From: Prochlorococcus sp. AG-402-B05
Lineage (GTDB): Bacteria > Cyanobacteriota > Cyanobacteriia > PCC-6307 > Cyanobiaceae
Length of the DNA: 64,000 bases
Reading direction: 5' to 3'
Assembly (NCBI GenBank): GCA_003279635.1
Contig: QCHK01000003.1
Location: 1-64,000, forward strand
In this document: positions 1 through 64,000 of the stretch, one piece after another
Layout of the letters: the number at the start of each line of letters is the position of its first letter
How positions within the stretch are numbered: position 1 is the first letter of the stretch
Notes under the pieces: model-generated
What the model was told of the DNA's origin: nothing
The model's input: only the letters and a program-made list of their open reading frames with translations
Databases searched by the model: none
Made by a program: the position numbers and the translations under genes

Positions 1-62
1 AGACTCGTTCTGCTGGAATAGTAGTGGAGGCCTTACAGCCTCCGTGGATCAATTGGGTAATA
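1..62 (-). repeat. left attachment repeat: duplicate of the tmRNA 3' tail
   Basis: This stretch copies the tail of the tmRNA coding piece at 9006-9067. Bases 43-62 match 9048-9067 exactly (20 bp) and 7-19 match 9012-9024 exactly (13 bp). Between them the sequence differs, but both copies can still fold a hairpin there: GGAGGC/GCCTCC at 26-31/38-43 and GAGGCC/GGCCTC at 9031-9036/9043-9048. A partial copy of a tmRNA or tRNA gene at the far end of an integrase-bearing region is the normal footprint of site-specific integration. The exact 20-mer is the likely crossover core. Bases 1-42 would be the original chromosomal tail. The window starts inside this copy. Confidence 0.85.
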
Positions 63-166
63 GGAATGATTCCTGTGTAGTCTACAACTGGGATCTTAGG
101 GAGAAGCTAATGCTGACAGTGTGTTTTGCTTTGTTTCGTGTTGTCAGATTTTGTTGTTGATTGTAT

Positions 167-187
167 ATTTGGCTTTAAATTTGGCTT
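167..187 (+). repeat. left 21-bp end repeat (candidate recombinase arm site)
   Basis: Two ATTTGGCTT units (167-175 and 179-187) are spaced 12 bp apart. The same 21-bp arrangement with one mismatch is at 8953-8973, just inside the other end of the element. A single unit followed by TAA is at 7153-7164. Position and symmetry suggest arm-type binding sites for the integrase or its directionality factor; this is inferred. It lies 10 bp before the integrase start codon, so it may also regulate that gene. Confidence 0.7.
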
Positions 188-196
188 TTTTGGTTA

Positions 197-1402
197 ATGG
201 CGAAAAGTTGGGAGGAGGGTTTTCAAAGTGCTGTAAAAGTTGGAAGACGTGGATGGACTGTCACGAATAACGGTGGAAAAATGTATTTGAGGGTGAGGGG
301 GAAGGATATACAACCTCAAAGAGTGAATTTGCCCTATGAGTGGGATGCAAGCAATCAGGGAAATGCGCTTTTATTAATCAATAAAATTTATGGTCTTGTT
401 CAAAGTGAAGACCTCACTTTAAAAAAAGCTCTTCAGGCATCTCTGAAGCAAAGCAGTGTTCCTTCAAGGCGGTTGAAAAAAGGTTGGGAAAATATTGCTT
501 TAAGTCTTGAACATCTTCGGAAAACTAAGGTTCATCAGTGCAGCGATTACACGTGGGATTCCAACTGGAAGCCGTTCATTTCGGAGGCCCTTCGGGTTCT
601 TAAGACTGGCAAGGTTAGCGATGGGCATGGGCTACTTGAAGCATGTTTGGACAAATGGCAAGATTTTCCATCTTCTCGGTTTGCTTGCTGCTTAGCTTTG
701 AAAAATTTTATGGAGGTTGCAGTTAGTCGGCATGGAATGTCGGGGTCTTGGTTGATCTCTCAGAACTCAATTAAAGAACTTAGAGGGAGGAAGGCGGATA
801 GAAGAACCAAGTTCACTTTTGAAGATTCTGAGTTATTGAATTTCATTGATTCGATAAGCCAAAGGAATCCAGCTTGGGGAAACGTAATCAGAACATTGAG
901 TTTGTATGGCTTGCGCCCCATAGAGTTGAACTACATTGAGCCAAGGGTTAATTCAGTTGGAGAGCTTCAACTTTGGTGTTCTTATAAGAAAGTAAGTGGG
1001 CCAAATAAAACCCCAGAACGATGGCTTGAACCAGTACCGCTGATTGATCCTTTTGGGAACAAAGTTAGTTGGCCAATTCCTGAGCTAATGAAAACGGGGC
1101 TTTGGGCTTTCCCAACAGGCAAATTGGAAAATGCTGGAAAGACTCGATTTTTGAATGGAAGATATGTTTTGAATTTTCTTCAATATCAACCTGAGTGGCA
1201 GGCATTAAAGAAGCAATATGAGCCTGCGAGGCATGTGAGGCCAGTGAGTTTCAGGGATTCTTGGATTGTTCGAGCCACTCGAATGGGCATAGCAGCAGAA
1301 TTTCAATGTCAGGCCGTTGGGCATGGCCTTGCAGCGCATCAAACAGCGTATGAAAAAACAACTCATAAAACTGTGCGAGAGGCTTTTTCAAAAATTCAAT
1401 GA
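197..1402 (+). CDS. tyrosine recombinase / integrase of the tmRNA-inserted element
   Basis: Site-specific recombinase of the tyrosine (phage integrase) family, 401 aa, placed as the first gene inside the left end of the element. The first catalytic Arg lies in SLYGLRPIEL (about residue 240), the second in VSFRDSWIVRATRMG (about 350), followed by AVGHGLAAHQTAYEK, which holds the late His and the nucleophile Tyr (about 385). The usual His of the HxxR box appears to be Val (V-S-F-R); this is unusual but does not by itself mean inactivity. The N-terminal 200 residues fit arm- and core-binding domains. It most likely inserts and excises the element at the tmRNA gene. The 21-bp end repeat ends 10 bp upstream of the ATG. 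Family call is firm; target assignment is by context. Confidence 0.88.
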   Translation: MAKSWEEGFQSAVKVGRRGWTVTNNGGKMYLRVRGKDIQPQRVNLPYEWDASNQGNALLLINKIYGLVQSEDLTLKKALQASLKQSSVPSRRLKKGWENIALSLEHLRKTKVHQCSDYTWDSNWKPFISEALRVLKTGKVSDGHGLLEACLDKWQDFPSSRFACCLALKNFMEVAVSRHGMSGSWLISQNSIKELRGRKADRRTKFTFEDSELLNFIDSISQRNPAWGNVIRTLSLYGLRPIELNYIEPRVNSVGELQLWCSYKKVSGPNKTPERWLEPVPLIDPFGNKVSWPIPELMKTGLWAFPTGKLENAGKTRFLNGRYVLNFLQYQPEWQALKKQYEPARHVRPVSFRDSWIVRATRMGIAAEFQCQAVGHGLAAHQTAYEKTTHKTVREAFSKIQ

Positions 1403-1528
1403 TCTAACCCTGTAGATGGTGTTGCTGTTTGTTTACAAACGCTAGTGATTGTGTTAGCTTTTTTTTGAGAGAATTGAGATCAGGATCCGCGTGTCCCTCT
1501 TTAATCACATAACTGATTTTTTAACTCT

Positions 1529-1933
1529 GTGGAGTTAGTTAAGCCAAAGTCAAAATTAGAAATTCAAATAGAAGGAACTCAAAAGTTAAAAACTCCTAAA
1601 TGGTTATCCAGAAAGGGTTTAACTTTTTTTGTTCGTTACTTCAGCCAAGGTGGAATGATTCCAATAGATGAATACCGCAATGGTTTCAGAATTTCTAATG
1701 TTGAAGGAGAGCAGCTACCTGAGGAAAAACGCAGAGTTTATTTTAGGCACGCTCGCATTTGGCAAGACTTACTCCTTAAAGAAAAATCAGATCGAGGAGC
1801 TATGAATAGTGACTCAAATAAAGTGGATCACGTCAGTAGACATGGCCCAACAGCTAGGAATCAATCACCAGCATCTCCTAGCTCTTCGCAGAAAGTCCAA
1901 AATCTTCAAACAAGGTCGGGACTACAGGTTTAA
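1529..1933 (+). CDS. hypothetical element protein (134 aa, GTG start)
   Basis: I do not recognise the family. The first 90 residues look like a real, compact, charged domain (WLSRKGLTFFVRYF, then a stretch rich in Arg and Glu). The last 43 residues are low-complexity (Ser, Pro, Gln, Asn) and are read from DNA that also encodes the next gene in the +1 frame (1809-2051). That overlap of 125 bp is long for neighbouring genes. Either the tail is a by-product of overlap, or the ORF has lost its original stop. Start chosen at GTG 1529. Lying between integrase and HTH gene, a regulatory role is possible but unproven. Confidence 0.5.
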   Translation: MELVKPKSKLEIQIEGTQKLKTPKWLSRKGLTFFVRYFSQGGMIPIDEYRNGFRISNVEGEQLPEEKRRVYFRHARIWQDLLLKEKSDRGAMNSDSNKVDHVSRHGPTARNQSPASPSSSQKVQNLQTRSGLQV

Positions 1934-2051
1934 AGGCTTCAAAAATTCAGGCGCGATTCAGTGGCATCCAGAAGTCACTGAACGTACTTTTACTAATGCA
2001 AAACGAGTTCCAGCCAAAGAGCTAGAAACCTTTTCGGAGGTTGCTTCTTAA
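1809..2051 (+). CDS. small HTH DNA-binding protein, excisionase/AlpA-like
   Basis: 80 aa. WITSVDMAQQLGINHQHLLAL reads as a helix-turn-helix of the MerR/excisionase type, followed by a basic wing (RDYRFKGFKNSGAIQWHPE). Such proteins next to an integrase usually act as recombination directionality factors or element regulators. A Shine-Dalgarno GAGGAG at 1794-1799 sits 9 bases before GTG 1809, and a TGA in this frame at 1803-1805 rules out a longer form, so GTG 1809 is the best start; ATG 1842 is the alternative. The stop overlaps the next start by one base (TAATG), suggesting translational coupling. Confidence 0.65.
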   Translation: MTQIKWITSVDMAQQLGINHQHLLALRRKSKIFKQGRDYRFKGFKNSGAIQWHPEVTERTFTNAKRVPAKELETFSEVAS

Positions 2052-2218
2052 TGGAACCTTCTAGTAAAGGTCAGGATGATCCTGATTTTGATCGTCAAGA
2101 GTTAGCAGCTCGGCTCCATGACCTTAAAAAGCAGGAGCATCAACAATGGATGAAAAAGGCTGAAGAGGTCATCACTCAGGCTGAAGACTTATTGAGTGAC
2201 GAGGGAGGCAATGAGTAA
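2051..2218 (+). CDS. small hypothetical acidic/helical protein (55 aa)
   Basis: Read directly: ATG 2051 to TAA 2218. The start overlaps the stop of the HTH gene and the next small ORF begins inside its end, so it sits in a translationally coupled chain. The protein is charged and predicted helical (ARLHDLKKQEHQQWMKKAEE). No family recognised. Length and composition allow a regulator or a partner of the HTH protein, but nothing in the sequence settles this. Confidence 0.5.
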   Translation: MEPSSKGQDDPDFDRQELAARLHDLKKQEHQQWMKKAEEVITQAEDLLSDEGGNE

Positions 2219-2318
2219 GAACCAATGGTCTTTAGGGAACTTCAATAAAGGTAAGAGTAGACGTTATCTAATTAACTCCGATGAGGTAACACTGGCTGCT
2301 CTTTTTTCCTTGTTTTAA
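2211..2318 (+). CDS. possible very small ORF (35 aa)
   Basis: ATG 2211 overlaps the last 8 bases of the preceding ORF and runs to TAA 2318. It encodes a basic N-terminal half (NKGKSRRYL) and a hydrophobic C-terminal end. Support is only positional coupling; it could be non-coding. Confidence 0.3.
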   Translation: MSKNQWSLGNFNKGKSRRYLINSDEVTLAALFSLF

Positions 2319-2350
2319 GCCTTGAGAAAAATATTTAACCCATAAAAAAT

Positions 2351-2368
2351 GCCCAGTTGGAGCTGGGC
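2351..2368 (+). terminator. hairpin, possible terminator before the primase gene
   Basis: GCCCAG / CTGGGC form a perfect 6-bp GC-rich stem around a 6-base loop. It stands between the small-gene chain ending at 2318 and the primase start at 2399. The downstream tract is A-rich, with a run of A also upstream (2344-2349), so on the minus strand it would have the classic stem plus U-run form. It may separate two transcription units. Confidence 0.45.
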
Positions 2369-2398
2369 AAATAAATCAAATTATTCAGTTCCATTGTA

Positions 2399-4810
2399 AT
2401 GCAAGTAGAAACCAAAATCGATCTGGTGGACTGGGATCAATTCGAGTTGATGCTAGTCGCAACAGATAATCCAGCTCCTGTTGTTGGTCTATTTCCTCCT
2501 AAAACCTCACTGCCTTGTATCCATCACAGGTGGAATCCTGATGGGGCAACATCCAAGCAGTTTGTTGAGCGCAAATTAAGGGAAAATCCACAGTTAAGTT
2601 TGGGAATTGTTCCTAATCCATCTCTACCGCAACCAAGTGATTGGGGAACTAAACCTGAACACCTCAATAAACGAGGTAAGCCAAAGATCTGGGGCGCTAG
2701 CAATAAACATATTGCAGGCTCCAAATTGATTTGGACTGAAGGTGATGGTGCCTTATCTATTGAGGATCAGTATGAAATTATTCGAGAAGCTTTTGCCTTA
2801 GAACCTTCTTTTGTTATTTGGAGTGGTGGCAAGAGCTTGCACCCTTACTGGAAATTATCGGAACCTATTTCACCTGAAAAGTTTAAAGAATTGCAGATAA
2901 GGCTTGCAGCTCAAATGAAGGCTTGCAGCGAAGACTTTGGGGTTGATGAGAGCTTAAATAATCCAGCTCGAATTATGCGCTCCGCTGGTGGATTGCATTC
3001 GAGAACTCAACAGCGCTGTCACTTCAAAAACATAACAACACTTATTTATGGGATTGATTTTATTGAGAAGTTTTTAGACCCTGTTCCACAATTGCAGAAG
3101 GCTTCAAAGCCAAGATTTTTATCTAAAAGAACTATTGCTGATGAAGGTTGGTGGGAAAGGCAAACGGATGAAGGGCGACATCAAATTGCAGTTGAAATGC
3201 TTGGCTATTTACCTAAGCGAAATGTTGAAGGACGCGGCGAGAGGAAGACTTGTATCTCTGCCCTTTTTGCTTTGAAAGGATGGTTCGGAGAAAGTGAAAC
3301 CGCTCAAATTTGTACTGAAGCAAACTGGTTCGGGAACTTTTGGGATCCTCTTAAGGAGCTTCCATCACTAGATCATCCAACAAATTCAATTGGAACTTTG
3401 ATTGAACTGGCTAGGCAGGCTGGATGGAGTGGAGATCAATTCTTTAAGCAGAAGTGGAGTGAGACCCAACAGGACAAGCCAAAGATCAAGCTTGAGGATC
3501 TTTTTCCTCCTGAAATAGTTCAGGCTCTAAGAACAGTTACTAAGTTTTTGCCATACCCAGACACCCTTATTGCAACAACATATTTGGCGGGTTGTTCAGG
3601 TCTTTTGAAGCTTGGATCAACCATCAATCTCAATCCTTTGAGTGGTTTCGTTGTTCCTTTGAACTTGTATGTCATTACCGTTGGCTGCACTGGCAGCAAA
3701 AAATCACCTTTGCAAAAAGCACTGATTGATGGCCCCATAGAGAAGTTAAAGAAGAGCGCAAAATCTGAATATCAAAAGATCCTTTCTGATTGGTTTAGAG
3801 CAGATAAAGACAGTCGAGGGCCGAAACCAACTCCTACTTATTTAGTTGTTCAGAACGTCACCGAAGAAGCTCTGGAAATGATTCTTGTAGACCATGAGAA
3901 CAAGCAAAAGGGCCTCCTTTATTGCAGGGATGAAATTAAGGGGATTTTTAATTTTGATAAGTACAAATCAGGTAAAGGGAGCGAACAAGAACAACTCCTC
4001 GAGCTTTATGACGGCGGCGGTTTTACAACCATTAGAAAACAAGAAAGGAGGATTTGTGAGAAGACTCATTTGAGTCTTTATGGAGGGATTCAACCTCCAA
4101 TTTTGGCCAAACTTCAAGGGTCTTCGGATCACACTGGTAAATGGGCTCGAGTCCTTTTTTCACCTGTTCCAACTAATCCAGTCAAGCTCGCTGTTGCGAT
4201 TAGTGCAGAGGAGCGGAAGGCCTTTGCAGCGGCAAAAGAAAAGCTCTCCTCTCTTGCCTCAGATATAAGGTTTTCCAGCGGGTTTCAATTTGAACTTGAT
4301 GATGAAGCTATAAGGTTTTTTGCAGATTATGAGTTTGAAAAGCAAAAGGAGGCTAAGGCTATTGCTAGCAAGCGTGCTTCTCATGCAGCGATAAAAAATA
4401 AAACAGCGGGAAAAGTTGGAAGGATTGCTGGCTTACTTCATCATTTAAACGTCATTACAAAAAGGGCTGATGTTGAAGACTCAGTTGGAATAGACGTCTT
4501 TGAAAAAGCAATTCGATTGGTTGAATTTTCAGACGCTTTCGCAATGCAATTCCAAACGGATAGTGGCCGAACTGAAAACCAAAAATGGATGAAGCGCCTC
4601 CATACATTGGCCTGCAAATCAAAATCTAAGACAATGACTTGGACAGAATTACGAGATAAACTTTCCAGTCAGGAAAAAACTACTCTTACTCCTGAAATGA
4701 GAAAAGAAGCTTTCGCCCAACTGGAAGAAGCTAATTTTGGAAAGCTTAAAACTGGCCCTCAAGGTGGATTGATTTATCAAGCTATCGCTGATTGGCCTGA
4801 GGATGTCTGA
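2399..4810 (+). CDS. primase-helicase fusion (AEP-type primase + DUF3987)
   Basis: 803 aa, the replication protein of the element. The N-terminal 220 residues carry motifs typical of archaeo-eukaryotic primases of mobile elements: WTEGDG (about 112-117, acidic metal site), SGGKSLHPYWKL (about 142-153, nucleotide-binding Ser-x-His), and NPARIMRSAGGLH (about 188-200). A linker (220-360) leads to a DUF3987-type ATPase domain with Walker A GCTGSKKSP (about 429-437) and an acidic motif LLYCRDEIKGIF (about 507-518). Primase plus ATPase in one chain suggests unwinding and priming from a specific origin; a repeat cluster 750 bp downstream (5553-5772) is a candidate. Start ATG 2399. Domain calls rest on motifs I can see, not on a profile search. 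Confidence 0.82.
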   Translation: MQVETKIDLVDWDQFELMLVATDNPAPVVGLFPPKTSLPCIHHRWNPDGATSKQFVERKLRENPQLSLGIVPNPSLPQPSDWGTKPEHLNKRGKPKIWGASNKHIAGSKLIWTEGDGALSIEDQYEIIREAFALEPSFVIWSGGKSLHPYWKLSEPISPEKFKELQIRLAAQMKACSEDFGVDESLNNPARIMRSAGGLHSRTQQRCHFKNITTLIYGIDFIEKFLDPVPQLQKASKPRFLSKRTIADEGWWERQTDEGRHQIAVEMLGYLPKRNVEGRGERKTCISALFALKGWFGESETAQICTEANWFGNFWDPLKELPSLDHPTNSIGTLIELARQAGWSGDQFFKQKWSETQQDKPKIKLEDLFPPEIVQALRTVTKFLPYPDTLIATTYLAGCSGLLKLGSTINLNPLSGFVVPLNLYVITVGCTGSKKSPLQKALIDGPIEKLKKSAKSEYQKILSDWFRADKDSRGPKPTPTYLVVQNVTEEALEMILVDHENKQKGLLYCRDEIKGIFNFDKYKSGKGSEQEQLLELYDGGGFTTIRKQERRICEKTHLSLYGGIQPPILAKLQGSSDHTGKWARVLFSPVPTNPVKLAVAISAEERKAFAAAKEKLSSLASDIRFSSGFQFELDDEAIRFFADYEFEKQKEAKAIASKRASHAAIKNKTAGKVGRIAGLLHHLNVITKRADVEDSVGIDVFEKAIRLVEFSDAFAMQFQTDSGRTENQKWMKRLHTLACKSKSKTMTWTELRDKLSSQEKTTLTPEMRKEAFAQLEEANFGKLKTGPQGGLIYQAIADWPEDV

Positions 4811-4824
4811 TCGCTTAAAACCAG

Positions 4825-4838
4825 CTAAAAGATAATTA
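4825..4838 (+). promoter_or_regulatory. shared 14-mer upstream of a paralogous gene (copy 1)
   Basis: CTAAAAGATAATTA is identical to 8533-8546. Each copy precedes a member of the same small protein family (genes at 4856 and 8595). GATAAT inside it could serve as a -10 box. The spacing to the start codon is 17 bp here and 48 bp at the other copy. Confidence 0.5.
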
Positions 4839-4855
4839 ATTAGAATTGTGATCGG

Positions 4856-5179
4856 ATGGTTAAAGCTGTAAATTCAACTGTTTATGAGGCAAGTGATGGT
4901 GAAATTTTTAAAAATGAGGAACGTTGTAAATGCTATGAAGAGACTCTTCTCGAAAACGGCATAAAGTTTAGAGATGAATTGATTGCCGCCATCGAAGATA
5001 AGGAGACTGATTGGACTCCAGAATTTGTGCATTTTATAAAATCAATTCCTGACCATAGTGCAAGAAATATTATGCGAGATGTTTTTAATGCAAAGGAAGC
5101 TTGGGATGAGGAGAATGAATGGGATCATGAAGCGCATGAAAAAGATCTCCTCGATGAAAAGGATTTAGATTATTTTTGA
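4856..5179 (+). CDS. element paralog family member A (107 aa, unknown function)
   Basis: Unknown function. The N-terminal part, VYEASDGEIFKNEERCKCYEE, matches gene 5195-5542 (VYKACDGQIFKNEKRCKEYEE) and more weakly gene 8595-8939 (TFDGKEFNNEKEAEEYE). The shared pattern is aromatic-x(3)-DGxxFxNExxxxxYE. The middle ENGIKFRDELIAAIED also matches the next gene, while the acidic C-terminus (WDEENEWDHEAHEKD) is its own. No signal peptide or membrane segment. Only 15 bp separate it from the next paralog, so they are a tandem duplication and likely co-transcribed. The acidic character would suit a decoy or inhibitor protein, but that is speculation. Confidence 0.75.
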   Translation: MVKAVNSTVYEASDGEIFKNEERCKCYEETLLENGIKFRDELIAAIEDKETDWTPEFVHFIKSIPDHSARNIMRDVFNAKEAWDEENEWDHEAHEKDLLDEKDLDYF

Positions 5180-5194
5180 ATTAAAAGCAATCCA

Positions 5195-5542
5195 ATGGTT
5201 GAACGAATTGATACTTCGATCGTCTATAAGGCATGTGATGGTCAGATTTTTAAGAATGAGAAACGGTGTAAAGAATACGAAGAGGGAGTTATTTCAAACG
5301 GAATCAAGAATAGAGATAATTTAATTGCGGCTATAGAAGCTGAAAATCTCAGTTGTGCATGTGGGCCAATGACCCCATGCGCTCCAGAATTTTTGGAATT
5401 AATAAAATCCACCCCAGACAGCAGATCGTGGGCTGTCATGAAGGCTATTTACTATTCTCATATGATGTTTGAACGTAGAATTGATGATGGGTATCAACAA
5501 CTTGAAGCTCTATTACTAGAACACAAGGATTCAATTAACTGA
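5195..5542 (+). CDS. element paralog family member B (115 aa, unknown function)
   Basis: Tandem duplicate of the preceding gene (DGQIFKNEKRCKEYEE; NGIKNRDNLIAAIEA). It differs by a short Cys-rich insert (CACGPMTPC, about residues 51-59) that could bind a metal or form a disulphide, and by a neutral, helical C-terminus. No stop or start oddity; ATG 5195. Function not recognised. It is the last gene before the repeat-rich gap at 5543-5857. Confidence 0.75.
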   Translation: MVERIDTSIVYKACDGQIFKNEKRCKEYEEGVISNGIKNRDNLIAAIEAENLSCACGPMTPCAPEFLELIKSTPDSRSWAVMKAIYYSHMMFERRIDDGYQQLEALLLEHKDSIN

Positions 5543-5857
5543 AAATTATTGAACATAGGGGAAACATAGGGGACATCTAAAGTCCCCTATCAAAACCGTT
5601 GGGCCAACACCTTCTCAGAAAGATAAGGGACTTAAGGGAGTCTTTTTTTCTTTTTATTTATGGTTGTGTGTGTGGCCCTTCAGTTTGCCCATTTGTCTTA
5701 TTATCTCCCCCCCCTCTCCCTTACTCCCCTATGTTTTAAAATCCTTTACAGTGCAGGCGATCTTATAGGGGATTCGCTTAGTCCCTCATGTTCTTTTGAT
5801 GTTCGGGAAAGTGCTTATTTTTGTAGGAAAATATATGTATTACTTACTTTTTTAGCA
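5543..5857. other. repeat-rich gap, candidate replication origin
   Basis: This 315-bp gap carries the 10-mer ACATAGGGGA at 5553-5562 and 5564-5573, its exact reverse complement TCCCCTATGT at 5725-5734, and shorter forms at 5583-5590 (inverted, TCCCCTAT) and 5765-5772 (ATAGGGGA). There is also a pyrimidine tract at 5702-5730. Clustered short repeats, a strong hairpin and closeness to a primase-helicase are the usual look of an iteron origin. The alternative is that the repeats are operator sites for an element regulator. A longer reading frame spans the gap (from 5660), but only its end from ATG 5858 looks like protein. Confidence 0.5.
5566..5590 (+). terminator. perfect 9-bp hairpin after the paralog pair
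   Basis: ATAGGGGAC (5566-5574) pairs with GTCCCCTAT (5582-5590) around a 7-base loop. It lies 24 bp after the stop at 5542, so it could end that transcript, though no U-run follows at once. It overlaps the ACATAGGGGA repeats and may instead be part of the origin. Confidence 0.45.
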
Positions 5858-6067
5858 ATGGTTTCATTTAACGAAATAAATCGACTACAAGAAAAGATCA
5901 ATCGAATTGCCCCGCAAATTGCGCCACCTAAATTGAAGATAAATATCTATCAATCAGGCGAGGAAATCCCAGAAAATAAAAGTCCATGGGAAATGAGTGT
6001 TTATGTCGAGGGCAAGGAAGAAAGTTGGGCCTTTAATAGTCAAAATCGGCCAATTCATAGGACATGA
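5858..6067 (+). CDS. small hypothetical protein (69 aa)
   Basis: Start set at ATG 5858 because the reading frame upstream (from 5660) is low-complexity and lies on the repeat tract. The protein begins with an amphipathic helix (NEINRLQEKINRIAPQI) followed by a strand-rich part ending WEMSVYVEGKEESWAFN. Family not recognised. Its TGA overlaps the ATG of the next small gene (ATGA), a sign of coupling. Confidence 0.5.
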   Translation: MVSFNEINRLQEKINRIAPQIAPPKLKINIYQSGEEIPENKSPWEMSVYVEGKEESWAFNSQNRPIHRT

Positions 6068-6189
6068 GTTACTTCGACCAACTCGAGTTCAAAGAGAAAG
6101 TGAATGATCTTTACGATGAATACAAGCTCTCTATTCAACGGGAAGAAATCGCAGAAATTCTTAGAGAAGTAGCAGATTCAATTGGGTAA
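6064..6189 (+). CDS. small hypothetical helical protein (41 aa)
   Basis: ATG 6064 to TAA 6189, overlapping the previous stop by 4 bases. Acidic and helical (FKEKVNDLYDEYK, EEIAEILREVADSIG). Read directly; support is the coupling and protein-like composition. No function can be given. Confidence 0.45.
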   Translation: MSYFDQLEFKEKVNDLYDEYKLSIQREEIAEILREVADSIG

Positions 6190-6335
6190 AAAAAAAGTGG
6201 GTTGCCAATCCACTGTGGTGGAGTCAGGCGTATTCAAGTACTGCTCCTGAGTCGGTCTATAAGCCCTTCAGTGGTTTCCATGGTTCCTCATGGATTGTGC
6301 TTTTTAGCCCGCAGTGTTGTTAAGAGTTCGGCCCT

Positions 6336-6911
6336 TTAAATAGAACTCAAGGCCATTAATTCATCAGATTCAGAAATATCTATGTATTGGCTTAATTGAT
6401 TCAAATTTTTATGGCCTGTGAATTTTGAGACAACTTTTAGCGAAACTTTTTTGCTCATATTTGTTGCAAGCGAGCGCCTGAAACTATGCAAACTAATTCC
6501 ACTCGGCAATCCAATATTTTTAAGAGTGGCCCTTAAAGCTAAATCAGCATTTTGTCTGGTCATAGATTTATAAGTTCCATACCGACTTGGAAAACAAAAT
6601 TCTCTATTAGTCGTGGCCCGACCGTATTTAGCAACCCACAAAGTTCGATAAAAATCTATTTCCTTTCTAAGTCTGGGATCAATTAAAACTTCACGAGATT
6701 GTTTTGTCTTTGTGGTTGATTTTATGAATACAATTCTTTCTTCATGGATAGCAGCCCAAGTTAAGAGCAAAGTTTCTTGGATTCTGGAACCTGTAAATCT
6801 TTGAATGCTCCAAATGCAGCGCATTTCTGGTGTTGGCGCTGCATCCAATAAGGTGTCTAATTGTTTTGGATCCAAGGTTGTTGCCTGACCTGATCCATTG
6901 GTTTTAGGCAT
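6336..6911 (-). CDS. second, short tyrosine recombinase
   Basis: 191 aa, mostly the catalytic domain of a tyrosine recombinase. First Arg in RFTGSRIQETLLLTW (about residue 40), an intact HxxR box in ISLHSFRRSLATNM (about 142-155), then FTGHKNLNQLSQYID with late His and nucleophile Tyr (about 165-180). The N-terminal core-binding domain is missing, since only about 35 residues precede the first Arg. It is the only minus-strand gene in the element. It may be a truncated relic, a resolvase-like or invertase-like enzyme, or the recombinase of an older nested element. All catalytic residues appear present, so it may be active. Confidence 0.82.
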   Translation of the reverse strand: MPKTNGSGQATTLDPKQLDTLLDAAPTPEMRCIWSIQRFTGSRIQETLLLTWAAIHEERIVFIKSTTKTKQSREVLIDPRLRKEIDFYRTLWVAKYGRATTNREFCFPSRYGTYKSMTRQNADLALRATLKNIGLPSGISLHSFRRSLATNMSKKVSLKVVSKFTGHKNLNQLSQYIDISESDELMALSSI

Positions 6912-7324
6912 GGTTTAAGAAGTTATTGAATTGTCGTTTGGACTGAAATGACAAGTGTCTTGCAATTACTAACGCTCTGACCCTTGGCAACCCAGCTATA
7001 AAAAACGACAAGTCAAATGGTTTATTTGTCTTATATCTATTATCGCAATTTGTATTCCTTTGTTGTTGTTTGTTTTGCTTTGTTTTTACACATTAAAAGT
7101 TATATTACTAGAGCTTAATATGACGAATTAAAATATTAATAATGCTCATCTAATTTGGCTTTAATATTATCACTCTTTATTAGTTATAGGGGGGAGATAG
7201 CAACTTTTTTTAGGCTATATCAGGCTCCCTAGAACTTACTTAATAAACAAGAAATATATAACTAGATAATACTTAAAACTTATTATATTTGTTATATACT
7301 TAATAAATAATAACTTATTAATTC
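6912..7324. promoter_or_regulatory. AT-rich divergent intergenic region with inverted repeats
   Basis: This 413-bp gap separates the minus-strand recombinase from the plus-strand operon at 7325. TTGTCGTTT (6931-6939) and its reverse complement AAACGACAA (7003-7011) bracket GACAAGTGTC (6950-6959), itself an inverted repeat. GACAAGT recurs at 7007-7013. A single ATTTGGCTTTAA at 7153-7164 matches half of the element end repeat. Bases 7225-7320 are almost pure A/T with repeated ACTTAATAAA-like words. It probably holds both promoters and operator or recombinase sites. Confidence 0.45.
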
Positions 7325-7567
7325 TTGGAAGTAGATCCCAAATTTAACTTTGAAGACTTCAAGAAAAGTCAAAGGGTTATGAAATGTGCGAGGCAGCTTT
7401 TTTCTAATCCAAAGGATCAAGAAAGTTGGGCTTTAGCTGCTTATGAGAAGTGGCAAAGCACAGGAGAAACACCCGAATCTATAAGAGACAAACGAAATCC
7501 AAATTGGAGAAAAACTCTTGAGATTTACAAGAACAGATCCAAAACTAAACTGCTTTATTATCCATGA
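7325..7567 (+). CDS. hypothetical element protein (80 aa)
   Basis: First gene of a three-gene overlapping operon (7325-8518). Start taken as TTG 7325, so weakly supported; ATG 7379 is an alternative. Charged and mostly helical, with FEDFKKSQRVMKCARQLF and a basic end (YKNRSKTKLLYYP). The stop overlaps the next ATG by 4 bases. No family recognised. Position before a terminase-like gene suggests a role in the same process. Confidence 0.5.
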   Translation: MEVDPKFNFEDFKKSQRVMKCARQLFSNPKDQESWALAAYEKWQSTGETPESIRDKRNPNWRKTLEIYKNRSKTKLLYYP

Positions 7568-8055
7568 ACTTTCCTTCAACAATTAATTACGATCAAGCTT
7601 ACGTTGATTTCTGCAATCGGAATGGTTTAACCGTAGGAGTTACACCCAAGAGCGCCAAAGATATGGGGTTGCAGATGGAATTGATTATGAGGGAGGAAGA
7701 CCCTTATCTTTTCCAGAATTTAACCAATCCAGATCCAAACAATCTGCCTGCAGATGTAAAAATCAGGCACCAAAAGCAACAGTATTGGACATCTGATGTG
7801 GAGGCACTTGAGAGAGCGGGATTTACTGCAGCGGCGGAACACATCAAGAGTGAAATAGCTCAATCTCGTCAGCAACTATTGGATAAGAAAATTGCTGAAT
7901 CACAAAAGCAGCAACAAATAGAACAAGCAAAAATTAAAGCTTGGCAAGATTTACCTCTTGGACATCCTGAAAAGCAGCCAAGTCCTGAAAGTGTTCAGAG
8001 AACAAGGGCAATGTGGGGAATTACTGGAGCGCCAAGTTGGGAGTTGAATGGCTGA
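7564..8055 (+). CDS. hypothetical element protein (163 aa)
   Basis: Not recognised. The N-terminal half is mixed alpha/beta. Residues about 80-130 are a long Gln/Lys/Glu-rich helix (AESQKQQQIEQAKIKAWQDL), possibly a coiled coil. The C-terminus (RTRAMWGITGAPSWELNG) is short and hydrophobic. The ATG overlaps the previous stop and the end overlaps the next start (8048), so the three proteins are coupled and probably made in fixed ratio. Head or packaging accessory roles would fit the neighbourhood, but nothing in the sequence shows it. Confidence 0.6.
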   Translation: MNFPSTINYDQAYVDFCNRNGLTVGVTPKSAKDMGLQMELIMREEDPYLFQNLTNPDPNNLPADVKIRHQKQQYWTSDVEALERAGFTAAAEHIKSEIAQSRQQLLDKKIAESQKQQQIEQAKIKAWQDLPLGHPEKQPSPESVQRTRAMWGITGAPSWELNG

Positions 8056-8518
8056 TAAAGGTAGGCCCAACGGTTCTATAACCAAAGAAGTTCCTCAGAA
8101 AGTCTTTGATGCCCTTCAACTGTATGTTTGGGGGACTAAGGAAGATGGGAAGAACATTAGTTGGGCTGATGCTGCGGAGGCTGCTGGCTGCCATATACGT
8201 ACGTTGAGGAAATATAGGCAGTTCACAGAGTGTGAACGCTTCTTGAAAGATGAAAGACTTAGAAAAGCAGATGAAAAAAGGGAATCTCTAAATGCTGCTC
8301 ATGAAATCTTGCTAGATAAAGCTCCAGCGATTGCAAACCGACTTACTTCAATTGCACTCAATCCAAGAACTAAAGATTATGTAGCGGCAAATGCTTGTTC
8401 AGATATTTTCAGGATCATGCACGAAGGCATCACAGAACAAGAATTGCGTAGAAAGTTAGAAGTAATAAAAGAACAAATTGCAGAAATTGAACGTGGTGGC
8501 CCGATAGTTGATGTTTGA
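8048..8518 (+). CDS. HTH protein resembling a phage terminase small subunit
   Basis: 156 aa. Residues about 38-58 (SWADAAEAAGCHIRTLRKY) form a clear helix-turn-helix of the kind found at the N-terminus of small terminase subunits. A helical middle follows (LLDKAPAIANRLTSIALNPRT) and then a C-terminal coiled coil (EQELRRKLEVIKEQIAEIE). This domain order, an HTH followed by oligomerising helices, fits a DNA-recognition subunit for packaging. No large terminase is in the element, so if the call is right the protein would redirect a helper phage's packaging motor. The alternative is a plain transcription regulator. Confidence 0.55.
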   Translation: MADKGRPNGSITKEVPQKVFDALQLYVWGTKEDGKNISWADAAEAAGCHIRTLRKYRQFTECERFLKDERLRKADEKRESLNAAHEILLDKAPAIANRLTSIALNPRTKDYVAANACSDIFRIMHEGITEQELRRKLEVIKEQIAEIERGGPIVDV

Positions 8519-8532
8519 TTGACCTAGTTCTT

Positions 8533-8546
8533 CTAAAAGATAATTA
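8533..8546 (+). promoter_or_regulatory. shared 14-mer upstream of a paralogous gene (copy 2)
   Basis: CTAAAAGATAATTA, identical to 4825-4838. TTGACC at 8519-8524 stands 14 bp before GATAAT (16 bp before TAATTA), so a sigma70-like promoter is possible. It precedes family member C at 8595. Confidence 0.5.
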
Positions 8547-8594
8547 GTCCCAATATCAAAGTGGAGCTAGTTTAATTACAACTCCTGTTGGAAA

Positions 8595-8939
8595 ATGCCT
8601 AAGCCAAAAGAAGTCGTAAAAGTTACTTCATGGGAAACATTCGATGGAAAAGAATTTAATAATGAAAAAGAAGCCGAGGAGTATGAGTCAATACTCTGGG
8701 CGAAGTTACAGGAAAACTTTCGTGGAATAAATAATGTTTTCAAAAATTCTAATAATCCTTATGAATTCATAGATATTCTCGATGAGGGTTCTTCTCTTTG
8801 GAATGAAGATGATGATCTACATGGAGATTGGCCTTCAGAAAAGAAAAAAGAAGGTTTAATGTTTTTAAAGGTCATGTACAGAATCCACAAATATCTTGAA
8901 CGTCTGGATAGAAAAAGAGAGATCACTCATCTTTTCTAA
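8595..8939 (+). CDS. element paralog family member C (114 aa, unknown function)
   Basis: Distant third member of the family at 4856 and 5195: SWETFDGKEFNNEKEAEEYES fits the DGxxFxNExxxxxYE pattern. The rest is acidic and helical (DILDEGSSLWNEDDDL). It is the last gene before the right end of the element, 14 bp from the end repeat. The shared 14-mer upstream suggests control in common with member A. Function unknown. Confidence 0.7.
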   Translation: MPKPKEVVKVTSWETFDGKEFNNEKEAEEYESILWAKLQENFRGINNVFKNSNNPYEFIDILDEGSSLWNEDDDLHGDWPSEKKKEGLMFLKVMYRIHKYLERLDRKREITHLF

Positions 8940-8952
8940 TGATATTTGACTA

Positions 8953-8973
8953 ATTTGGCTTGAAATTTGGCTT
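8953..8973 (+). repeat. right 21-bp end repeat (candidate recombinase arm site)
   Basis: ATTTGGCTT at 8953-8961 and 8965-8973, the same arrangement as 167-187 with one mismatch (G for T at the linker). It lies 33 bp from the start of the tmRNA tail copy and 75 bp from the 20-bp core. Confidence 0.7.
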
Positions 8974-9005
8974 AAAGTGTATATTTTCGTTTTTATGAGA
9001 TTATG

Positions 9006-9285
9006 AGACTTGTTCTGCTGGAATGAGAGTGAGGCCCTCGCAGGCCTCGTGGATCAATTGGGTAATAAGGCTGACCTGACCCCATCTCCTAAAAGATCAA
9101 GCAGCAACAGGGGCTGTTTGACGGGAGAAACTAACGATGTTGTTAGCAGTTATGGTTTTGCTCTGACCGAGCAGGCTTCAGTCACTCGCCTGATACCCCG
9201 TCGAAGCCATTGCAGCCCCATTTATGGAGCTGAGCGGAATCGAACCGCTGTCCGAGATATTGGTGTGAATCACCTAGTCCATTAG
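9006..9285 (-). ncRNA. ssrA: permuted two-piece tmRNA, also the attachment site of the element
   Basis: tmRNA rescues stalled ribosomes. On the minus strand the acceptor piece comes first: T arm AGCGG-TTCGATT-CCGCT, then 3' end CAGCTCCA ending at 9225. A 5-base spacer (9220-9224) follows, then the mature 5' end GGGGCTG at 9219-9213 and the tag frame at 9147-9097. GGGGCTG pairs with CAGCTCC to form the acceptor stem, with one G-U. This order, 3' half before 5' half, is the circularly permuted form known from marine picocyanobacteria. The tag reads ANNIVSFSRQTAPVAA followed by TGA. The tail of the coding piece (9006-9067) is duplicated at 1-62; the copy here was probably supplied by the element. 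Outer ends are approximate. Confidence 0.92.
9048..9067 (-). repeat. right attachment core (20 bp)
   Basis: Identical to 43-62. It lies in the tail of the tmRNA coding piece, so recombination here leaves the tag and acceptor parts untouched while replacing the terminal hairpin. Confidence 0.75.
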
Positions 9286-9376
9286 AAAATAGACATATAT
9301 ATTCTGACAGATCTTCTGGAATTAATCGATTAATGTTTAAAGAACTGCTTTATCCTTTTTTAATAACTTAAAAGTA

Positions 9377-10501
9377 ATGAAAATTGTTGCGTCTATTTCA
9401 CAAGGTCTTGAAAAAGAGGGTGCAAAAGAGTTGATAGAACTTGGAGCTAAATCAGTTAAAGCTTCAAGGAGACATATATCATTTGAAGCTGATATGGCTT
9501 GTTTATATAGAATACATTTAAGAGCTCGCTTGTCTTTTAGATTTTCAAGAGAGATTGCCAGATTTCCTTGTCATGGACCTGATGAACTTTATGACGGTGT
9601 TCAAAGGTTAATTGATTGGGAAAATTGGCTTCAGCCCAGACAAAGTTTTCGAGTAGATGTAACTGGATTTGGAGAAGGGTTATCACATACTCATTTCACT
9701 GCTTTGCAGGTGAAAAATGCAATTATTGATTTACAAAGAGAACGATGGGGTTCTCGTTCAAGCATTGATTTGAGCGATCCAGATATTTGTTTTCATTTGC
9801 ATTTGTCAAATTATCAAGCCGTTTTGAGCGTTGATGGCAGTAACTCGAGTCTTCACAAAAGAGGGTATAGACCAGCTGTTGGAATAGCTCCGATTAAGGA
9901 GACATTGGCTGCAGGTTTAATGAGAATGACTGAGTGGGATGGAACGCATAATTTGGTAGATCCATTATGCGGTTCTGGAACATTTTTGATTGAAGCAGTG
10001 AGCATGTTGCTTGGAATCGCACCTAGCATGGATAGACAATTTCTGTTTAAGAATTGGCCAGATTTTGATATCTCTTTTTGGAATAAAGAATTAAAAATGG
10101 CAAAGAAGATAAAACCTTTAAATAAGAAGTTATCTAAAATAATTGGATGTGAAGTTGATGAAATGATTGCTCACTCTGCTAGTGAGAACGTTAGAAAAGC
10201 TGGCTTAGAAGATTATATAGAAATAATTAACTGTCCTTTTCAAGAATTTCAATTACCTCCTAGATTAGGATTTTTAATTTGTAACCCTCCTTATGGGAAA
10301 AGAATAGGAGATGAAAATGAACTACCTAATCTATATAAACAACTAGGTGAATACTGTAAGACAAAAGCTTCTGGATGGGATCTTTGGTTACTTAATGGGA
10401 ATCCAAAGCTAAGCAAATATTTAGGGATGAAAGCAAGTCGACGTTTTCAAGTAAATAATGGTTCAATTGATTGCCGATGGTTGAATTATAAAATTAAATA
10501 A
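9377..10501 (+). CDS. THUMP-domain rRNA (guanine-N2) methyltransferase, RlmL-like
   Basis: 374 aa. An N-terminal THUMP RNA-binding domain (residues 1-160) is followed by a Rossmann methyltransferase domain with SAM motif DPLCGSGTFLIEA (about 195-207) and catalytic motif NPPYGKRI (about 304-311). This matches the N-terminal half of E. coli RlmL and stand-alone YpsC-type enzymes, which methylate 23S rRNA. Start ATG 9377. The gene lies just outside the element, 91 bp from the tmRNA, so it marks the return to core genome. The exact target base cannot be told from sequence. Confidence 0.85.
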   Translation: MKIVASISQGLEKEGAKELIELGAKSVKASRRHISFEADMACLYRIHLRARLSFRFSREIARFPCHGPDELYDGVQRLIDWENWLQPRQSFRVDVTGFGEGLSHTHFTALQVKNAIIDLQRERWGSRSSIDLSDPDICFHLHLSNYQAVLSVDGSNSSLHKRGYRPAVGIAPIKETLAAGLMRMTEWDGTHNLVDPLCGSGTFLIEAVSMLLGIAPSMDRQFLFKNWPDFDISFWNKELKMAKKIKPLNKKLSKIIGCEVDEMIAHSASENVRKAGLEDYIEIINCPFQEFQLPPRLGFLICNPPYGKRIGDENELPNLYKQLGEYCKTKASGWDLWLLNGNPKLSKYLGMKASRRFQVNNGSIDCRWLNYKIK

Positions 10502-10502
10502 T

Positions 10503-10889
10503 TTAATTTTTTCCTAAAACAGCTTTCGTAGTTTTTGCGATTCCCTCCAATGTTTCTGGAAGGTAAGGACCTTTTGCCAAATATCCTCCAATTCTTAGAC
10601 TCATCCCCGCCAATACAAGATTTAGAAATACCAAAATTAAAATTGTTGATTTGTTATCTATCTCAAGCAAGTCTCGAAGCCAATATCCGAGAATTAATTC
10701 AGATCCAACTAGTGCAAATAACATCAATACCCCTCCAGTAGCTAAGAAAATCACACCACTAATCAGGCGGCGTTTTTCTCTGTCCATTTCTTGCAGCGCA
10801 ATGCGGACATGAAGATCCATTACTGAACTTGCTAAAGCAGTAACTCTTGCTGCAGCTCCAATTCCTTTTTTCCGTTCTGAGGTGGCCAT
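10503..10889 (-). CDS. phage-holin-family (DUF1469-like) membrane protein
   Basis: 128 aa with two membrane segments: GVIFLATGGVLMLFALVGSELILG (about 45-68) and a second around residues 80-105. Layout fits the holin superfamily III/DUF1469, which despite the name is common in non-phage bacterial membranes. It is coupled to the gene upstream (ATG overlaps its stop by one base) and they probably act together at the cell envelope. Confidence 0.65.
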   Translation of the reverse strand: MATSERKKGIGAAARVTALASSVMDLHVRIALQEMDREKRRLISGVIFLATGGVLMLFALVGSELILGYWLRDLLEIDNKSTILILVFLNLVLAGMSLRIGGYLAKGPYLPETLEGIAKTTKAVLGKN

Positions 10890-11353
10890 TAATTTCTTCT
10901 GCCTCCACCAAGCAGTATGCCAAATAAAACTCCAATTCCAGCAGCAATGCCTATAGCTAAGAGGGGCCTTTTTCTTACTGGCTTTTCAATTCGTGGTCTT
11001 AGCGTACTGTTTAACTCATCTAGAATGTCTTCGAGCTGTTTTTCGAGAGGCTCCAAGGACTCTGCCAGTCCTCTAGTTGTGTCAGTTGCTGAATGAAAAA
11101 TTTCTTCTAGTTGTTCTTGCACGCCAAAACTGTTTTTTCCTGAATGCACAGAGATGACATTGATTAAATCTTCGAGACTTCCTTGAGTCGCCTCTAATGT
11201 TTGTTTAGCTAAATCTGGCCAACGCTCTTGAATTTTTGGCAATAAATTATCAAAATGCTCATTAAACCACTGCTCTGGACACTTTTCAGGAATGGCTTCT
11301 TTAGCTGCTACTGAATTTGATGGTGAAGTGTGAGAGGAATTCACTGATTCCAT
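10889..11353 (-). CDS. DUF883-like membrane-anchored helical protein
   Basis: 154 aa, mostly amphipathic helix with a C-terminal anchor (RPLLAIGIAAGIGVLFGILLGG, about 129-150) ending in Arg. The plan, helical body plus Gly-rich C-terminal membrane segment, resembles DUF883/ElaB-type proteins, some of which bind ribosomes or membranes. First gene of a two-gene unit with the holin-like protein. A perfect 18-bp palindrome (11352-11369) overlaps its start. Confidence 0.55.
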   Translation of the reverse strand: MESVNSSHTSPSNSVAAKEAIPEKCPEQWFNEHFDNLLPKIQERWPDLAKQTLEATQGSLEDLINVISVHSGKNSFGVQEQLEEIFHSATDTTRGLAESLEPLEKQLEDILDELNSTLRPRIEKPVRKRPLLAIGIAAGIGVLFGILLGGGRRN

Positions 11354-11369
11354 AAACCTAAAGGTTTAT
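11352..11369. promoter_or_regulatory. perfect palindrome at the start of the 154-aa gene
   Basis: ATAAACCT-AA-AGGTTTAT, 8-bp arms, two-base centre. It covers the start codon of the minus-strand gene ending at 10889, so it could be an operator or an mRNA hairpin hiding the start. Confidence 0.4.
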
Positions 11370-11570
11370 TAAAGAATAGAGAGATTTTGCTCTAATCGAA
11401 ACCCCTTAATTTAATTAAATTCTGAAAGTCGCCTCACAAGAATACTTTTTTTGGATTTTTAAATGTTTTAAGTCCAAAATTTCATAAGGATATTTCGTCG
11501 TCTTTGCTTACAAATATTGCTATTCGAATACGTATAGTGCTAAAGGTCATTGGTATCTCCTTATAAACCC

Positions 11571-11708
11571 ATGGGCGTCGGAATTTCATCAATGGTTTTT
11601 GCTTCTAATACAATACCTACTGATTTTGGCCTAGTCTTAGCTGCAATAGCAGGAGCTGGAAGCCTTCTTTTAATTGCTTTAAGGTTTGTACCCGAGGCTA
11701 AAAGCTGA
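11571..11708 (+). CDS. small single-span membrane protein (45 aa)
   Basis: ATG 11571 to TGA 11708. A membrane segment FGLVLAAIAGAGSLLLIALRF ends in a short charged tail. It has the size and shape of a small photosystem or cytochrome subunit, but I cannot match it to PsbX, PsbY, PsaI, PetG, PetM or PetN. Isolated in its own intergenic space, with TAAACCC just before the start and no strong Shine-Dalgarno. Confidence 0.6.
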   Translation: MGVGISSMVFASNTIPTDFGLVLAAIAGAGSLLLIALRFVPEAKS

Positions 11709-11801
11709 AAAACTTATCGTTAAGCAATTCTATTTGAGGAGATTTATCTCCTGAATAGTTTTTTATGCAAATTTCTTGCTCAGTTTTTTAATATTGTTCA
11801 A

Positions 11802-12191
11802 TTGAGTAATCTTGGGAAAAAAAAAGTTTATAGGTGGGTTTTGTTAAAACACATAGGATCACCTGATGACATTAAGGGTATCCATTTTGATTTGCTTTTA
11901 GAAGATAAAGAACTTTGCAGAACTTGGCGCTTAACTGATACTCCATTATTGGACGGACCTTATGTGGATTCCGTTTTTATTGCACCTCATAATCTTTACT
12001 GGCTTGATACGGAACAAAAGGTTGTTTCAGGCAACAGAGGAGTTGCAACTAGAATTAAAAAAGGAATCTTTTTACAATCTCTTCCATCTATTGATAATGG
12101 TTTTTTAAATTTATCTTTAGAGTGGGAGGGTGTTGAAAGTCATTTGGTAATAGATAAATGTGGCTGTAGGATTTTTAGCAAAAGATATTAA
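11802..12191 (+). CDS. LigD 3'-phosphoesterase-like small protein
   Basis: 129 aa with a predicted TTG start. YRWVLLKHIGSPDDIKGIHFDLLLED followed by CRTWRLTD recalls the HYDLRLE...L.SW core of the LigD phosphoesterase domain, which processes DNA 3' ends. The His-x-Asp-x-x-x-Glu spacing (HFDLLLE) is kept. No ligase or Ku gene is nearby, so a role in DNA repair is only a suggestion from fold similarity. Confidence 0.45.
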   Translation: MSNLGKKKVYRWVLLKHIGSPDDIKGIHFDLLLEDKELCRTWRLTDTPLLDGPYVDSVFIAPHNLYWLDTEQKVVSGNRGVATRIKKGIFLQSLPSIDNGFLNLSLEWEGVESHLVIDKCGCRIFSKRY

Positions 12192-12267
12192 TTATTTCTT
12201 GTGAATTAGAAGGGCTTGAGTTTTTCTTATATTTCGCTAACCTCATTGTTATTGTGGATGGCTTCTG

Positions 12268-15200
12268 TTGGTCCATATCAACCACGTAGATTTGTCCCAT
12301 TTCAAGTCCTTCGGTGGATCGATGTCAATTCCACTTGAAGAAGGATTTACTGTTGTAACAGGTCCAAATGGTTCAGGTAAAAGCAATATTCTTGATGGAG
12401 TTTTATTTTGTTTAGGGCTCGCAAATAGTCGAGGCATGAGAGCAGATAGATTGCCTGACTTAGTCAATAGTGGCGTATTAAAAGCTGGAAAATCTTCGGA
12501 AACCAAAGTAACTGTAAAATTTGATTTAACTGATTGGAAGCCAGATGAAGCCGAAGAAGGTATAGAACCTAATGAGGAAGGGCCTTGGATTAAGCATGAT
12601 CAAAAAGAATGGACAGTATCAAGAAGATTAAAAGTTATGCCAGGAGGGTCATATGCTTCCACTTACAGCGCAGATGGTGAGACTTGTAATCTACAGCAAT
12701 TACAAACCCAATTAAGGCGTCTAAGAATCGATCCTGAAGGGAGCAATGTTGTTATGCAGGGAGATGTTACCCGAATTGTTTCTATGAGTAATAAGGATCG
12801 TAGAGGCCTAATAGATGAACTTGCTGGTGTTGCACTATTTGATACACGTATTGATCAAACTCGTACAAAGTTGGATGATGTGTATGAAAGGCAGGAACGT
12901 TGTCGGATTGTTGAACAAGAACTGATTCTTTCCAAACAGCGGTTACAAAAAGATTGCGAGAAAGCAAATCTATATAAAGATGTAAAAAATCAATTATTAA
13001 TTGGCAGACAGCAAGAATTAGTTTTATCTTATGAAAATGCAAAAAAGGGATTGGAACAATTAGTTGTAGATCACCAAGAACTGCTTAAAAAAGAAAAAAT
13101 AGATTCAGAAAAGTTACTTAATCATGAAAATAATTTAAGTAAATGCATAGAAAAATTAAATATCTTACAAAAAAGTGTTAAAGAACTCGGTGAAGATCAA
13201 TTGCTTGAAGTTCAAGGTAAACTAGCAGGGATTGAATCTCAACATAGAGAGCTAGAAAGACAAGGACTTAATCATAAAAATGAAGGTGAAAAATTACAAG
13301 AATCTAGAAATAATCTTCTAAAGAAAAAGAAAGATTATCAAACTGATTTGCAAAGTAAATTGAATGAGATCAATCCTAAAGAACTAGAAGAAGCTGACTT
13401 AAGATGTAAAGAGGCTGAGGCTTGGGTTGAATCTTCTAGAAGGAAGCTTTCCGATATAGCAGGTCGTTCTGGTGCATGGATAGAAAAACATCAGAAAGCT
13501 AGGGATCAAATTAATAAAATCCGATTAGAATTAGACCCTAAAAGACTAGAGAAACAAAATATTGAAGAAAGTTTATTGCAATTAAATGTTATTTTAAAAG
13601 AATTAGAGACTGATCAAAAATCTGATGAATCTTCTAATGAAAAAGTACATATAGAAATTATTAATTTGAATAAAAAATGGGATAATATTTTAGATTTACT
13701 GTCTGTTAAGAAAGAAGAATTTCAAGTATTAGTATCTGAAAAAGGTATACAAGAGCGCACTAAATATAGATTAGAGAAAGAACAAATCAAGCTTCAAAAT
13801 GATATTGCTCGTTTAGAAAGTAGGAAAGAAATGATATCCGAAAGTCGAGGTACTCATGCAATAACTTTGTTATTAGAGTCTGGTTTAGAAGGTATACATG
13901 GTCCTGTTGCTAATTTAGGTGAAGTGGAAGATCGTTATAGGATTGCTCTTGAAGTAGCGGCTGGTGCTAGGCTTGGGCAGGTTGTTGTAGATAGCGATCA
14001 AATAGCTGCAAAATCAATTGATCTTTTAAAACGAAAACGTGCTGGAAGATTGACTTTTTTACCTCTTAATAAGATTTTAAAAAACTCTCAAAATAGGTCT
14101 GATGTATTCCAGAGATCTGTTAACACTAATCTCGATAAAAGTAATGGATTAATTGGCAAAGCTATTGATTTAATTCAATATAATTCAATATATAAAAACG
14201 TTTTTTTGTATGTATTTGGTGAAACAATTGTTTTTAGTGACTTATCATCAGCTCGTGATCACATTGGTATAAAAAGAGCTGTTACTTTAGAAGGTGAATT
14301 ACTGGACAAGAGTGGAGCTATGACTGGTGGAAGTTTAAATAATAAAAGCTTGGGTTTAAGTTTTGGAAGAGTCAAAGATAATGATGATTATGATCTTTTG
14401 AAAAATAGATTATTAGAAGTTGGTGAGACTCTAACTAATTGTCAAAAGAACGAAAATCAACTCATACATAAGCTAGAAAATCTGAGGTCTCAGCTAAGTA
14501 AATTAGAACAAGAGAAAGCGGCACTTGATGCTGAAAGAGTAACTTCTAAAAGATCAAATTCACCTTTATTAGAACGCCAAAGTCATCGCTCAAAAAGAAT
14601 TAGCGATCTTCAAAAATCTAAAAAAGAAAAACTATGTCAATTAGAATCTATTAAATTGAGTATTAAACCTTTAGAGGTCGTTTTATTAGAAATTGAGAAG
14701 GAAGAGAAAACAATAGATAAATCAAGTGACTCATCTGTTTGGTCTAAATTACAAAATGACTTAGAAGATGCTGATAAAAATCTCCTTTCTTTTAGGAATA
14801 AAAGAGATGAGATTTTAAATACGCAATCTCAAAATAAGCTTGCAATTGATCGATTAAATGATCAAGAAACTACTTTAATCAGCGAAGAAAAACGATTAAA
14901 AGATTCCATAGATACTCTTGCTTCTGCTCATATCGCTTGGCGTGAGCAAAGTACACTACTTAATACCAATCGGCAAGATTTGATCAACCAACAAAAAGAT
15001 TTAGAAACTCGCTTTGGGGAACAACGAAGAGAAAGAGATTGTGTGGAAGCAGATGTAGCTAAAAAAAGATTGAATTTACAAGGAATGCAATGGAGCCTCC
15101 AACGTTTAAGGGAAGATCAAAAAAAAATGAAGGACGAGATACGAATGGAAACTATTCGATGTACTGAATTAGAGAAGAAGCTCCCTAATCCGAGGCCTTT

Positions 15201-15873
15201 GATTTCAGATGAAATAAGAGATAATGGTTTGGATTATTTACTTTCTAAATTGGAAGCTTTGCAGAAAAGAATGGAGGAATTGGAACCTGTAAATATGCTC
15301 GCATTGGAAGAGTTAGCTAAATTAGAAGAGAGACTGAATGAACTTGAAAATAGACTTCAAGTTCTAACTGATGAAAGATCGGAGTTATTGCTTCGAATAG
15401 AGACAGTTGCAACTTTGCGAGAGGAGGCCTTTATGGAGGCTTTTAAGGCGGTTGATATACACTTTCGTGAAATTTTTGCAAGCCTTTCTGAAGGAGATGG
15501 ACATTTGCAGCTTGAAAATCCTGACGAACCTTTGGAAGGTGGCTTGACTTTGGTCGCTCATCCAAAAGGTAAGCCTGTAAGACGGCTTGCGGCTATGTCA
15601 GGTGGAGAAAAATCTTTAACAGCTTTGAGTTTTCTTTTTGCCTTGCAACGTTTTAGACCCTCCCCTTTTTACGCCCTTGATGAAGTAGATAGTTTCTTGG
15701 ATGGAGTAAATGTTGAGAGGTTAGCGGCCTTAATTGCTCAACAAGCTAAACAGGCACAATTTCTTGTCGTAAGTCATAGAAGACCTATGATTGGAGCATC
15801 TATGAGGACTATTGGGGTTACGCAAGCAAGGGGAAATCATACTCAAGTTGTTGGGTTGCCAATCGCAGCTTGA
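12268..15873 (+). CDS. smc: chromosome segregation ATPase SMC
   Basis: 1201 aa. Walker A GPNGSGKSN (32-40) sits at the N-terminus. Two long coiled coils flank a hinge (about 520-690, with GPVANLGEVEDRYRIALEVA and the Gly-rich MTGGSLNNKSLGLSFG). The C-terminus carries the ABC signature MSGGEKSLTALSF and Walker B FYALDEVDSFLDG. It forms the condensin ring with ScpA/ScpB, which are not in this window. The start is TTG 12268, which gives the usual VHINHVDLSHFKSFG beginning. Standard length for the family. Confidence 0.95.
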   Translation: MVHINHVDLSHFKSFGGSMSIPLEEGFTVVTGPNGSGKSNILDGVLFCLGLANSRGMRADRLPDLVNSGVLKAGKSSETKVTVKFDLTDWKPDEAEEGIEPNEEGPWIKHDQKEWTVSRRLKVMPGGSYASTYSADGETCNLQQLQTQLRRLRIDPEGSNVVMQGDVTRIVSMSNKDRRGLIDELAGVALFDTRIDQTRTKLDDVYERQERCRIVEQELILSKQRLQKDCEKANLYKDVKNQLLIGRQQELVLSYENAKKGLEQLVVDHQELLKKEKIDSEKLLNHENNLSKCIEKLNILQKSVKELGEDQLLEVQGKLAGIESQHRELERQGLNHKNEGEKLQESRNNLLKKKKDYQTDLQSKLNEINPKELEEADLRCKEAEAWVESSRRKLSDIAGRSGAWIEKHQKARDQINKIRLELDPKRLEKQNIEESLLQLNVILKELETDQKSDESSNEKVHIEIINLNKKWDNILDLLSVKKEEFQVLVSEKGIQERTKYRLEKEQIKLQNDIARLESRKEMISESRGTHAITLLLESGLEGIHGPVANLGEVEDRYRIALEVAAGARLGQVVVDSDQIAAKSIDLLKRKRAGRLTFLPLNKILKNSQNRSDVFQRSVNTNLDKSNGLIGKAIDLIQYNSIYKNVFLYVFGETIVFSDLSSARDHIGIKRAVTLEGELLDKSGAMTGGSLNNKSLGLSFGRVKDNDDYDLLKNRLLEVGETLTNCQKNENQLIHKLENLRSQLSKLEQEKAALDAERVTSKRSNSPLLERQSHRSKRISDLQKSKKEKLCQLESIKLSIKPLEVVLLEIEKEEKTIDKSSDSSVWSKLQNDLEDADKNLLSFRNKRDEILNTQSQNKLAIDRLNDQETTLISEEKRLKDSIDTLASAHIAWREQSTLLNTNRQDLINQQKDLETRFGEQRRERDCVEADVAKKRLNLQGMQWSLQRLREDQKKMKDEIRMETIRCTELEKKLPNPRPLISDEIRDNGLDYLLSKLEALQKRMEELEPVNMLALEELAKLEERLNELENRLQVLTDERSELLLRIETVATLREEAFMEAFKAVDIHFREIFASLSEGDGHLQLENPDEPLEGGLTLVAHPKGKPVRRLAAMSGGEKSLTALSFLFALQRFRPSPFYALDEVDSFLDGVNVERLAALIAQQAKQAQFLVVSHRRPMIGASMRTIGVTQARGNHTQVVGLPIAA

Positions 15874-15931
15874 TTGAATTTACTAAGATGATTAAATATG
15901 GTTCTACAAATCTAATTTCTGCATATTTGAT

Positions 15932-16972
15932 TTGACCAACACGCAAGCCCCGCAAGAATCAACATCTGCTGTCCCCAGTGACAGACTATGGCTACGTTCT
16001 GAGTTAATGGGGACTCAGGTTATTACACGTGATACTGGACGAAGGTTGGGGCTTGTAGGAGAAGTTGTTGTTGATATTGATCGTAGAGAAGTTGTTGCTT
16101 TGGGGCTACGAGATAATCCCTTAACGCGTTTTTTACCTGGCTTGCCAAGATGGCTTCCTCTTGATCAGATTCGTCAAGTTGGTGATGTGATTCTAGTTGA
16201 TACGATTGATTCTTTAAGCGAAAACTTTGTTCCTGAAAGATTCAATAAAGTTATTAATTGCCAAGTTATTACTGAATCTGGAGATCAGTTGGGGAGAGTA
16301 CTTGGATTTTCTTTTGATATTGAAACTGGAGAATTACTTACTTTAGTTATGGGAGCACTAGGCGTCCCTTTATTAGGCGAAGGGGTTTTAAGTACTTGGG
16401 AGATGCCTGTTGATGAAATTGTTAGTAGTGGACCAGATCGAATAATTGTTTATGAAGGAGCTGAGGATAAATTAAAACAATTAAACAGCGGTTTCCTTGA
16501 AAAGCTTGGTGTAGGTAATTCGGGATGGGAAGAAAGCGAACGCGAAAGGTACAGAGTTAATCTTGTCCCAGTTGAAAATCAATTAACCTCTGGTGAGAGT
16601 GTTAATGATGATCAAAGACTTCTAGAACAATCCCAAGAAATTTTTGAAGAAGAAGAGATGGAATACCTAGAATTACAAGATTCAGAAGAACAACAATATA
16701 ATAAAGAATTAAGATATTTAGACGAACCTAATCAGTCCTCAATTTATTCTGAGATTAATGAAGATGAAGTAAACTATAGTGACTCAAAATTCAACAATAG
16801 CACTAACAATTTCCAGGGTAAATTTTCATCTAAAAATACTAAGAATAAATCAAAAATTATAAGAGAAGAAGAACCTATGGATGTCGAACCTTTAGAAGAA
16901 TTAACCACAAATAATCCTCAAGATATGAGATCCAATGATAAAGAACTTATAGATATTGAAGATCCTTGGTGA
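15932..16972 (+). CDS. PRC-barrel domain protein
   Basis: 346 aa, TTG start. Two PRC-barrel repeats: LMGTQVITRDTGRRLGLVGE...VVALGLRD (about 25-110) and VINCQVITESGDQLGRVLGFSFDIETGEL (about 110-190). The rest (190-346) is very acidic, Gln/Asn/Ser-rich and probably disordered. PRC barrels often hold partner proteins at membranes or on ribosomes. It follows smc by 58 bp, so the two may be co-expressed. Exact job unknown. Confidence 0.8.
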   Translation: MTNTQAPQESTSAVPSDRLWLRSELMGTQVITRDTGRRLGLVGEVVVDIDRREVVALGLRDNPLTRFLPGLPRWLPLDQIRQVGDVILVDTIDSLSENFVPERFNKVINCQVITESGDQLGRVLGFSFDIETGELLTLVMGALGVPLLGEGVLSTWEMPVDEIVSSGPDRIIVYEGAEDKLKQLNSGFLEKLGVGNSGWEESERERYRVNLVPVENQLTSGESVNDDQRLLEQSQEIFEEEEMEYLELQDSEEQQYNKELRYLDEPNQSSIYSEINEDEVNYSDSKFNNSTNNFQGKFSSKNTKNKSKIIREEEPMDVEPLEELTTNNPQDMRSNDKELIDIEDPW

Positions 16973-18250
16973 TTAATTCAAAAGCTTTTCTTCTTCAAGA
17001 AGATTAATAATTTGATCGCAAAATTTTTTTACCGCCCCTTTACTACCCCTGAGTAATTGTAAATCTTCTTTTTGTCCGGATAACCTTGTAGGTGAATTTA
17101 GCCAGTCAATAGTTTCTTTGGCTATTTGTGTGGGGGTTATATGTCCAACTCTCTCTGGGACAATCATCTTTTTTGCATATATATTTGGCCAAGCCAAATA
17201 TCCTCTTTTTTTTAGTTTTATAAAGCTAATTAATAGTCCGATGCACCCTTTTAATATTGGTAATCTAGCTATTAAACCTATAAATCCATCCCATGCTTCC
17301 ATAACTAAAATGTGTTGTGTAGGAACAACAACTATCATTGGAACATTTAATGATCCCAGCTCAGCAGTATTTGCGCCTACAGTTGTTAGTGCGATATCAC
17401 ATTGGATTAGATCACTATATGCTGGATGCTTTTCTTGTATTAAAATGACTGTAGAATTATTAGTTATCAATATTCCTTTTTCTTCTTTTTCATTGGCTTT
17501 AGTAATTGATTTGATTCCAGATTTATATTGTTTTGAAATTGGATTTTTGCTACTACCAAAGTATTTAAGTTCATTTATATTTGTGGTAGGGGCAAGAGGT
17601 ATTAGAAACTGACAACCTGGCATTGATTTTGATATTTTATCTGCTACTTCAAGAAAGAAAGGAATTCCAATTTTTAGTTTCGCACTTTTTGAACCTGGTA
17701 GTAGAGCAATCCACTTTCCAGAGGGGAGTGGATTATCAATTTTTGCAGTTTCAGTTAAGTCAGCGGTTAGGTCTCCTATGACTGAGCAACGAGGTTGAAT
17801 TCGTTTTGGTAATTTATCAACAATCCTTTCGGACATTGTAAGAATTCTATTATTCCAAAAAGGCCATCTGGCGACCCACTCCGCATATGTCATATGTAAA
17901 TATCCCAATCTTGCTGAAAGTAGAACGCTCCAAAATTGATCTCCTCCTAGAAAAATTACTAGCCCGTTGGATGGCCATGAACCAAATTTTTTAGGGTTTA
18001 AAATAAGCTTCCAGAAATTTTTCGCTTTTATTATCTTTTCAAATTGGAACCATTTTTTTGCAGCAATAATTTCATTACCAGTTGCATTAGGGCATGGAAC
18101 AAGTACCAAGTTTAAAGATATTGAAGAATTATGTACTCTTGGTTTGAGGTTTATTTGTTTATGAAGCTCTTTAGCGAGTGGCTTCACCCAAGTAGCTAGT
18201 TCACCCGGTCCATTTGAGACAAAAATAATTGCTAAAGAATTATGACTCAT
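16973..18250 (-). CDS. LpxB-like glycosyltransferase
   Basis: 425 aa. AIIFVSNGPGELATWVKPLAKEL at the N-terminus and WIALLPGSKSAKLKIGIPFFLEV in the middle match the lipid-A-disaccharide-synthase-related family of cyanobacteria. C-terminal APTTN and VGANTAELGSLNVPMIVVVPTQ fit the nucleotide-sugar-binding half of a GT-B fold. True LpxB starts at a GE(A)SGD motif, which is absent here, so this is the related family of unknown sugar specificity. It converges on the PRC-barrel gene with no spacer. Confidence 0.75.
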   Translation of the reverse strand: MSHNSLAIIFVSNGPGELATWVKPLAKELHKQINLKPRVHNSSISLNLVLVPCPNATGNEIIAAKKWFQFEKIIKAKNFWKLILNPKKFGSWPSNGLVIFLGGDQFWSVLLSARLGYLHMTYAEWVARWPFWNNRILTMSERIVDKLPKRIQPRCSVIGDLTADLTETAKIDNPLPSGKWIALLPGSKSAKLKIGIPFFLEVADKISKSMPGCQFLIPLAPTTNINELKYFGSSKNPISKQYKSGIKSITKANEKEEKGILITNNSTVILIQEKHPAYSDLIQCDIALTTVGANTAELGSLNVPMIVVVPTQHILVMEAWDGFIGLIARLPILKGCIGLLISFIKLKKRGYLAWPNIYAKKMIVPERVGHITPTQIAKETIDWLNSPTRLSGQKEDLQLLRGSKGAVKKFCDQIINLLEEEKLLN

Positions 18251-18277
18251 TTATTGATGAGCATCAGTTTTGAATAA

Positions 18278-18359
18278 TGCGGATGGCGAGACTTGAACTC
18301 GCAAGGCCGAAGCCATATGTTCCTTAGACATACGCGTATACCAATTCCGCCACATCCGC
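18278..18359 (-). tRNA. trnL: tRNA-Leu (anticodon AAG)
   Basis: On the minus strand: acceptor stem GCGGATG/CATCCGC, D arm with AATTGGT, anticodon stem TATGT/ACATA around loop CTAAGGA (anticodon AAG), a variable arm (GGCTTCGGCC) typical of a class II tRNA, and T arm GCGAG-TTCAAGT-CTCGC. CCA is not encoded. Confidence 0.96.
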
Positions 18360-18485
18360 AAGTCAACTCAGTTAAGCACCAAGTCCTCCTGATCATAATG
18401 CTTAACCTATTAAGCTTCTACATAATGGGTTGCAATCTTGGGCACCAATCCTGATACGATCCGGCGGAGGACTTAATAATTTTGA

Positions 18486-19829
18486 ATGCCCATAGGCAAA
18501 CTGCTCATAGCTAATCGTGGCGAAATTGCTTTAAGAATTCTCCGAAGCTGTCGTGAGATGGGTATAGCTACGGTTGCTGTTTATAGTACTGTTGATAAAA
18601 ATGCGTTGCATGTTCAATTAGCTGATGAAGCTGTATGTGTTGGAGATTCGCCTAGCAGTAAAAGTTATCTAAATGTTCCAAACATACTTGCTGCAGCAAC
18701 ATCAAGAGGAGTAGATGCTATTCACCCTGGCTATGGATTTTTAGCTGAGAATGATCGATTTGCAGAGATTTGCGGAGACCACGGTCTTATTTTTGTAGGT
18801 CCATCTCCTCATGCAATTCGTTCCATGGGTGATAAGTCGACAGCCAAATCGACAATGCAAAAAGTTGGAGTGCCTACCGTCCCTGGAAGTGAAGGTTTGC
18901 TAGATAGTGTTTCAGACGCATCCAAGCTTGCCTCTGAAATGGGTTATCCAGTAATGATTAAAGCAACTGCAGGAGGCGGTGGAAGAGGAATGCGTTTAGT
19001 TACTCATTCGGATGAATTGGAGAATCTTTTTAAAGCTGCGCAGGGGGAAGCAGAGGCTGCATTTGGCAACCCAGGACTATATATGGAGAAATTTATTGAT
19101 CGCCCAAGGCATGTAGAGGTTCAGATTCTTGCTGATCGATTTGGTAACGTTGTTCATCTTGGAGAAAGAGATTGCTCGATTCAAAGACGGCATCAGAAAT
19201 TGTTAGAGGAATCGCCAAGTCCAGCTTTAGATGAACACCTAAGAATAAGAATGGGAGAAGCGGCAGTTGCAGCGGCAAAAAGCATTAACTATGAAGGCGC
19301 TGGAACGGTGGAATTTCTTCTTGATCGGAACGGAAGTTTTTATTTTATGGAAATGAATACTCGAATACAGGTGGAACATCCTGTTACTGAGTTAGTTACT
19401 GGTATGGATTTAATTTCAGAACAATTACGTATCGCGGGAGGAGAAAAATTACAATTTGCTCAAGCCGAGATCAAGCTTGAGGGACATGCAATTGAATGTA
19501 GAATTAACGCAGAAGATCCAAGTCACAATTTTCGACCTTCCCCAGGAAAAATCACAGGATGGTTGCCTCCTGGTGGGCCGGGCGTAAGGGTAGATAGCCA
19601 TGTTTACACTGGTTACGATATTCCTCCTTTTTATGATTCCTTAATAGGGAAATTAATTGTTTGGGGGAAGGATAGAGAAGCTGCACTAAAAAGGATGGAA
19701 AGAGCTTTAAATGAATGTGCAGTCACAGGAATTACTACTACTATTGATTTTCATTTGAAATTACTGAAAAGAAAAGAATTTATAGAAGGAGATCTTCATA
19801 CAAAGTTTGTTGAAGAAGAAATGTTGTAA
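18486..19829 (+). CDS. accC: acetyl-CoA carboxylase biotin carboxylase subunit
   Basis: 447 aa, the ATP-dependent carboxylation of biotin on AccB, first step of fatty-acid synthesis. N-terminal [18 protein letters not shown]-grasp glycine loop [14 protein letters not shown] (about 159-172), catalytic [14 protein letters not shown] (about 285-300), then the biotin-carboxylase C-terminal domain. ATG 18486. Full length for the family. It is oriented away from tRNA-Leu. Confidence 0.96.
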
Positions 19830-19842
19830 ATAGCTATGAAGA

Positions 19843-20154
19843 TCAGAATATAATTTGAGTTAATAAACCTTGTTGACCAAGAAACAATTCGCGAAAGAGA
19901 CTTAAGAGCCCTACCCAAATAATCGGAGTAACATCTACGCCACCGATTGGAGCAACAATTTTTCGAGTAAGCACTAATATTGGTTCAGTTGGTAAGAAGA
20001 TAATTGGCCAAAAACCAGTTCTTAAATCTATTTTTGGGTACCATGTCAAAATAATTCTTAGAAGGAATGCCAAGGTAAGCGCACCGATTAAAAAACCCAT
20101 AAAAAAATGTAGGGTTGGAAGACTTTTAACTAACAGAGGCATCACAAAGCTCAA
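19843..20154 (-). CDS. YGGT-family (Ycf19-like) membrane protein
   Basis: 103 aa with two hydrophobic hairpins (FFMGFLIGALTLAFLLRIIL; VTPIIWVGLLSLFREL) separated by a conserved loop, WYPKIDLRTGFWPIIFLPTEP and RKIVAPIGGVDVTPI. The YGGT family acts in chloroplast and cyanobacterial thylakoid biogenesis and cell shape. Converges with accC, 13 bp apart. Confidence 0.8.
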   Translation of the reverse strand: MSFVMPLLVKSLPTLHFFMGFLIGALTLAFLLRIILTWYPKIDLRTGFWPIIFLPTEPILVLTRKIVAPIGGVDVTPIIWVGLLSLFRELFLGQQGLLTQIIF

Positions 20155-20229
20155 AGCATTATTGAATAGATGGTCTAAATCATCTTTTATTGCTTAAGAT
20201 TACTCGGTCTTGCATAAGAATTAGCTGAA

Positions 20230-20400
20230 ATGGCTTTTCAATTATTAAATTTGTTCCTAAGTACTGGAGCTTCTAGTGAAGTTGCTACAAGCTCTGCTGT
20301 TGGAATGATTGGGAGTTTTCTTGCGGCTGGAGCTTTGATAGTTGCACCTGCTGCTGCTGCGTTGATCTGGGTTAGCCAAAAAGATGCATTGAGTAGATAG
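20230..20400 (+). CDS. psbX: photosystem II protein PsbX
   Basis: 56 aa, read directly. One membrane span, [21 protein letters not shown], followed by QKDALSR, matches the PsbX pattern. A Prochlorococcus-like N-terminal extension (about 25 residues) precedes it. Standing upstream of ycf66 in the same direction is the arrangement I expect in these genomes. It binds PSII near cytochrome b559. Confidence 0.85.
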
Positions 20401-20483
20401 CCCTAGCAATCACCTATTTATGCCATAGACTGATCACAATAAGGTTGGTTTCAACCTGAAAATGTTTATTTAAGAGGGCAAAC

Positions 20484-21455
20484 TTGGTCAATGCCAGTCT
20501 CAATTGGGCCAGCATTGTTGGCATAGTTCTTGCTGTATGCGGAGCTGGCTTATATTTTCTTAGATCTTTTAAGCCAGCGTTGGCAAGGGATTATGACGTA
20601 TTTTTTGCCGCTATTGGTTTACTATGTGGCGGAATTTTGTTTTTTCAAGGGTGGCGTTTAGATCCAATTCTTCAGTTTGGACAGTTTTTGCTTGCTGGAA
20701 CCACTGTTTTCTTCGCTTATGAAAGTGTTCGGCTTAGAGGTATTGCAACAGATCAAGCACGAAGATCTTCATATTTTGATGATGAACCAGAATTGCCCAG
20801 ATCTTCCAGAGGAGGTTTGTCGGATTCAGACTCTGATAGGAATTTTGATAGATTTGAGGAATCTCGACCTATCAATAGAAGATTTGCAGGTAGAGAAGAT
20901 TATCAAGAAGAATATTCAGATGATGAAAATTATGGAAGACGACCATCGAGGGCGGCAATCCCTGAGCAGGCTGTCAGTAGAAGGTCAAGAAATATTGGTT
21001 CTTCAGAAATCAATTCTGGAGGAGCGGAGAGAGACAGGAGGAGAATGGAACGATTTAATTCCGAATCTTCCTCAGATAGAGCATCAAGCTTTGGAGATAG
21101 GCGAACTAGCCGACAAGAAACTAGGCAAGGGACTCGTCCTTCAGCAAGTGGTCAAACATCAAGTCGAAGAAGAAATGGAGCACCTTCTAATCTCTCTCAA
21201 ATATCATCTTCAAGAATAAATTCTGATAATTCAAATAGGCCTTCATCTAGATCTAATAGGCCTTCTAAAACTAACAATAATATTGAAGATGCAGCTTTTT
21301 CTAGTGCTGAAAAAGGCGAAAGAGGAGCTAGTAGAAGAAGTGCAAAAAATTCTGGTACAAACCCGGCTAATGAAAGACCATCTTCTAAAACTTCCTATTC
21401 ATCATCCACAAGAAAGTCGAGACCAAGAGATAACAGTTCAAGGTTTGATGATTGA
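20484..21455 (+). CDS. ycf66: Ycf66-family protein with disordered tail
   Basis: 323 aa, TTG start. The first 90 residues are the Ycf66 domain: NASLNWASIVGIVLAVCGAGLYFLR, then FFAAIGLLCGGILFFQGWRLDPILQFGQ with two to three membrane spans. The other 230 residues are Ser/Arg/Asn/Glu-rich and low-complexity, with no fold visible. Such a tail varies fast between strains. Downstream of psbX by 83 bp. Function not established; presumed thylakoid. Confidence 0.85.
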   Translation: MVNASLNWASIVGIVLAVCGAGLYFLRSFKPALARDYDVFFAAIGLLCGGILFFQGWRLDPILQFGQFLLAGTTVFFAYESVRLRGIATDQARRSSYFDDEPELPRSSRGGLSDSDSDRNFDRFEESRPINRRFAGREDYQEEYSDDENYGRRPSRAAIPEQAVSRRSRNIGSSEINSGGAERDRRRMERFNSESSSDRASSFGDRRTSRQETRQGTRPSASGQTSSRRRNGAPSNLSQISSSRINSDNSNRPSSRSNRPSKTNNNIEDAAFSSAEKGERGASRRSAKNSGTNPANERPSSKTSYSSSTRKSRPRDNSSRFDD

Positions 21456-21466
21456 TACGACAATTA

Positions 21467-21706
21467 TTATTTACTAATTATTCCAGCCCATTCCAAAAAA
21501 GAGATTTTGCTTAGTGCTTCAACAAGTAGAACTGCCATTAGACCTATCATTGCAAATCTTCCATTTATTCTCTCTGCATAGGCACTCCAACCAAATTCAG
21601 GAATATCCTTTGTAGTTGCGCTAGGTGAAAGATTTTTAATTTCTGAATCAGTTTTTTCTGGCTCAGTTGACTTACTTTCTTGGGCTTTTTCAGGATTTGA
21701 GTTCAT
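21467..21706 (-). CDS. hli: high-light-inducible (Hli/SCP) protein
   Basis: 79 aa. One chlorophyll a/b-binding helix: ERINGRFAMIGLMAVLLVEAL (about 45-65), with the ExxNGRxAMxG motif that ligates chlorophyll. The N-terminal 40 residues are charged (EKAQESKSTEPEKTDSEIK). These proteins shield photosystems under stress. Stop is 9 bp after the ABC transporter start region, so it shares its transcript with that gene in minus orientation. Confidence 0.92.
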   Translation of the reverse strand: MNSNPEKAQESKSTEPEKTDSEIKNLSPSATTKDIPEFGWSAYAERINGRFAMIGLMAVLLVEALSKISFLEWAGIISK

Positions 21707-21715
21707 AGAAATAAA

Positions 21716-23704
21716 CTAGTTCTCAGTAAATTGGTAACTTTCAGCAGGCAATAATCGCCAACCTTTGTTCTCAGTTATTTCAAGCACATTTTCATGATAG
21801 TTCTTCAAGGTTGGCCTATGACCAACGCTAATGCAAGCCATCTCGCGTTTGTTAAGAAGTTCATAAAGATGTTTTTCTGTATTTACATCTAATGCACTTG
21901 TTGCTTCATCTAAAACAACATATTTAGGGGAATTCAGTAACAGTCTTGCGAAAGCAAGCCTTTGTTGCTCTCCAAGAGATAATAGTCTTTGCCAATCTTG
22001 TTTGATATCTAGGTCAGGATACCTTTGGATAATTTGAGGTAACTTGACTTCTTCTAAAACGGCTTTTAGGTGATCATCACTGAATCTGTTTTTATCTAAT
22101 GGGTAACAAAGTTGTTCTCTTAATGAGCCAAGAGTCATGTATGGTTTTTGTGGAATGAAAAGTAAATCACCATTTGAGGGTGTTTCTATCTCACCAGATT
22201 GTATTGCCCATAGTCCGCTAATAGCTCTAAGTAAAGAGGTCTTACCGCAACCAGAAGGCCCTACAACAAGTAAACTTTGACCTGTCTCAAGACTTAGATT
22301 TAAATTATTAATTAGGTAATTATCTTTTCCAGGAGTTTTAATACTTACATTTTTAAGAATAATAGAATCATTAGTTTTAATTTCTACTTTAAAATCATCA
22401 AATTGGTTGTTTCTGATCTCATTCATGTTTGATTGAAATCCTTCAAGTCTTCCTATCGAAGCTGAGAATCTAGCTAAAGCCTCTATTTTATAAATAATAA
22501 AAAATAATGATCCTTCAAGAAGGTTGTAGTTCAAATTGGCTTGTTGAAAACTTCCATAGTCCATTTGGCCGCTAAGAATAGGTCCTGCGAGAATAATGAA
22601 AGGAATAAAGACACTTCCATAAATTCCTGAGCGTTGGAGCACTCTTAATAATGCTTCCCATATTATTAAAAGATTAAAGTTGTCAACAGCAGACTTTAGT
22701 CTTCTACTTACCTCTTTTTCTTCTTGATTTTCACCAGAATAAAAAGCAATTGATTCTGCGTTGTTTCTTACGTGGACAAGACCGTAACGAAAATCAGCTT
22801 CAAATCTCAATTGATCATAATTTAATTTAAATAGCTTTCTACTCGCAAAAAGTAGTAAAGATGAAACTAATGTTGCATAAATAATTAGGGCAAGTGTTAG
22901 TTCTTTACTTATACTTAGTAAAATAAAAATGTTTAGTGAAAATACTAATAAAGAATCAAAAATATTTAACGATAGATCAATTGTTTGCGCAGTAAAGTCT
23001 CTTGCATCTTCTGTAATTCTTTGATCCGGATTGTCGACATTCGTTTCAGATTCATCGTTGGGATTTAATATATAATAAGTCCTGTCATCTAAATAGTCTG
23101 TTATTAGGCTTTTGGATAACCACTCTCTCCATAAGAGCTGTAGTTTAGCTGAAAAATAAAATTGGAAACTTCTGATTGGAAGTGCTGCAATAAAACAAAT
23201 TCCAAGAATCCACAAATTTTTATAACTTTCACTTTCATCTTTTTGTATTAAGGCATTAGTGATATCTCTAACAAGAAATGTAATTCCAGCGTTAATTCCA
23301 TTGACAGACAATAGCATCAATATAATTACTCCTAGCAAAAGCCAAGGAAGCCATCTCCTTTGCCTTAACTGACCACGAACTGTGATAAATGAAAAAATTC
23401 CTAAGGCAAACAAGCTTGAAATTATTATTCCCGAAGGACCATTCCAAATTACTTTTAAGGAATTTTGAACTCCTCCTAAAAATTGGTTGGTTACCTCTGG
23501 AGCTAAATTGCTTAACAGGCTCATTAAACCTGTGAGTAAAAATAGAACTGTTCCGCCTACGCAAAATAATAAAGCTATTAATAAATAGACAAATAGCCAA
23601 CCATTGTTTTTTGTATAAGGTAGAAAATATGGCTGAGTAAGCTTTCGTAATTTAATTAGTTGGCTTACTAGTCCTTTTTGAGCTTTCGAAATTGATGATT
23701 TCAT
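21716..23704 (-). CDS. ABC transporter, fused permease-ATPase of the SbmA/BacA-ABCD type
   Basis: 662 aa. Six membrane segments in residues 35-330 (ABC_membrane_2 type), then an ATPase with Walker A VGPSGCGKTSLLRAISG (about 480-496), signature LSLGEQQRLAFARLLL (about 577-592), Walker B YVVLDEATSALD and a switch His (SVGHRP). Bacterial members move peptides or vitamin-like substrates; peroxisomal ABCD proteins move fatty acids. The substrate is unknown here. Upstream by 121 bp lies a 93-aa hydrophobic gene in the same direction. Confidence 0.85.
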   Translation of the reverse strand: MKSSISKAQKGLVSQLIKLRKLTQPYFLPYTKNNGWLFVYLLIALLFCVGGTVLFLLTGLMSLLSNLAPEVTNQFLGGVQNSLKVIWNGPSGIIISSLFALGIFSFITVRGQLRQRRWLPWLLLGVIILMLLSVNGINAGITFLVRDITNALIQKDESESYKNLWILGICFIAALPIRSFQFYFSAKLQLLWREWLSKSLITDYLDDRTYYILNPNDESETNVDNPDQRITEDARDFTAQTIDLSLNIFDSLLVFSLNIFILLSISKELTLALIIYATLVSSLLLFASRKLFKLNYDQLRFEADFRYGLVHVRNNAESIAFYSGENQEEKEVSRRLKSAVDNFNLLIIWEALLRVLQRSGIYGSVFIPFIILAGPILSGQMDYGSFQQANLNYNLLEGSLFFIIYKIEALARFSASIGRLEGFQSNMNEIRNNQFDDFKVEIKTNDSIILKNVSIKTPGKDNYLINNLNLSLETGQSLLVVGPSGCGKTSLLRAISGLWAIQSGEIETPSNGDLLFIPQKPYMTLGSLREQLCYPLDKNRFSDDHLKAVLEEVKLPQIIQRYPDLDIKQDWQRLLSLGEQQRLAFARLLLNSPKYVVLDEATSALDVNTEKHLYELLNKREMACISVGHRPTLKNYHENVLEITENKGWRLLPAESYQFTEN

Positions 23705-23825
23705 ATTATTTTGATTATTTCAAATTCAATAAATACTTGATTAGCTATAGGATTAGCTTATTTTTTAAAGTTAAATTTGACACTTTTTGAGAGCAAAACT
23801 CATCAAAGTCATTTATTTCTATATA

Positions 23826-24107
23826 TTAGCTAAAGCCTAAATATGTTTTTATTATTGTTGGTATTGGTAGCGAGGAAATAAGCTGCATATCAAAAGTATG
23901 AACCGCAGGAATAGTTTGATCCAACGCCCAAATGACCAAAAAAGGGGCATTAAGGATTATCTGCCATTGCCATTTGTAAGTTAAAATTGACCATATATTT
24001 TTGAGAATAGATTGTTGGTTCTCATTAAGATTTGACCATAAATCTTGTAAATTTGTGTTTGCTTTAGAAATAATGCCGTTCTTATCTTTAGCAGTTTGGG
24101 AATCCAT
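23826..24107 (-). CDS. hypothetical protein, 93 aa
   Basis: A charged N-terminal half (TNLQDLWSNLNENQQSILKNIW) and one likely membrane span, WQWQIILNAPFLVIWALDQTIPAV (about 48-70). No family recognised. Same direction as the ABC transporter and possibly a partner. Confidence 0.6.
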   Translation of the reverse strand: MDSQTAKDKNGIISKANTNLQDLWSNLNENQQSILKNIWSILTYKWQWQIILNAPFLVIWALDQTIPAVHTFDMQLISSLPIPTIIKTYLGFS

Positions 24108-24212
24108 CGAATAAGATTAATTAACTATCTTATAGCGCATGAATGGGTGGAGATGAGTCAGCAACTAAGCCAGTAAGGTAATCGTGCTGATTGATCAAGA
24201 AAAATGAATTAT

Positions 24213-24548
24213 TTATCCAGGTGGCCAACTTAATTTCCTTCCGCCAATTATATGAATATGTAAGTGAAAGACTGTTTGACCTGCTTCTTCTCCTGTATTA
24301 ATTATGGTTCTCCAACTTTCTAAACCAGCAGCATTAGCAATTTCGCTCCCTTTTAGCAGTAAGTGCCCCAGTAATTCTTGATCTTCTTTTTTTATATCTT
24401 GCAGGCTTGGAATAGGTTTTCTAGGAATTATTAAAATGTGAGTAGGTGCTTGAGGGGTAATATCTTTGAAAGCAAGGCATTTGTTATCACTAAAAACCTC
24501 ATCACATGGAACTTCCCCGCTAAGAATTTTATCGAAAATTGTTGTCAT
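24213..24548 (-). CDS. HIT-family nucleotide hydrolase/transferase
   Basis: 111 aa. TIFDKILSGEVPCDEVFSD is the usual beginning and VFHLHIHIIGG near residue 95-105 is the His-triad (HxHxHxx) that forms a nucleotidyl-His intermediate. Such HinT-type proteins cleave AMP-lysine and similar phosphoramidates. Full length. Located 69 bp from def in the same direction. Confidence 0.93.
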   Translation of the reverse strand: MTTIFDKILSGEVPCDEVFSDNKCLAFKDITPQAPTHILIIPRKPIPSLQDIKKEDQELLGHLLLKGSEIANAAGLESWRTIINTGEEAGQTVFHLHIHIIGGRKLSWPPG

Positions 24549-24617
24549 TGAATTTGTGTAGAGAGCAATAAGAAGAATCTAATGCGATTTTTTATAGCTT
24601 GAATTGAAAAGATTCTT

Positions 24618-25226
24618 TCAATTCGTTTCTTTTATTACATCGCTTTGATTGAAGTCATTCTCTTTTAATTGTTTTTTCAGCTCTTCTTCATCAGTTACTT
24701 TATCAACAAAACAGACACCATTTAAGTGGTCTATTTCGTGCTGAATGCATCTTGCCATTAGTCCGTCTGCATTCATTTTTTTTGGTCTACCCATTTCATC
24801 TCTATAACTTAATTTGATTGAGGAGGGTCGTAAAACATTTAGGTAAACTCCAGGGATACTTAGACAACCTTCTTCATATGTATCTAAGCTTGCACTAGAA
24901 GAAATTATCTCAGGATTTATAAATACCATCGGTGGGGAATTTGGATCTTCAAAATTTAAATCAATAACTAACAATCTCTTTTGTATTCCTACTTGAGGTG
25001 CTGCTAAACCAATACCTTTTGACGAATACATAGTTATGAGCATATCTTTCGCTAACTTTCTAATCGTATCGTCAACTTTGACGATACGATTAGCTGGAGT
25101 TCTTAGAGCCTCGTCTCCCAGTTGATACACCTTCAAAGGGGGATTTTTGACAGGTTCTTTAGAAACTGAAATTGAGGTATTCTTTTTTTCTGCATTTTTT
25201 GCAAGTTGAGCAAAACTGCCAGCCAA
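24618..25226 (-). CDS. def: peptide deformylase
   Basis: 202 aa metalloenzyme that removes the formyl group from new proteins. All three motifs are visible: GIGLAAPQVG (about 75-84), EGCLS (about 117-121, Cys ligand) and QHEIDH (about 160-165, two His ligands and the catalytic Glu). An N-terminal 30-residue extension is charged and probably disordered. Confidence 0.96.
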   Translation of the reverse strand: MAGSFAQLAKNAEKKNTSISVSKEPVKNPPLKVYQLGDEALRTPANRIVKVDDTIRKLAKDMLITMYSSKGIGLAAPQVGIQKRLLVIDLNFEDPNSPPMVFINPEIISSSASLDTYEEGCLSIPGVYLNVLRPSSIKLSYRDEMGRPKKMNADGLMARCIQHEIDHLNGVCFVDKVTDEEELKKQLKENDFNQSDVIKETN

Positions 25227-25306
25227 AGGAGTCTTAAGACAACAACTTTTACACTTTACTTTGTTTTAAGTTCAATGAGTGCATTAATCATTGACTCTCA
25301 ACATCA

Positions 25307-27241
25307 ATGAAGAACAAAACAATGAGAATCTTGGATGCTGAAAAAGTTTATGGAGAAGCCCCCATATTTAAAGAGCCCCGAATAATAGGTGATTGGGTTT
25401 TATGGTTAGAACAAAGACCAAACGAAAAGGGACGAACTACAGCTTTAATTAGACCTTGGGGACAAAAAGAAGTATTACCTCAAGAGTTAACACCTTATCC
25501 AAGTGATTTAAGGACAAAAATTCATGGATATGGTGGTGCTCCGTTAACAGCTACTCTTGATGGATCAGATCTGATATTGACTTGGGTCGACAATAAAGAC
25601 AACCACTTATGGATGAGAACTTGGTTTTATGAGGAAGAAAATGAAAAATCTTTTTCTTTTAAATTCATACCTAAAATACAATCAATTTGTCTTACAAGAA
25701 AACATAATTATTTTCTTGGAGGTGGCGTGATTGACCTTGAAAAAAATATTTGGATTGGTTTGATGGAGGATGAAGAAGGGGATCATATAGTTTCTTACTC
25801 TCTAACAAAAACTGAGCAATATCCAAAAATTATTTATTCATCACAGGGATTATTAGGTTATCTTGCACTTAATTTTAAAGATAGAAAGTTGGCATGGGTC
25901 GAGTGGAACAATACTTCAATGCCTTGGGATTTAAATGAATTAAAATTTGCTAAATTGGACGAGAAAGGAAATTTAATTAATATAGTAACTTTGAATAATG
26001 AATATTTAAACTGCACAGAAAAAATATCATTTTTTAATCCCATTTGGTCCAAGACAGGTGATCTTTTTGTCGCTGAAGATAGTAGTGGATGGTGGAATAT
26101 AACACAGATTAAAACTGACCTTAATAATAATTCAATTACTATTTCCCAGAATCAATGGACTATTAAGGCTGAAATTGCTTTCCCTCAATGGGTCCTCGGC
26201 ATGTCGAGTTTTTCATGTGTTGGGGATGATGTTGTTGTGGCTTTTGCGCAGGAAGGAATTTGGACTCTAGCTCTATTTCAAAAAAATGGATCTATCAAGA
26301 CTTTTGATCAGCCTTTTATTGAGTTCTCAGGTCTTCATTCGCATCAAAATCGACTTGTTGCAATTGCCAGTAGTGCAGAAATTACTGAAGGGATTTTTGA
26401 AATAGATTTATTGAATCAAAGTTGGGAACATACTCCTGCCTCTTCTTTTAGCTTGGATCCAAAGGAAATAAGTATTGGCGAATCTTTTTGGTTTATCGGA
26501 TCGAATGAAGAGAAAGTTCATGCTTGGTATTACCCTCCTCTTGATAAACAAATATTGTTACCTCCTTTGTTAGTGAAAAGTCATAGCGGACCAACTGGCA
26601 TGGCTCGCTGTGGATTGGATCTTGAGTTGCAATTTTGGACATCAAGAGGTTGGGCGGTAGTAGATGTTAATTATGGAGGCTCTTCTGGTTTTGGTAGAGA
26701 ATATAGAGATCGATTAAGAGGTAATTGGGGAGTAATCGATGTTATAGATTGCACTAAGGCAGCTCAGTCATTGATTGCATCCGGTAAGGCTGATAAGGAC
26801 CGTATCGCAATTATGGGGAGTAGCGCATCGGGTTTTACAGCTTTAGGTTGTTTAATATCTGCTGACATTTTTCATATTGGAGCATGTAAATATGCTGTAA
26901 CTGATTTGATTGGCATGGCTAATTCAACGCATAGATTTGAAGAATTTTATTTAGATTATTTAATAGGTAATATAGAAACAGATTATGAGAAATATCTGAA
27001 AAGATCGCCAATTGGAAATGTCAATCTCATTAATATGCCAGTGATTTTATTTCATGGATTAAAAGATAAAGTTATACCCTCTGATCAATCTATTGCGATT
27101 AAAGATGCATTGTTAAAACGTGAAATTCCTGTGCAAATCGATTTATTTGAGAACGAAGGCCATGGATTTAAGGACGGCAAAACAAAAGTTGATGTATTAA
27201 ACAAAACAGAGGCTTTTTTTAAACAATATCTAAGTATTTAA
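25307..27241 (+). CDS. S9 prolyl-oligopeptidase-family serine peptidase
   Basis: 644 aa. The N-terminal 390 residues form a beta-propeller-like region. The C-terminal alpha/beta-hydrolase domain has GSSASGFTAL (nucleophile Ser about 505), then HGLKDKVIPSDQS (Asp) and NEGHGF (His). Such cytosolic acylaminoacyl- or dipeptidyl-peptidases degrade short peptides. Start ATG 25307; ATG 25322 is possible. Its stop overlaps that of sufS by 4 bp. Confidence 0.88.
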   Translation: MKNKTMRILDAEKVYGEAPIFKEPRIIGDWVLWLEQRPNEKGRTTALIRPWGQKEVLPQELTPYPSDLRTKIHGYGGAPLTATLDGSDLILTWVDNKDNHLWMRTWFYEEENEKSFSFKFIPKIQSICLTRKHNYFLGGGVIDLEKNIWIGLMEDEEGDHIVSYSLTKTEQYPKIIYSSQGLLGYLALNFKDRKLAWVEWNNTSMPWDLNELKFAKLDEKGNLINIVTLNNEYLNCTEKISFFNPIWSKTGDLFVAEDSSGWWNITQIKTDLNNNSITISQNQWTIKAEIAFPQWVLGMSSFSCVGDDVVVAFAQEGIWTLALFQKNGSIKTFDQPFIEFSGLHSHQNRLVAIASSAEITEGIFEIDLLNQSWEHTPASSFSLDPKEISIGESFWFIGSNEEKVHAWYYPPLDKQILLPPLLVKSHSGPTGMARCGLDLELQFWTSRGWAVVDVNYGGSSGFGREYRDRLRGNWGVIDVIDCTKAAQSLIASGKADKDRIAIMGSSASGFTALGCLISADIFHIGACKYAVTDLIGMANSTHRFEEFYLDYLIGNIETDYEKYLKRSPIGNVNLINMPVILFHGLKDKVIPSDQSIAIKDALLKREIPVQIDLFENEGHGFKDGKTKVDVLNKTEAFFKQYLSI

Positions 27242-28488
27242 GAATTTTTCTTTAAAAAAGAAATTGCTGATTTTAATTCTTCAGCAAGAGAATCAATTTC
27301 TGATGGAGTAGATGTAAAGCTCAAGCTTGCTCTAGCTGTGCTTTTTATACCATAGAAGCGATGAAGTGGTTGACAGCAATGATGACCGCTCCTTATGCAA
27401 ATATTGCTGTTATCAAGTAACTCGGCAACATCATTGGAGTGAATACCTTTAATATAAAATGTTGCTAAAGGTCCTCTATCAGGCTGAATTACAGGGCTAG
27501 GACCAAGAATTTTTAAATCATCGATCTCCTCTAATTTTTCGAAAAGATATTTTGTTAATTCTTTCTCGTAATTATGGATTTCGTTTAATCCAATTGACTG
27601 TAAATACTTAAGTGCAGTTCCCATACCTATCGCTTCCCCAATAGCTGGAGTACCCGCTTCAAATTTATGCGGTAAGTCTGCCCAAGTGCTGTTATCTTTA
27701 AAAACTTTATTAATCATTTCTCCTCCGCCAAGGAAAGGAGGAATTTTTTTTAAAATTTCTTCTCTACCCCATAAAAAACCTATTCCAGTTGGCCCGCAAA
27801 GTTTATGAGAAGATCCTGCCAGAAAATCAATACCAAGTTTTTTAATATCTACCCGCTTATGAGCAAGACTTTGGCAAGCGTCTAAAAGAACTAAGCTACC
27901 TTTTTGATGTGCAAGGTATGAAATTTCCTCGATAGGATTACAGCAACCTAGTGTATTACTTACATGAACAAGGCTGACTATTTTAGTTTTATCACTCAAT
28001 TTTTTTCTAAAATCATCCAGATCTAATTCTCCATTTTTATCAATATCGATATAAACTAACTTGCACTTTTTTGCGTTTGCTATTAATTGCCAAGGGACTA
28101 TATTACTATGATGCTCCATTAAACTTATTAAGATTTCGTCGTTTTCCTGAAGTTCATAATTGCCCCATGTATAAGCTACAAGGTTTATAGCTTCAGTAGC
28201 ATTTCTAGTAAAAATAATCTCTTTTTCATTATTACTATTAATAAAATTTGCTGTTAATTTCCTTGAATTTTCAAATCTTTCTGTTGCGATTGCACTTAGC
28301 TGATGAGCACCTCTATGAACGTTAGCATTTTGAAAGCTATAGTATTTTTCGAGAGAGTTTATAACTTGAATAGGCTTTTGACTAGTAGCTGCATGATCTA
28401 AATATATTAAATTATTATTAATATCTCCATTAAATAATGGGAAATCATTTCTACTTTTTTCAGCAATATTTTTTACTAGATTGTTCAC
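27238..28488 (-). CDS. sufS: cysteine desulfurase SufS
   Basis: 416 aa PLP enzyme that takes sulfur from cysteine for Fe-S clusters. The PLP lysine lies in SSHKLCGPTGIGFLWG and the catalytic Cys in SGHHCCQPLH (about 371-372; two adjacent Cys). Last gene of sufB-C-D-S. Start overlaps the sufD stop by 4 bp. Confidence 0.95.
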   Translation of the reverse strand: MNNLVKNIAEKSRNDFPLFNGDINNNLIYLDHAATSQKPIQVINSLEKYYSFQNANVHRGAHQLSAIATERFENSRKLTANFINSNNEKEIIFTRNATEAINLVAYTWGNYELQENDEILISLMEHHSNIVPWQLIANAKKCKLVYIDIDKNGELDLDDFRKKLSDKTKIVSLVHVSNTLGCCNPIEEISYLAHQKGSLVLLDACQSLAHKRVDIKKLGIDFLAGSSHKLCGPTGIGFLWGREEILKKIPPFLGGGEMINKVFKDNSTWADLPHKFEAGTPAIGEAIGMGTALKYLQSIGLNEIHNYEKELTKYLFEKLEEIDDLKILGPSPVIQPDRGPLATFYIKGIHSNDVAELLDNSNICIRSGHHCCQPLHRFYGIKSTARASLSFTSTPSEIDSLAEELKSAISFLKKNS

Positions 28489-29723
28489 TTTGTTATGTCT
28501 TTTATTAATTTTTCAATAAAGCTCCATTTGCAGGCACTTTTAGGAAAGTGTGAAATCACTTCATCATAATATCCTTGTAATAATAAAGAATTAGCATGTC
28601 GATTATCAATACCTCTACTTAGTAAATAAAATAATTCCTCATCTTGTAGTTGGCTTACAGTTGCTCCATGAGTACACCTAACATCATCAGCAACTATCTC
28701 AAGCTCTGGTTTTGTATCTATTCTGGCGCGTTTAGAAAGTAATAAATTTCTACTTAGCTGAGCAGCTTCTGTTTTTTGTGCTTTTTGAGGAACTTCAATC
28801 GAACCATTAAAAATGCAATGTGAATTTTCAGATGCTACTGCTTTTTGTAATTGATCCAGTTTTCCATTTGGACCTTCAAATCTAATTAAAGAGTGCGTAG
28901 CTATTTGTTCTTTTGCTTTTGTGACTTGAAGCCCTTTGATAATTGTTGAAGCTTCTCCTTCACTTTGAATTATTCTTGGTTCAAATCGGGCATAATCCCA
29001 ACCATGAAGAATTGAATGTAAAGAGTATTTACTCTTTTCTGATTGATCTACAGCTAAAGTACAAATTGAGGATGATTCTTTCTCTTCACCTAAAGAAATC
29101 AACCCATGAGTAAACTCTGCTTTGGATTCTAGTTTTATTTCGATTAAATGATTTTGAGCTGAATTATTTTTGCCTAGAAAAATTTGTAAAAGATCTAATT
29201 TTGCTCCTTCTTCTATGAGGAAAAGTATTCTAGTTGAGATTGACTTTTCCTTTATCGATGGAATTATTATTTCTAACGAATGATTGAAATTACGCTTAAC
29301 TTTTAAAGCTAAAATCTCTAAACTAGATGCCTGATTAAGACATACTGATATGTCATTTTTTATATTAGTTAACTTCACTATTTGACCGAGGTTCTCTTCA
29401 ATCTCTTTGTTATTTAGCTCTTCAATTCCATTGGGCAGATTGATATTTAAAATTGAATTTTTATTAGGATTGATTATAATTCTTTCTCTATTTTCATCCT
29501 TTTCTGGGAAGATAGATTTAATATCTTCGTTATCGATAATTGTTGGTAACGTCAAAAAACTATTTAACTTTTTGAAGTTGGATAATCGCCACGCTTCATC
29601 TTTGTTAGAGGGCAACCCTTTCTCTAAGAGAAATTCTCGTCCTATTGATTGTTCTTTTTTTAAAAAACCTTCAGTTGACGGAAGAGAGTCAAGCCACTCT
29701 TGGCAAATAGTTGATGATTTCAT
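28485..29723 (-). CDS. sufD: Fe-S cluster assembly protein SufD
   Basis: 412 aa. The C-terminal half is the SufBD beta-helix: [37 protein letters not shown] and [20 protein letters not shown]. The N-terminal part is diverged and Asn/Ile-rich, as usual for SufD. Works with SufB and SufC as the scaffold. Overlaps sufC by 4 bp and sufS by 4 bp. Confidence 0.94.
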
Positions 29724-30511
29724 TTTGCCCTTTCCTTCTCTTTGGTATTTTTGTCAATAAAGTCATATCCTGATTTCTCAAGGTCAATGGCTAGTTCTTT
29801 GTTGCCAGTTTTTATTATTTTTCCATCAGCCATTATATGTACAAAGTCAGGAGTGATTTCATTGAGCAGTCTTTGGTAATGGGTGATTAAAATTGTTGCC
29901 GAATTTGGTTGCGAGAGTCTATTGATCCCAGATGCAACAATTCTAAGAGCATCAATATCAAGTCCTGAGTCAGTTTCATCGAGTATTGATATTATCGGTT
30001 CAAGAAGAGCCATTTGAAGAATCTCGTTGCGCTTTTTCTCTCCGCCAGAAAAACCCTCATTTACGCTTCTTTCTAGAAAGGCTGGATTCATTTCAACTAT
30101 TTTCAATCTGTCTTTTACTAGATCTTCGAATTGAAAAGTATCTAATTCACTTTTAAGTAATTCTTTTCTTCTTGAATTGGTGGCAACTCTTAAAAACTCG
30201 AGATTACTAACACCGGGAATTTCTACTGGGTATTGGAAACCAAGGAAGATACCAATTCTTGCTCTTTCCTCTGGTTCTAGCTCAAGAATATTCTTACCTT
30301 TAAATTGGATAGATCCCGATTCAATTTTGTAAGATGGATGACCAGCTATAACTTTTGAAAGTGTACTTTTTCCGCTTCCATTGCGACCCATAATCGCGTG
30401 GATTTCTCCTTCCTTTACTACTAGATTGACTCCATGAAGTATCTCTTGATCCTCAACACTGGCATGAAGATTTTCTATAGATAATATTGTTTCTGAAGTT
30501 GATGAAATCAC
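29720..30511 (-). CDS. sufC: Fe-S assembly ATPase SufC
   Basis: 263 aa ABC-type ATPase without membrane part. Walker [18 protein letters not shown] (about 41-57), signature [13 protein letters not shown] (about 154-166) and Walker [13 protein letters not shown] (about 178-189). It drives the conformational cycle of SufBD. Follows sufB after 50 bp. Confidence 0.97.
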
Positions 30512-30561
30512 TAAATTAGGTAGAAAGTTGTAGAGAGTAAAAGTATGGTTTTAATTTATTT

Positions 30562-32004
30562 TTATCCAACCGAACCCTCCAATTTTAAAGCCAAAAGTTT
30601 ATCTGCCTCAGATGCAAACTCCATAGGTAGTTCATTGAAAACATCACTACAAAATCCACTCACTAACATTGAAACTGATTCCTCGAAATCAATCCCTCTA
30701 CTTTGTAAGTAAAAAAGTTGATCTTCTGAAATCCTACAAGTACTAGCTTCATGTTCAATATTTGACTGGGGTTGCTTGGATTGAATATATGGATATGTAT
30801 TTGCACTGGCTTTGTCTCCGATTAACATAGAGTCACATTGACTGTAATTTCGAGCGCCCTCAGCATTTGGGCTTATGGATACAAGACCTCGATAGCTATT
30901 CTTAGATTGTCCAGCACTGATACCTTTACTTACGATTTTTGATTTTGTATTTTTTCCTATGTGAATCATTTTTGTCCCAGTATCCGCTTTTTGACAATTA
31001 TTGGTGAGTGCAATTGAATAAAACTCACCAATGGAATTGTCTCCTTGTAATACGCAACTTGGGTATTTCCATGTAATTGCAGACCCTGTTTCGACTTGAG
31101 ACCAGCTTATTTTGCTTTTCTTGCCTCTACATTCCCCTCTTTTTGTGACGAAGTTATATATTCCTCCAACTCCCTCTTCATTACCTGCATACCAATTTTG
31201 CACAGTTGAATATTTGATAGATGCATTATCGAGCGCGACAAGCTCGACAACAGCAGCATGCAGTGTATTGGTATCAAACATAGGCGCTGTACAGCCTTCT
31301 AGATAACTAACGGAGGAAGATTCTTCGGCAATAATTAAAGTTCGTTCGAATTGGCCAGTGTCGCCAGAATTTATTCTAAAATAAGATGATAGTTCCATTG
31401 GACATTCGACACCTTTGGGTATGTAAACAAACGAGCCGTCACTGAAAACCGCAGAATTTAGAGCTGCAAAAAAGTTATCGTTTATAGGAACAACTGTACC
31501 CATATATTTTTCAATTAGGTCTGGGTATTCGCTAATTGCCTCACTAATAGAGCAGAAAATTACTCCATGTTCAGCTAGCTTTTCCTTGTATGTAGTTGCT
31601 ATGGAAACACTGTCAAAGACAGCGTCTACAGCTACATTAGATAATCTTTTTTGTTCACTAAGTGGTATTCCAAGTTTTTCAAAAGTTTCAAGTAATTTAG
31701 GATCAACTTCATCTAAACTCTTCTTCTTAATGTCTTGTTTTGGGGCTGCAAAATAAACAAGATCCTGATAATCTACTTTGGAATAAGTTAAGCCGGACCA
31801 ATCAGGTTCTTTCATCTTCAACCATTGTTCATAAGCTCTTAAACGAAATTTTAATAAAAATTCTGGTTCATTTTTTTTGGTGGAAATTAACCTAATAACA
31901 TCTTCATTCAATCCTTTTGGGATCTTTTCAGTTTCAATTTCAGTTATAAAACCGTATTTATAAGGTTGGGAAACAATTTCTTCGACAGTATTAGATTGGG
32001 TCAT
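30562..32004 (-). CDS. sufB: Fe-S cluster assembly protein SufB
   Basis: 480 aa. [26 protein letters not shown] and [21 protein letters not shown] are SufB hallmarks; Cys and His residues toward the C-terminus ([20 protein letters not shown]) fit the cluster-scaffold site. First gene of the suf operon, so its promoter lies in 32005-32482. No divergent sufR is seen in this window. Confidence 0.97.
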
Positions 32005-32482
32005 TTTATTTTGATTAAATCAAGACGTAGTAGTTTTTTATTTATGAAAAGTTTGGCTTTTAAGATCCAAGATAATCTTCAATGATGACATTTGGGGTTC
32101 ATCATTAGATCAGAGTGTTTTGATAGTTGGATCTCAAATGTCATTCTAAGTCAAATCAAGGGGGAAAACCCAGTGTTACGAAAGTAGTTTTAATATCCTA
32201 TTACCATAAGCTAAAATGCTTACAATCGTTTCCATTTCTGATTGTGCTGGTATAAACTCTTAACCTTTTTTTATTCGAAAAAGATTTTCTAATGTATACA
32301 AATAGCTGTGTTAATCCCTATTAATACAGTTGATTTCATTTAGTAATTCCTGTTTTTTTGACTTATTATAGTTAATAAATGAATATCTTTCCCTTGTGTA
32401 TAAGTGGAAAAAATAAGATAAAACCTATTTAAAGATAAATATTCTTTTAAACTTTACAATTAAAAGATGCTCCCGCTACTAG
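32005..32482. other. long intergenic region upstream of sufB
   Basis: 478 bp between sufB (minus) and the 121-aa gene (plus). It must hold both promoters. An imperfect 10-bp inverted repeat, CTGTGTTAAT / ATTAATACAG at 32306-32329, could be an operator. The rest is AT-rich with no convincing ORF, tRNA or terminator that I can see. Confidence 0.4.
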
Positions 32483-32848
32483 ATGATGGAATCTACTTTT
32501 AACGATAATTCTAATAATAGTCCCTTAAGTAAAGAGGATATAAATTTGATCAGCTTAACAAACCTTTCAGCTAGTGAAAAGCATCATTTAAGGATGCTTG
32601 CACATTGCTTGCAATGTTTTAAATCTATGAGTACGGACGACAATCCAAGTAGTTTGATCCCTGTGAAGGAAGAATGGCTTGAATGGTGCTTGAAGAATCC
32701 CATTATGATGAAGGATGACGAGTTTGTGCAGGTTATTTTTGAGCAATTCTCTGGAGCAGCTATCCAACTGGAAAGATTGTCAAATGATTTAAAAGTTGCT
32801 CCATTGGATTTGACACTGAGAAATTTAATCGACGCATATGAGATTTGA
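32483..32848 (+). CDS. conserved-looking hypothetical protein, 121 aa
   Basis: Soluble, helical and acidic, with an HLRMLAHCLQCF segment and a Trp-rich middle (EEWLEWCLKNP). No motif known to me. It stands alone between suf and the DUF4912 gene. Clear ATG start (two adjacent Met codons). Confidence 0.6.
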   Translation: MMESTFNDNSNNSPLSKEDINLISLTNLSASEKHHLRMLAHCLQCFKSMSTDDNPSSLIPVKEEWLEWCLKNPIMMKDDEFVQVIFEQFSGAAIQLERLSNDLKVAPLDLTLRNLIDAYEI

Positions 32849-33129
32849 AATTCTCCTATCCCCCCTTTATAAGAAGAATTTATTTTAAGAGGGTGATCCC
32901 AAAGAAAAAAGTCTTCGAAATATTTAAAATTTGGATTTATTTTCTTGGTTGACTTTGAAATTCGTGGATTAATAATGAACTCCTAGATTTTAGTTATCGC
33001 AATGCTTTGAGGCTGTAGATACCATTTTTTGACCTTTTCTTGGAGTCAGTAGATGCTGACCACACCAACGAGAAGAGCACATTTCATTACATACTTACCG
33101 CACTGATCCCAAACAAAAAATGGAGGTTT

Positions 33130-34221
33130 ATGAGCGTGACTTTTGATCAAGAATCCCTGTCACGTTTAACACTTCGTCAGCTTCGTATAAAAGCTAGTGA
33201 ATTAGGTATTCCTCTTTATAGTAGAAAATCTAAGGCTGATTTAGTTAATAGTGTTTTAATGTACGTAGAAAAAAAGGAATTAGAAAAACAGTTAGTAGAT
33301 AATAAAGTCCAACCATCAAGCGAAACTACATATCAAAGTTCTTCAGAGACCAAAGTCGTTTTTCTTCCTCGTGATCCCGAGTGGGCATATGTATTTTGGG
33401 AGATATCAGATTCTGATCGTTCTAATGCTCAAAAAGAAGGCGCTATTAGGCTTTGTTTACGTTTAGCTGATGTCACCAATAAAAATAATGGAGAGACAAA
33501 TCCTGGAACTCTTCAAGAAATTGTTGTTGATAGTCACAGTACCGAGTGGTACCTACCTATTCCTTTAGCTGGAAGAGACTACAAGGTTGAACTAGGTTAT
33601 CGAATTGGTCATAAATGGATGTCACTTGCTCATTCATCTTCAGCCAAAGTACCCTCACTTCATCCAAGTGAGCAAATCCTTGATCAATTTGTTCCTTTTA
33701 GCCTAGAAGTCCCAGTTACTTCCTCTGATTCTGATCCTGAGCCAGAAAGTCTTGCATCAGAACAACCAGACAGTGGTTTGCATGAGCGCTTATATCAATC
33801 AGCGACTACAAAATTCAGAACTAGAAGAGTTGGTTCAGAAGAATTCCAAGAGGGTTTTCCAGGAGATCTAAATTCAAATAATGAATCTGGTAGTGGGCTT
33901 TGGGCTAGTGGCTTGAATGAATCTGGTATTGGAGGGGTTCCTCAAGCTCGTTCTTTTTGGTTGGTTGCTGATGCGGAGTTAATTGTGTATGGAGCTACTG
34001 ATCCCTCAGCTAAATTGTTTATCGAAGATGAAGAGGTTCCATTAGGAAATGATGGAACTTTTAGATTACAAGTCCCATTCAGAGACGGTATTCAGAACTA
34101 TTCAATTAAAGCTATAGACAAAGATGGTGTTGATTCAAGGAACATAACAATGAAATTCGAAAGAGTTACTCCAGTTGATAACACTAACCCAAATTCTAAA
34201 GCTGAATCAGAATGGTTTTAA
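33130..34221 (+). CDS. DUF4912 protein with N-terminal SAP/Rho-like segment
   Basis: 363 aa. The start is put at ATG 33130 because GGAGG at 33122-33126 precedes it; the frame is open back to TTG 33040. Residues 12-45 (LTLRQLRIKASELGIPLYSRKSKADLV) resemble a SAP/Rho-N nucleic-acid-binding motif. Residues about 75-190 are DUF4912 (VVFLPRDPEWAYVFWEIS ... YKVELGYRI). The C-terminal third ends in a strand-rich part (LFIEDEEVPLGNDGTFRLQVPF). Role unknown. Confidence 0.8.
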   Translation: MSVTFDQESLSRLTLRQLRIKASELGIPLYSRKSKADLVNSVLMYVEKKELEKQLVDNKVQPSSETTYQSSSETKVVFLPRDPEWAYVFWEISDSDRSNAQKEGAIRLCLRLADVTNKNNGETNPGTLQEIVVDSHSTEWYLPIPLAGRDYKVELGYRIGHKWMSLAHSSSAKVPSLHPSEQILDQFVPFSLEVPVTSSDSDPEPESLASEQPDSGLHERLYQSATTKFRTRRVGSEEFQEGFPGDLNSNNESGSGLWASGLNESGIGGVPQARSFWLVADAELIVYGATDPSAKLFIEDEEVPLGNDGTFRLQVPFRDGIQNYSIKAIDKDGVDSRNITMKFERVTPVDNTNPNSKAESEWF

Positions 34222-34240
34222 CTCTAATCTCACTTGATTA

Positions 34241-34411
34241 ATGGTTCGCTTAATTGTTGCTTTTACTCCATTATTAGGGGCTATTGCTTTTCCTTTATTA
34301 ATTCCTACTACGATTGAGCGTTTAGGACTTGGTCCTGGTGTTTTAAGTGCGTTGATATTAAGTACTCTTTGGTTTATCGCAATGCTTCGTACTTCTGAAA
34401 TGCCTCACTGA
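34241..34411 (+). CDS. small two-span membrane protein (56 aa)
   Basis: ATG 34241 to TGA 34411. Two hydrophobic stretches: LIVAFTPLLGAIAFPLLIP and GVLSALILSTLWFIAMLR. A 19-bp gap after the DUF4912 stop suggests co-transcription. Shape recalls the small hydrophobic proteins found beside photosynthetic complexes, but I cannot name it. Confidence 0.6.
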   Translation: MVRLIVAFTPLLGAIAFPLLIPTTIERLGLGPGVLSALILSTLWFIAMLRTSEMPH

Positions 34412-34474
34412 ATTCAAAGTGTTGCCATTTCATTTTCGATTCATTTTCATATCATTTACTAATTTATTTTCAAA

Positions 34475-36124
34475 GTGTTTTCTTCAGAATTTACCCAACT
34501 TACAGTTAAGTTAAACTCACCTTTTACTGACCAGAAACCAGGTACTTCTGGATTAAGAAAAAGTACTTTGCAGTTCGAAGAGACACATTACCTGGAGAGC
34601 TTTATTGAATCAATCTTGTGTTCCCTGCCAGGGGTGCAAGGAGGTGTTTTGGTTGTCGGAGGTGATGGTAGATATGGCAACAAAAGAGCAATTGACATTA
34701 TTATTCGGATGGCAGCTGCACATGGAATTCAAAAAGTTATAACAACTGTAGATGGGATTTTATCTACCCCCGCAGCTTCGAATTTGATTCGAATCAATAA
34801 AGCAATAGGTGGGATTATTTTATCTGCTAGTCATAATCCAGGTGGACTGGAGGGTGATTTTGGAGTCAAGCTAAATGGCTCCAATGGTGGACCTGCCTCA
34901 GAATCTTTAACTAATGAAATTTATAATTACTCTAAGAATCTTAAAGAATATAAGATCATAAAATGTCAATCAAATAAAACTTTTTCACTCGGTAAATATA
35001 AATTAGCATCAATGACTGTTGAGATCATTGATGGAATAGCCGATTACTTAGATTTAATGAAAAAAATATTTGATTTTGATTTGATTAGTTCCTATATCAA
35101 CAATGATTTTCCGATAGTTTTTGATGCATTAAATGCTGTTACAGGTCCATATGCAAAGCGTCTTTTTGTTGACCATTTAGGAGCTACTGCAGAAACAGTA
35201 AGAAATGGAATACCTTTGGAAGATTTTGGAGGTCTTCATCCTGATCCAAATTTGACTTATGCAAAAGATCTTGCTGATTTGCTTTTAAAAGGGAATTTAT
35301 TTTCCTTCGGAGCAGCATGTGATGGGGATGGAGATAGAAATATGATTTTAGGACGTGGTTGCTTTGTAAATCCTAGTGATAGCCTTGCAGTATTAGCTGC
35401 TAATTACGACTGTGTTCCAGGCTATGCCGAAGGTTTATCGGGTGTGGCTCGTTCCATGCCTACGAGCTCAGCTGTAGATGTTGTGGCAAAACATTTAGGG
35501 ATAAATTGCTTTGAAACGCCTACTGGATGGAAATTCTTTGGCAATCTTTTGGACGCTAATCAGATCACTCTGTGTGGAGAGGAGAGCTTTGGAACCGGAA
35601 GTGATCATGTAAGGGAGAAAGATGGATTGTGGGCTGTTCTCTTTTGGTTGCAGATACTTGCGTCAAAGAAAAAGTCAGTTTCTGAGATAATGAAAAATCA
35701 TTGGCTATTTTTTGGTCGCCATTACTATTCTCGACATGATTATGAATCTATTCCATCTGAAGTTGCAAACTCTCTTTATTCCAGATTGAGCAATATGCTT
35801 CCCACTTTGATAGATGAATCTTTTGCTGGAAGGACAGTTGAAAATGCTGATGATTTTAGTTATACAGATCCAGTTGATGGTTCAATTACGCTTAATCAGG
35901 GTTTAAGAATTTTATTAAATGATGGTAGTCGAGTGTTAGTGAGACTGTCTGGTACGGGCACTCAAGGGGCTACGTTGAGAGTTTACTTTGAAAGCTTTGT
36001 TCCAAGTGATGGTGATATCACTCAAGATCCTCAGTTAGCTTTGGATCCCTTAATTAAAAGTATTGATTCTCTAGCTGAGATTTCAAAACGAACAGGGATG
36101 TCCGCTCCTACAGTTATTACTTAG
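34475..36124 (+). CDS. pgm: phosphoglucomutase (alpha-D-glucose)
   Basis: 549 aa. Interconverts glucose 1- and 6-phosphate for glycogen and sugar nucleotides. The phosphoserine loop SASHNPGGLEGDFG (about 122-135), the metal loop CDGDGDRN (about 285-292), the sugar-binding GEESFGTGSDH (about 368-378) and the phosphate-binding RLSGTGTQG near the C-terminus are all present. GTG start at 34475. Complete. Confidence 0.95.
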   Translation: MFSSEFTQLTVKLNSPFTDQKPGTSGLRKSTLQFEETHYLESFIESILCSLPGVQGGVLVVGGDGRYGNKRAIDIIIRMAAAHGIQKVITTVDGILSTPAASNLIRINKAIGGIILSASHNPGGLEGDFGVKLNGSNGGPASESLTNEIYNYSKNLKEYKIIKCQSNKTFSLGKYKLASMTVEIIDGIADYLDLMKKIFDFDLISSYINNDFPIVFDALNAVTGPYAKRLFVDHLGATAETVRNGIPLEDFGGLHPDPNLTYAKDLADLLLKGNLFSFGAACDGDGDRNMILGRGCFVNPSDSLAVLAANYDCVPGYAEGLSGVARSMPTSSAVDVVAKHLGINCFETPTGWKFFGNLLDANQITLCGEESFGTGSDHVREKDGLWAVLFWLQILASKKKSVSEIMKNHWLFFGRHYYSRHDYESIPSEVANSLYSRLSNMLPTLIDESFAGRTVENADDFSYTDPVDGSITLNQGLRILLNDGSRVLVRLSGTGTQGATLRVYFESFVPSDGDITQDPQLALDPLIKSIDSLAEISKRTGMSAPTVIT

Positions 36125-36211
36125 ATCAAAAACCTTCAATTTGAAATCATCAAAACAACTTTATAAGTTTTTTTTTGCTTTTAAAGTATCAAAAATGTTT
36201 ATTTATTAGCT

Positions 36212-38416
36212 TTGGCCAAAGATCTGTTTGCTTTTAATGGTGAACAGCTAATTCAGAATAATGCTCCTTTAGCTGATCGCTTGCGGCCTCAAACACTGGA
36301 TGAATTTGTTGGTCAAGATCACATTCTTGCTCAAGGACGTTTATTGAGACGTTCAATTGTTGCTGACAAAGTAGGCAATTTATTGCTTTATGGACCCCCT
36401 GGAGTTGGTAAGACTACTTTGGCTAGAATTATCGCTTTAAATACACTATCTCACTTTAGTGTCGTAAATGCAGCATTGGCTGGCATTAAGGATTTGAGAT
36501 CTGAGATAGAGTCGGCAATCGATAGATTAAATAAATTTGGTAAACGCACAATTTTATTTATTGATGAGGTACATAGATTTAATACTGCTCAACAAGATGC
36601 CTTATTACCTTGGGTTGAGAATGGAACTTTGACCCTGATTGGGGCTACAACGGAAAATCCATATTTTGAAGTAAATAAAGCTTTGGTAAGTAGATCTAGA
36701 TTATTTCGTTTAAATAGTCTGAATTCAAAAGCATTACATCAATTGCTCCAACGAGCTTTGAATGATAAGGAGAGGGGCTATGGGTTGAAATTAATCAATT
36801 TAGCTAGTGAAGCTGAGGATCATTTTGTTGATGTGTGTAATGGCGATGCACGCGTTCTGCTGAATGCACTTGAACTTGCTGTAGAGAGCACTATTGAAAA
36901 TCAAGATACCTCAATCAGTATTGATCTCAAGATTGCTGAGGATTCAATTCAAGAACGAGCGGTTTTATACGACAAAGAAGGTGATGCTCATTTTGATACT
37001 ATTAGCGCTTTTATTAAGTCATTAAGAGGCTCGGATCCTGATGCGGCATTGTTTTGGCTTGCTCGAATGTTGGAGGCTGGAGAAAGTCCACGATTCATTT
37101 TTAGACGTATGCTTATCGCTGCAGGAGAAGATATTGGTCTTGCGGATCCCAATGCAATTGTCATAGTTGAGTCATGCGCCGCGGCTTTTGACCGAATAGG
37201 TTTGCCAGAGGGCATTTACCCACTGGCTCAGGCAACCTTGTACTTGGCTTCAACTGAGAAAAGTAATAGTGTGAAGGCTATTTTTAAGGCAGTTCAGAAA
37301 GTTAAAGATTCCCAAAAGCAAAATGTTCCATCTCATCTTAAAGATCCAAATCGAGATCAAGAATCTTTTGGAGATGGAATGGGTTACAGGTATCCACATT
37401 CATTTTCAAAAAACTGGGTTCCACAGCAATATTTGCCAGACACTTTGCTAAACGAGATTTTTTGGGAGCCAACTGAACATGGATGGGAAGGACAAAGACG
37501 ATCTCTTTTGAATGAGAGAAGATCTGAACAGTTAGCTTCATTAATTGAAGTTGAGCAACAAAATCCTTTAACTATTACATCTGGCAAAGTTGATAATGAT
37601 TGGGATAAATGGTTATCTCGCCAAGTTTTGCAGGAGGGGGAACGATTAAAAAAATTGATGACTAAATTATGGTCTGGCATTACTTGGAAAAAAAATCATA
37701 GAGTTTTAGTCTTAGCACCTAGTTCATTGCTCTGGTCTTTAAAGCCTTTAAGAGAGGCATCTGAAGGGGGCGTTGTTTTAGCTGTGTCAGAGAATAATGA
37801 TCCCAGGTTATTAGCTGAATTAGAAGTTTTAGCGCCTATGGAGCAACCTGTCTTAATAGATTTAAAAGTTGAATCAATTAAAAAATTAGAAGATAATCTC
37901 AAGTTTGAGGTAATTGGAGGAAGGATTCCTTGGAAAGTTTTTTCTGAAACAAATTTCTTGGAATTGTGGCCGATTCTTACTGAAAAATGTGCGGCGAATA
38001 CAGAATTAAGTTTGATTATAAGTAATCCATGTTCTGGCCCTGCCTTTTCTTTAAAGGAAAGATTAGAGTTTTATAGTAACAATAAAAATACTGATTTTTC
38101 ATTCTTGAGTGATTTAATTTGTAAAGAAGAGAAGTGGTTAAATAAGCAAGAAGATAAAAAGAAATTTATTCTACAATTAGAAAAATTAGGCTGGAATATT
38201 TCTTTTGAAGAATGGACTGAGTTTGTATATCAAAAAGTTGATAATACTATAATTAAAAGGTGGCTTAATCAAGGAAGTGATTATCGAAAAATTATTCTAA
38301 AAAATTGTGAGGAAGAAACATTAATTCGACTCCAAGAATTATTTAAAAGATTGGATGGCCAGATTATAAAACAGAAGCTTATTCATACTAAATTTCTTGC
38401 TAAGAATAGCAATTAA
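36212..38416 (+). CDS. rarA: RarA/MgsA AAA+ ATPase with C-terminal unknown domain
   Basis: 734 aa, TTG start. Residues 1-420 are Rar[16 protein letters not shown], Walker [14 protein letters not shown] (about 69-81), Walker [10 protein letters not shown] (about 115-123) and sensor ATTENP, followed by the tetramerisation part. It acts at stalled replication forks. Residues about 470-734 add a domain with a methyltransferase-like look ([34 protein letters not shown]) but without a clear SAM loop. This fusion is known in cyanobacteria; the role of the extra domain is unknown. Confidence 0.9.
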
Positions 38417-39069
38417 GCAACGCAAATTATTGGCTTACATGTTATTGAATCTTCATCTAATGCAATTGCATACGTCCATTGATCATAATTTTGTTCGTAA
38501 ACTTTTACTTTGTGACCAAGTTTTTTATGATCTGCAAATGATGATTTATTCTTCCAAATCCATTGATTGATATTATTCGCTATTTTTCCTCTCTGCCATT
38601 TAACTGCGGCTTCTTTTATTACCCATCTTTTAAGTACTAGTTCCTTTGCTTTGCTTGGCGATAAATTTTCTATTTCGTAATTCTCATATTGAGTGAAAAA
38701 ACGTTTTGACAATTTATAAGCTTGAAACTCTCTATCCTTTCTTTCTATATCAACCCCAATTTTTCCTGAGGACCATCCAATTAATAAAGCATCAGAACAG
38801 TGACTCATGCTGATATGCCCCCATCCTTCCGCTAATAAAGGCGGTTGTCCAGGATCGGCTTTGAGAGGTATATCTAGAGGATCTAATCCTGTAATGTTTG
38901 ACATGACATGCCTTAGGCAGCCTCTAGAAAAGTGATAAATCAAACCTCTTCTTGGTGCTAACTTTTGAACCCATTTTTTTTCTTCGCCACTTATTGGTAA
39001 AAGTTTTGATGGCATTAAAAAAAGCCAAAGACCTAGTACTCTTTTATTGTTTATTTGAGTTGTAATCAT
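38413..39069 (-). CDS. 4'-phosphopantetheinyl transferase (Sfp/HetI type)
   Basis: 218 aa if started at ATG 39069, which leaves only a 2-bp overlap with the divergent bcp start; the frame is open to 39105. Core motifs: ISMSHCSDALLIGWSSGKIGVDIE (metal Asp) and KRWVIKEAAVKW (catalytic Glu and Lys). It adds the phosphopantetheine arm to acyl carrier proteins. The 3' end overlaps rarA by 4 bp. Confidence 0.9.
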   Translation of the reverse strand: MITTQINNKRVLGLWLFLMPSKLLPISGEEKKWVQKLAPRRGLIYHFSRGCLRHVMSNITGLDPLDIPLKADPGQPPLLAEGWGHISMSHCSDALLIGWSSGKIGVDIERKDREFQAYKLSKRFFTQYENYEIENLSPSKAKELVLKRWVIKEAAVKWQRGKIANNINQWIWKNKSSFADHKKLGHKVKVYEQNYDQWTYAIALDEDSITCKPIICVA

Positions 39070-39535
39070 GACTCTCTGTATAGGCGATTTTGCACCAGAT
39101 TTCACTCTTCCTAATCAAGATGGTGTGGATATCAGTCTCTCATCATTCCAAGGATCGAGAGTAGTAATTTATTTTTATCCAAAGGATGATACTCCTGGAT
39201 GCACTAAGGAAGCTTGCAGTTTTAGAGATAATTGGGAGCTTTTCAAATCAAACAATATTCAAATTTTAGGAATTAGTAAGGATGCATCAAAATCGCATAT
39301 AAAGTTCATTGATAAACATAAATTACCTTTCATACTTTTAACCGATAGTGACCCATGTCCTGTCGCGGCATCATACGAAAGTTATGGCTTGAAGAAATTT
39401 ATGGGTAGAGAGTATTATGGAATGATGAGACATACTTTCGTTGTAAATAAAGACGGAAAAATTGAATTAATATATTTAAAAGTAAAATCAGAAAATATGG
39501 CTAATCAGATTTTAAATGATCTTAAACTGAATTAA
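39068..39535 (+). CDS. bcp: thioredoxin-dependent peroxiredoxin (Bcp/PrxQ)
   Basis: 155 aa. FYPKDDTPGCTKEACSFRD (about 37-55) holds the peroxidatic Cys and, five residues on, the resolving Cys of the PrxQ type. Reduces peroxides using thioredoxin. Divergent from the phosphopantetheinyl transferase with a 2-bp overlap of starts, so their promoters lie inside each other's genes. Confidence 0.95.
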   Translation: MTLCIGDFAPDFTLPNQDGVDISLSSFQGSRVVIYFYPKDDTPGCTKEACSFRDNWELFKSNNIQILGISKDASKSHIKFIDKHKLPFILLTDSDPCPVAASYESYGLKKFMGREYYGMMRHTFVVNKDGKIELIYLKVKSENMANQILNDLKLN

Positions 39536-40223
39536 TTTTTTTGTATATGTCAATCATTCCTTCTAGAACTAGATTGGGAGAATGATTTATATCAATATTT
39601 GTATTTTTGAGTTCATTTAATATGATTGGAGCATCACCTCCGCATATCCATATTGGTAATTTATTCTCCTCAAAAAGTTTTAAGATTAATCCTATTAACG
39701 CATTCATTGAGCCTCTTATCATTGCATTATTAGTCTCATGTTGAAATGTTTCAGCTGGGATTTTTTTGACAATGGGAGTTTCTAAATTCATGGCACGGGT
39801 TGACATTGAAGATAATTGAAGGCTGAAACCTGAAATTAGTTGGCCCCCAATAAATTCTCCTTTGTTTGATATTTTTGTTACGCTTAATATTGTTCCTGCG
39901 TCTATAACAATTAAATCTTGTTCTTTACTTTTTAAAAATGATTGTTTTTTAAAAGCACTCCATGAAGAAAGAGCTCTGTCAATTCCTAAATTAGATGGAA
40001 GATTGTTTAGGGGAACATTGTCTAAAATTATTTCTTTTGAAGGGCATAATTTAATATTCTCAGGGATGGGACCAACTGAGGCCCAAGTTAATTCAGAATA
40101 ATCATTATCTTTAAATTCGATTGGATTTGGCGAGGTATGAAAATATTTCCAATCTTTTTTAACTTTGCTTGCCCAATGCCATCTTGTATTGCCAATCATT
40201 AGGAAATTTTCTTCTGAGTACAC
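39522..40223 (-). CDS. coaX: type III pantothenate kinase
   Basis: First step of coenzyme A synthesis. GTG 40223 is chosen as start: AAGGAA (read on the minus strand, 40236-40231) lies 7 bases upstream and the family normally begins close to the IGNTRxxW motif (here LMIGNTRWHW). The frame is open to 40265. IVIDAGTILSVTKI and GGQLISGFSLQLSSMSTRAMNLETP carry the Asp and substrate loop, and ICGGDAP is the late glycine motif. The usual first Asp of DxGNT is replaced (M-I-G-N-T). Overlaps the bcp 3' end by 14 bp. Confidence 0.85.
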   Translation of the reverse strand: MYSEENFLMIGNTRWHWASKVKKDWKYFHTSPNPIEFKDNDYSELTWASVGPIPENIKLCPSKEIILDNVPLNNLPSNLGIDRALSSWSAFKKQSFLKSKEQDLIVIDAGTILSVTKISNKGEFIGGQLISGFSLQLSSMSTRAMNLETPIVKKIPAETFQHETNNAMIRGSMNALIGLILKLFEENKLPIWICGGDAPIILNELKNTNIDINHSPNLVLEGMIDIYKKINSV

Positions 40224-40237
40224 GAGTTTATTCCTTG

Positions 40238-41008
40238 TTATTGCGTATTTAAATGGATGCCACATTCTTCACCTAGGCCTCCAAATCTCGTTGATCTTCC
40301 TTTGATATTAGTATTTTCTGCTCCGCTAGAATGCCAATCCCCTACAGTGGAATAACCTTTTTCAAATAATGGATGTTGTGGTAATTTATTTTTCTCCATG
40401 TAATAGAAAATATCTTTTTTAGACCAGTTTAAAAGTGGTCGGAGAGATAAACGTTCTCTAATGCAATCAATGTTAGACATTGATTGTCTGTTCTTGGTTT
40501 GGCCTTTTCTCACCCCGCTTGCCCAGCAGAGAACATTTAGGTCTGAGAAAGCCTTTTCAAGAGGTGCAACTTTCCGAATCTGATGATATTTTTCAAGGTC
40601 TTTTTGTACTCCTGTTTCCCAAAGACGACCATTTAAGGCCTCCATTCTTGCTGGGGATAAGGGACTTTGGGCAACTACTAAATTTAATTCGAAAAGTGTT
40701 GTTAATTTTTCGGCGTAATTGTATGTTTCTTTTGGTAAATAGCCAGTATCAATCCAAATAACTTTCGGTTTTTGATTAGATTTTAATTCCACCGTCATGT
40801 GAAGTAAAACAGCAGATTGGATTCCAAAACTGGTTGTAACAACGAAGCTCTCTTTAAATTGCTCAACAGCCCATTGAAGTTGATCCTGAGGGGAGAGTTT
40901 CTCTAGATCTTTGCTTGTCTCAAGAATTGATTTCATCAGAGCAGGTTGAGGCAATAGTGCGGCCTTTCTCAAATCATTTATGTAATTGTCTTTAGATTCT
41001 TTCGTCAT
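40238..41008 (-). CDS. cysH: phosphoadenylyl-sulfate (PAPS) reductase
   Basis: 256 aa. TSFGIQSAVLLHM is the P-loop-like nucleotide site, WIDTGYLPKETY follows, and the catalytic Cys lies in EECGIHLN at the C-terminus. The paired Cys that bind a [4Fe-4S] cluster in APS reductases are absent (single CW at VLCWASGV), so PAPS is the likely substrate, with thioredoxin as donor. Followed by coaX after 14 bp. Confidence 0.93.
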   Translation of the reverse strand: MTKESKDNYINDLRKAALLPQPALMKSILETSKDLEKLSPQDQLQWAVEQFKESFVVTTSFGIQSAVLLHMTVELKSNQKPKVIWIDTGYLPKETYNYAEKLTTLFELNLVVAQSPLSPARMEALNGRLWETGVQKDLEKYHQIRKVAPLEKAFSDLNVLCWASGVRKGQTKNRQSMSNIDCIRERLSLRPLLNWSKKDIFYYMEKNKLPQHPLFEKGYSTVGDWHSSGAENTNIKGRSTRFGGLGEECGIHLNTQ

Positions 41009-41079
41009 GTTTGAGTTTTGAATGCCGAATTAGTCAAAGTTTGTTTAGGGTCTTTGAAATCATCTTAGATCTTGTCCCT

Positions 41080-42252
41080 ATGGACTTGAACAATTTGAAA
41101 TCTGATCCAATTGTTGTTGTTGGTGGTGGTTTCGGAGGACTCTCCACTGTCCAAGCATTATTAGCTCGTTCGGATCGAACTCCAATCATTTTGATTGATC
41201 AAAGCCCAAGATTTCTTTTTAAGCCATTGCTTTATGAATTATTAAGCGGTGAGCTTGAATTATGGGAGGTTGCACCTAAATATTCTGCTTTGGCTTCAGA
41301 ATTAGGATTTATTTTTTTAGAAGAGTGTGTTGTTGAAGTTGATGGACTAGAGAGAAAGTTAATTACTTCATCGGGGACTGAAGCTACATACTCTCAGCTT
41401 GTCATAAGCACTGGAGTAACAACTGATTTTTCTTTGGTCCGAGGTTTGAAACAATATGCGTATGGTTTCTCTAGTTTGAATGATCTCATAAGAATTCAAG
41501 AGTTAATAATCTCAATCAATAATTCTTCTAATCACTCAAATCCTTTGGTTATCGCTGGAGCAGGACCAACTGGCGTTGAGCTCGCATGCAAATTATCTGA
41601 TTTAGTTAATAACAGAGTAGAAATATACTTGGTTGATAAGGGTAATAAAATTTTATCTAAATCTAAATCTTTTAACAGGGAAAAAGCAATAGATGCAATA
41701 GCTAAGAGAAATATCAAAATTTATCTGGAACATTATATTGCATCAATAAATGAAAATACTATAGAATTTTCTACTGTTGAGAAAGAAAGAAATAATTCTC
41801 TAAAAATTAATTATTCTGCCTTGCTGTGGACCGCTGGATTAAGCCCTTGTGGGTTACAACTAGTGGATAATCTAATAGATGAAAATAAGAAGATTAAAGT
41901 AAACAAATTCTTGCAAATAAACGAATATCAGAATATTTTTTTTGTTGGAGATATCGTATTTTGTGAGGACGATCCTTTTCCTTCTTCAGCTCAAGTAGCA
42001 ATGCAGCAGGGTTTCTTAACAGCTCAAAATATTATTTCTCTTAGAGAGGGAAACAAACTTAAATCATTTCAATTTGAAGATCTTGGAGAAATGTTGAGTC
42101 TAGGTATTGGCAATGCATCAATAACTGGATATGGAGTTACTTTGGCAGGATCTCTTGCTTTCCAAGTAAGGCATTTTGCATATTTAATGCGGATGCCGGG
42201 TTTTTCTTTATCTTTGAAATCTGCAGGATCACGGTTATTTGGTAAAAAATAA
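41080..42252 (+). CDS. type II NADH dehydrogenase (NDH-2)
   Basis: Start set at ATG 41080, just before VVVVGGGFGGLSTVQALL (first FAD Rossmann loop); the frame is open to TTG 41011. The second nucleotide loop VIAGAGPTGVELACKLSD binds NAD(P)H, and NIFFVGDIVFCEDDPFPSSAQVAMQQG closes the FAD site. Single-chain enzyme that passes electrons to plastoquinone without proton pumping. C-terminal hydrophobic patch suits membrane binding. Confidence 0.9.
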   Translation: MDLNNLKSDPIVVVGGGFGGLSTVQALLARSDRTPIILIDQSPRFLFKPLLYELLSGELELWEVAPKYSALASELGFIFLEECVVEVDGLERKLITSSGTEATYSQLVISTGVTTDFSLVRGLKQYAYGFSSLNDLIRIQELIISINNSSNHSNPLVIAGAGPTGVELACKLSDLVNNRVEIYLVDKGNKILSKSKSFNREKAIDAIAKRNIKIYLEHYIASINENTIEFSTVEKERNNSLKINYSALLWTAGLSPCGLQLVDNLIDENKKIKVNKFLQINEYQNIFFVGDIVFCEDDPFPSSAQVAMQQGFLTAQNIISLREGNKLKSFQFEDLGEMLSLGIGNASITGYGVTLAGSLAFQVRHFAYLMRMPGFSLSLKSAGSRLFGKK

Positions 42253-42351
42253 TTAATCGTTTATTTTCTCAATATCCTAAGTTCCTTTTCACAGTATTCT
42301 TAAAATAAATACTTGGACAGAGTCTGTTGAAAAGGTTATTTATTAAATAAT

Positions 42352-44169
42352 ATGAATGAGATATCCACTGTCTTAGAGAATCCCAAAGCTGTCATAACTT
42401 TGGTGGTTTTGATTGCGGCAGTTTTTTTGTTCGTAAGTAGTGCTCTCGCTCCTGAACTAACTGGACTTTTGAGCGTTGCATTATTAATGGCTACAGGAGT
42501 TCTTTCCCCTCAAAAAGCATTGGCTGGTTTTGGAAGCCCTGCATTAATTACATTGATGGGTTTATTTGCTGTTTCTGCTGCACTTTTTAAAAGTGGTGCT
42601 CTTGATCGTTTAAGGGAGTTAATTGCCTCTGAAAGTATTCGAACTCCGCGCAGATTGATAGCTTTGCTCGGATTAGTTGTTGCTCCTGTCTCAGGTGTTG
42701 TTCCCAATACTCCTGTAGTTGCTTCACTTTTACCAGTAATCGAAGCTTGGTGCGTCAAACGAAAACTATCTCCATCACGTGTTTTGTTACCATTATCTTT
42801 CGCGACGGTATTGGGTGGGACTTTAACTCTTTTAGGTAGTTCAGTGAATTTGTTGGTCAGCGATATTAGTGATCAACTTGGCTACGGTCCCTTTGATTTA
42901 TTTACTTTTACTGCAATAGGAGTACCTATATGGTTATTTGGCACAGCATATATGTTGCTGGCTCCACAATCTCTATTGCCTGATAGAGGGAGAATTAGTT
43001 CAGAGTACGGAGGAAGTTCGGATCAGACTAGTTATTTTACGGAAGTTACAATTCCGTCTGATTCTGAACTTGTTGGACATTCATTGAGAAATAGCCGCTT
43101 ACAAAGAAGATTTGATGTTGATGTTCTTGAAATACAGCGAGAAAATGAAATACTTTTGCCACCCTTGGCCGATCGGATAATTCAGTCTGGTGATCGGTTG
43201 TTGATAAGAATTACGCGTTCCGATCTTTTGCGTTTAAAACAAGAACATACTGTTCAGTTAAATAAAAACTTAAATATTGAAAAGAATTTTTTTCTGTCCA
43301 ACATTGATGAAAGCCAACAAACGGTAGAAGTTCTTTTACCCGCTGGTTCAACCTTGGCTGGGGCAAGCTTGCGTGAACTGCGATTTAGACAAAGACACAA
43401 TGCTACTGTTTTAGCTTTAAGACGAGGTCAACAAACTGTTCAAGAGAGATTGGGGCAAGCAATTTTGAGAGAAGGAGACGTATTACTCTTACAAGCTCCT
43501 AGAGATTCAATTCGTGGATTACAAGACAGTAATGACCTTCTTGTTTTAGATCAATTTGAGAATGATCTACCCACTGTTACAAGAAAACCGATAGCAATTG
43601 GCATCGCTATCGCCATGTTGATCATTCCTTCAATTACTGACTTGCCTCTAGTAGCTTCTGTTCTAATGGCAGTAATTGCTATGGTGTGGGGTGGATGTTT
43701 AAGACCCGAAGAGGTACAAAGATCAATCCGACTAGACGTCATTCTTTTACTTGGATCTCTTTCTAGTTTTAGTGTCGCAATGCAAGCCACTGGTCTTGCA
43801 GATGCTTTTGCTAATATTTTAATTTTTATATTGCAAGACTTACCCACTTACACTTCATTACTGGTTATTTTCCTTTCGACTACTATATTCACTCAATTTG
43901 TTAGTAACGCTGCCTCGGTAGCTCTTTTGGCACCAATAGCTGTTCAATTGGCTCCAAGCATGGGCCTACCTCCTTTGGCTTTATTAATAACAGTCCTTTT
44001 TGGTGCTAGTCAATCTTTTCTTACTCCAATGGGGTACCAGACAAATCTGATGGTATTTGCTCCTGGGCGCTATCAGTTTTTAGATGTAACTAGATATGGA
44101 GCTGGTTTGACAATCTTAATGACCTTTCTAGTTCCTTGGTTGATTTTATTAAACTATAGTATTTCCTAA
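42352..44169 (+). CDS. SLC13-family permease with two RCK-C (TrkA_C) domains
   Basis: 605 aa. Membrane segments at residues 1-210 and 415-600 flank two soluble TrkA_C domains: one around 225-300 (IPSDSELVGHSLRNSRLQRRF) and one around 325-395 (LPAGSTLAGASLRELRFRQRH). The permease parts contain PNTPVVASLLPVIEAWC and TQFVSNAASVALLAPIA, the paired hairpins of sodium/anion symporters. Likely sulfate or dicarboxylate uptake coupled to Na+; substrate not shown by sequence. It heads an ion-transport cluster with the K+ genes below. Confidence 0.88.
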   Translation: MNEISTVLENPKAVITLVVLIAAVFLFVSSALAPELTGLLSVALLMATGVLSPQKALAGFGSPALITLMGLFAVSAALFKSGALDRLRELIASESIRTPRRLIALLGLVVAPVSGVVPNTPVVASLLPVIEAWCVKRKLSPSRVLLPLSFATVLGGTLTLLGSSVNLLVSDISDQLGYGPFDLFTFTAIGVPIWLFGTAYMLLAPQSLLPDRGRISSEYGGSSDQTSYFTEVTIPSDSELVGHSLRNSRLQRRFDVDVLEIQRENEILLPPLADRIIQSGDRLLIRITRSDLLRLKQEHTVQLNKNLNIEKNFFLSNIDESQQTVEVLLPAGSTLAGASLRELRFRQRHNATVLALRRGQQTVQERLGQAILREGDVLLLQAPRDSIRGLQDSNDLLVLDQFENDLPTVTRKPIAIGIAIAMLIIPSITDLPLVASVLMAVIAMVWGGCLRPEEVQRSIRLDVILLLGSLSSFSVAMQATGLADAFANILIFILQDLPTYTSLLVIFLSTTIFTQFVSNAASVALLAPIAVQLAPSMGLPPLALLITVLFGASQSFLTPMGYQTNLMVFAPGRYQFLDVTRYGAGLTILMTFLVPWLILLNYSIS

Positions 44170-44271
44170 ATATGTTGGATATGATTATTAATTTAGGAAA
44201 AAATTCAAGGCTTACATTTGATTTTGATTATTTAATCTTTTCAGAACTAGTTTCCATCTATTTAAAAAAAA

Positions 44272-45657
44272 GTGAGTATTAGGCAAGAAACCTATAGAAG
44301 GCTTACGGTTCCGCAGTTTACAGTGGTAACAGGTTTACTTGTGATTACTTTTGGAACATTATTATTATCTACACCTCTTTGTTCTAATGCAAATGTAGGT
44401 CTATGGGAGGCTTTATTTACGGCAACTTCTGCTGTCACAGTTACGGGATTATCTATTATTGATATAGGCATAGATTTGACATTTTTTGGACAAGTGATTT
44501 TAGCGGTTATGTTATTAACTGGGGGCCTAGGTTTAATGGCTATTACTACATTTCTACAGGGCTTTATTGTTAGTGGAACAGAATTAAAAACACGTCTTGA
44601 TAAAGGGAAAACTCTTGATGAATTTGGAGTTGGTGGTGTGGGAACGACGTTTAAAGGGATCGCAATTACTGCATCTATTCTTATTTTGCTTGGTGCTATT
44701 ACTTTATATTTTTTTGGTTTCAATAATATAACTAGCTCAAGTGAAAGGATTTGGGCATCAATTTTTCATAGTATATCTGCTTATAATAATGCTGGGTTTA
44801 GTTTATGGTCAGGAAGTTTGCAAGATTATAGAAGTAATTGTGTGGTGAATTTTGTTTTAATTACTTTAATTATATTAGGTGGTTTTGGATGGAGAGTAAC
44901 TAATGATATTTGGATAAATCGTAGATCTTTAAAATTAAGAAATTTAAGTCTTCATACACGTTTAGTTATTAGATCATCTTTCATATTGATTTCTTTGGGA
45001 TTCTTCGGATTGATTTTTACTGAATCGCTAGCTAGGGGTAGTTTCTTTTCGTTAATTAATTTCGATGATCGTATTTTCACTGCTCTATTTACTTCTGTTA
45101 GTTCGCGAACAGCAGGCTTTACGAATTTACCTATATCAATTGAGAGTGTCTCTGACTCTGGTCTTCTATTGATAATGTTTCTTATGTTTATTGGGGCAAG
45201 TCCAGGCGGCACTGGAGGTGGAATTAAGACGACAACTATTGCTGCATTAATGGCAGCCACAAGAGCAACTCTACGTGGTCAAAATGAAATCATTATTCGG
45301 AATCGTCAGATATCTGACAAAGTAATTCTTAAAGCTGTTGGTATAACGGTTGGTTCGTTTTTATTTGTATTAATTATGGCTCTATTATTAAGTTTGAGTA
45401 GTGGATTCAATAGTGGAGAGAATTTTTCATTTTTAGAAATGCTTTTCACTTGTATTTCTGCTTTTGCAACTGTAGGTTTTGATCTGGGTGTGACCTCTAA
45501 GCTAGGACATGTAGGTCAATTAATTCTGATTATTGGAATGTTTGTTGGCAGACTGGGAATCCTTTTATTCTTGAGCGCTGTATGGCAAGCTTTTAATAAA
45601 AGTAAGCTTCAACATCGCAATCGAATTGGCTATCCGAAGGAGGATCTCTATGTTTAA
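44272..45657 (+). CDS. TrkH/KtrB-type potassium (sodium-coupled) channel subunit
   Basis: 461 aa, GTG start. Four repeats of membrane-pore-membrane with selectivity Gly in TAVTVTGLSIID, NAGFSLWSG, SSRTAGFTN and FATVGFDLG. The loop GASPGGTGGGIKTTT is the intramembrane gate. It forms the K+ uptake pore with the RCK protein encoded 12 bp downstream. Confidence 0.93.
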   Translation: MSIRQETYRRLTVPQFTVVTGLLVITFGTLLLSTPLCSNANVGLWEALFTATSAVTVTGLSIIDIGIDLTFFGQVILAVMLLTGGLGLMAITTFLQGFIVSGTELKTRLDKGKTLDEFGVGGVGTTFKGIAITASILILLGAITLYFFGFNNITSSSERIWASIFHSISAYNNAGFSLWSGSLQDYRSNCVVNFVLITLIILGGFGWRVTNDIWINRRSLKLRNLSLHTRLVIRSSFILISLGFFGLIFTESLARGSFFSLINFDDRIFTALFTSVSSRTAGFTNLPISIESVSDSGLLLIMFLMFIGASPGGTGGGIKTTTIAALMAATRATLRGQNEIIIRNRQISDKVILKAVGITVGSFLFVLIMALLLSLSSGFNSGENFSFLEMLFTCISAFATVGFDLGVTSKLGHVGQLILIIGMFVGRLGILLFLSAVWQAFNKSKLQHRNRIGYPKEDLYV

Positions 45658-45669
45658 GGAGGACAAATC

Positions 45670-46374
45670 ATGAGTGATTGGTGGCAATGGTCTCCCATAA
45701 AAGCAAACCAGAAACTTGGGTTTGCTGTAGTTGGAATTGGTCGTTTTGGAAGCGCAGTTTGTAGAGAGCTATTGAGAAATGGTGCAGATGTTTTAGCTGT
45801 TGATTTCTCAGAGAAGGCAATAGAGGAATTACGTCAACTCGAGCCAACAATTGAAGCGAGGGTAGTTGACTCAACGGATGAAGAGTCTATGAAAGAGGCA
45901 GGTGTTCTTGAAATGGGGACAGTAGTAGTAGGCATTAGTGAGCCAATTGAGGCAAGCATTACGACAACTCTTATTGCTAAAGATACAGAGGGGAGTCTAG
46001 TTAAACAGGTTATTGCTAGAGCAACCAGTGATCTGCATGAGAAAATGCTGAAAAGGGTTGGTGCTGATCGGGTGGTATTCCCTTCAAGAATGCAAGGAGA
46101 AAGATTGGGCTTGGAATTGGTTAGACCTAATTTGATTGAAAGATTAGAACTCGATGATAAAACCGGTATTGATGAGATTAAAGTGCCTGAGGTATTTGTA
46201 GGACGATCTTTACGAGATTTGAATCTGAGAAAAAATTATTTTGTTAATGTCTTAGCCGCTGGTCCTGCTCAACTATTAACTGTTAATCCTCCTGCGAAAT
46301 ATATTCTGGAAAAAGATCATGTCCTTGTAGTTATGGGTTCAATGGATGATCTTCAAAAGCTGCCTCAAACTTAA
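45670..46374 (+). CDS. TrkA/KtrA RCK regulatory subunit
   Basis: 234 aa. FAVVGIGRFGSAVCRELLRNG is the RCK_N nucleotide-binding loop; the C-terminal 80 residues are the TrkA_C domain (VPEVFVGRSLRDLNLRKNY). Gates the K+ pore by ATP/ADP or NAD(H). A strong AAGGAGG Shine-Dalgarno, made from the end of the trkH gene, lies just before the ATG. Confidence 0.95.
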   Translation: MSDWWQWSPIKANQKLGFAVVGIGRFGSAVCRELLRNGADVLAVDFSEKAIEELRQLEPTIEARVVDSTDEESMKEAGVLEMGTVVVGISEPIEASITTTLIAKDTEGSLVKQVIARATSDLHEKMLKRVGADRVVFPSRMQGERLGLELVRPNLIERLELDDKTGIDEIKVPEVFVGRSLRDLNLRKNYFVNVLAAGPAQLLTVNPPAKYILEKDHVLVVMGSMDDLQKLPQT

Positions 46375-46377
46375 TCT

Positions 46378-47513
46378 ATGCGTGTATTGGGTTTGATGAG
46401 TGGTACGAGTGCGGATGGAATAGATGCAGTTTTAGTTGATTTTATAGGTGATCCTTCAAAGCCAAAAGAGAAAATTGTAAACACATATTCTTATGAATAT
46501 CCTTCATCAACTAGAGAAAAAAATAATACAAGTAGGTCAAGGATTAAAAATTAGTAGCAAAGATTGGCTCGAGTTGGCTGAGGAAATTACTGAACTAAAT
46601 CCTTTTGTTGCAAGGACTTGTGACGCTGATTCAACCGCAGAGGTTGTTGGATGTCAAAGCTAAACTTTATTTCACAGAAGTGTAAAAAAATCTAAAAGAG
46701 GAGGAAGTCTTCAAATTCTTTTAGGACCTTTACTTGCAAATCTTTTAGATCAAATTGTTATTTATGATTTTAGATCTAAGGATATTGTTTCAGGTAGTCA
46801 TGGTGCTACTTTAGTAGCGTTAGTCGATGAAGCCTTAGTTGGAAGGTTGTATGGATGGCGAGGAGTCCTCAACCTTGGTGGCATTGCTAATCTTACAATT
46901 ATTCCACCTAAAACTGGAATTGATAAAACTTCTGAATGATTAGGTTGGGATTGCGGACCAGCTAACTCTTTAGTTGATTTAGCTATTAAAGAAAGTACAA
47001 ATTCATCTTTAACTTTTGATAAGAATGGATCATTGGCATCGCTTGGAATTCCTAAATTAGAAATCATCGAAAAGTGGTTGGGGGATCCTTTTTTTATCTA
47101 GAACCTCCAAGATCTACAGGTAGAGAACAATTCGGTTTTCAATATTTACAAAAAAGAAAAAAGGAACTGGGTGATATATAAAAAGAAGATTTAATCTCAA
47201 CATTAACTACATTTACTGCATCAATTATCTCTCAAGATTTAGATAATCTTTTTAAGCTTAAAAAGATACGTTTAATTGAGCTTTTGGTTGCTGGAGGTGG
47301 AAGTAGAAATCTATTTTAATGAGGCAACTACAGAAACCATATTGAGGTGTTCATTTTCGTCCAATAAATGAAATTGTTATTCCATTGCAATCTAGAGAGG
47401 CTGTAGTTTTTGCAACTTTATCTTGGTGGAACTTTTTAGAAAAAAAAGTTAATCCGAAGTACATCAAAGGAGCAAATAAACCTTTTTTATATGGATTACG
47501 AGTCGATCCTTGA
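46378..47513 (+). pseudogene. anmK: decayed anhydro-N-acetylmuramic acid kinase
   Basis: AnmK phosphorylates anhydro-MurNAc during murein recycling. The start is intact ([21 protein letters not shown] at 46378) but the frame breaks near 46500 and again later, with several stops. Recognisable pieces follow in order across frames: [87 protein letters not shown] and [21 protein letters not shown]. The order and full span match a whole gene. Several separate lesions mean an old inactivation, not a sequencing error. Confidence 0.93.
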
Positions 47514-47530
47514 ACTAACTGATTTAATAG

Positions 47531-47833
47531 TTAATTTCTTTTGAATTTTAATCTTTTCGGAATTCCTTTTAATCTTTGTGTCTTTTGTTTTTCTAATGCG
47601 TTTATAAAATTTTGTGTTTTAATTTCTTTTGTTTCTAATTCTTTAGATTCTGAACTTTCTTTTAATTCGTGATACTTGACTCCTTCTTGAATTAAAACTT
47701 TGGCCATATTGCTCACAGTTCTAGATTCTCTATCGGCTAATGCTGACAATCTTTCACATAAATCTTCTGGCAGAACAACTTGTATGCGGGGCGATTTTTG
47801 TTTCCCGTTCGATGAGTTTTGACGAGTAGCCAT
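47531..47833 (-). CDS. ribbon-helix-helix (CopG/Arc-like) regulator
   Basis: 100 aa. Residues 13-50 (SPRIQVVLPEDLCERLSALADRESRTVSNMAKVLIQEG) form the strand-helix-helix DNA-binding fold. The C-terminal half is a charged helix with a basic end. It probably dimerises and represses its own promoter; related short words TGCGTACAA and TTGTATGCA flank its start (47833-47841 and 47871-47879). Divergent from the small-protein genes that follow. Confidence 0.75.
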   Translation of the reverse strand: MATRQNSSNGKQKSPRIQVVLPEDLCERLSALADRESRTVSNMAKVLIQEGVKYHELKESSESKELETKEIKTQNFINALEKQKTQRLKGIPKRLKFKRN

Positions 47834-47894
47834 GCGTACAAAGAACTACCAAGTAGTAAATAGTGTACACTTGTATGCAAGGGTAGTATCCTTG
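47833..47894. promoter_or_regulatory. candidate operators between the RHH gene and its divergent neighbour
   Basis: TGCGTACAA (47833-47841) and TTGTATGCA (47871-47879) are near-perfect inverted copies. GTGTACAC (47863-47870) is a perfect 8-bp palindrome. CAAGG/CCTTG (47878-47882/47890-47894) follow. The cluster covers the RHH start codon, as expected for autoregulation by such a protein. Confidence 0.5.
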
Positions 47895-47972
47895 TGTATG
47901 ATGCTTACCAATCTGGCCAGTTTTGCCTTATCAATCTTTTACTTAATTTTTTTGATTTTAAAGGAGTATTTC

Positions 47973-48329
47973 ATGTCTAAGCCATCTCTTCCGCAAGCAT
48001 CTAAAGCTCTTTCTGCGAATGTTGTTGCCGGTAAAAGAACTGTAAAACGACAAAGAAGGAAGAGTCGTAGTAATGGTAAAAATGGAGATGTTCTAATTTC
48101 CGCTGTTGTGAGTTCTTATTTATTGACTCATTTACACCATGTTTTGCAAAGAGCTGAATATGGGGCTAGTAAAGAAGGAAGATCTTCTCATGCAGCAAAC
48201 TTTGCTCAACTCCGTAAAGTCCTTTGCATGGATGCTAGAAGCATGAAAGACGCGTCTGCTTTAGGTTTAAAGGAAAGTGATTTAGATATATGCAATGAAT
48301 CTGCTGGTTTCGAGACAAAAGCTGCATAA
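47973..48329 (+). CDS. hypothetical basic protein, 118 aa
   Basis: ATG 47973 is chosen because AAGGAG lies 6 bases upstream; the frame is open back to 47832. The N-terminal part is strongly basic (AGKRTVKRQRRKSRSNGKNGD), then a helical segment (ISAVVSSYLLTHLHHVLQRAEYG) and an ordered C-terminus (NFAQLRKVLCMDARSMKDASALG). Nucleic-acid binding is possible. No family recognised. Followed 32 bp later by the Nif11-like gene. Confidence 0.6.
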   Translation: MSKPSLPQASKALSANVVAGKRTVKRQRRKSRSNGKNGDVLISAVVSSYLLTHLHHVLQRAEYGASKEGRSSHAANFAQLRKVLCMDARSMKDASALGLKESDLDICNESAGFETKAA

Positions 48330-48361
48330 TTGAATATTCTTTAATTAGTCAGGTTTTTTTT

Positions 48362-48592
48362 ATGAGCGGCAATGCTGCAAAGCTTTATAAGCTTATAAAT
48401 GCAGATCCAAATAAAAAACAAGATCTTTTTCGTCAAGCTCTTCAAAATCCAAAAGGTGCCATGCAATCTATATGTGCATTTGGGATTGAAATGAATCTGC
48501 CTGTTACCTCAGAAGAGGTAAAAGAATATTTGACTAAAGTTGATGATTTAGATACCAAACAATGGCTTATAAAGGCTAGAGGTGGGTTGTAA
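48362..48592 (+). CDS. Nif11-like small protein (76 aa)
   Basis: The segment KLINADPNKKQDLFRQAL, then CAFGIEMNLPVTSEEVKEYL, follows the Nif11 leader pattern (short helix, Ala/Phe turn, G-x-x-x-T-x-E-E). In Prochlorococcus such leaders head lanthipeptide precursors (prochlorosins), but there is no Cys-rich core peptide after residue 60 and no LanM nearby. It may be a free-standing Nif11 protein or a relic. Weak call. Confidence 0.4.
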   Translation: MSGNAAKLYKLINADPNKKQDLFRQALQNPKGAMQSICAFGIEMNLPVTSEEVKEYLTKVDDLDTKQWLIKARGGL

Positions 48593-48757
48593 TTAATTTT
48601 TGAATGCAGAGTCTATATCTGATATATCTTGATTATTGTCTCTAATTTCTCTTCTTTCGTAGCCGCCTCCACCTGCCATCGTCCAAAAAAACCAATAACT
48701 GGGAATCGCGAGAGCTGCGGCGAGTACTAAAGCAGCAATTTGTTCGAGTCTTAACAT
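48593..48757 (-). CDS. small membrane protein (54 aa)
   Basis: Read directly on the minus strand: ATG at 48757, TAA at 48593. One membrane span (LEQIAALVLAAALAIPSYWFFW), a Gly-rich turn and an acidic tail (NNQDISDIDSAFKN). Ends exactly where the Nif11-like gene ends. Looks like a genuine small thylakoid or inner-membrane protein, not identified. Confidence 0.6.
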   Translation of the reverse strand: MLRLEQIAALVLAAALAIPSYWFFWTMAGGGGYERREIRDNNQDISDIDSAFKN

Positions 48758-48842
48758 GGCTTACTTAAGTAATGTAATTTAAATCAGTCAACATCTTTTA
48801 AAGCTAAATGATTCAAGGTAATTCTCTTGAGGTCTTATTGTA

Positions 48843-50558
48843 GTGTTGCGACTAGAGAAGATTAGTAAAATTTATCCCACTGGCGAAGTCTTGAAAGATG
48901 TCAGTTGGGAAATTAGAAATGGAGAGAGAATTGGTTTGGTTGGAGTCAACGGAGCAGGAAAATCAACACAATTAAAAATTATTGCTGGATTAGAAGAAGC
49001 AACGGATGGATCTTTGATTAGAGAAGGAGATCCATCTATTGCATATTTAAAACAGGAATTTGATGTTGATTTTTCAAGAACTGTTAGAGAAGAGTTATTT
49101 GAGGCATTTAAAGAAGCATCTGATTTACTTCACAGTCAAAAATTAGTTCAAGAAAATATGGAATCTGAATTAGCTTCTAAAGATTTAGATTATCTAGATT
49201 TATTAATCAAAGAATTAAGCGTGATTCAAAGCAAATTTGAATCAATAAATGGTTACGATTTAGAATCTAAAGTTGAAAAGTTATTACCCACTATTGGTTT
49301 CAACCAAAATCAAGCAGACAGACTAGTTGGAGACTTCTCGGGTGGCTGGCAGATGAGAATAGCTTTAGGAAAAATCCTATTACAAAGTCCTGATTTATTG
49401 TTACTTGATGAACCAACTAACCATTTAGATTTAGAAACGATTGAATGGCTAGAGAATTATTTACTTAATCAGAAAATTGCTATGGTAATTGTTAGCCATG
49501 ATAGATCTTTCTTAGATAAAGTTTGTACCAGAATTGTTAATACCGAGCGAGGTAAATCTAAAAGCTATCTTGGAAATTATACGTCATTTCTTCAACAGAG
49601 AGATTTTGAATTGGAATCAACAAAAGTTGCTTACGAGAAACAACAGAAGGATATACAAGTTCAAAAGGCATATATAGAAAGATTCCGAGCAAGTGCTACA
49701 AGAAGTACACAAGCTAAAAGTAGAGAAAAGTTATTAGATAAAGTTGAAAAAATAGAAGCTCCTGAGAATAACTTAAAAGGACCTAATTTTAAATTTTTGG
49801 AAGCACCCCGTGCTGGCAGGGATATATTAAATATTAAGGATTTAACCCATAGCTATGAAGATAATATTTTGTTTTTAGGAGCTTTTTTAGAGCTTGACCC
49901 AGGCGAAAGAATAGCATTTTTAGGTCCAAATGGTTCTGGGAAATCTACTTTACTGCGACTCATTATGGGGTTAGAAAAACCTGATGAAGGATCTATTACG
50001 ATAGGAAAATATAATATTATACCTAGTTATTTTGAACAAAATCAAGCAGAGGCCTTAGAATTAGGAAAAACAGTAATTGAGACAATTTCTCAATCTGTAC
50101 CTGATTGGACACAAACAGAAATTCGTTCTTTGCTAGGAAGCTTTGGTTTAACTAATGATTCGGTTTTTAAGGAGGTTAGTAAGATCAGTGGAGGAGAGAA
50201 AGCAAGGCTTGCTTTAGCCTTAATGATTATTAAGCCATCAAATTTGCTTATTCTTGATGAACCGACAAATCATTTAGACATACCTTCAAAGCAAATGCTA
50301 GAGCAGGCATTATCCAATTATAAGGGAACTGCATTAATAGTTTCTCATGATCGATATTTTATTTCAAAAGTTGCAAACAAAATTGTAGAAATAAGAGATG
50401 GTCAATTAATTAAGTATCAAGGTGATTACAAATACTATAAAGAGAAAAAAATCGAAGAAGCACAAGAAAAAGAAAAAGAATTTCAATTAGCTGAACGTGA
50501 AAGAAAAAGGTTAGCTAATCGAGAAAAACAGCGTAAGAAGAAGAAAAAAACTAAATAA
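48843..50558 (+). CDS. ABC-F family ATPase (Uup/EttA-like)
   Basis: 571 aa soluble twin ATPase. First domain: GVNGAGKSTQLKIIAG and FSGGWQMRIALG with LLLLDEPTNHLD. Second: [29 protein letters not shown] and LLILDEPTNHLD. The inter-domain P-site tRNA-interaction region lies around 240-310. Members act on the ribosome to relieve stalling. The C-terminus is a highly basic tail (KRLANREKQRKKKKKTK), as in Uup. GTG start at 48843. Confidence 0.93.
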   Translation: MLRLEKISKIYPTGEVLKDVSWEIRNGERIGLVGVNGAGKSTQLKIIAGLEEATDGSLIREGDPSIAYLKQEFDVDFSRTVREELFEAFKEASDLLHSQKLVQENMESELASKDLDYLDLLIKELSVIQSKFESINGYDLESKVEKLLPTIGFNQNQADRLVGDFSGGWQMRIALGKILLQSPDLLLLDEPTNHLDLETIEWLENYLLNQKIAMVIVSHDRSFLDKVCTRIVNTERGKSKSYLGNYTSFLQQRDFELESTKVAYEKQQKDIQVQKAYIERFRASATRSTQAKSREKLLDKVEKIEAPENNLKGPNFKFLEAPRAGRDILNIKDLTHSYEDNILFLGAFLELDPGERIAFLGPNGSGKSTLLRLIMGLEKPDEGSITIGKYNIIPSYFEQNQAEALELGKTVIETISQSVPDWTQTEIRSLLGSFGLTNDSVFKEVSKISGGEKARLALALMIIKPSNLLILDEPTNHLDIPSKQMLEQALSNYKGTALIVSHDRYFISKVANKIVEIRDGQLIKYQGDYKYYKEKKIEEAQEKEKEFQLAERERKRLANREKQRKKKKKTK

Positions 50559-50584
50559 AAGAATTATTATAGAATTTTTTTAAC

Positions 50585-51763
50585 TTATACTTGAAGATCA
50601 TAAATATCAACTGGTTTTATGATTTTTATAGACTCTATATTCTCTCTAAGTATTTTAATTCTTAATGTTGATTGTAAATTATTTTTATTAATTTTTTTTA
50701 CTACATCGGCTGGAGTTGAAATTTTTTCATTATTGATTGAAATTATTAGATCATTTACTTTTAATCCACCTTTTTCGGCAGGACCATTTGGCATCAAATA
50801 TTTAATTATCGCGCCATCTTCTGTTTGGGAAAGAAAATTACTTTTTTGTTTGATATTGCTTGAAAGCCTTACTCCGATCATGGGATGTTGAGCTCTCCCG
50901 CTGGTGATTAAATCTTTGGCGATTTTTCTAGCTCTATTTATGGGTATTGCGAACCCTAATCCTGCTCCGGGCCCTGAGCGAACAAGAGTATTAATACCAA
51001 TCACTTCTCCAACAGAATTTAATAATGGTCCTCCAGAATTACCTGGATTAATAGCTGCATCAGTTTGAATGAGATCTATTCTTTTGTCGGATATACCTAA
51101 TTGAGCAACATCTCTATTGAGATTACTAATTATTCCAAGAGTAACCGTATTTTCAAGTCCAAAAGGATTTCCAACTGCAATTGCCCAATCACCTACTTTT
51201 AAATTATCGGAGTTTCCTAATTGGGCCGTGGGCCAAGGACCTTTTGCTTTGAGTTTAATAACTGCAAGATCTGTTAAAGAATCTTCTCCAACAACATTTC
51301 CAAGCACTCTTCTTCCATCTGATAAACCCACTATTAGTTGATCAGTTTTTTCTATTACATGAGCATTAGTCAAGACTAGACCTTCTTTAGAAAAAATCAC
51401 TCCACTTCCTTGCCCTTTTTCCATTCGGGATCGTGGCACTTGCAGACCTCTTAGACCAAAGAATCGTTCAAAATATCGATCATTTAAGATTCCAGGAGGA
51501 AATACATCTTCACTTGAAGATAAAACCTGACGCTGTGTTTCAATTGTGACCACGGCATCCCCACTAATATTTAATGCTTTTGATACGAAAGATTGCTTAT
51601 TGTGATTTTGTTGGGATAACAGTGCAGCTTCACTTGAATGAAGAGGAGTTTCATATCGGAAGTTAAAAAAAATAAGAACAACTAAAACAAAAATTTTAAA
51701 ATATTTTTTTTGACGTAATTTTAAGGATCCTATTAATAGTCTGTTGTCATCTAATCCATGCAT
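50585..51763 (-). CDS. HtrA/Deg-type serine protease with one PDZ domain
   Basis: 392 aa. A membrane anchor or signal (IFVLVVLIFFNFRYE, about 23-37) leads to a trypsin-like domain with the triad in TNAHVIEK (His about 134), DLAVIKL (Asp) and NPGNSGGPLL (Ser about 244). One C-terminal PDZ domain (about 300-385). Acts in periplasm or thylakoid lumen on damaged proteins. Stop lies 26 bp from the ABC-F stop, convergent. Confidence 0.93.
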   Translation of the reverse strand: MHGLDDNRLLIGSLKLRQKKYFKIFVLVVLIFFNFRYETPLHSSEAALLSQQNHNKQSFVSKALNISGDAVVTIETQRQVLSSSEDVFPPGILNDRYFERFFGLRGLQVPRSRMEKGQGSGVIFSKEGLVLTNAHVIEKTDQLIVGLSDGRRVLGNVVGEDSLTDLAVIKLKAKGPWPTAQLGNSDNLKVGDWAIAVGNPFGLENTVTLGIISNLNRDVAQLGISDKRIDLIQTDAAINPGNSGGPLLNSVGEVIGINTLVRSGPGAGLGFAIPINRARKIAKDLITSGRAQHPMIGVRLSSNIKQKSNFLSQTEDGAIIKYLMPNGPAEKGGLKVNDLIISINNEKISTPADVVKKINKNNLQSTLRIKILRENIESIKIIKPVDIYDLQV

Positions 51764-51959
51764 GATTTTCAGAAAGGGATTAGTTCTTATTATTGAAACT
51801 AATCATAGCTAATTTAAAAATTGAAATGCCCACCAATTTAATTACCGTAGATTTTTACTAAATAACTATTCTTTGAACTTTCTTTCCTCTAGAATAATGT
51901 TCTGATTTATTCTGTGATGAAGATGAAACTAGAACGACTTCAAAACTTAATCTGAATTA

Positions 51960-52271
51960 ATGCATTCAGTTTTTGATTTATCATTTTTGCAAATGTTGAG
52001 CAATTTTTTACCTTTTGTTTATGGCCTTTCAGTTTTTGTTTTGTTGTTTTTGGCTGCCAGAATAATGCTAAATGGATTTTTATCAGGTCAAGCATCATTT
52101 AAGACTCAAAATTCATTTTCAAAGAAAAAAGGTGATGATCGAACAGGCTTGGTTACTGTTCATCCTGAGCTTCTAGACAAAGATGGTTCTATTACTGATG
52201 AAGATTTGCTCACAGTTCGTTTTTCTAAGGACACTGATCATCCACAATCAACTGAAAAGCCTTCTGAATAA
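51960..52271 (+). CDS. DUF2973-like cyanobacterial membrane protein
   Basis: 103 aa. A membrane segment (LPFVYGLSVFVLLFLAARIML) is followed by a soluble part with VHPELLDKDGSITDEDLLTVRF, the HPELLDxxG signature of DUF2973. Function unknown. Confidence 0.75.
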   Translation: MHSVFDLSFLQMLSNFLPFVYGLSVFVLLFLAARIMLNGFLSGQASFKTQNSFSKKKGDDRTGLVTVHPELLDKDGSITDEDLLTVRFSKDTDHPQSTEKPSE

Positions 52272-52326
52272 TGTTCATTAGATTTTTTGGGTTTGACATT
52301 ACATAGTTATCTAAGAGGTTTTAATT

Positions 52327-52710
52327 TTGGAACAAAGAACACGCATAGTCGCTGCAGTTTTGAAAAACATGAAGTTACCTCCAAGGTTTCGTCTCAGATT
52401 ATTAAAGGAAGATCCAGTAAGGCTTGAATTAAGCCTTACTCCAGCTTATGGAAAAGATCCTATTCAAGTTGGGTTAGTAGAGTCCCTTGATTTGGTTGCT
52501 AGAAGAGACAGAGAAGGAAGAATGCCCAGAGATTTACAAGGGACATGGGATTGGACCGTACGACATGGTGAAGTTAGTACTGGTGGATGGAATCCTTATC
52601 TAAAAGAAGCTCTTCAAACCATGTTCGAAACTGGATTACCAGCAATTATTTACGAGGAACTTACTGGAGAGGACTATCATCCCGTTGATGGTGCAAAGCA
52701 TGTTAGATAA
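52327..52710 (+). CDS. conserved-looking hypothetical protein, 127 aa
   Basis: TTG start. Soluble, with a compact alpha/beta look: LSLTPAYGKDPIQVGLVES and MPRDLQGTWDWTVRHGEV, ending TGEDYHPVDGAKHVR. No family name can be given with confidence. It follows the DUF2973-like gene by 55 bp in the same direction. Confidence 0.65.
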   Translation: MEQRTRIVAAVLKNMKLPPRFRLRLLKEDPVRLELSLTPAYGKDPIQVGLVESLDLVARRDREGRMPRDLQGTWDWTVRHGEVSTGGWNPYLKEALQTMFETGLPAIIYEELTGEDYHPVDGAKHVR

Positions 52711-52811
52711 ATATTGAAAACTTTAAAAATAAGTTAATTTCAAGAGTCAACATATATGTTTTCTCATCCTGAGCATTTCTTTAGTATTATTAAAAATATT
52801 TCGATTAACAA

Positions 52812-52958
52812 ATGAAAGATAACTTAGAACCCCGTTATGGATTTGTCAATTTTGCTGAAATATGGAATGGCCGTTTAGCAATGATGGGTATTTTAATAGG
52901 TTTAACAACAGAACTTTTGACTGGGCAGGGAATTTTAACTCAGATGGGAATCGGTTGA
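52812..52958 (+). CDS. hli: high-light-inducible (Hli/SCP) protein, short form
   Basis: 48 aa, read directly: ATG 52812 to TGA 52958. Contains FAEIWNGRLAMMGILIGLTTE, the chlorophyll-binding helix with E-x-x-NGR-x-AM-x-G. Single helix with almost no N-terminal extension. Lies 27 bp upstream of xseA. Confidence 0.92.
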   Translation: MKDNLEPRYGFVNFAEIWNGRLAMMGILIGLTTELLTGQGILTQMGIG

Positions 52959-52985
52959 AAAACTAATTTTTAGGTTTTTTTAAGT

Positions 52986-54146
52986 TTGACTGATCTTAAA
53001 AACGCTAAACAATCTCTAACTACATATAGTGTTAAAGAATTGAACGAATCTATTGGTTTATTACTATCAAGAGGTTTTGCCCCAAAATTTATACTTAAAG
53101 CCACTGTTTCTAAATCGCAAATAAAAAAAGGTCATTTATGGTTAACTTTAACTGACGGGAAAGCAAGTGTAGATGGTGTTGCATGGTCATCAACAATAAA
53201 GTCTTTAAAATTTTTACCAAAGCAAGATGATGGCGTTGTTATTATTGGTAAATTAAATTTCTGGGAATCTCAAGCAAGAGTATCGGTACAAGTTTTTGAT
53301 ATTCGACCAAGTATTTCTACTGTTCTTAAGAAGTTCGAAATAGTCAAATCAAAACTTTTTAAAGAAGGTTTGATAAATGATTCGTTACGAAAAAAATTGC
53401 CAAAATACCCTAATTCAATTGGTATCCTTACAAGTGTTCCAAGCTCTGCTTTGGCTGACATGCTTAGAACATCTAAGGAGAGATGGCCATTAACTAAGCT
53501 CCAAATAATACCTATTCCTGTTCAAGGTAATCATGAAAATAAATTGAAGTCTATCTTAAGTAAATTAAAAATAAACAAGTTAAAATTAGAGGCTTTAATT
53601 ATAGCTAGAGGAGGAGGCAGCAGAGAAGATTTAATGTTATTCGATAGTGAAATCATAGCCAGAGAAATCGCAACTTTACCAATACCAGTAATTACAGGAA
53701 TAGGTCACGAAGATGATCTAACTGTTTCTGATCTTGTTTCAGATCATCGATCTGCTACTCCAACTGCTGCGATTGTTGATCTATTGCCTTCAAGAGAAAT
53801 TGAAAAAAATAAGTTTTTGCAAAATAAAAAATTACTTAAAGATTATTTGAAATTGTTTTTTCAGAATACAAAGAAATCATTAATTACAAAAAAATCTATT
53901 TTTCAATCTTATTCACCCCGACTATTAATAAAAAATAAAAGAACAAGAATAAATTATATGTATGAGATTTTGAATGCACTCTCTCCACAAAAATTGTTAA
54001 AAAGAGGTTTTGCTCTAATTACTGATGAGTCAGGTAATTCGATTTATAGCGTAAAAAATGTTAAGGAAAATGATAAGTTAATAGTTCAATTTTGTGATGG
54101 AAAAATAACCGCAGAGGTTGATAGTCTTAATTATGATAAAATATAA
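52986..54146 (+). CDS. xseA: exodeoxyribonuclease VII large subunit
   Basis: 386 aa. An OB-fold at the N-terminus (ILKATVSKSQIKKGHLWLTLTDG) precedes the nuclease core with TSVPSSALADML, IARGGGSREDLMLFD (about 204-218) and GIGHEDDLTVSDLVSDHRSATPTAA (about 240-264), the catalytic His/Asp region. A coiled-coil C-terminus follows. Degrades single-stranded DNA with XseB. TTG start. Confidence 0.94.
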   Translation: MTDLKNAKQSLTTYSVKELNESIGLLLSRGFAPKFILKATVSKSQIKKGHLWLTLTDGKASVDGVAWSSTIKSLKFLPKQDDGVVIIGKLNFWESQARVSVQVFDIRPSISTVLKKFEIVKSKLFKEGLINDSLRKKLPKYPNSIGILTSVPSSALADMLRTSKERWPLTKLQIIPIPVQGNHENKLKSILSKLKINKLKLEALIIARGGGSREDLMLFDSEIIAREIATLPIPVITGIGHEDDLTVSDLVSDHRSATPTAAIVDLLPSREIEKNKFLQNKKLLKDYLKLFFQNTKKSLITKKSIFQSYSPRLLIKNKRTRINYMYEILNALSPQKLLKRGFALITDESGNSIYSVKNVKENDKLIVQFCDGKITAEVDSLNYDKI

Positions 54147-54212
54147 ATTTATTGAATAAAAATTTGATATTCTATTTCACTTGCAGATTAAGTCATCCCA
54201 ACTCATTGATCA

Positions 54213-54464
54213 ATGTCTAACAAAGTTACTAACAAAAAAAATATAGACATCTTTAAACAAGATATTAATAGATTAAGTTATGAAGAATCAATATCTGCCT
54301 TGGAAGCTATCTTAAATAATGTACAAGATGAAAATATTTCACTGGATGAAATTCAGATTAATTATATTAAAGGTCATATACTTCTTAAACATTGCGAGGA
54401 ACTCTTGCAGTTTTGTGAACAAGAGATTAATGAAATTAATCCAGAATTATTAGATATAGATTAA
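54213..54464 (+). CDS. xseB: exodeoxyribonuclease VII small subunit
   Basis: 83 aa. LSYEESISALEAILNNVQDENISLDEIQINYIKG is the XseB helical hairpin pattern. Partner of the preceding gene, 66 bp away. Confidence 0.9.
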   Translation: MSNKVTNKKNIDIFKQDINRLSYEESISALEAILNNVQDENISLDEIQINYIKGHILLKHCEELLQFCEQEINEINPELLDID

Positions 54465-54465
54465 T

Positions 54466-54795
54466 TTATAAATCTATATCTTCGGATTTTATGTCAATTG
54501 TTGCAGCACTTGCTGGAATGTTTTCTAGGATGTTTGCGTTTTTTATTATAGTTGTTCCACATATTGGACAAATCATCTGACTGTTTAGAAAGGTTGAGCC
54601 ACAAGCTTCACAGGTTTGTACTTTTGATTGGATTCTTTTCCAAGCAAACCATCCAATCCCTCCTAAGATTAATGGTATTATTGTAATGATAAGGAATATT
54701 CCACCTGCTAAATCAATAATAAATTTCCCAGCGGGTGTAGGTAAAATAATAAGTAAGATAAATACCATCCAAATCAATTTAGATGGCTTATTCAT
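54466..54795 (-). CDS. zinc-ribbon membrane protein
   Basis: 109 aa. Two membrane segments (LIWMVFILLIILPTPAGKFII and GGIFLIITIIPLILGGIGWFAW), then a four-Cys ribbon CEACGSTF...CPICG (about 73-93). No enzymatic motif. Converges with xseB, 1 bp apart. Confidence 0.7.
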   Translation of the reverse strand: MNKPSKLIWMVFILLIILPTPAGKFIIDLAGGIFLIITIIPLILGGIGWFAWKRIQSKVQTCEACGSTFLNSQMICPICGTTIIKNANILENIPASAATIDIKSEDIDL

Positions 54796-54857
54796 GACTA
54801 CTTAAGAGATTTATTTAAATATTATAATTTAAATTTAGGTGCTTGTTTCAATAATGT

Positions 54858-55772
54858 TTAAACGTATCGATTTCGACGCATGCTTGCAATTACAACGCTC
54901 CAACATTGACCAAAATAAATAATTACTCCTACCATCCAGACCCAAAGAGTCAATACAAGGACTCCACCAATGAATCCATAAGCTTGAAATCTTGATCCCA
55001 ACGAAAGGATACTTCTACTAACTGCCAAATTCAGAATAGTTAGCAAAGTTCCAATCATCAAAGCTCCAGGTATTAGAGGTTTCAAAGGAACTCTTCTACT
55101 TGGGAGTAAACCTTGTAAAAGCAGTGCCATAGTTGAAAAACCTATTAGAGGAAGAATAAATTGACCTACTTGAAGTACAGGTATTTTTGTAATTGCATTT
55201 TCAACCCAAGGGGTTGTGTTTGCTAAGTCTTCCAAAACTGCTTCGGGAATCAAACGAATATTTGCACTGATTTGATCGATAACCATCAAAATCCCAACTA
55301 GAAGAACTACAAAGAAAGCTTCAATACGATTTCTGATAAATCGAAACGCTTGAAGTCTTAATGGATCTGGCTTTGATTTCACTGGTAGTACGTCTTCCCA
55401 TAATCGATCTGCTCCTCTTTGTAATGTTAGATAGGCATTACCAGCAGTGATCATTAAAAACATTGCCCCAAGAATTCCTGCTCCAAACCCCTGATTAATT
55501 AATTGTTCTAAAGTTGACGCGACCAAAGCTATTACTTCAGACGGTAAAACTTCAGCAGTTAATTCAATTATTCTTTGCTCTATTCCTTGCTGTTTTCCTA
55601 AAAACCATGAGGCAACTGATAGAGAGATTAGCAATATTGGAAAAAAGGACTGAAGAGTGTAGTAAGCAAATGCTGCGCTTAAATCGACGCAATCACACTT
55701 AGACCATCTTTCATAAGCTCTCCAGAGACTGCTAAAAAACCATCTTGCTTTTTTAGTCCAGTTCAAGCCCAC
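54858..55772 (-). CDS. YihY/BrkB-family inner membrane protein
   Basis: 304 aa, six membrane segments with the family's FAYYTLQSFFPILLISLSVASWFLG near the start and FQAYGFIGGVLVLTLWVWMVGVIIYFGQ near the end. Once misnamed RNase BN. Function unclear; possibly membrane or stress related. Confidence 0.9.
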   Translation of the reverse strand: MGLNWTKKARWFFSSLWRAYERWSKCDCVDLSAAFAYYTLQSFFPILLISLSVASWFLGKQQGIEQRIIELTAEVLPSEVIALVASTLEQLINQGFGAGILGAMFLMITAGNAYLTLQRGADRLWEDVLPVKSKPDPLRLQAFRFIRNRIEAFFVVLLVGILMVIDQISANIRLIPEAVLEDLANTTPWVENAITKIPVLQVGQFILPLIGFSTMALLLQGLLPSRRVPLKPLIPGALMIGTLLTILNLAVSRSILSLGSRFQAYGFIGGVLVLTLWVWMVGVIIYFGQCWSVVIASMRRNRYV

Positions 55773-55900
55773 TTTGGTTATGGAGTATTTAATATTTTAA
55801 CTCCTAAGGAGAAGATTTTTCTTGGTTGAATCAGTAGATTTAAAATCATAAATTTTTTTAATGTAGGTAATCTAATTAGAAACAAAAAGCACAAAGTGCA

Positions 55901-56719
55901 TTAACTATCCTGAATTAATGCTGACGCCCATGGCAGCATTTTGTTCAATTGATCCTTAGAGGATGCTGTTAGTAATGGAAAATTCACAGAAGTAAGATCT
56001 GTTCCAGAGAGAATATCTTTTGGATTAGTCTCCAACCAATTGATAAGACAATTAAGTTCCTCAAGTATTAACCATGCAGCTGCAATATCCCAAATTTTTG
56101 GTGTCGCCTCTAAAGCAGCAATCGTTTGACCGATGGCAACACTAGTCATATTTAAACTAGATACCCCAAGCAGTCTTATTTTCCCGGGAAAAGACTGCTC
56201 TGGTTTCATTTGTAAAACTTTAATTGAGCGGCTACAAAGAGAAATGCAGTCACTATTTTTTTTGAAACGTGATTCAGGCTTAAGTGGCTTGTCGTTTAGC
56301 CAAACTCCTTTTCCTTTGATAGCAAAAATTCTTTTTCTAAGTGCTGGTATGTCAAGGAAGGCTGTCTCAGGTTCCCCATTAGTGAAACGTGCTATTGATA
56401 TTGCCCAGTATGGAATGCCTGCTGCAAAATTAGTTGTGCCATCGAGTGGGTCAACCACCCAATATTCACTGGAGCTAGGAATTGACTTCTTCCCTTCTTC
56501 ACTCAGGACGCCTTCTCCTGGAGCAATTTTTGATAATCCTTGAACTATTGTTTTATCACTCCACCTATCACATTCTGTAATAAGTGTTCCATCAGGCTTT
56601 ATGTCAGAGTTGATTTGACCAAAATCTTGAAGTTGACGTCTTCCAACTTCATCAACTAAATGATGAATTGAAATTAGTTGGGCTTTGCTCAGAGGTTTAG
56701 ATATTGGATCTTGATTCAT
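55901..56719 (-). CDS. inositol-monophosphatase-family phosphatase
   Basis: 272 aa. Metal-site motifs: LSEEGKKS, VDPLDGTTNFAAGIP (about 92-106) and WDIAAAWLILEE (about 214-225). Could act on inositol phosphate, fructose bisphosphate or 3'-phosphoadenosine phosphate; the sequence does not decide. Shares direction with the TolC-like gene, 2 bp apart. Confidence 0.88.
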   Translation of the reverse strand: MNQDPISKPLSKAQLISIHHLVDEVGRRQLQDFGQINSDIKPDGTLITECDRWSDKTIVQGLSKIAPGEGVLSEEGKKSIPSSSEYWVVDPLDGTTNFAAGIPYWAISIARFTNGEPETAFLDIPALRKRIFAIKGKGVWLNDKPLKPESRFKKNSDCISLCSRSIKVLQMKPEQSFPGKIRLLGVSSLNMTSVAIGQTIAALEATPKIWDIAAAWLILEELNCLINWLETNPKDILSGTDLTSVNFPLLTASSKDQLNKMLPWASALIQDS

Positions 56720-56721
56720 TT

Positions 56722-58320
56722 TTATTTACTTGGAAGCTCTAGCTGACATAGAGGAATTAAATTGGATTCATAGAGATTGGAATTGCTGTCTATGTCGCTT
56801 TGATTTTGTTGATTGACTTTGATATCACATGGTTTGATGTTGTCTAAACCCGTTTGTCTACTTAAGTCAGCTAATAAAGTGTTATAGCTAGTGACCGAAA
56901 TAATATAACGAACCTCGGAATCAGTTAAATCTCTTTGGTTGTTTACAACTTCTCGTTGTGTAGTAATACCTGATTTGTATCTAAGTTTGGCAAGTCTTAA
57001 AGACTCTCTTGCAGATAAAACTTCTGTATATGAAGCAGAAATATTTAGTTTGGCCGACTCTAGTTTGAAGAATACTTGTTCAACTTCTTTTCTGATTTGA
57101 GCTCTTCTTGCGGCAAAAGTTAGCTTAGCTTCTTTTGCTTTACTTTTATTGTAATTATACAAAGATCTTGAATTGCCTCCATCAAAAATAAACCATGTTG
57201 CATTGAGCCCAATGGTGTTAGAGAAATTGGAGGATCTGTTACTGGTATTTGGAGATATTTGATTTAATTCACCTTTCGCAAATGAAGAGGTCGCTGTATT
57301 TACGATGCTTAATTTTGGTTGGCTAGCAGCAAGTGCAGCATTGGCATTACTATTATTAATTGATATATCTAAGAGAATACTTTCGAGTTCTTCTCTTGAG
57401 TCATAAGCAGCAATAATACTATCTTCTAATGATAAATCCCATATACCTGTAACATGAGTTTTTGACCCAATTAGTGGTGTGAAATCTTCTGGAAAATTAA
57501 GTATTTCAGCAAGAGATCTTTGACCAATTTTCTGATCTCCTGATTTGATATTAAATAACTGTTGATCTCTAGCTAATTGTGTTTTAGCTTCTAGAACTTC
57601 TAATTTTGTACCAATACCTGATTCAAATCTAATTTCTGCGTCTCTTAACCCAAGAGTCGAGGATTCAATTGATTTCTTTGCTACTTCTATTTCCTCATTG
57701 GCTTTTTGCAAATTGAAATAACGTTTTTTTGCCTCTAATTTTAAATCTCTTAAAATTATGTCGTAAGAATATTTTGCCTTTTCAAAACTATCTCTAGCTG
57801 ATGCTATCTCTGGTACTCTTGCAGGATTAATTAAATCCCATTTTACTTGAGCGGAGATCGAGGAACTCCATTGTTTACTAGAAGTGTCTTGTATTACATC
57901 TGATTCATAATAATTATTAGATTCAAAATATTGGGGAATGCCATTAGCTGTTAGGTTTAATGTTGGGTACCATGAGGATAGTGAACTTTTTAATATTGAT
58001 TTGGCTTGCTCAACTCTTTCTAAGTAGATTTTAATTGTTCGGTTATTATTTATAAGTATATTTTCTAACTGATCAAGGTTAACTTTTTGATTAGTTTTTA
58101 CTAATACTTCACTCGATCTAGAGGGTAAAAAAAGATCTTCAGGAGAATTTAATTCATATAAGACTCGTTGTTGTTTTTGACTTTCACTTAGGTTATTACT
58201 TGGGGTTTTTTTTAACTTTATATTGGAAGTTATTTTTTGCGAACTTGTAGCCCACAAAGGATTTAGACCAGATATAAATAAACCTGCAACAATTAGAAAT
58301 TTTCTCTTCACTCTCCTCAT
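56722..58320 (-). CDS. TolC-family outer-membrane channel
   Basis: 532 aa. Signal peptide RKFLIVAGLFISGLNPLWATSS. Two OEP repeats with the usual motifs, such as QLARDQQLFNIKSGDQ and AKLRYKSGITTQREVVNNQRDLTDSE. Trimeric channel for export of toxins or proteins across the outer membrane. Unusually long N-terminal low-complexity linker (about 25-80). Confidence 0.92.
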   Translation of the reverse strand: MRRVKRKFLIVAGLFISGLNPLWATSSQKITSNIKLKKTPSNNLSESQKQQRVLYELNSPEDLFLPSRSSEVLVKTNQKVNLDQLENILINNNRTIKIYLERVEQAKSILKSSLSSWYPTLNLTANGIPQYFESNNYYESDVIQDTSSKQWSSSISAQVKWDLINPARVPEIASARDSFEKAKYSYDIILRDLKLEAKKRYFNLQKANEEIEVAKKSIESSTLGLRDAEIRFESGIGTKLEVLEAKTQLARDQQLFNIKSGDQKIGQRSLAEILNFPEDFTPLIGSKTHVTGIWDLSLEDSIIAAYDSREELESILLDISINNSNANAALAASQPKLSIVNTATSSFAKGELNQISPNTSNRSSNFSNTIGLNATWFIFDGGNSRSLYNYNKSKAKEAKLTFAARRAQIRKEVEQVFFKLESAKLNISASYTEVLSARESLRLAKLRYKSGITTQREVVNNQRDLTDSEVRYIISVTSYNTLLADLSRQTGLDNIKPCDIKVNQQNQSDIDSNSNLYESNLIPLCQLELPSK

Positions 58321-58357
58321 AGTTATAAGAAAAACTGAAATGGATTTAGTAAAGCAA

Positions 58358-59707
58358 TTATGCTGTACTAAGTGCTTTGTTCACGATGTCTTGGGCATCA
58401 TGAACAATTCTTACAGATACATTAAGTGACAAAGAGAGCTCTTGAAGTGTCATGTCATCAAGAAAGATTTTTTCACCTTGCCTTAACATGACCGATGGTA
58501 GAAGTAATTCATCACCCAATTCTTTTCCTCGCAGTCCTTTTATGAGGTCTTGGCCTGTGAGTAGGCCTGTAACTATTTGTTCTTGCCCCCAATAAGGACT
58601 TGGAAGCCCATAAAGATGGAGTGCGAAATTATTTATTTTATTTAGTTGTTTGCAAGGCTTCTTTAATTCATTTTCAACAAGTTTGCCAACAACCCAGCTG
58701 CAGGTTTTCTTGTGATCAATTTTGGTAGGCAGATCTCTTGTGGCTTCATCCATCGCTCTAAGAAAACTGCGAATACTTCCTACTCCATTCTCTTTTTGAG
58801 GCAAATCTTCGTAAGAATTAAGAGAGGGTAAAGCCTTCTTAGCTATTAAATACCATTCGTCAGATAACCAAGCAAAACGGGACCCCGTTGATTTATAAAA
58901 TATTCTTTGCATTGGCTCAACTTGATTGATTACTTTTGCCGCACAATCAGGATCCACGGGTATTAGCCCATCATTACTGGGTCGAAATCTTGTTAACCCA
59001 ACCGGAACTACAGCTGCCGAGAGGACTACAGGGAACTCTCCTTGAGCATAACTATATAGATCATTAATGGTTCGTTCTAAAGCTTTCCCATCATTTAATT
59101 CAGGGCAAACAACAATTTGAGCATGAATTTGTATTCTTTTTTTTGAGAACCAAGCTAACTGATTTAAAAGGTCAATAGCTTTAGGATTCCTCAGCAATTT
59201 CGACCTTAAAGAAGGTTCTGTTGCATGCACTGATACAAATAAAGGAGTGAGTCTTTGTTGATCAATTCTCTCCCAGTCTTGTTCGGAAAGATTTGTAAGT
59301 GTTAAGTAAGAACCATATAAAAAACTTAGCCTGAAGTCGTCATCTTTTAAATATAAGCTTTTTCTTTTCCCTGGGGGCTGTTGGTCAATAAAACAAAATG
59401 GACATTGATTATTGCATTGTTTTAATCCATCAAATAAAGCTTCAGTAAAAGCAAGTCCTAACTCATCGTCATAATCTTTTTCAATGTCAATTGTATGTTG
59501 TTTATCTTTTTTATCTAATATTATTAGTTGAATATTTTCTTCAGCAATAAGAAATTTGTAATCAATAAGATCTCTTGGTTTTAGACCATTAATACTAATT
59601 AATCGATCTCCAACTTCAAATCCAAGCTCCTCTCCTATAGAACCTTCTTGGATGGAGGCAACGACAGCAGGTTTTATTTTGTTTTTAGTTATCTTTAATG
59701 CGCTCAT
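58358..59707 (-). CDS. DUF512 radical-SAM protein with PDZ domain
   Basis: 449 aa. N-terminal PDZ-like domain (PAVVASIQEGSIGEELGFEVGDRL), then CNNQCPFCFIDQQPPGKRKSLY with the CX3CX2C iron-sulfur site (about 97-104). C-terminal DUF512 carries LHLYGLPSPYWGQEQIVTGLLTGQDL. Reaction unknown; cyanobacterial and clostridial members are known only as a family. Confidence 0.9.
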   Translation of the reverse strand: MSALKITKNKIKPAVVASIQEGSIGEELGFEVGDRLISINGLKPRDLIDYKFLIAEENIQLIILDKKDKQHTIDIEKDYDDELGLAFTEALFDGLKQCNNQCPFCFIDQQPPGKRKSLYLKDDDFRLSFLYGSYLTLTNLSEQDWERIDQQRLTPLFVSVHATEPSLRSKLLRNPKAIDLLNQLAWFSKKRIQIHAQIVVCPELNDGKALERTINDLYSYAQGEFPVVLSAAVVPVGLTRFRPSNDGLIPVDPDCAAKVINQVEPMQRIFYKSTGSRFAWLSDEWYLIAKKALPSLNSYEDLPQKENGVGSIRSFLRAMDEATRDLPTKIDHKKTCSWVVGKLVENELKKPCKQLNKINNFALHLYGLPSPYWGQEQIVTGLLTGQDLIKGLRGKELGDELLLPSVMLRQGEKIFLDDMTLQELSLSLNVSVRIVHDAQDIVNKALSTA

Positions 59708-60107
59708 TTAGGCTCCTAAACAAGAAAAAGATTTTTTATACTTCTCGGGTGGTTTGAAAAAAGTAAATTGATCTTGAAGACTCATTTATTTTTCAATATA
59801 AGTAAATTTTCAACAAAAAGTACTTAAGAAGATTTTTTTAATCATCTCTTTTTATGAGGATTTTTAAAACATGGCCTTGAAAAGCATTGGAATCATTGTA
59901 ATTAAGAAGTTTTTAAGATTTAAAAAAAAAACTTTATTATTTGTATTCCGAAGACTGTTTGGTATGGGTATCTACTTGAATGTAAATTCATAGAAGGTTG
60001 AGCTGAAAACCAACTCAGTTTTATTAATTCTGATTTACTCAAACAATCCCACCAATCCCACCAATCCCATAAATCAAGAAACGTCCTACCTGTCAAAGCC
60101 AAGGACA
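59708..60107. other. intergenic region between DUF512 and DUF3120 genes
   Basis: 400 bp, divergent promoters expected. The one feature is three tandem 9-bp units, CAATCCCAC (60044-60052, 60053-60061) and CAATCCCAT (60062-60070), about 40 bp before the DUF3120 start. The rest is AT-rich without convincing genes. The minus-strand ORF there (59920-60108) is Trp-rich only because of the repeat. Confidence 0.5.
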
Positions 60108-60767
60108 TTGCAATTTTGGGCTAGCACAATGGTTGTCCTGCCCGTTTTTGTTCAGGCTCCATGGGTTCATGTGTTCCCTTTCTCAGCTTTTTTATTTAGT
60201 TTCATAATTTTTTTTCTTGGATTTTATTTACTTAAATTTTGTAGTGATAGATGGTCTACTATTGGTTCGCTATTGGTTGGTGTGAGTTGGAGCTGGTTAG
60301 GAGGATGTCTTTTTTGGGGATGGTTAAGAGCTCATCCTGTGTGGCATTTGCCTGTTGAGTCAATAGCTTTACCAATAGCAGTAAGCCTCTTACAGACTCG
60401 ATGGAAAATCGGGGCCAGTTTTTATTTGGCATCTCTATTAGGAACTGCTTTTACTGACGTAATGATTGTTTTAACTGGTGTCATGAAGGCTTGGCCTGAA
60501 GTTGTAGATGCGCCTTTTTCAGAAGCTTCCAAAATGTTGAGTTTCACTGCCGAACAATTATTGGAACCTTTTTCATTATTTGCCATTTTAATAGCGGCAC
60601 TTTTAATAATTTTGATAGCAAATTGGATGCATCAAAAATCAAAAAGTGAGCCTTTATCTTCTGATGCTTGGCTTGTATCAAGTTCAGCTTTGACAACAAC
60701 CTTGTGGGTTGATGGCTTATTTTTTGCGACCACATTGATTCAGCCTCAATTAAGTGGATTGATCTGA
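60108..60767 (+). CDS. DUF3120 membrane protein
   Basis: 219 aa, TTG start (ATG 60129 possible). Five to six hydrophobic segments with GWLRAHPVWHLPVESIALPIAV in the centre, the DUF3120 hallmark. Cyanobacterial family of unknown function. Followed by nadB after 13 bp, so co-transcribed. Confidence 0.85.
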   Translation: MQFWASTMVVLPVFVQAPWVHVFPFSAFLFSFIIFFLGFYLLKFCSDRWSTIGSLLVGVSWSWLGGCLFWGWLRAHPVWHLPVESIALPIAVSLLQTRWKIGASFYLASLLGTAFTDVMIVLTGVMKAWPEVVDAPFSEASKMLSFTAEQLLEPFSLFAILIAALLIILIANWMHQKSKSEPLSSDAWLVSSSALTTTLWVDGLFFATTLIQPQLSGLI

Positions 60768-60780
60768 AAACTAATCTTTT

Positions 60781-62481
60781 ATGGATTTAAATACTGGGTT
60801 TAATAAAAATGATATTTACTCAACTAATTGGGATGTAATTGTTATTGGAGCAGGAGCTGCAGGTTTGATGTCATCTCTTGAGTTGCCATCAAATCTGAAA
60901 ATTTTACTTTTAAACCGCAATACCAGTAAGCGTTCTTCCAGTAGATGGGCACAAGGAGGAATGGCTGCTGTTACTCGAATTGAAGATAGTGAGGATTTTC
61001 ATGCTAACGACACAATCAAAGCTGGGGCAGGCCTTTGTGATTCTGAAGCAGTTCAGATGTTTGTTCATAATGCTCCGAGATTGGTAGATAGACTTTTGAA
61101 ACTAGGAATGGAATTTGATAGAACCTCTGGAAAATTATCTACAACTCTTGAAGCTGCTCACACTCATAGAAGAGTACTGCACGTAAAAGATAGAACTGGT
61201 AAGGCATTGGTTGATGTCCTTAATGAGCAAGTTGATCAAAGAGGTAATGTTCTGCATCAAAGAGGAATAAGAGTTACTCAGATTTGGGTTGAAAGAGGAA
61301 AATGTGTTGGGGTACAAGTTCTAGATGGACCAGCTTTGCGTTGGATCAAAGCAAAGGCAGTTGTTTTAGCTACTGGCGGCGGAGGCCATTTATTTGCCAA
61401 TACTACAAATCCAACTCAAGCAGCAGGTGAGGGAATTGCTTTAGCGTGGAAAGCTGGGGCTTGCATAGAAGATCTTGAATTTTTTCAGTTTCACCCAACT
61501 GCTCTGAAATTGGATAATGCGCCTTCGTTTTTGATTTCTGAAGCGGTAAGAGGAGAGGGTGCAGTTTTAGTGGATTCATTCGGCGAGAGTCCCGTAGCTC
61601 ATCTTGAAGGGAAAGATCTTGCATCAAGAGATCAAGTCAGCAGGGCATTGTTTCAAGCGATGCAAAAGCAAAAAGTTGATCACATTGGTCTTGATGTTAA
61701 ATCTATTTCTGTTGAGGATGTAGAAGCGCGCTTTCCGTCAATTTTTCAAAGGTGCAGAGAGTTTGGCTTAGAACCTTTAAAAGAAGCAATCCCCGTGGCT
61801 CCCTCTGCCCATTATTGGATGGGTGGTGTCGCTACAAACTTGAAAGCACAAACAAATGTCAAAGGACTTTTCGCGATTGGTGAGGTGGCATGTACTGGCC
61901 TGCATGGTGCCAATAGACTTGCAAGTAATTCATTAATGGAATGTTTGGTCTTTGCAAATCAAATGAGAAATATTGAATTAACTGATTTTATAACTTCCGA
62001 TATTTCAGGAAATAATTTAAGTTTTAACAAATCAGATCTTCGCTTTTCTAAGGAGCAAGGAACTAGTTATTTATCTAAAGAAATTGAAAAACTTAGACAA
62101 TTATGCTGGCGTGAAGCTGGAGTTGATCGATCACGAAAAGGAATGAATTCTGCTCTTGTAAAAGTTAAACAAGATTATCAAAATCTTTTAAACGAGCCCT
62201 TATTAAATTTGGTTTTTTCTCAGTCAAAATATGAAATTCATGAATTCGAGGAACTTGCTAGGAGAGACCTTAATTTGCTACTTGATTTGAGTAATCGACA
62301 AATGTCAAGTTTGCTTATGTTGGAAGCTTGTTTGTTTCGCGAAGAAAGTAGAGGAGGCCACTTCAGAGATGATTTCCCTAGCTCAGTTCCTTTTTGGCAA
62401 TGTCATACTAGACAAATGAAGGGAAAGAACATTCATACAAGACCCATTCTCGATAAAGCTGGCTTCCCTAAAAATCTTTAG
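60781..62481 (+). CDS. nadB: L-aspartate oxidase
   Basis: 566 aa flavoprotein, first step of NAD synthesis (aspartate to iminoaspartate). FAD loop VIVIGAGAAGLMSSLEL (about 19-35), SSRWAQGGMAAV (about 52-63), active-site HTHRRVLHVKDRTG, HPTAL and the closing GLHGANRLASNSLMECLVFA are all present. Full length. Converges with the VKOR gene, overlapping by 14 bp. Confidence 0.95.
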   Translation: MDLNTGFNKNDIYSTNWDVIVIGAGAAGLMSSLELPSNLKILLLNRNTSKRSSSRWAQGGMAAVTRIEDSEDFHANDTIKAGAGLCDSEAVQMFVHNAPRLVDRLLKLGMEFDRTSGKLSTTLEAAHTHRRVLHVKDRTGKALVDVLNEQVDQRGNVLHQRGIRVTQIWVERGKCVGVQVLDGPALRWIKAKAVVLATGGGGHLFANTTNPTQAAGEGIALAWKAGACIEDLEFFQFHPTALKLDNAPSFLISEAVRGEGAVLVDSFGESPVAHLEGKDLASRDQVSRALFQAMQKQKVDHIGLDVKSISVEDVEARFPSIFQRCREFGLEPLKEAIPVAPSAHYWMGGVATNLKAQTNVKGLFAIGEVACTGLHGANRLASNSLMECLVFANQMRNIELTDFITSDISGNNLSFNKSDLRFSKEQGTSYLSKEIEKLRQLCWREAGVDRSRKGMNSALVKVKQDYQNLLNEPLLNLVFSQSKYEIHEFEELARRDLNLLLDLSNRQMSSLLMLEACLFREESRGGHFRDDFPSSVPFWQCHTRQMKGKNIHTRPILDKAGFPKNL

Positions 62482-63409
62482 AGTCTTTGTAATTGGTAAG
62501 GTCAGCTAATTCTTTTAGGCTTTTCACTCCTGAATCAATTGAGCCATTAATTTCCCAAGAAGGGAAACCAGTTATCCCTTTAGTTTCACAAAGTTCTCTT
62601 TTGTTGTTAAAACCATCTTTTGCACACTCAACTAAATTTAATTTTTCTGCAGCTTCTTTCCCGAACATTTCTTTTTGATCATGACAATGTGGACACCAAT
62701 AAGCGTTATACATGACTGCTCCTTCTTTTGTTAAATGTTCAGCGAGTTTTATTTTGTCAGGAGAACTTATAGCTATTACCGCAGGTGGCATGCCTGGCAT
62801 ATTATTTGAAACTTCCTTACTAGCAGGATCGACTGATGATGACCATATTAGCCCTGCTAAAAGAACTGCTACTGACATAAGAAAACCTCTAAAAAATAAT
62901 TTACCATAATCTTCCCAACTGCCTCCAATTATATTTAATAATAGGACTGAAAGTGATATAAGAAAAGAAAGAAGACAGAAAAAACAGAAAGCTTTAATTT
63001 TAAATATCATCACTGATATTAAAATTAAGCTGAAAATAAAAGTAGATGTAGATATATAAAAAGATCCCCACCATGCAACTTTTGAGGTATTATTTTTTTG
63101 GTTTTTGAGAATAGGTGTTAATGGGAATATTGCCATTAATAATATTAATAAATAACTAATCAAACCTATTAATGATAATGGAATAGAGAAATGATTTGTT
63201 TGAAAGAAACTCCCCCAAGGGCTATTTAAAACTTTATCGCAGCCTCCTAATCCACCTGGACAGTTTAAATTTCCTATGATCCCCCATTTATTTAGTGTTA
63301 TGGATCCTGTATCTATAACACCAACTGTTGATAATATAGCTATAGCAACTCTCGTCCATTTGGAACCTAGATCTTGGCGTCGACGACTCTTTAGTCTTGA
63401 AGGTCCCAT
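62468..63409 (-). CDS. vitamin K epoxide reductase fused to thioredoxin-like domain
   Basis: 313 aa. Four to five membrane segments with NCPGGLGGCDKVLNSPWG (loop Cys pair) and FCFFCLLSF (CxxC quinone-site Cys) make up the VKOR domain. A periplasmic thioredoxin-like domain with YWCPHCHDQKEMFG (about 240-253) follows. Makes disulfide bonds in lumenal proteins, passing electrons to quinone. A known cyanobacterial fusion. Confidence 0.93.
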   Translation of the reverse strand: MGPSRLKSRRRQDLGSKWTRVAIAILSTVGVIDTGSITLNKWGIIGNLNCPGGLGGCDKVLNSPWGSFFQTNHFSIPLSLIGLISYLLILLMAIFPLTPILKNQKNNTSKVAWWGSFYISTSTFIFSLILISVMIFKIKAFCFFCLLSFLISLSVLLLNIIGGSWEDYGKLFFRGFLMSVAVLLAGLIWSSSVDPASKEVSNNMPGMPPAVIAISSPDKIKLAEHLTKEGAVMYNAYWCPHCHDQKEMFGKEAAEKLNLVECAKDGFNNKRELCETKGITGFPSWEINGSIDSGVKSLKELADLTNYKDSKDF

Positions 63410-63586
63410 GCAGGTGAATTTTAAATAATTGAATATTTTTTTATTCTAATGAAGAATTCCTTTTAAGTCTGAATAATTTAAATCAATTCTAATGTTCTGT
63501 ATATTTTAAGAACCATACATATCTGACTGAGTATTAAATATAAACCTCTTTAACTAATTCAATACTAGTAATAGTGATTTATTTAT

Positions 63587-63679
63587 TCAGATTAATTTGA
63601 TAGCTTTAAGGGCTTTTTGAATCAAGAATGCTGCAGAAATGCCTGCTCCAACAAAAACTAAGTAAAAAAGAATTCCCAT
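63587..63679 (-). CDS. petL: cytochrome b6f subunit PetL
   Basis: 30 aa, read directly: ATG at 63679, TGA at 63587. Single span (ILFYLVFVGAGISAAFLI) with the C-terminal LKAIKLI typical of cyanobacterial PetL. Stabilises the b6f complex. Confidence 0.75.
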   Translation of the reverse strand: MGILFYLVFVGAGISAAFLIQKALKAIKLI

Positions 63680-63741
63680 TTGATTTAAATTTCTCCACTA
63701 ATAATAGAACATCAGTGCTTTATCGTTTGAATTTATTAATT

Positions 63742-64000
63742 TTAATCTTGGATATATTGTTTACCAGTGATCAGGCATTGCTCTGCTCGCTGTAGTTCAC
63801 GACCAATGTAAATCGCATGATCTAAATGACTGACGGGGAATGGACCATGACCCTCGGAGATTTGAATACCTAATTGCTTGGCACTCTTCCCTCTATAAAT
63901 ATTGTTTGGTTGATTTCTACTTTTTGTTTTACACCCAATTGGTTCTCCAGACTTTGGATCAATAGCGCGACCTTTTTGATCGATATCATTTAAATAATGT
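63742..64000 (-). CDS. DUF4346-like protein, C-terminal part (runs off window)
   Basis: The 3' end of a minus-strand gene; stop at 63742. The visible end reads [20 protein letters not shown]...[14 protein letters not shown], which fits the DUF4346 pattern of a HAxYLGREL...AE...G..Y.QD end. The start lies beyond 64000. Confidence 0.65.

Follow-up and report, generated by a model that had tools for sequence, protein, structure and literature searches.

Where does the element integrated at the start of this contig begin its replication, and which protein recognizes the site? The DNA analysed here (the window) is the first 64 kb of contig 3 of a 1.76-Mb picocyanobacterial genome, the contig beginning at window base 1. 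It carries a cluster of short repeats 3' of a gene for an 803-aa primase-helicase, and the original prediction was that the cluster is an iteron-type replication origin bound by that protein.

The integrated element

The tmRNA gene (9006-9314, minus strand) forms the border of the element. One end of this gene (9006-9074) is repeated at window 1-69; the 69-bp copy is 78% identical and is likely to be an attachment-site duplication with a diverged tmRNA end. Its location at base 1 suggests an integrated element of ~9 kb at the tmRNA gene, with a left limit that is uncertain because the contig starts there. In the Rfam search the tmRNA-related matches alone were credible, while AgvB and mir-7386 fell under their gathering scores. 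The available text of PMC10872708 describes tycheposons with a tyrosine recombinase and a tRNA at the border, whereas here the border is a tmRNA gene and the candidate recombinases are an integrase-family protein of 191 aa (6336-6911, minus strand; Pfam Phage_integrase, E 3.3e-22) and a 401-aa ORF from 197, which resembles a tyrosine recombinase by eye only and is without a Pfam or PHROG match. The integrase gene lies on the opposite strand within the element and may be the remnant of a second integration.

When the element was examined for the AlpA or Stl regulator and the small terminase of PICIs, a small protein encoded at 1809-2051 gave HTH_17 (E 0.014) and DUF1233 (E 0.029), neither of which reached the cut-off, and the protein encoded at 8048-8518 gave only weak HTH matches. 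The gene for the AEP primase-DUF3987 helicase, the proposed replication initiator, occupies 2399..4810 on the plus strand and is followed by two plus-strand ORFs of 107 and 115 aa (4856-5179 and 5195-5542), which are absent from this place in G076, a genome of the same family under another genus label. By eye, their translations and that of the ORF at 8595-8939 begin alike, and the three are perhaps paralogues. The cluster had been placed in a gap about 750 bp past the primase-helicase; the distance holds, at 743 bp, but since the two ORFs intervene, the ORF-free gap is 5543-5857. Directly 3' of the cluster lies a small ORF of 69 aa (5858-6067; translation starting MVSFNEINRLQEKINRIAPQ). An ORF had been listed from 5660, but its true start is most likely 5858, where coding similarity to G076 begins.

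A dense cluster of one repeated word

The predicted repeats were all recovered. The 10-mer ACATAGGGGA is present in three exact copies, two direct (5553-5562 and 5564-5573, plus strand) and one inverted (5725-5734, minus strand), and two shorter forms consist of the 8-mer ATAGGGGA at 5583-5590 (minus) and 5765-5772 (plus). All five copies of ATAGGGGA in the 64 kb fall inside the cluster. Iteron 1 (5555..5562, plus; extended to ACATAGGGGA from 5553) is followed 11 bp later by iteron 2 (5566..5573, plus), which pairs with the inverted iteron 3 (5583..5590, minus) in a 9-bp perfect hairpin with arms at 5566-5574 and 5582-5590; iteron 4 (5725..5732, minus) is inverted, and iteron 5 (5765..5772, plus) is again an exact copy of ATAGGGGA. 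The cluster also reaches further than first noted, through a weak direct copy, ATAAGGGA, at 5623..5630 (plus), where several relatives have a single direct copy ahead of an AT tract, and a weak inverted copy, TCCCTCATGTTC, at 5782..5793 (minus), which is 83% complementary to 5551-5562. The array in the window has only five full copies plus these two weak ones. A T-rich tract at 5641..5661 (plus), a possible melting site, separates the left and right iteron groups, and the 30 bp at 5632-5661 are 80% AT compared with 60% for the region. The pyrimidine tract proposed at 5702-5730 is present, although interrupted by two A. No DnaA-box-like word was found in the array.

Could G-rich words of this kind have clustered by chance? 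Words like ATAGGGGA are not rare genome-wide. Across the 1.76-Mb genome the 10-mer ACATAGGGGA is found three times, compared with four for its reversed control word; allowing up to one mismatch, its five matches in the 64 kb were equalled by 8 of 100 shuffles, and five exact copies of ATAGGGGA by 4 of 100. Counted as single words the copies are thus not unusual, but their clustering is. Within 5540-5800 there are 22 matching 8-mer pairs, against a shuffle mean of 1.56 and a maximum of 9, so that none of 1000 shuffles equalled the cluster; nor did any of 1000 yield five copies of one 8-mer in this interval. In repeat density the cluster ranks first among 3187 overlapping 260-bp windows of the 64 kb. 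These results confirm that the repeat cluster is real, and together with the relatives described below, which have the same place and layout with other words, they leave a chance origin with scarcely any probability at all.

A hairpin 3' of an operon might instead point to an RNA feature (a terminator, an attenuator or a small RNA). Several arrays in related elements open with a hairpin right past the helicase stop, and the window has one terminator-like match at 5768-5786. Such matches, however, are as frequent in shuffles (1.1, compared with 1 in 4700-6300), the hairpin at 5566-5590 has no T run after it, there is no Rfam match inside 5543-5857 at E values up to 1, and the copies stand in both orientations over about 240 bp. 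We consider an RNA feature exceedingly improbable.

The primase-helicase and its C-terminal domain

The 803-aa protein combines an AEP primase domain with DUF3987. Its Pfam match to DUF3987 has an E value of 6.8e-33, and residues 131-217 match PDB 6zp9, 'PrimPol AEP domain', by phmmer (E 1.9e-8). DUF3987 was also matched by all 30 aligned C-terminal halves of the family helicases. Elsewhere in the same assembly, on contig C31, a 732-aa open frame (L037) is distantly similar to the primase part (E 2.5e-11).

The full-length AlphaFold2 model, built from a two-row alignment, was unusable (pLDDT 34.3), so the fold search was limited to the C-terminal domain. Residues 720-803 (4556..4807, plus strand) are predicted by AlphaFold2 to form a winged helix, the proposed reader of the repeated word, in the order helix-strand-helix-helix-helix-strand-strand; the best model reached a pLDDT of 86.4 and the other four 57-76. 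In Foldseek searches against the PDB there was no match at E 0.001 or below, the best being weak at about 0.01. VIA-align of these matches gave Z values of 9-10 to LmrR/PadR regulators and MCM winged helices, and the structural neighbours also take in MarR-type regulators. Likeness of the predicted fold to regulators does not in itself show function. A PDB profile search of the C-terminal half returned ferritin as its sole match (E 0.0027), which we took as chance.

Arrays follow related helicase genes

Among 41 genomes of the genus the helicase was found only in the window's own, and the conservation test therefore rests on the wider family. A profile built from the helicases of the window and G076 identified relatives, with E values of 1e-30 or lower, in 40 of the 400 genomes of the family. 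We collected 56 distinct open-frame hits, some being two frames of one gene region, and kept the 30 genes, the window's included, that extend to the profile end with 200 bp or more of downstream sequence. We scored repeats over the 260 bp following each stop codon against shuffles, with a threshold of z>4.

Arrays passed this threshold in 16 of the 30 DUF3987 primase-helicase genes. Their top words differ widely (GTAGGAC, TCCCCCA, GGGGGAC, AGGTAGG, AGCCCAC, TCGGCAA, GAGGGAC, GCCAACA, CAGACAC, GTGTCCA, CGGTGGA and GGGTGGA). In 79 control windows further downstream, 78 scored at most 3.6, and the remaining one was the window's own array (z 7.3); upstream, one of 21 control windows exceeded z 4 (L099, 5.9). 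The 14 genes at or below z 4 comprise the window's and 13 of the 29 others. The window's gene scores -0.5 because its array is displaced 743 bp from the stop by the two ORFs. An array layout is visible by eye despite the failing score in L066-L068, L105, L096 and L099, whereas L035, L072, L082 and L084, all below z 4, show little array.

The other 26 hits did not reach the profile end or had less than 200 bp downstream. Two were too short, and 24 were tested apart, several of them N-terminal fragments, which do not finish where the helicase does; five of these exceeded z 4 (L038, L009, L102, L013 and L010), and L094 stood at 4.0. Outside the family, four of eight hits from the same class passed (L038, 23.0; L009, 35.1; L013, 8.5; L010, 5.5), where one of the eight is an N-terminal match only and L010 has no 7-mer in more than two copies. 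In G241, G343, G373, G159, G368 and G410, two to four places per genome match the AEP or the helicase part of L091; several match the AEP part only, in long open frames, and the AEP domain may combine with different helicases.

At the DNA level, 5540-5860 gave only short weak matches among 149 relatives besides the window itself (best E 0.0015) and one weak match among phages, in two records of the same phage; neither the exact double 10-mer nor the two-block pattern described below had a match in IMG/VR. When contigs were scanned for the helicase with degenerate peptides, no viral hit was confirmed; among genome contigs, a first scan found none and a second a single contig, the G076 record. 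With tblastn, phage records yielded two partial matches to the helicase, at 29% and 36% identity.

A shared layout with changing words

The closest comparison is with G076, whose helicase is 50% identical to the 803-aa protein and whose element has, by eye, a main gene order like the window's. The stretch right after the G076 helicase stop aligns with window 5550-5860. Here the word is swapped, GTAGGAC standing for ATAGGGGA, while the layout is kept: in both, two direct copies and one inverted copy come first, GTTGGGCCA and a T/C tract follow, and further inverted copies and then CCTTTnCAGTGCA lead up to the start of the small ORF. Within 5598..5618 (plus) lie blocks shared with relatives, GTTGGGCCA with G076 (GCTGGGCC in G338) and CCTTCTCAG with G338, and a further block, CCTTTACAGTGCA at 5743..5755 (plus), is common to the window and G076. 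The two-block pattern of GTTGGGCCA with the second block is found in two of the 400 family genomes, namely the window's and G076.

We laid out 21 arrays, using one hand-picked word per element. Counted from 5541, the window's copies stand at 14 and 25 (direct), 42 (inverted), 82 (direct), 184 (inverted) and 224 (direct). Those of L091, counted past the stop, stand at 8, 19 and 30 (direct), 44 (inverted), 95 (direct), 171, 179 and 187 (inverted), 227 (direct), and 242 and 260 (inverted). A full left group, with at least two direct copies and then an inverted one, is present in 10 of the 21 arrays, the window's included; under looser words L076 adds an eleventh, and in L065-L068 the left group has one direct and one inverted copy. 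Neighbouring direct copies of the left group are mostly spaced 7-13 bp apart. The left group is often succeeded by one lone direct copy and a stretch rich in AT, beyond which come one to three inverted copies and finally a mixture of copies; in the window two iteron sets flank the 80% AT tract. We defined the AT stretch as the AT-richest 30 bp, with the search confined to positions 50-230; it lies outside the groups in 3 of the 21 (L105, L086 and L103), and in L100 it is just 47% AT. When 23 arrays were searched for a shared motif other than the iterons, the result was G-rich stretches that were in part iteron sequence (information 15.2, compared with 11.3-12.3 in six crude shuffles run with fewer restarts), and it was not used. 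The proposed check, to look for the same words in related elements, is thus answered in an informative way: place and layout recur, with a different word.

The array stands directly ahead of the small ORF at 5858-6067, and iterons often serve in control as well, so the repeats could be an operator at which a regulator or the helicase controls the genes from 5858 or the helicase operon, with no origin involved. Yet among the downstream stretches compared, relatives of this ORF occur only beside the arrays of G076 and G338, whereas no fewer than 16 other elements have an array after the helicase. The array is 3' of the helicase gene, and its length of some 240 bp, with two groups and an AT tract, would be great for an operator. 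A scan of 4700-6300 for promoters, covering sigma-70-type sites only, gave 3 matches where shuffles gave 4.2; one lies at 5830-5858 on the minus strand. An operator without an origin is, in our judgement, unlikely.

Exchange of the C-terminus together with the array

In one set of relatives, the helicase C-terminus and the array have changed together. The helicase of L076 (from G246) is 95-97% identical in its core to those of L091 (G241) and L077 (G343) but 60% identical at the C-terminus. In DNA, L076 and L091 are 82-94% identical per 50-bp bin from -700 to -200 relative to the stop (80-100% per 20-bp bin from -400 to -200), fall to 22-80% from -200 to about +280, and return to 80-100% from +280 to +459. 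The control pair L077/L091 stays at 80-100% through this block, mostly above 90%. L076/L091 dips once more from +500 to +599 (56-62%), as the control pair does to a lesser extent (55% at +550). The drop and return in identity thus outline a block of ~480 bp that covers the final ~66 residues together with the entire array. Unrelated words stand at similar positions in the two arrays, TGTGGG/ATGGGGG-like words chosen by eye in L076 and TTGCCGA in L091. From the alignments, L076 compared with L091/L077 is a natural recombinant with one clear exchange event. L068 and L067 possibly represent a second exchange (86-98% identity before, 62-76% from -200), a less clear case since the two do not become similar again further downstream.

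The trend across all elements is less specific. Scoring the sharing of repeated 6-mers over 435 gene pairs binned by C-terminal identity, we found 0 of 251 pairs sharing words below 30%, 21 of 122 at 30-40%, 13 of 37 at 40-50%, 1 of 10 at 50-70% and 12 of 15 at 70% or above. The rank correlation with word sharing was 0.43 for C-terminal identity and 0.40 for core identity, too small a difference for this statistic by itself to point to the C-terminus; given these near-equal values and the 1 of 10 at 50-70%, the argument for a cassette rests mainly on L076 versus L091/L077. One genome, G241, holds two such elements with different words (TGGGGGA in L068, whose array is below z 4, and TTGCCGA in L091). 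On balance we favour the view that the winged helix (the last ~66-84 residues) and the adjacent ~280-bp array form a specificity cassette, exchanged as one block by recombination between otherwise similar elements, which would switch incompatibility type in one step and let several elements share one cell. The joint exchange of winged helix and array in a relative also argues for the 803-aa protein as the candidate binder.

Linkage to the helicase bears equally on whether the array is a packaging site (cos or pac) read by a terminase of the element or of a helper phage. Satellites often keep a small terminase at a position like that of the protein encoded at 8048-8518 near the right end, which has HTH matches, and a similar ORF is present in G076. 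The array, however, tracks the helicase gene and exchanges with the helicase C-terminus, and the matches of the 8048-8518 protein are all weak (HTH_3 and MerR below cut-off, and a PHROG of unknown function). A packaging site has, we believe, very little probability. Separately, the 13-mer TTATAGGGGGGAG is identical at window 7184-7196 and at 6756-6768 (minus) of L034, the G076 locus, in each case upstream of the weak-HTH ORF (8048-8518 in the window), and is common to both elements although their iteron words differ. It occurs once in the window's genome and in none of the other genomes among the 41 of the genus. We considered it as a copy of a phage promoter, packaging signal or cos site and dropped it as probable chance, because 10 viral contigs match the extended pattern in contexts that, except for three, are unlike.

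A putative origin and its proposed initiator

Taken together, the comparisons support the reading as an iteron origin: relatives have different words in an array of the same place and layout. We think it very probable that 5553-5793 is the replication origin of the element, with the winged helix of the 803-aa protein reading ATAGGGGA and the two forming an exchangeable matched cassette. Binding, melting, priming and replication are what we infer from the array and the helicase. The primase-helicase would bind the copies of ATAGGGGA through its C-terminal winged helix, probably as an oligomer on the left group (direct, direct, inverted) and on the right group. It would open the T-rich tract between the two groups and load its helicase, and its AEP domain would prime synthesis. 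The word is specific to each element, and winged helix and array would be a matched cassette that can be swapped as one unit.

The alpha protein of satellite P4 binds its origin (ori/crr), whose sites are not known to be placed like the array here. In the available text of PMC7145576 this protein is an initiating helicase fused to a primase. The closest model is the initiator-origin pair of SaPIs and PICIs rather than a plain iteron plasmid. The parts of PMC7581432 available describe the C-terminal domain of SaPI Rep as reading iterons directly downstream of the rep gene, and those of PMC6092414 put PICI origins right behind rep on its 3' side, where an AT-rich region sits between two sets of iterons. 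Likewise, the array is close 3' of the helicase gene in 16 of 30 genes (within 260 bp; 743 bp in the window), and two iteron sets surround an AT-rich tract in the window. A C-terminal reader, described for SaPI Rep in PMC7581432, would here be the predicted winged helix, whose counterpart in a relative was exchanged with the array. Unlike in SaPIs and PICIs, the proposed initiator is an AEP primase joined to a DUF3987 helicase, the host is a picocyanobacterium with no known helper phage, and two ORFs lie between the gene and the putative origin.

Other systems offer partial parallels. For SCCmec Cch2, the available text of PMC7581432 reports that the isolated C-terminal domain binds a putative origin, direct repeats downstream of the operon; unlike the 803-aa protein, Cch2 is of D5/SaPI5-Rep type, with three 5-nt iterons and a separate primase-polymerase. 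For plasmid pRN1, the portion of PMC4234260 at hand proposes an origin within 166 bp downstream of the primase-helicase gene, although this is a 100-nt stem-loop, unlike the iteron array here. In AEP fusions (the PrimQH and All3500 families), DUF3987 is predicted, in the text available from PMC5862659, to represent a novel family of helicases for replicating mobile elements. These fusions have the same domain make-up as the 803-aa protein; the word 'iteron' is absent from the main text of that paper, and we describe here a cognate array. In the portions covered of the literature on tycheposons, DUF3987 and mobile-element replication in Prochlorococcus and Synechococcus, a coverage that stops short of the original tycheposon paper, we found neither the array nor the cassette.

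This kind of origin is already known; what appears to be new is its link to cyanobacterial DUF3987 elements and the exchangeable cassette. If our reading is correct, these elements would extend the known origin kind to a DUF3987 helicase, and small integrative elements of ocean cyanobacteria would have a concrete origin and initiator, so that their excision and replication become testable. The elements would further provide a natural series of protein-word pairs for decoding how winged helices read DNA, and their replication specificity would be changed through the exchange of one small cassette.
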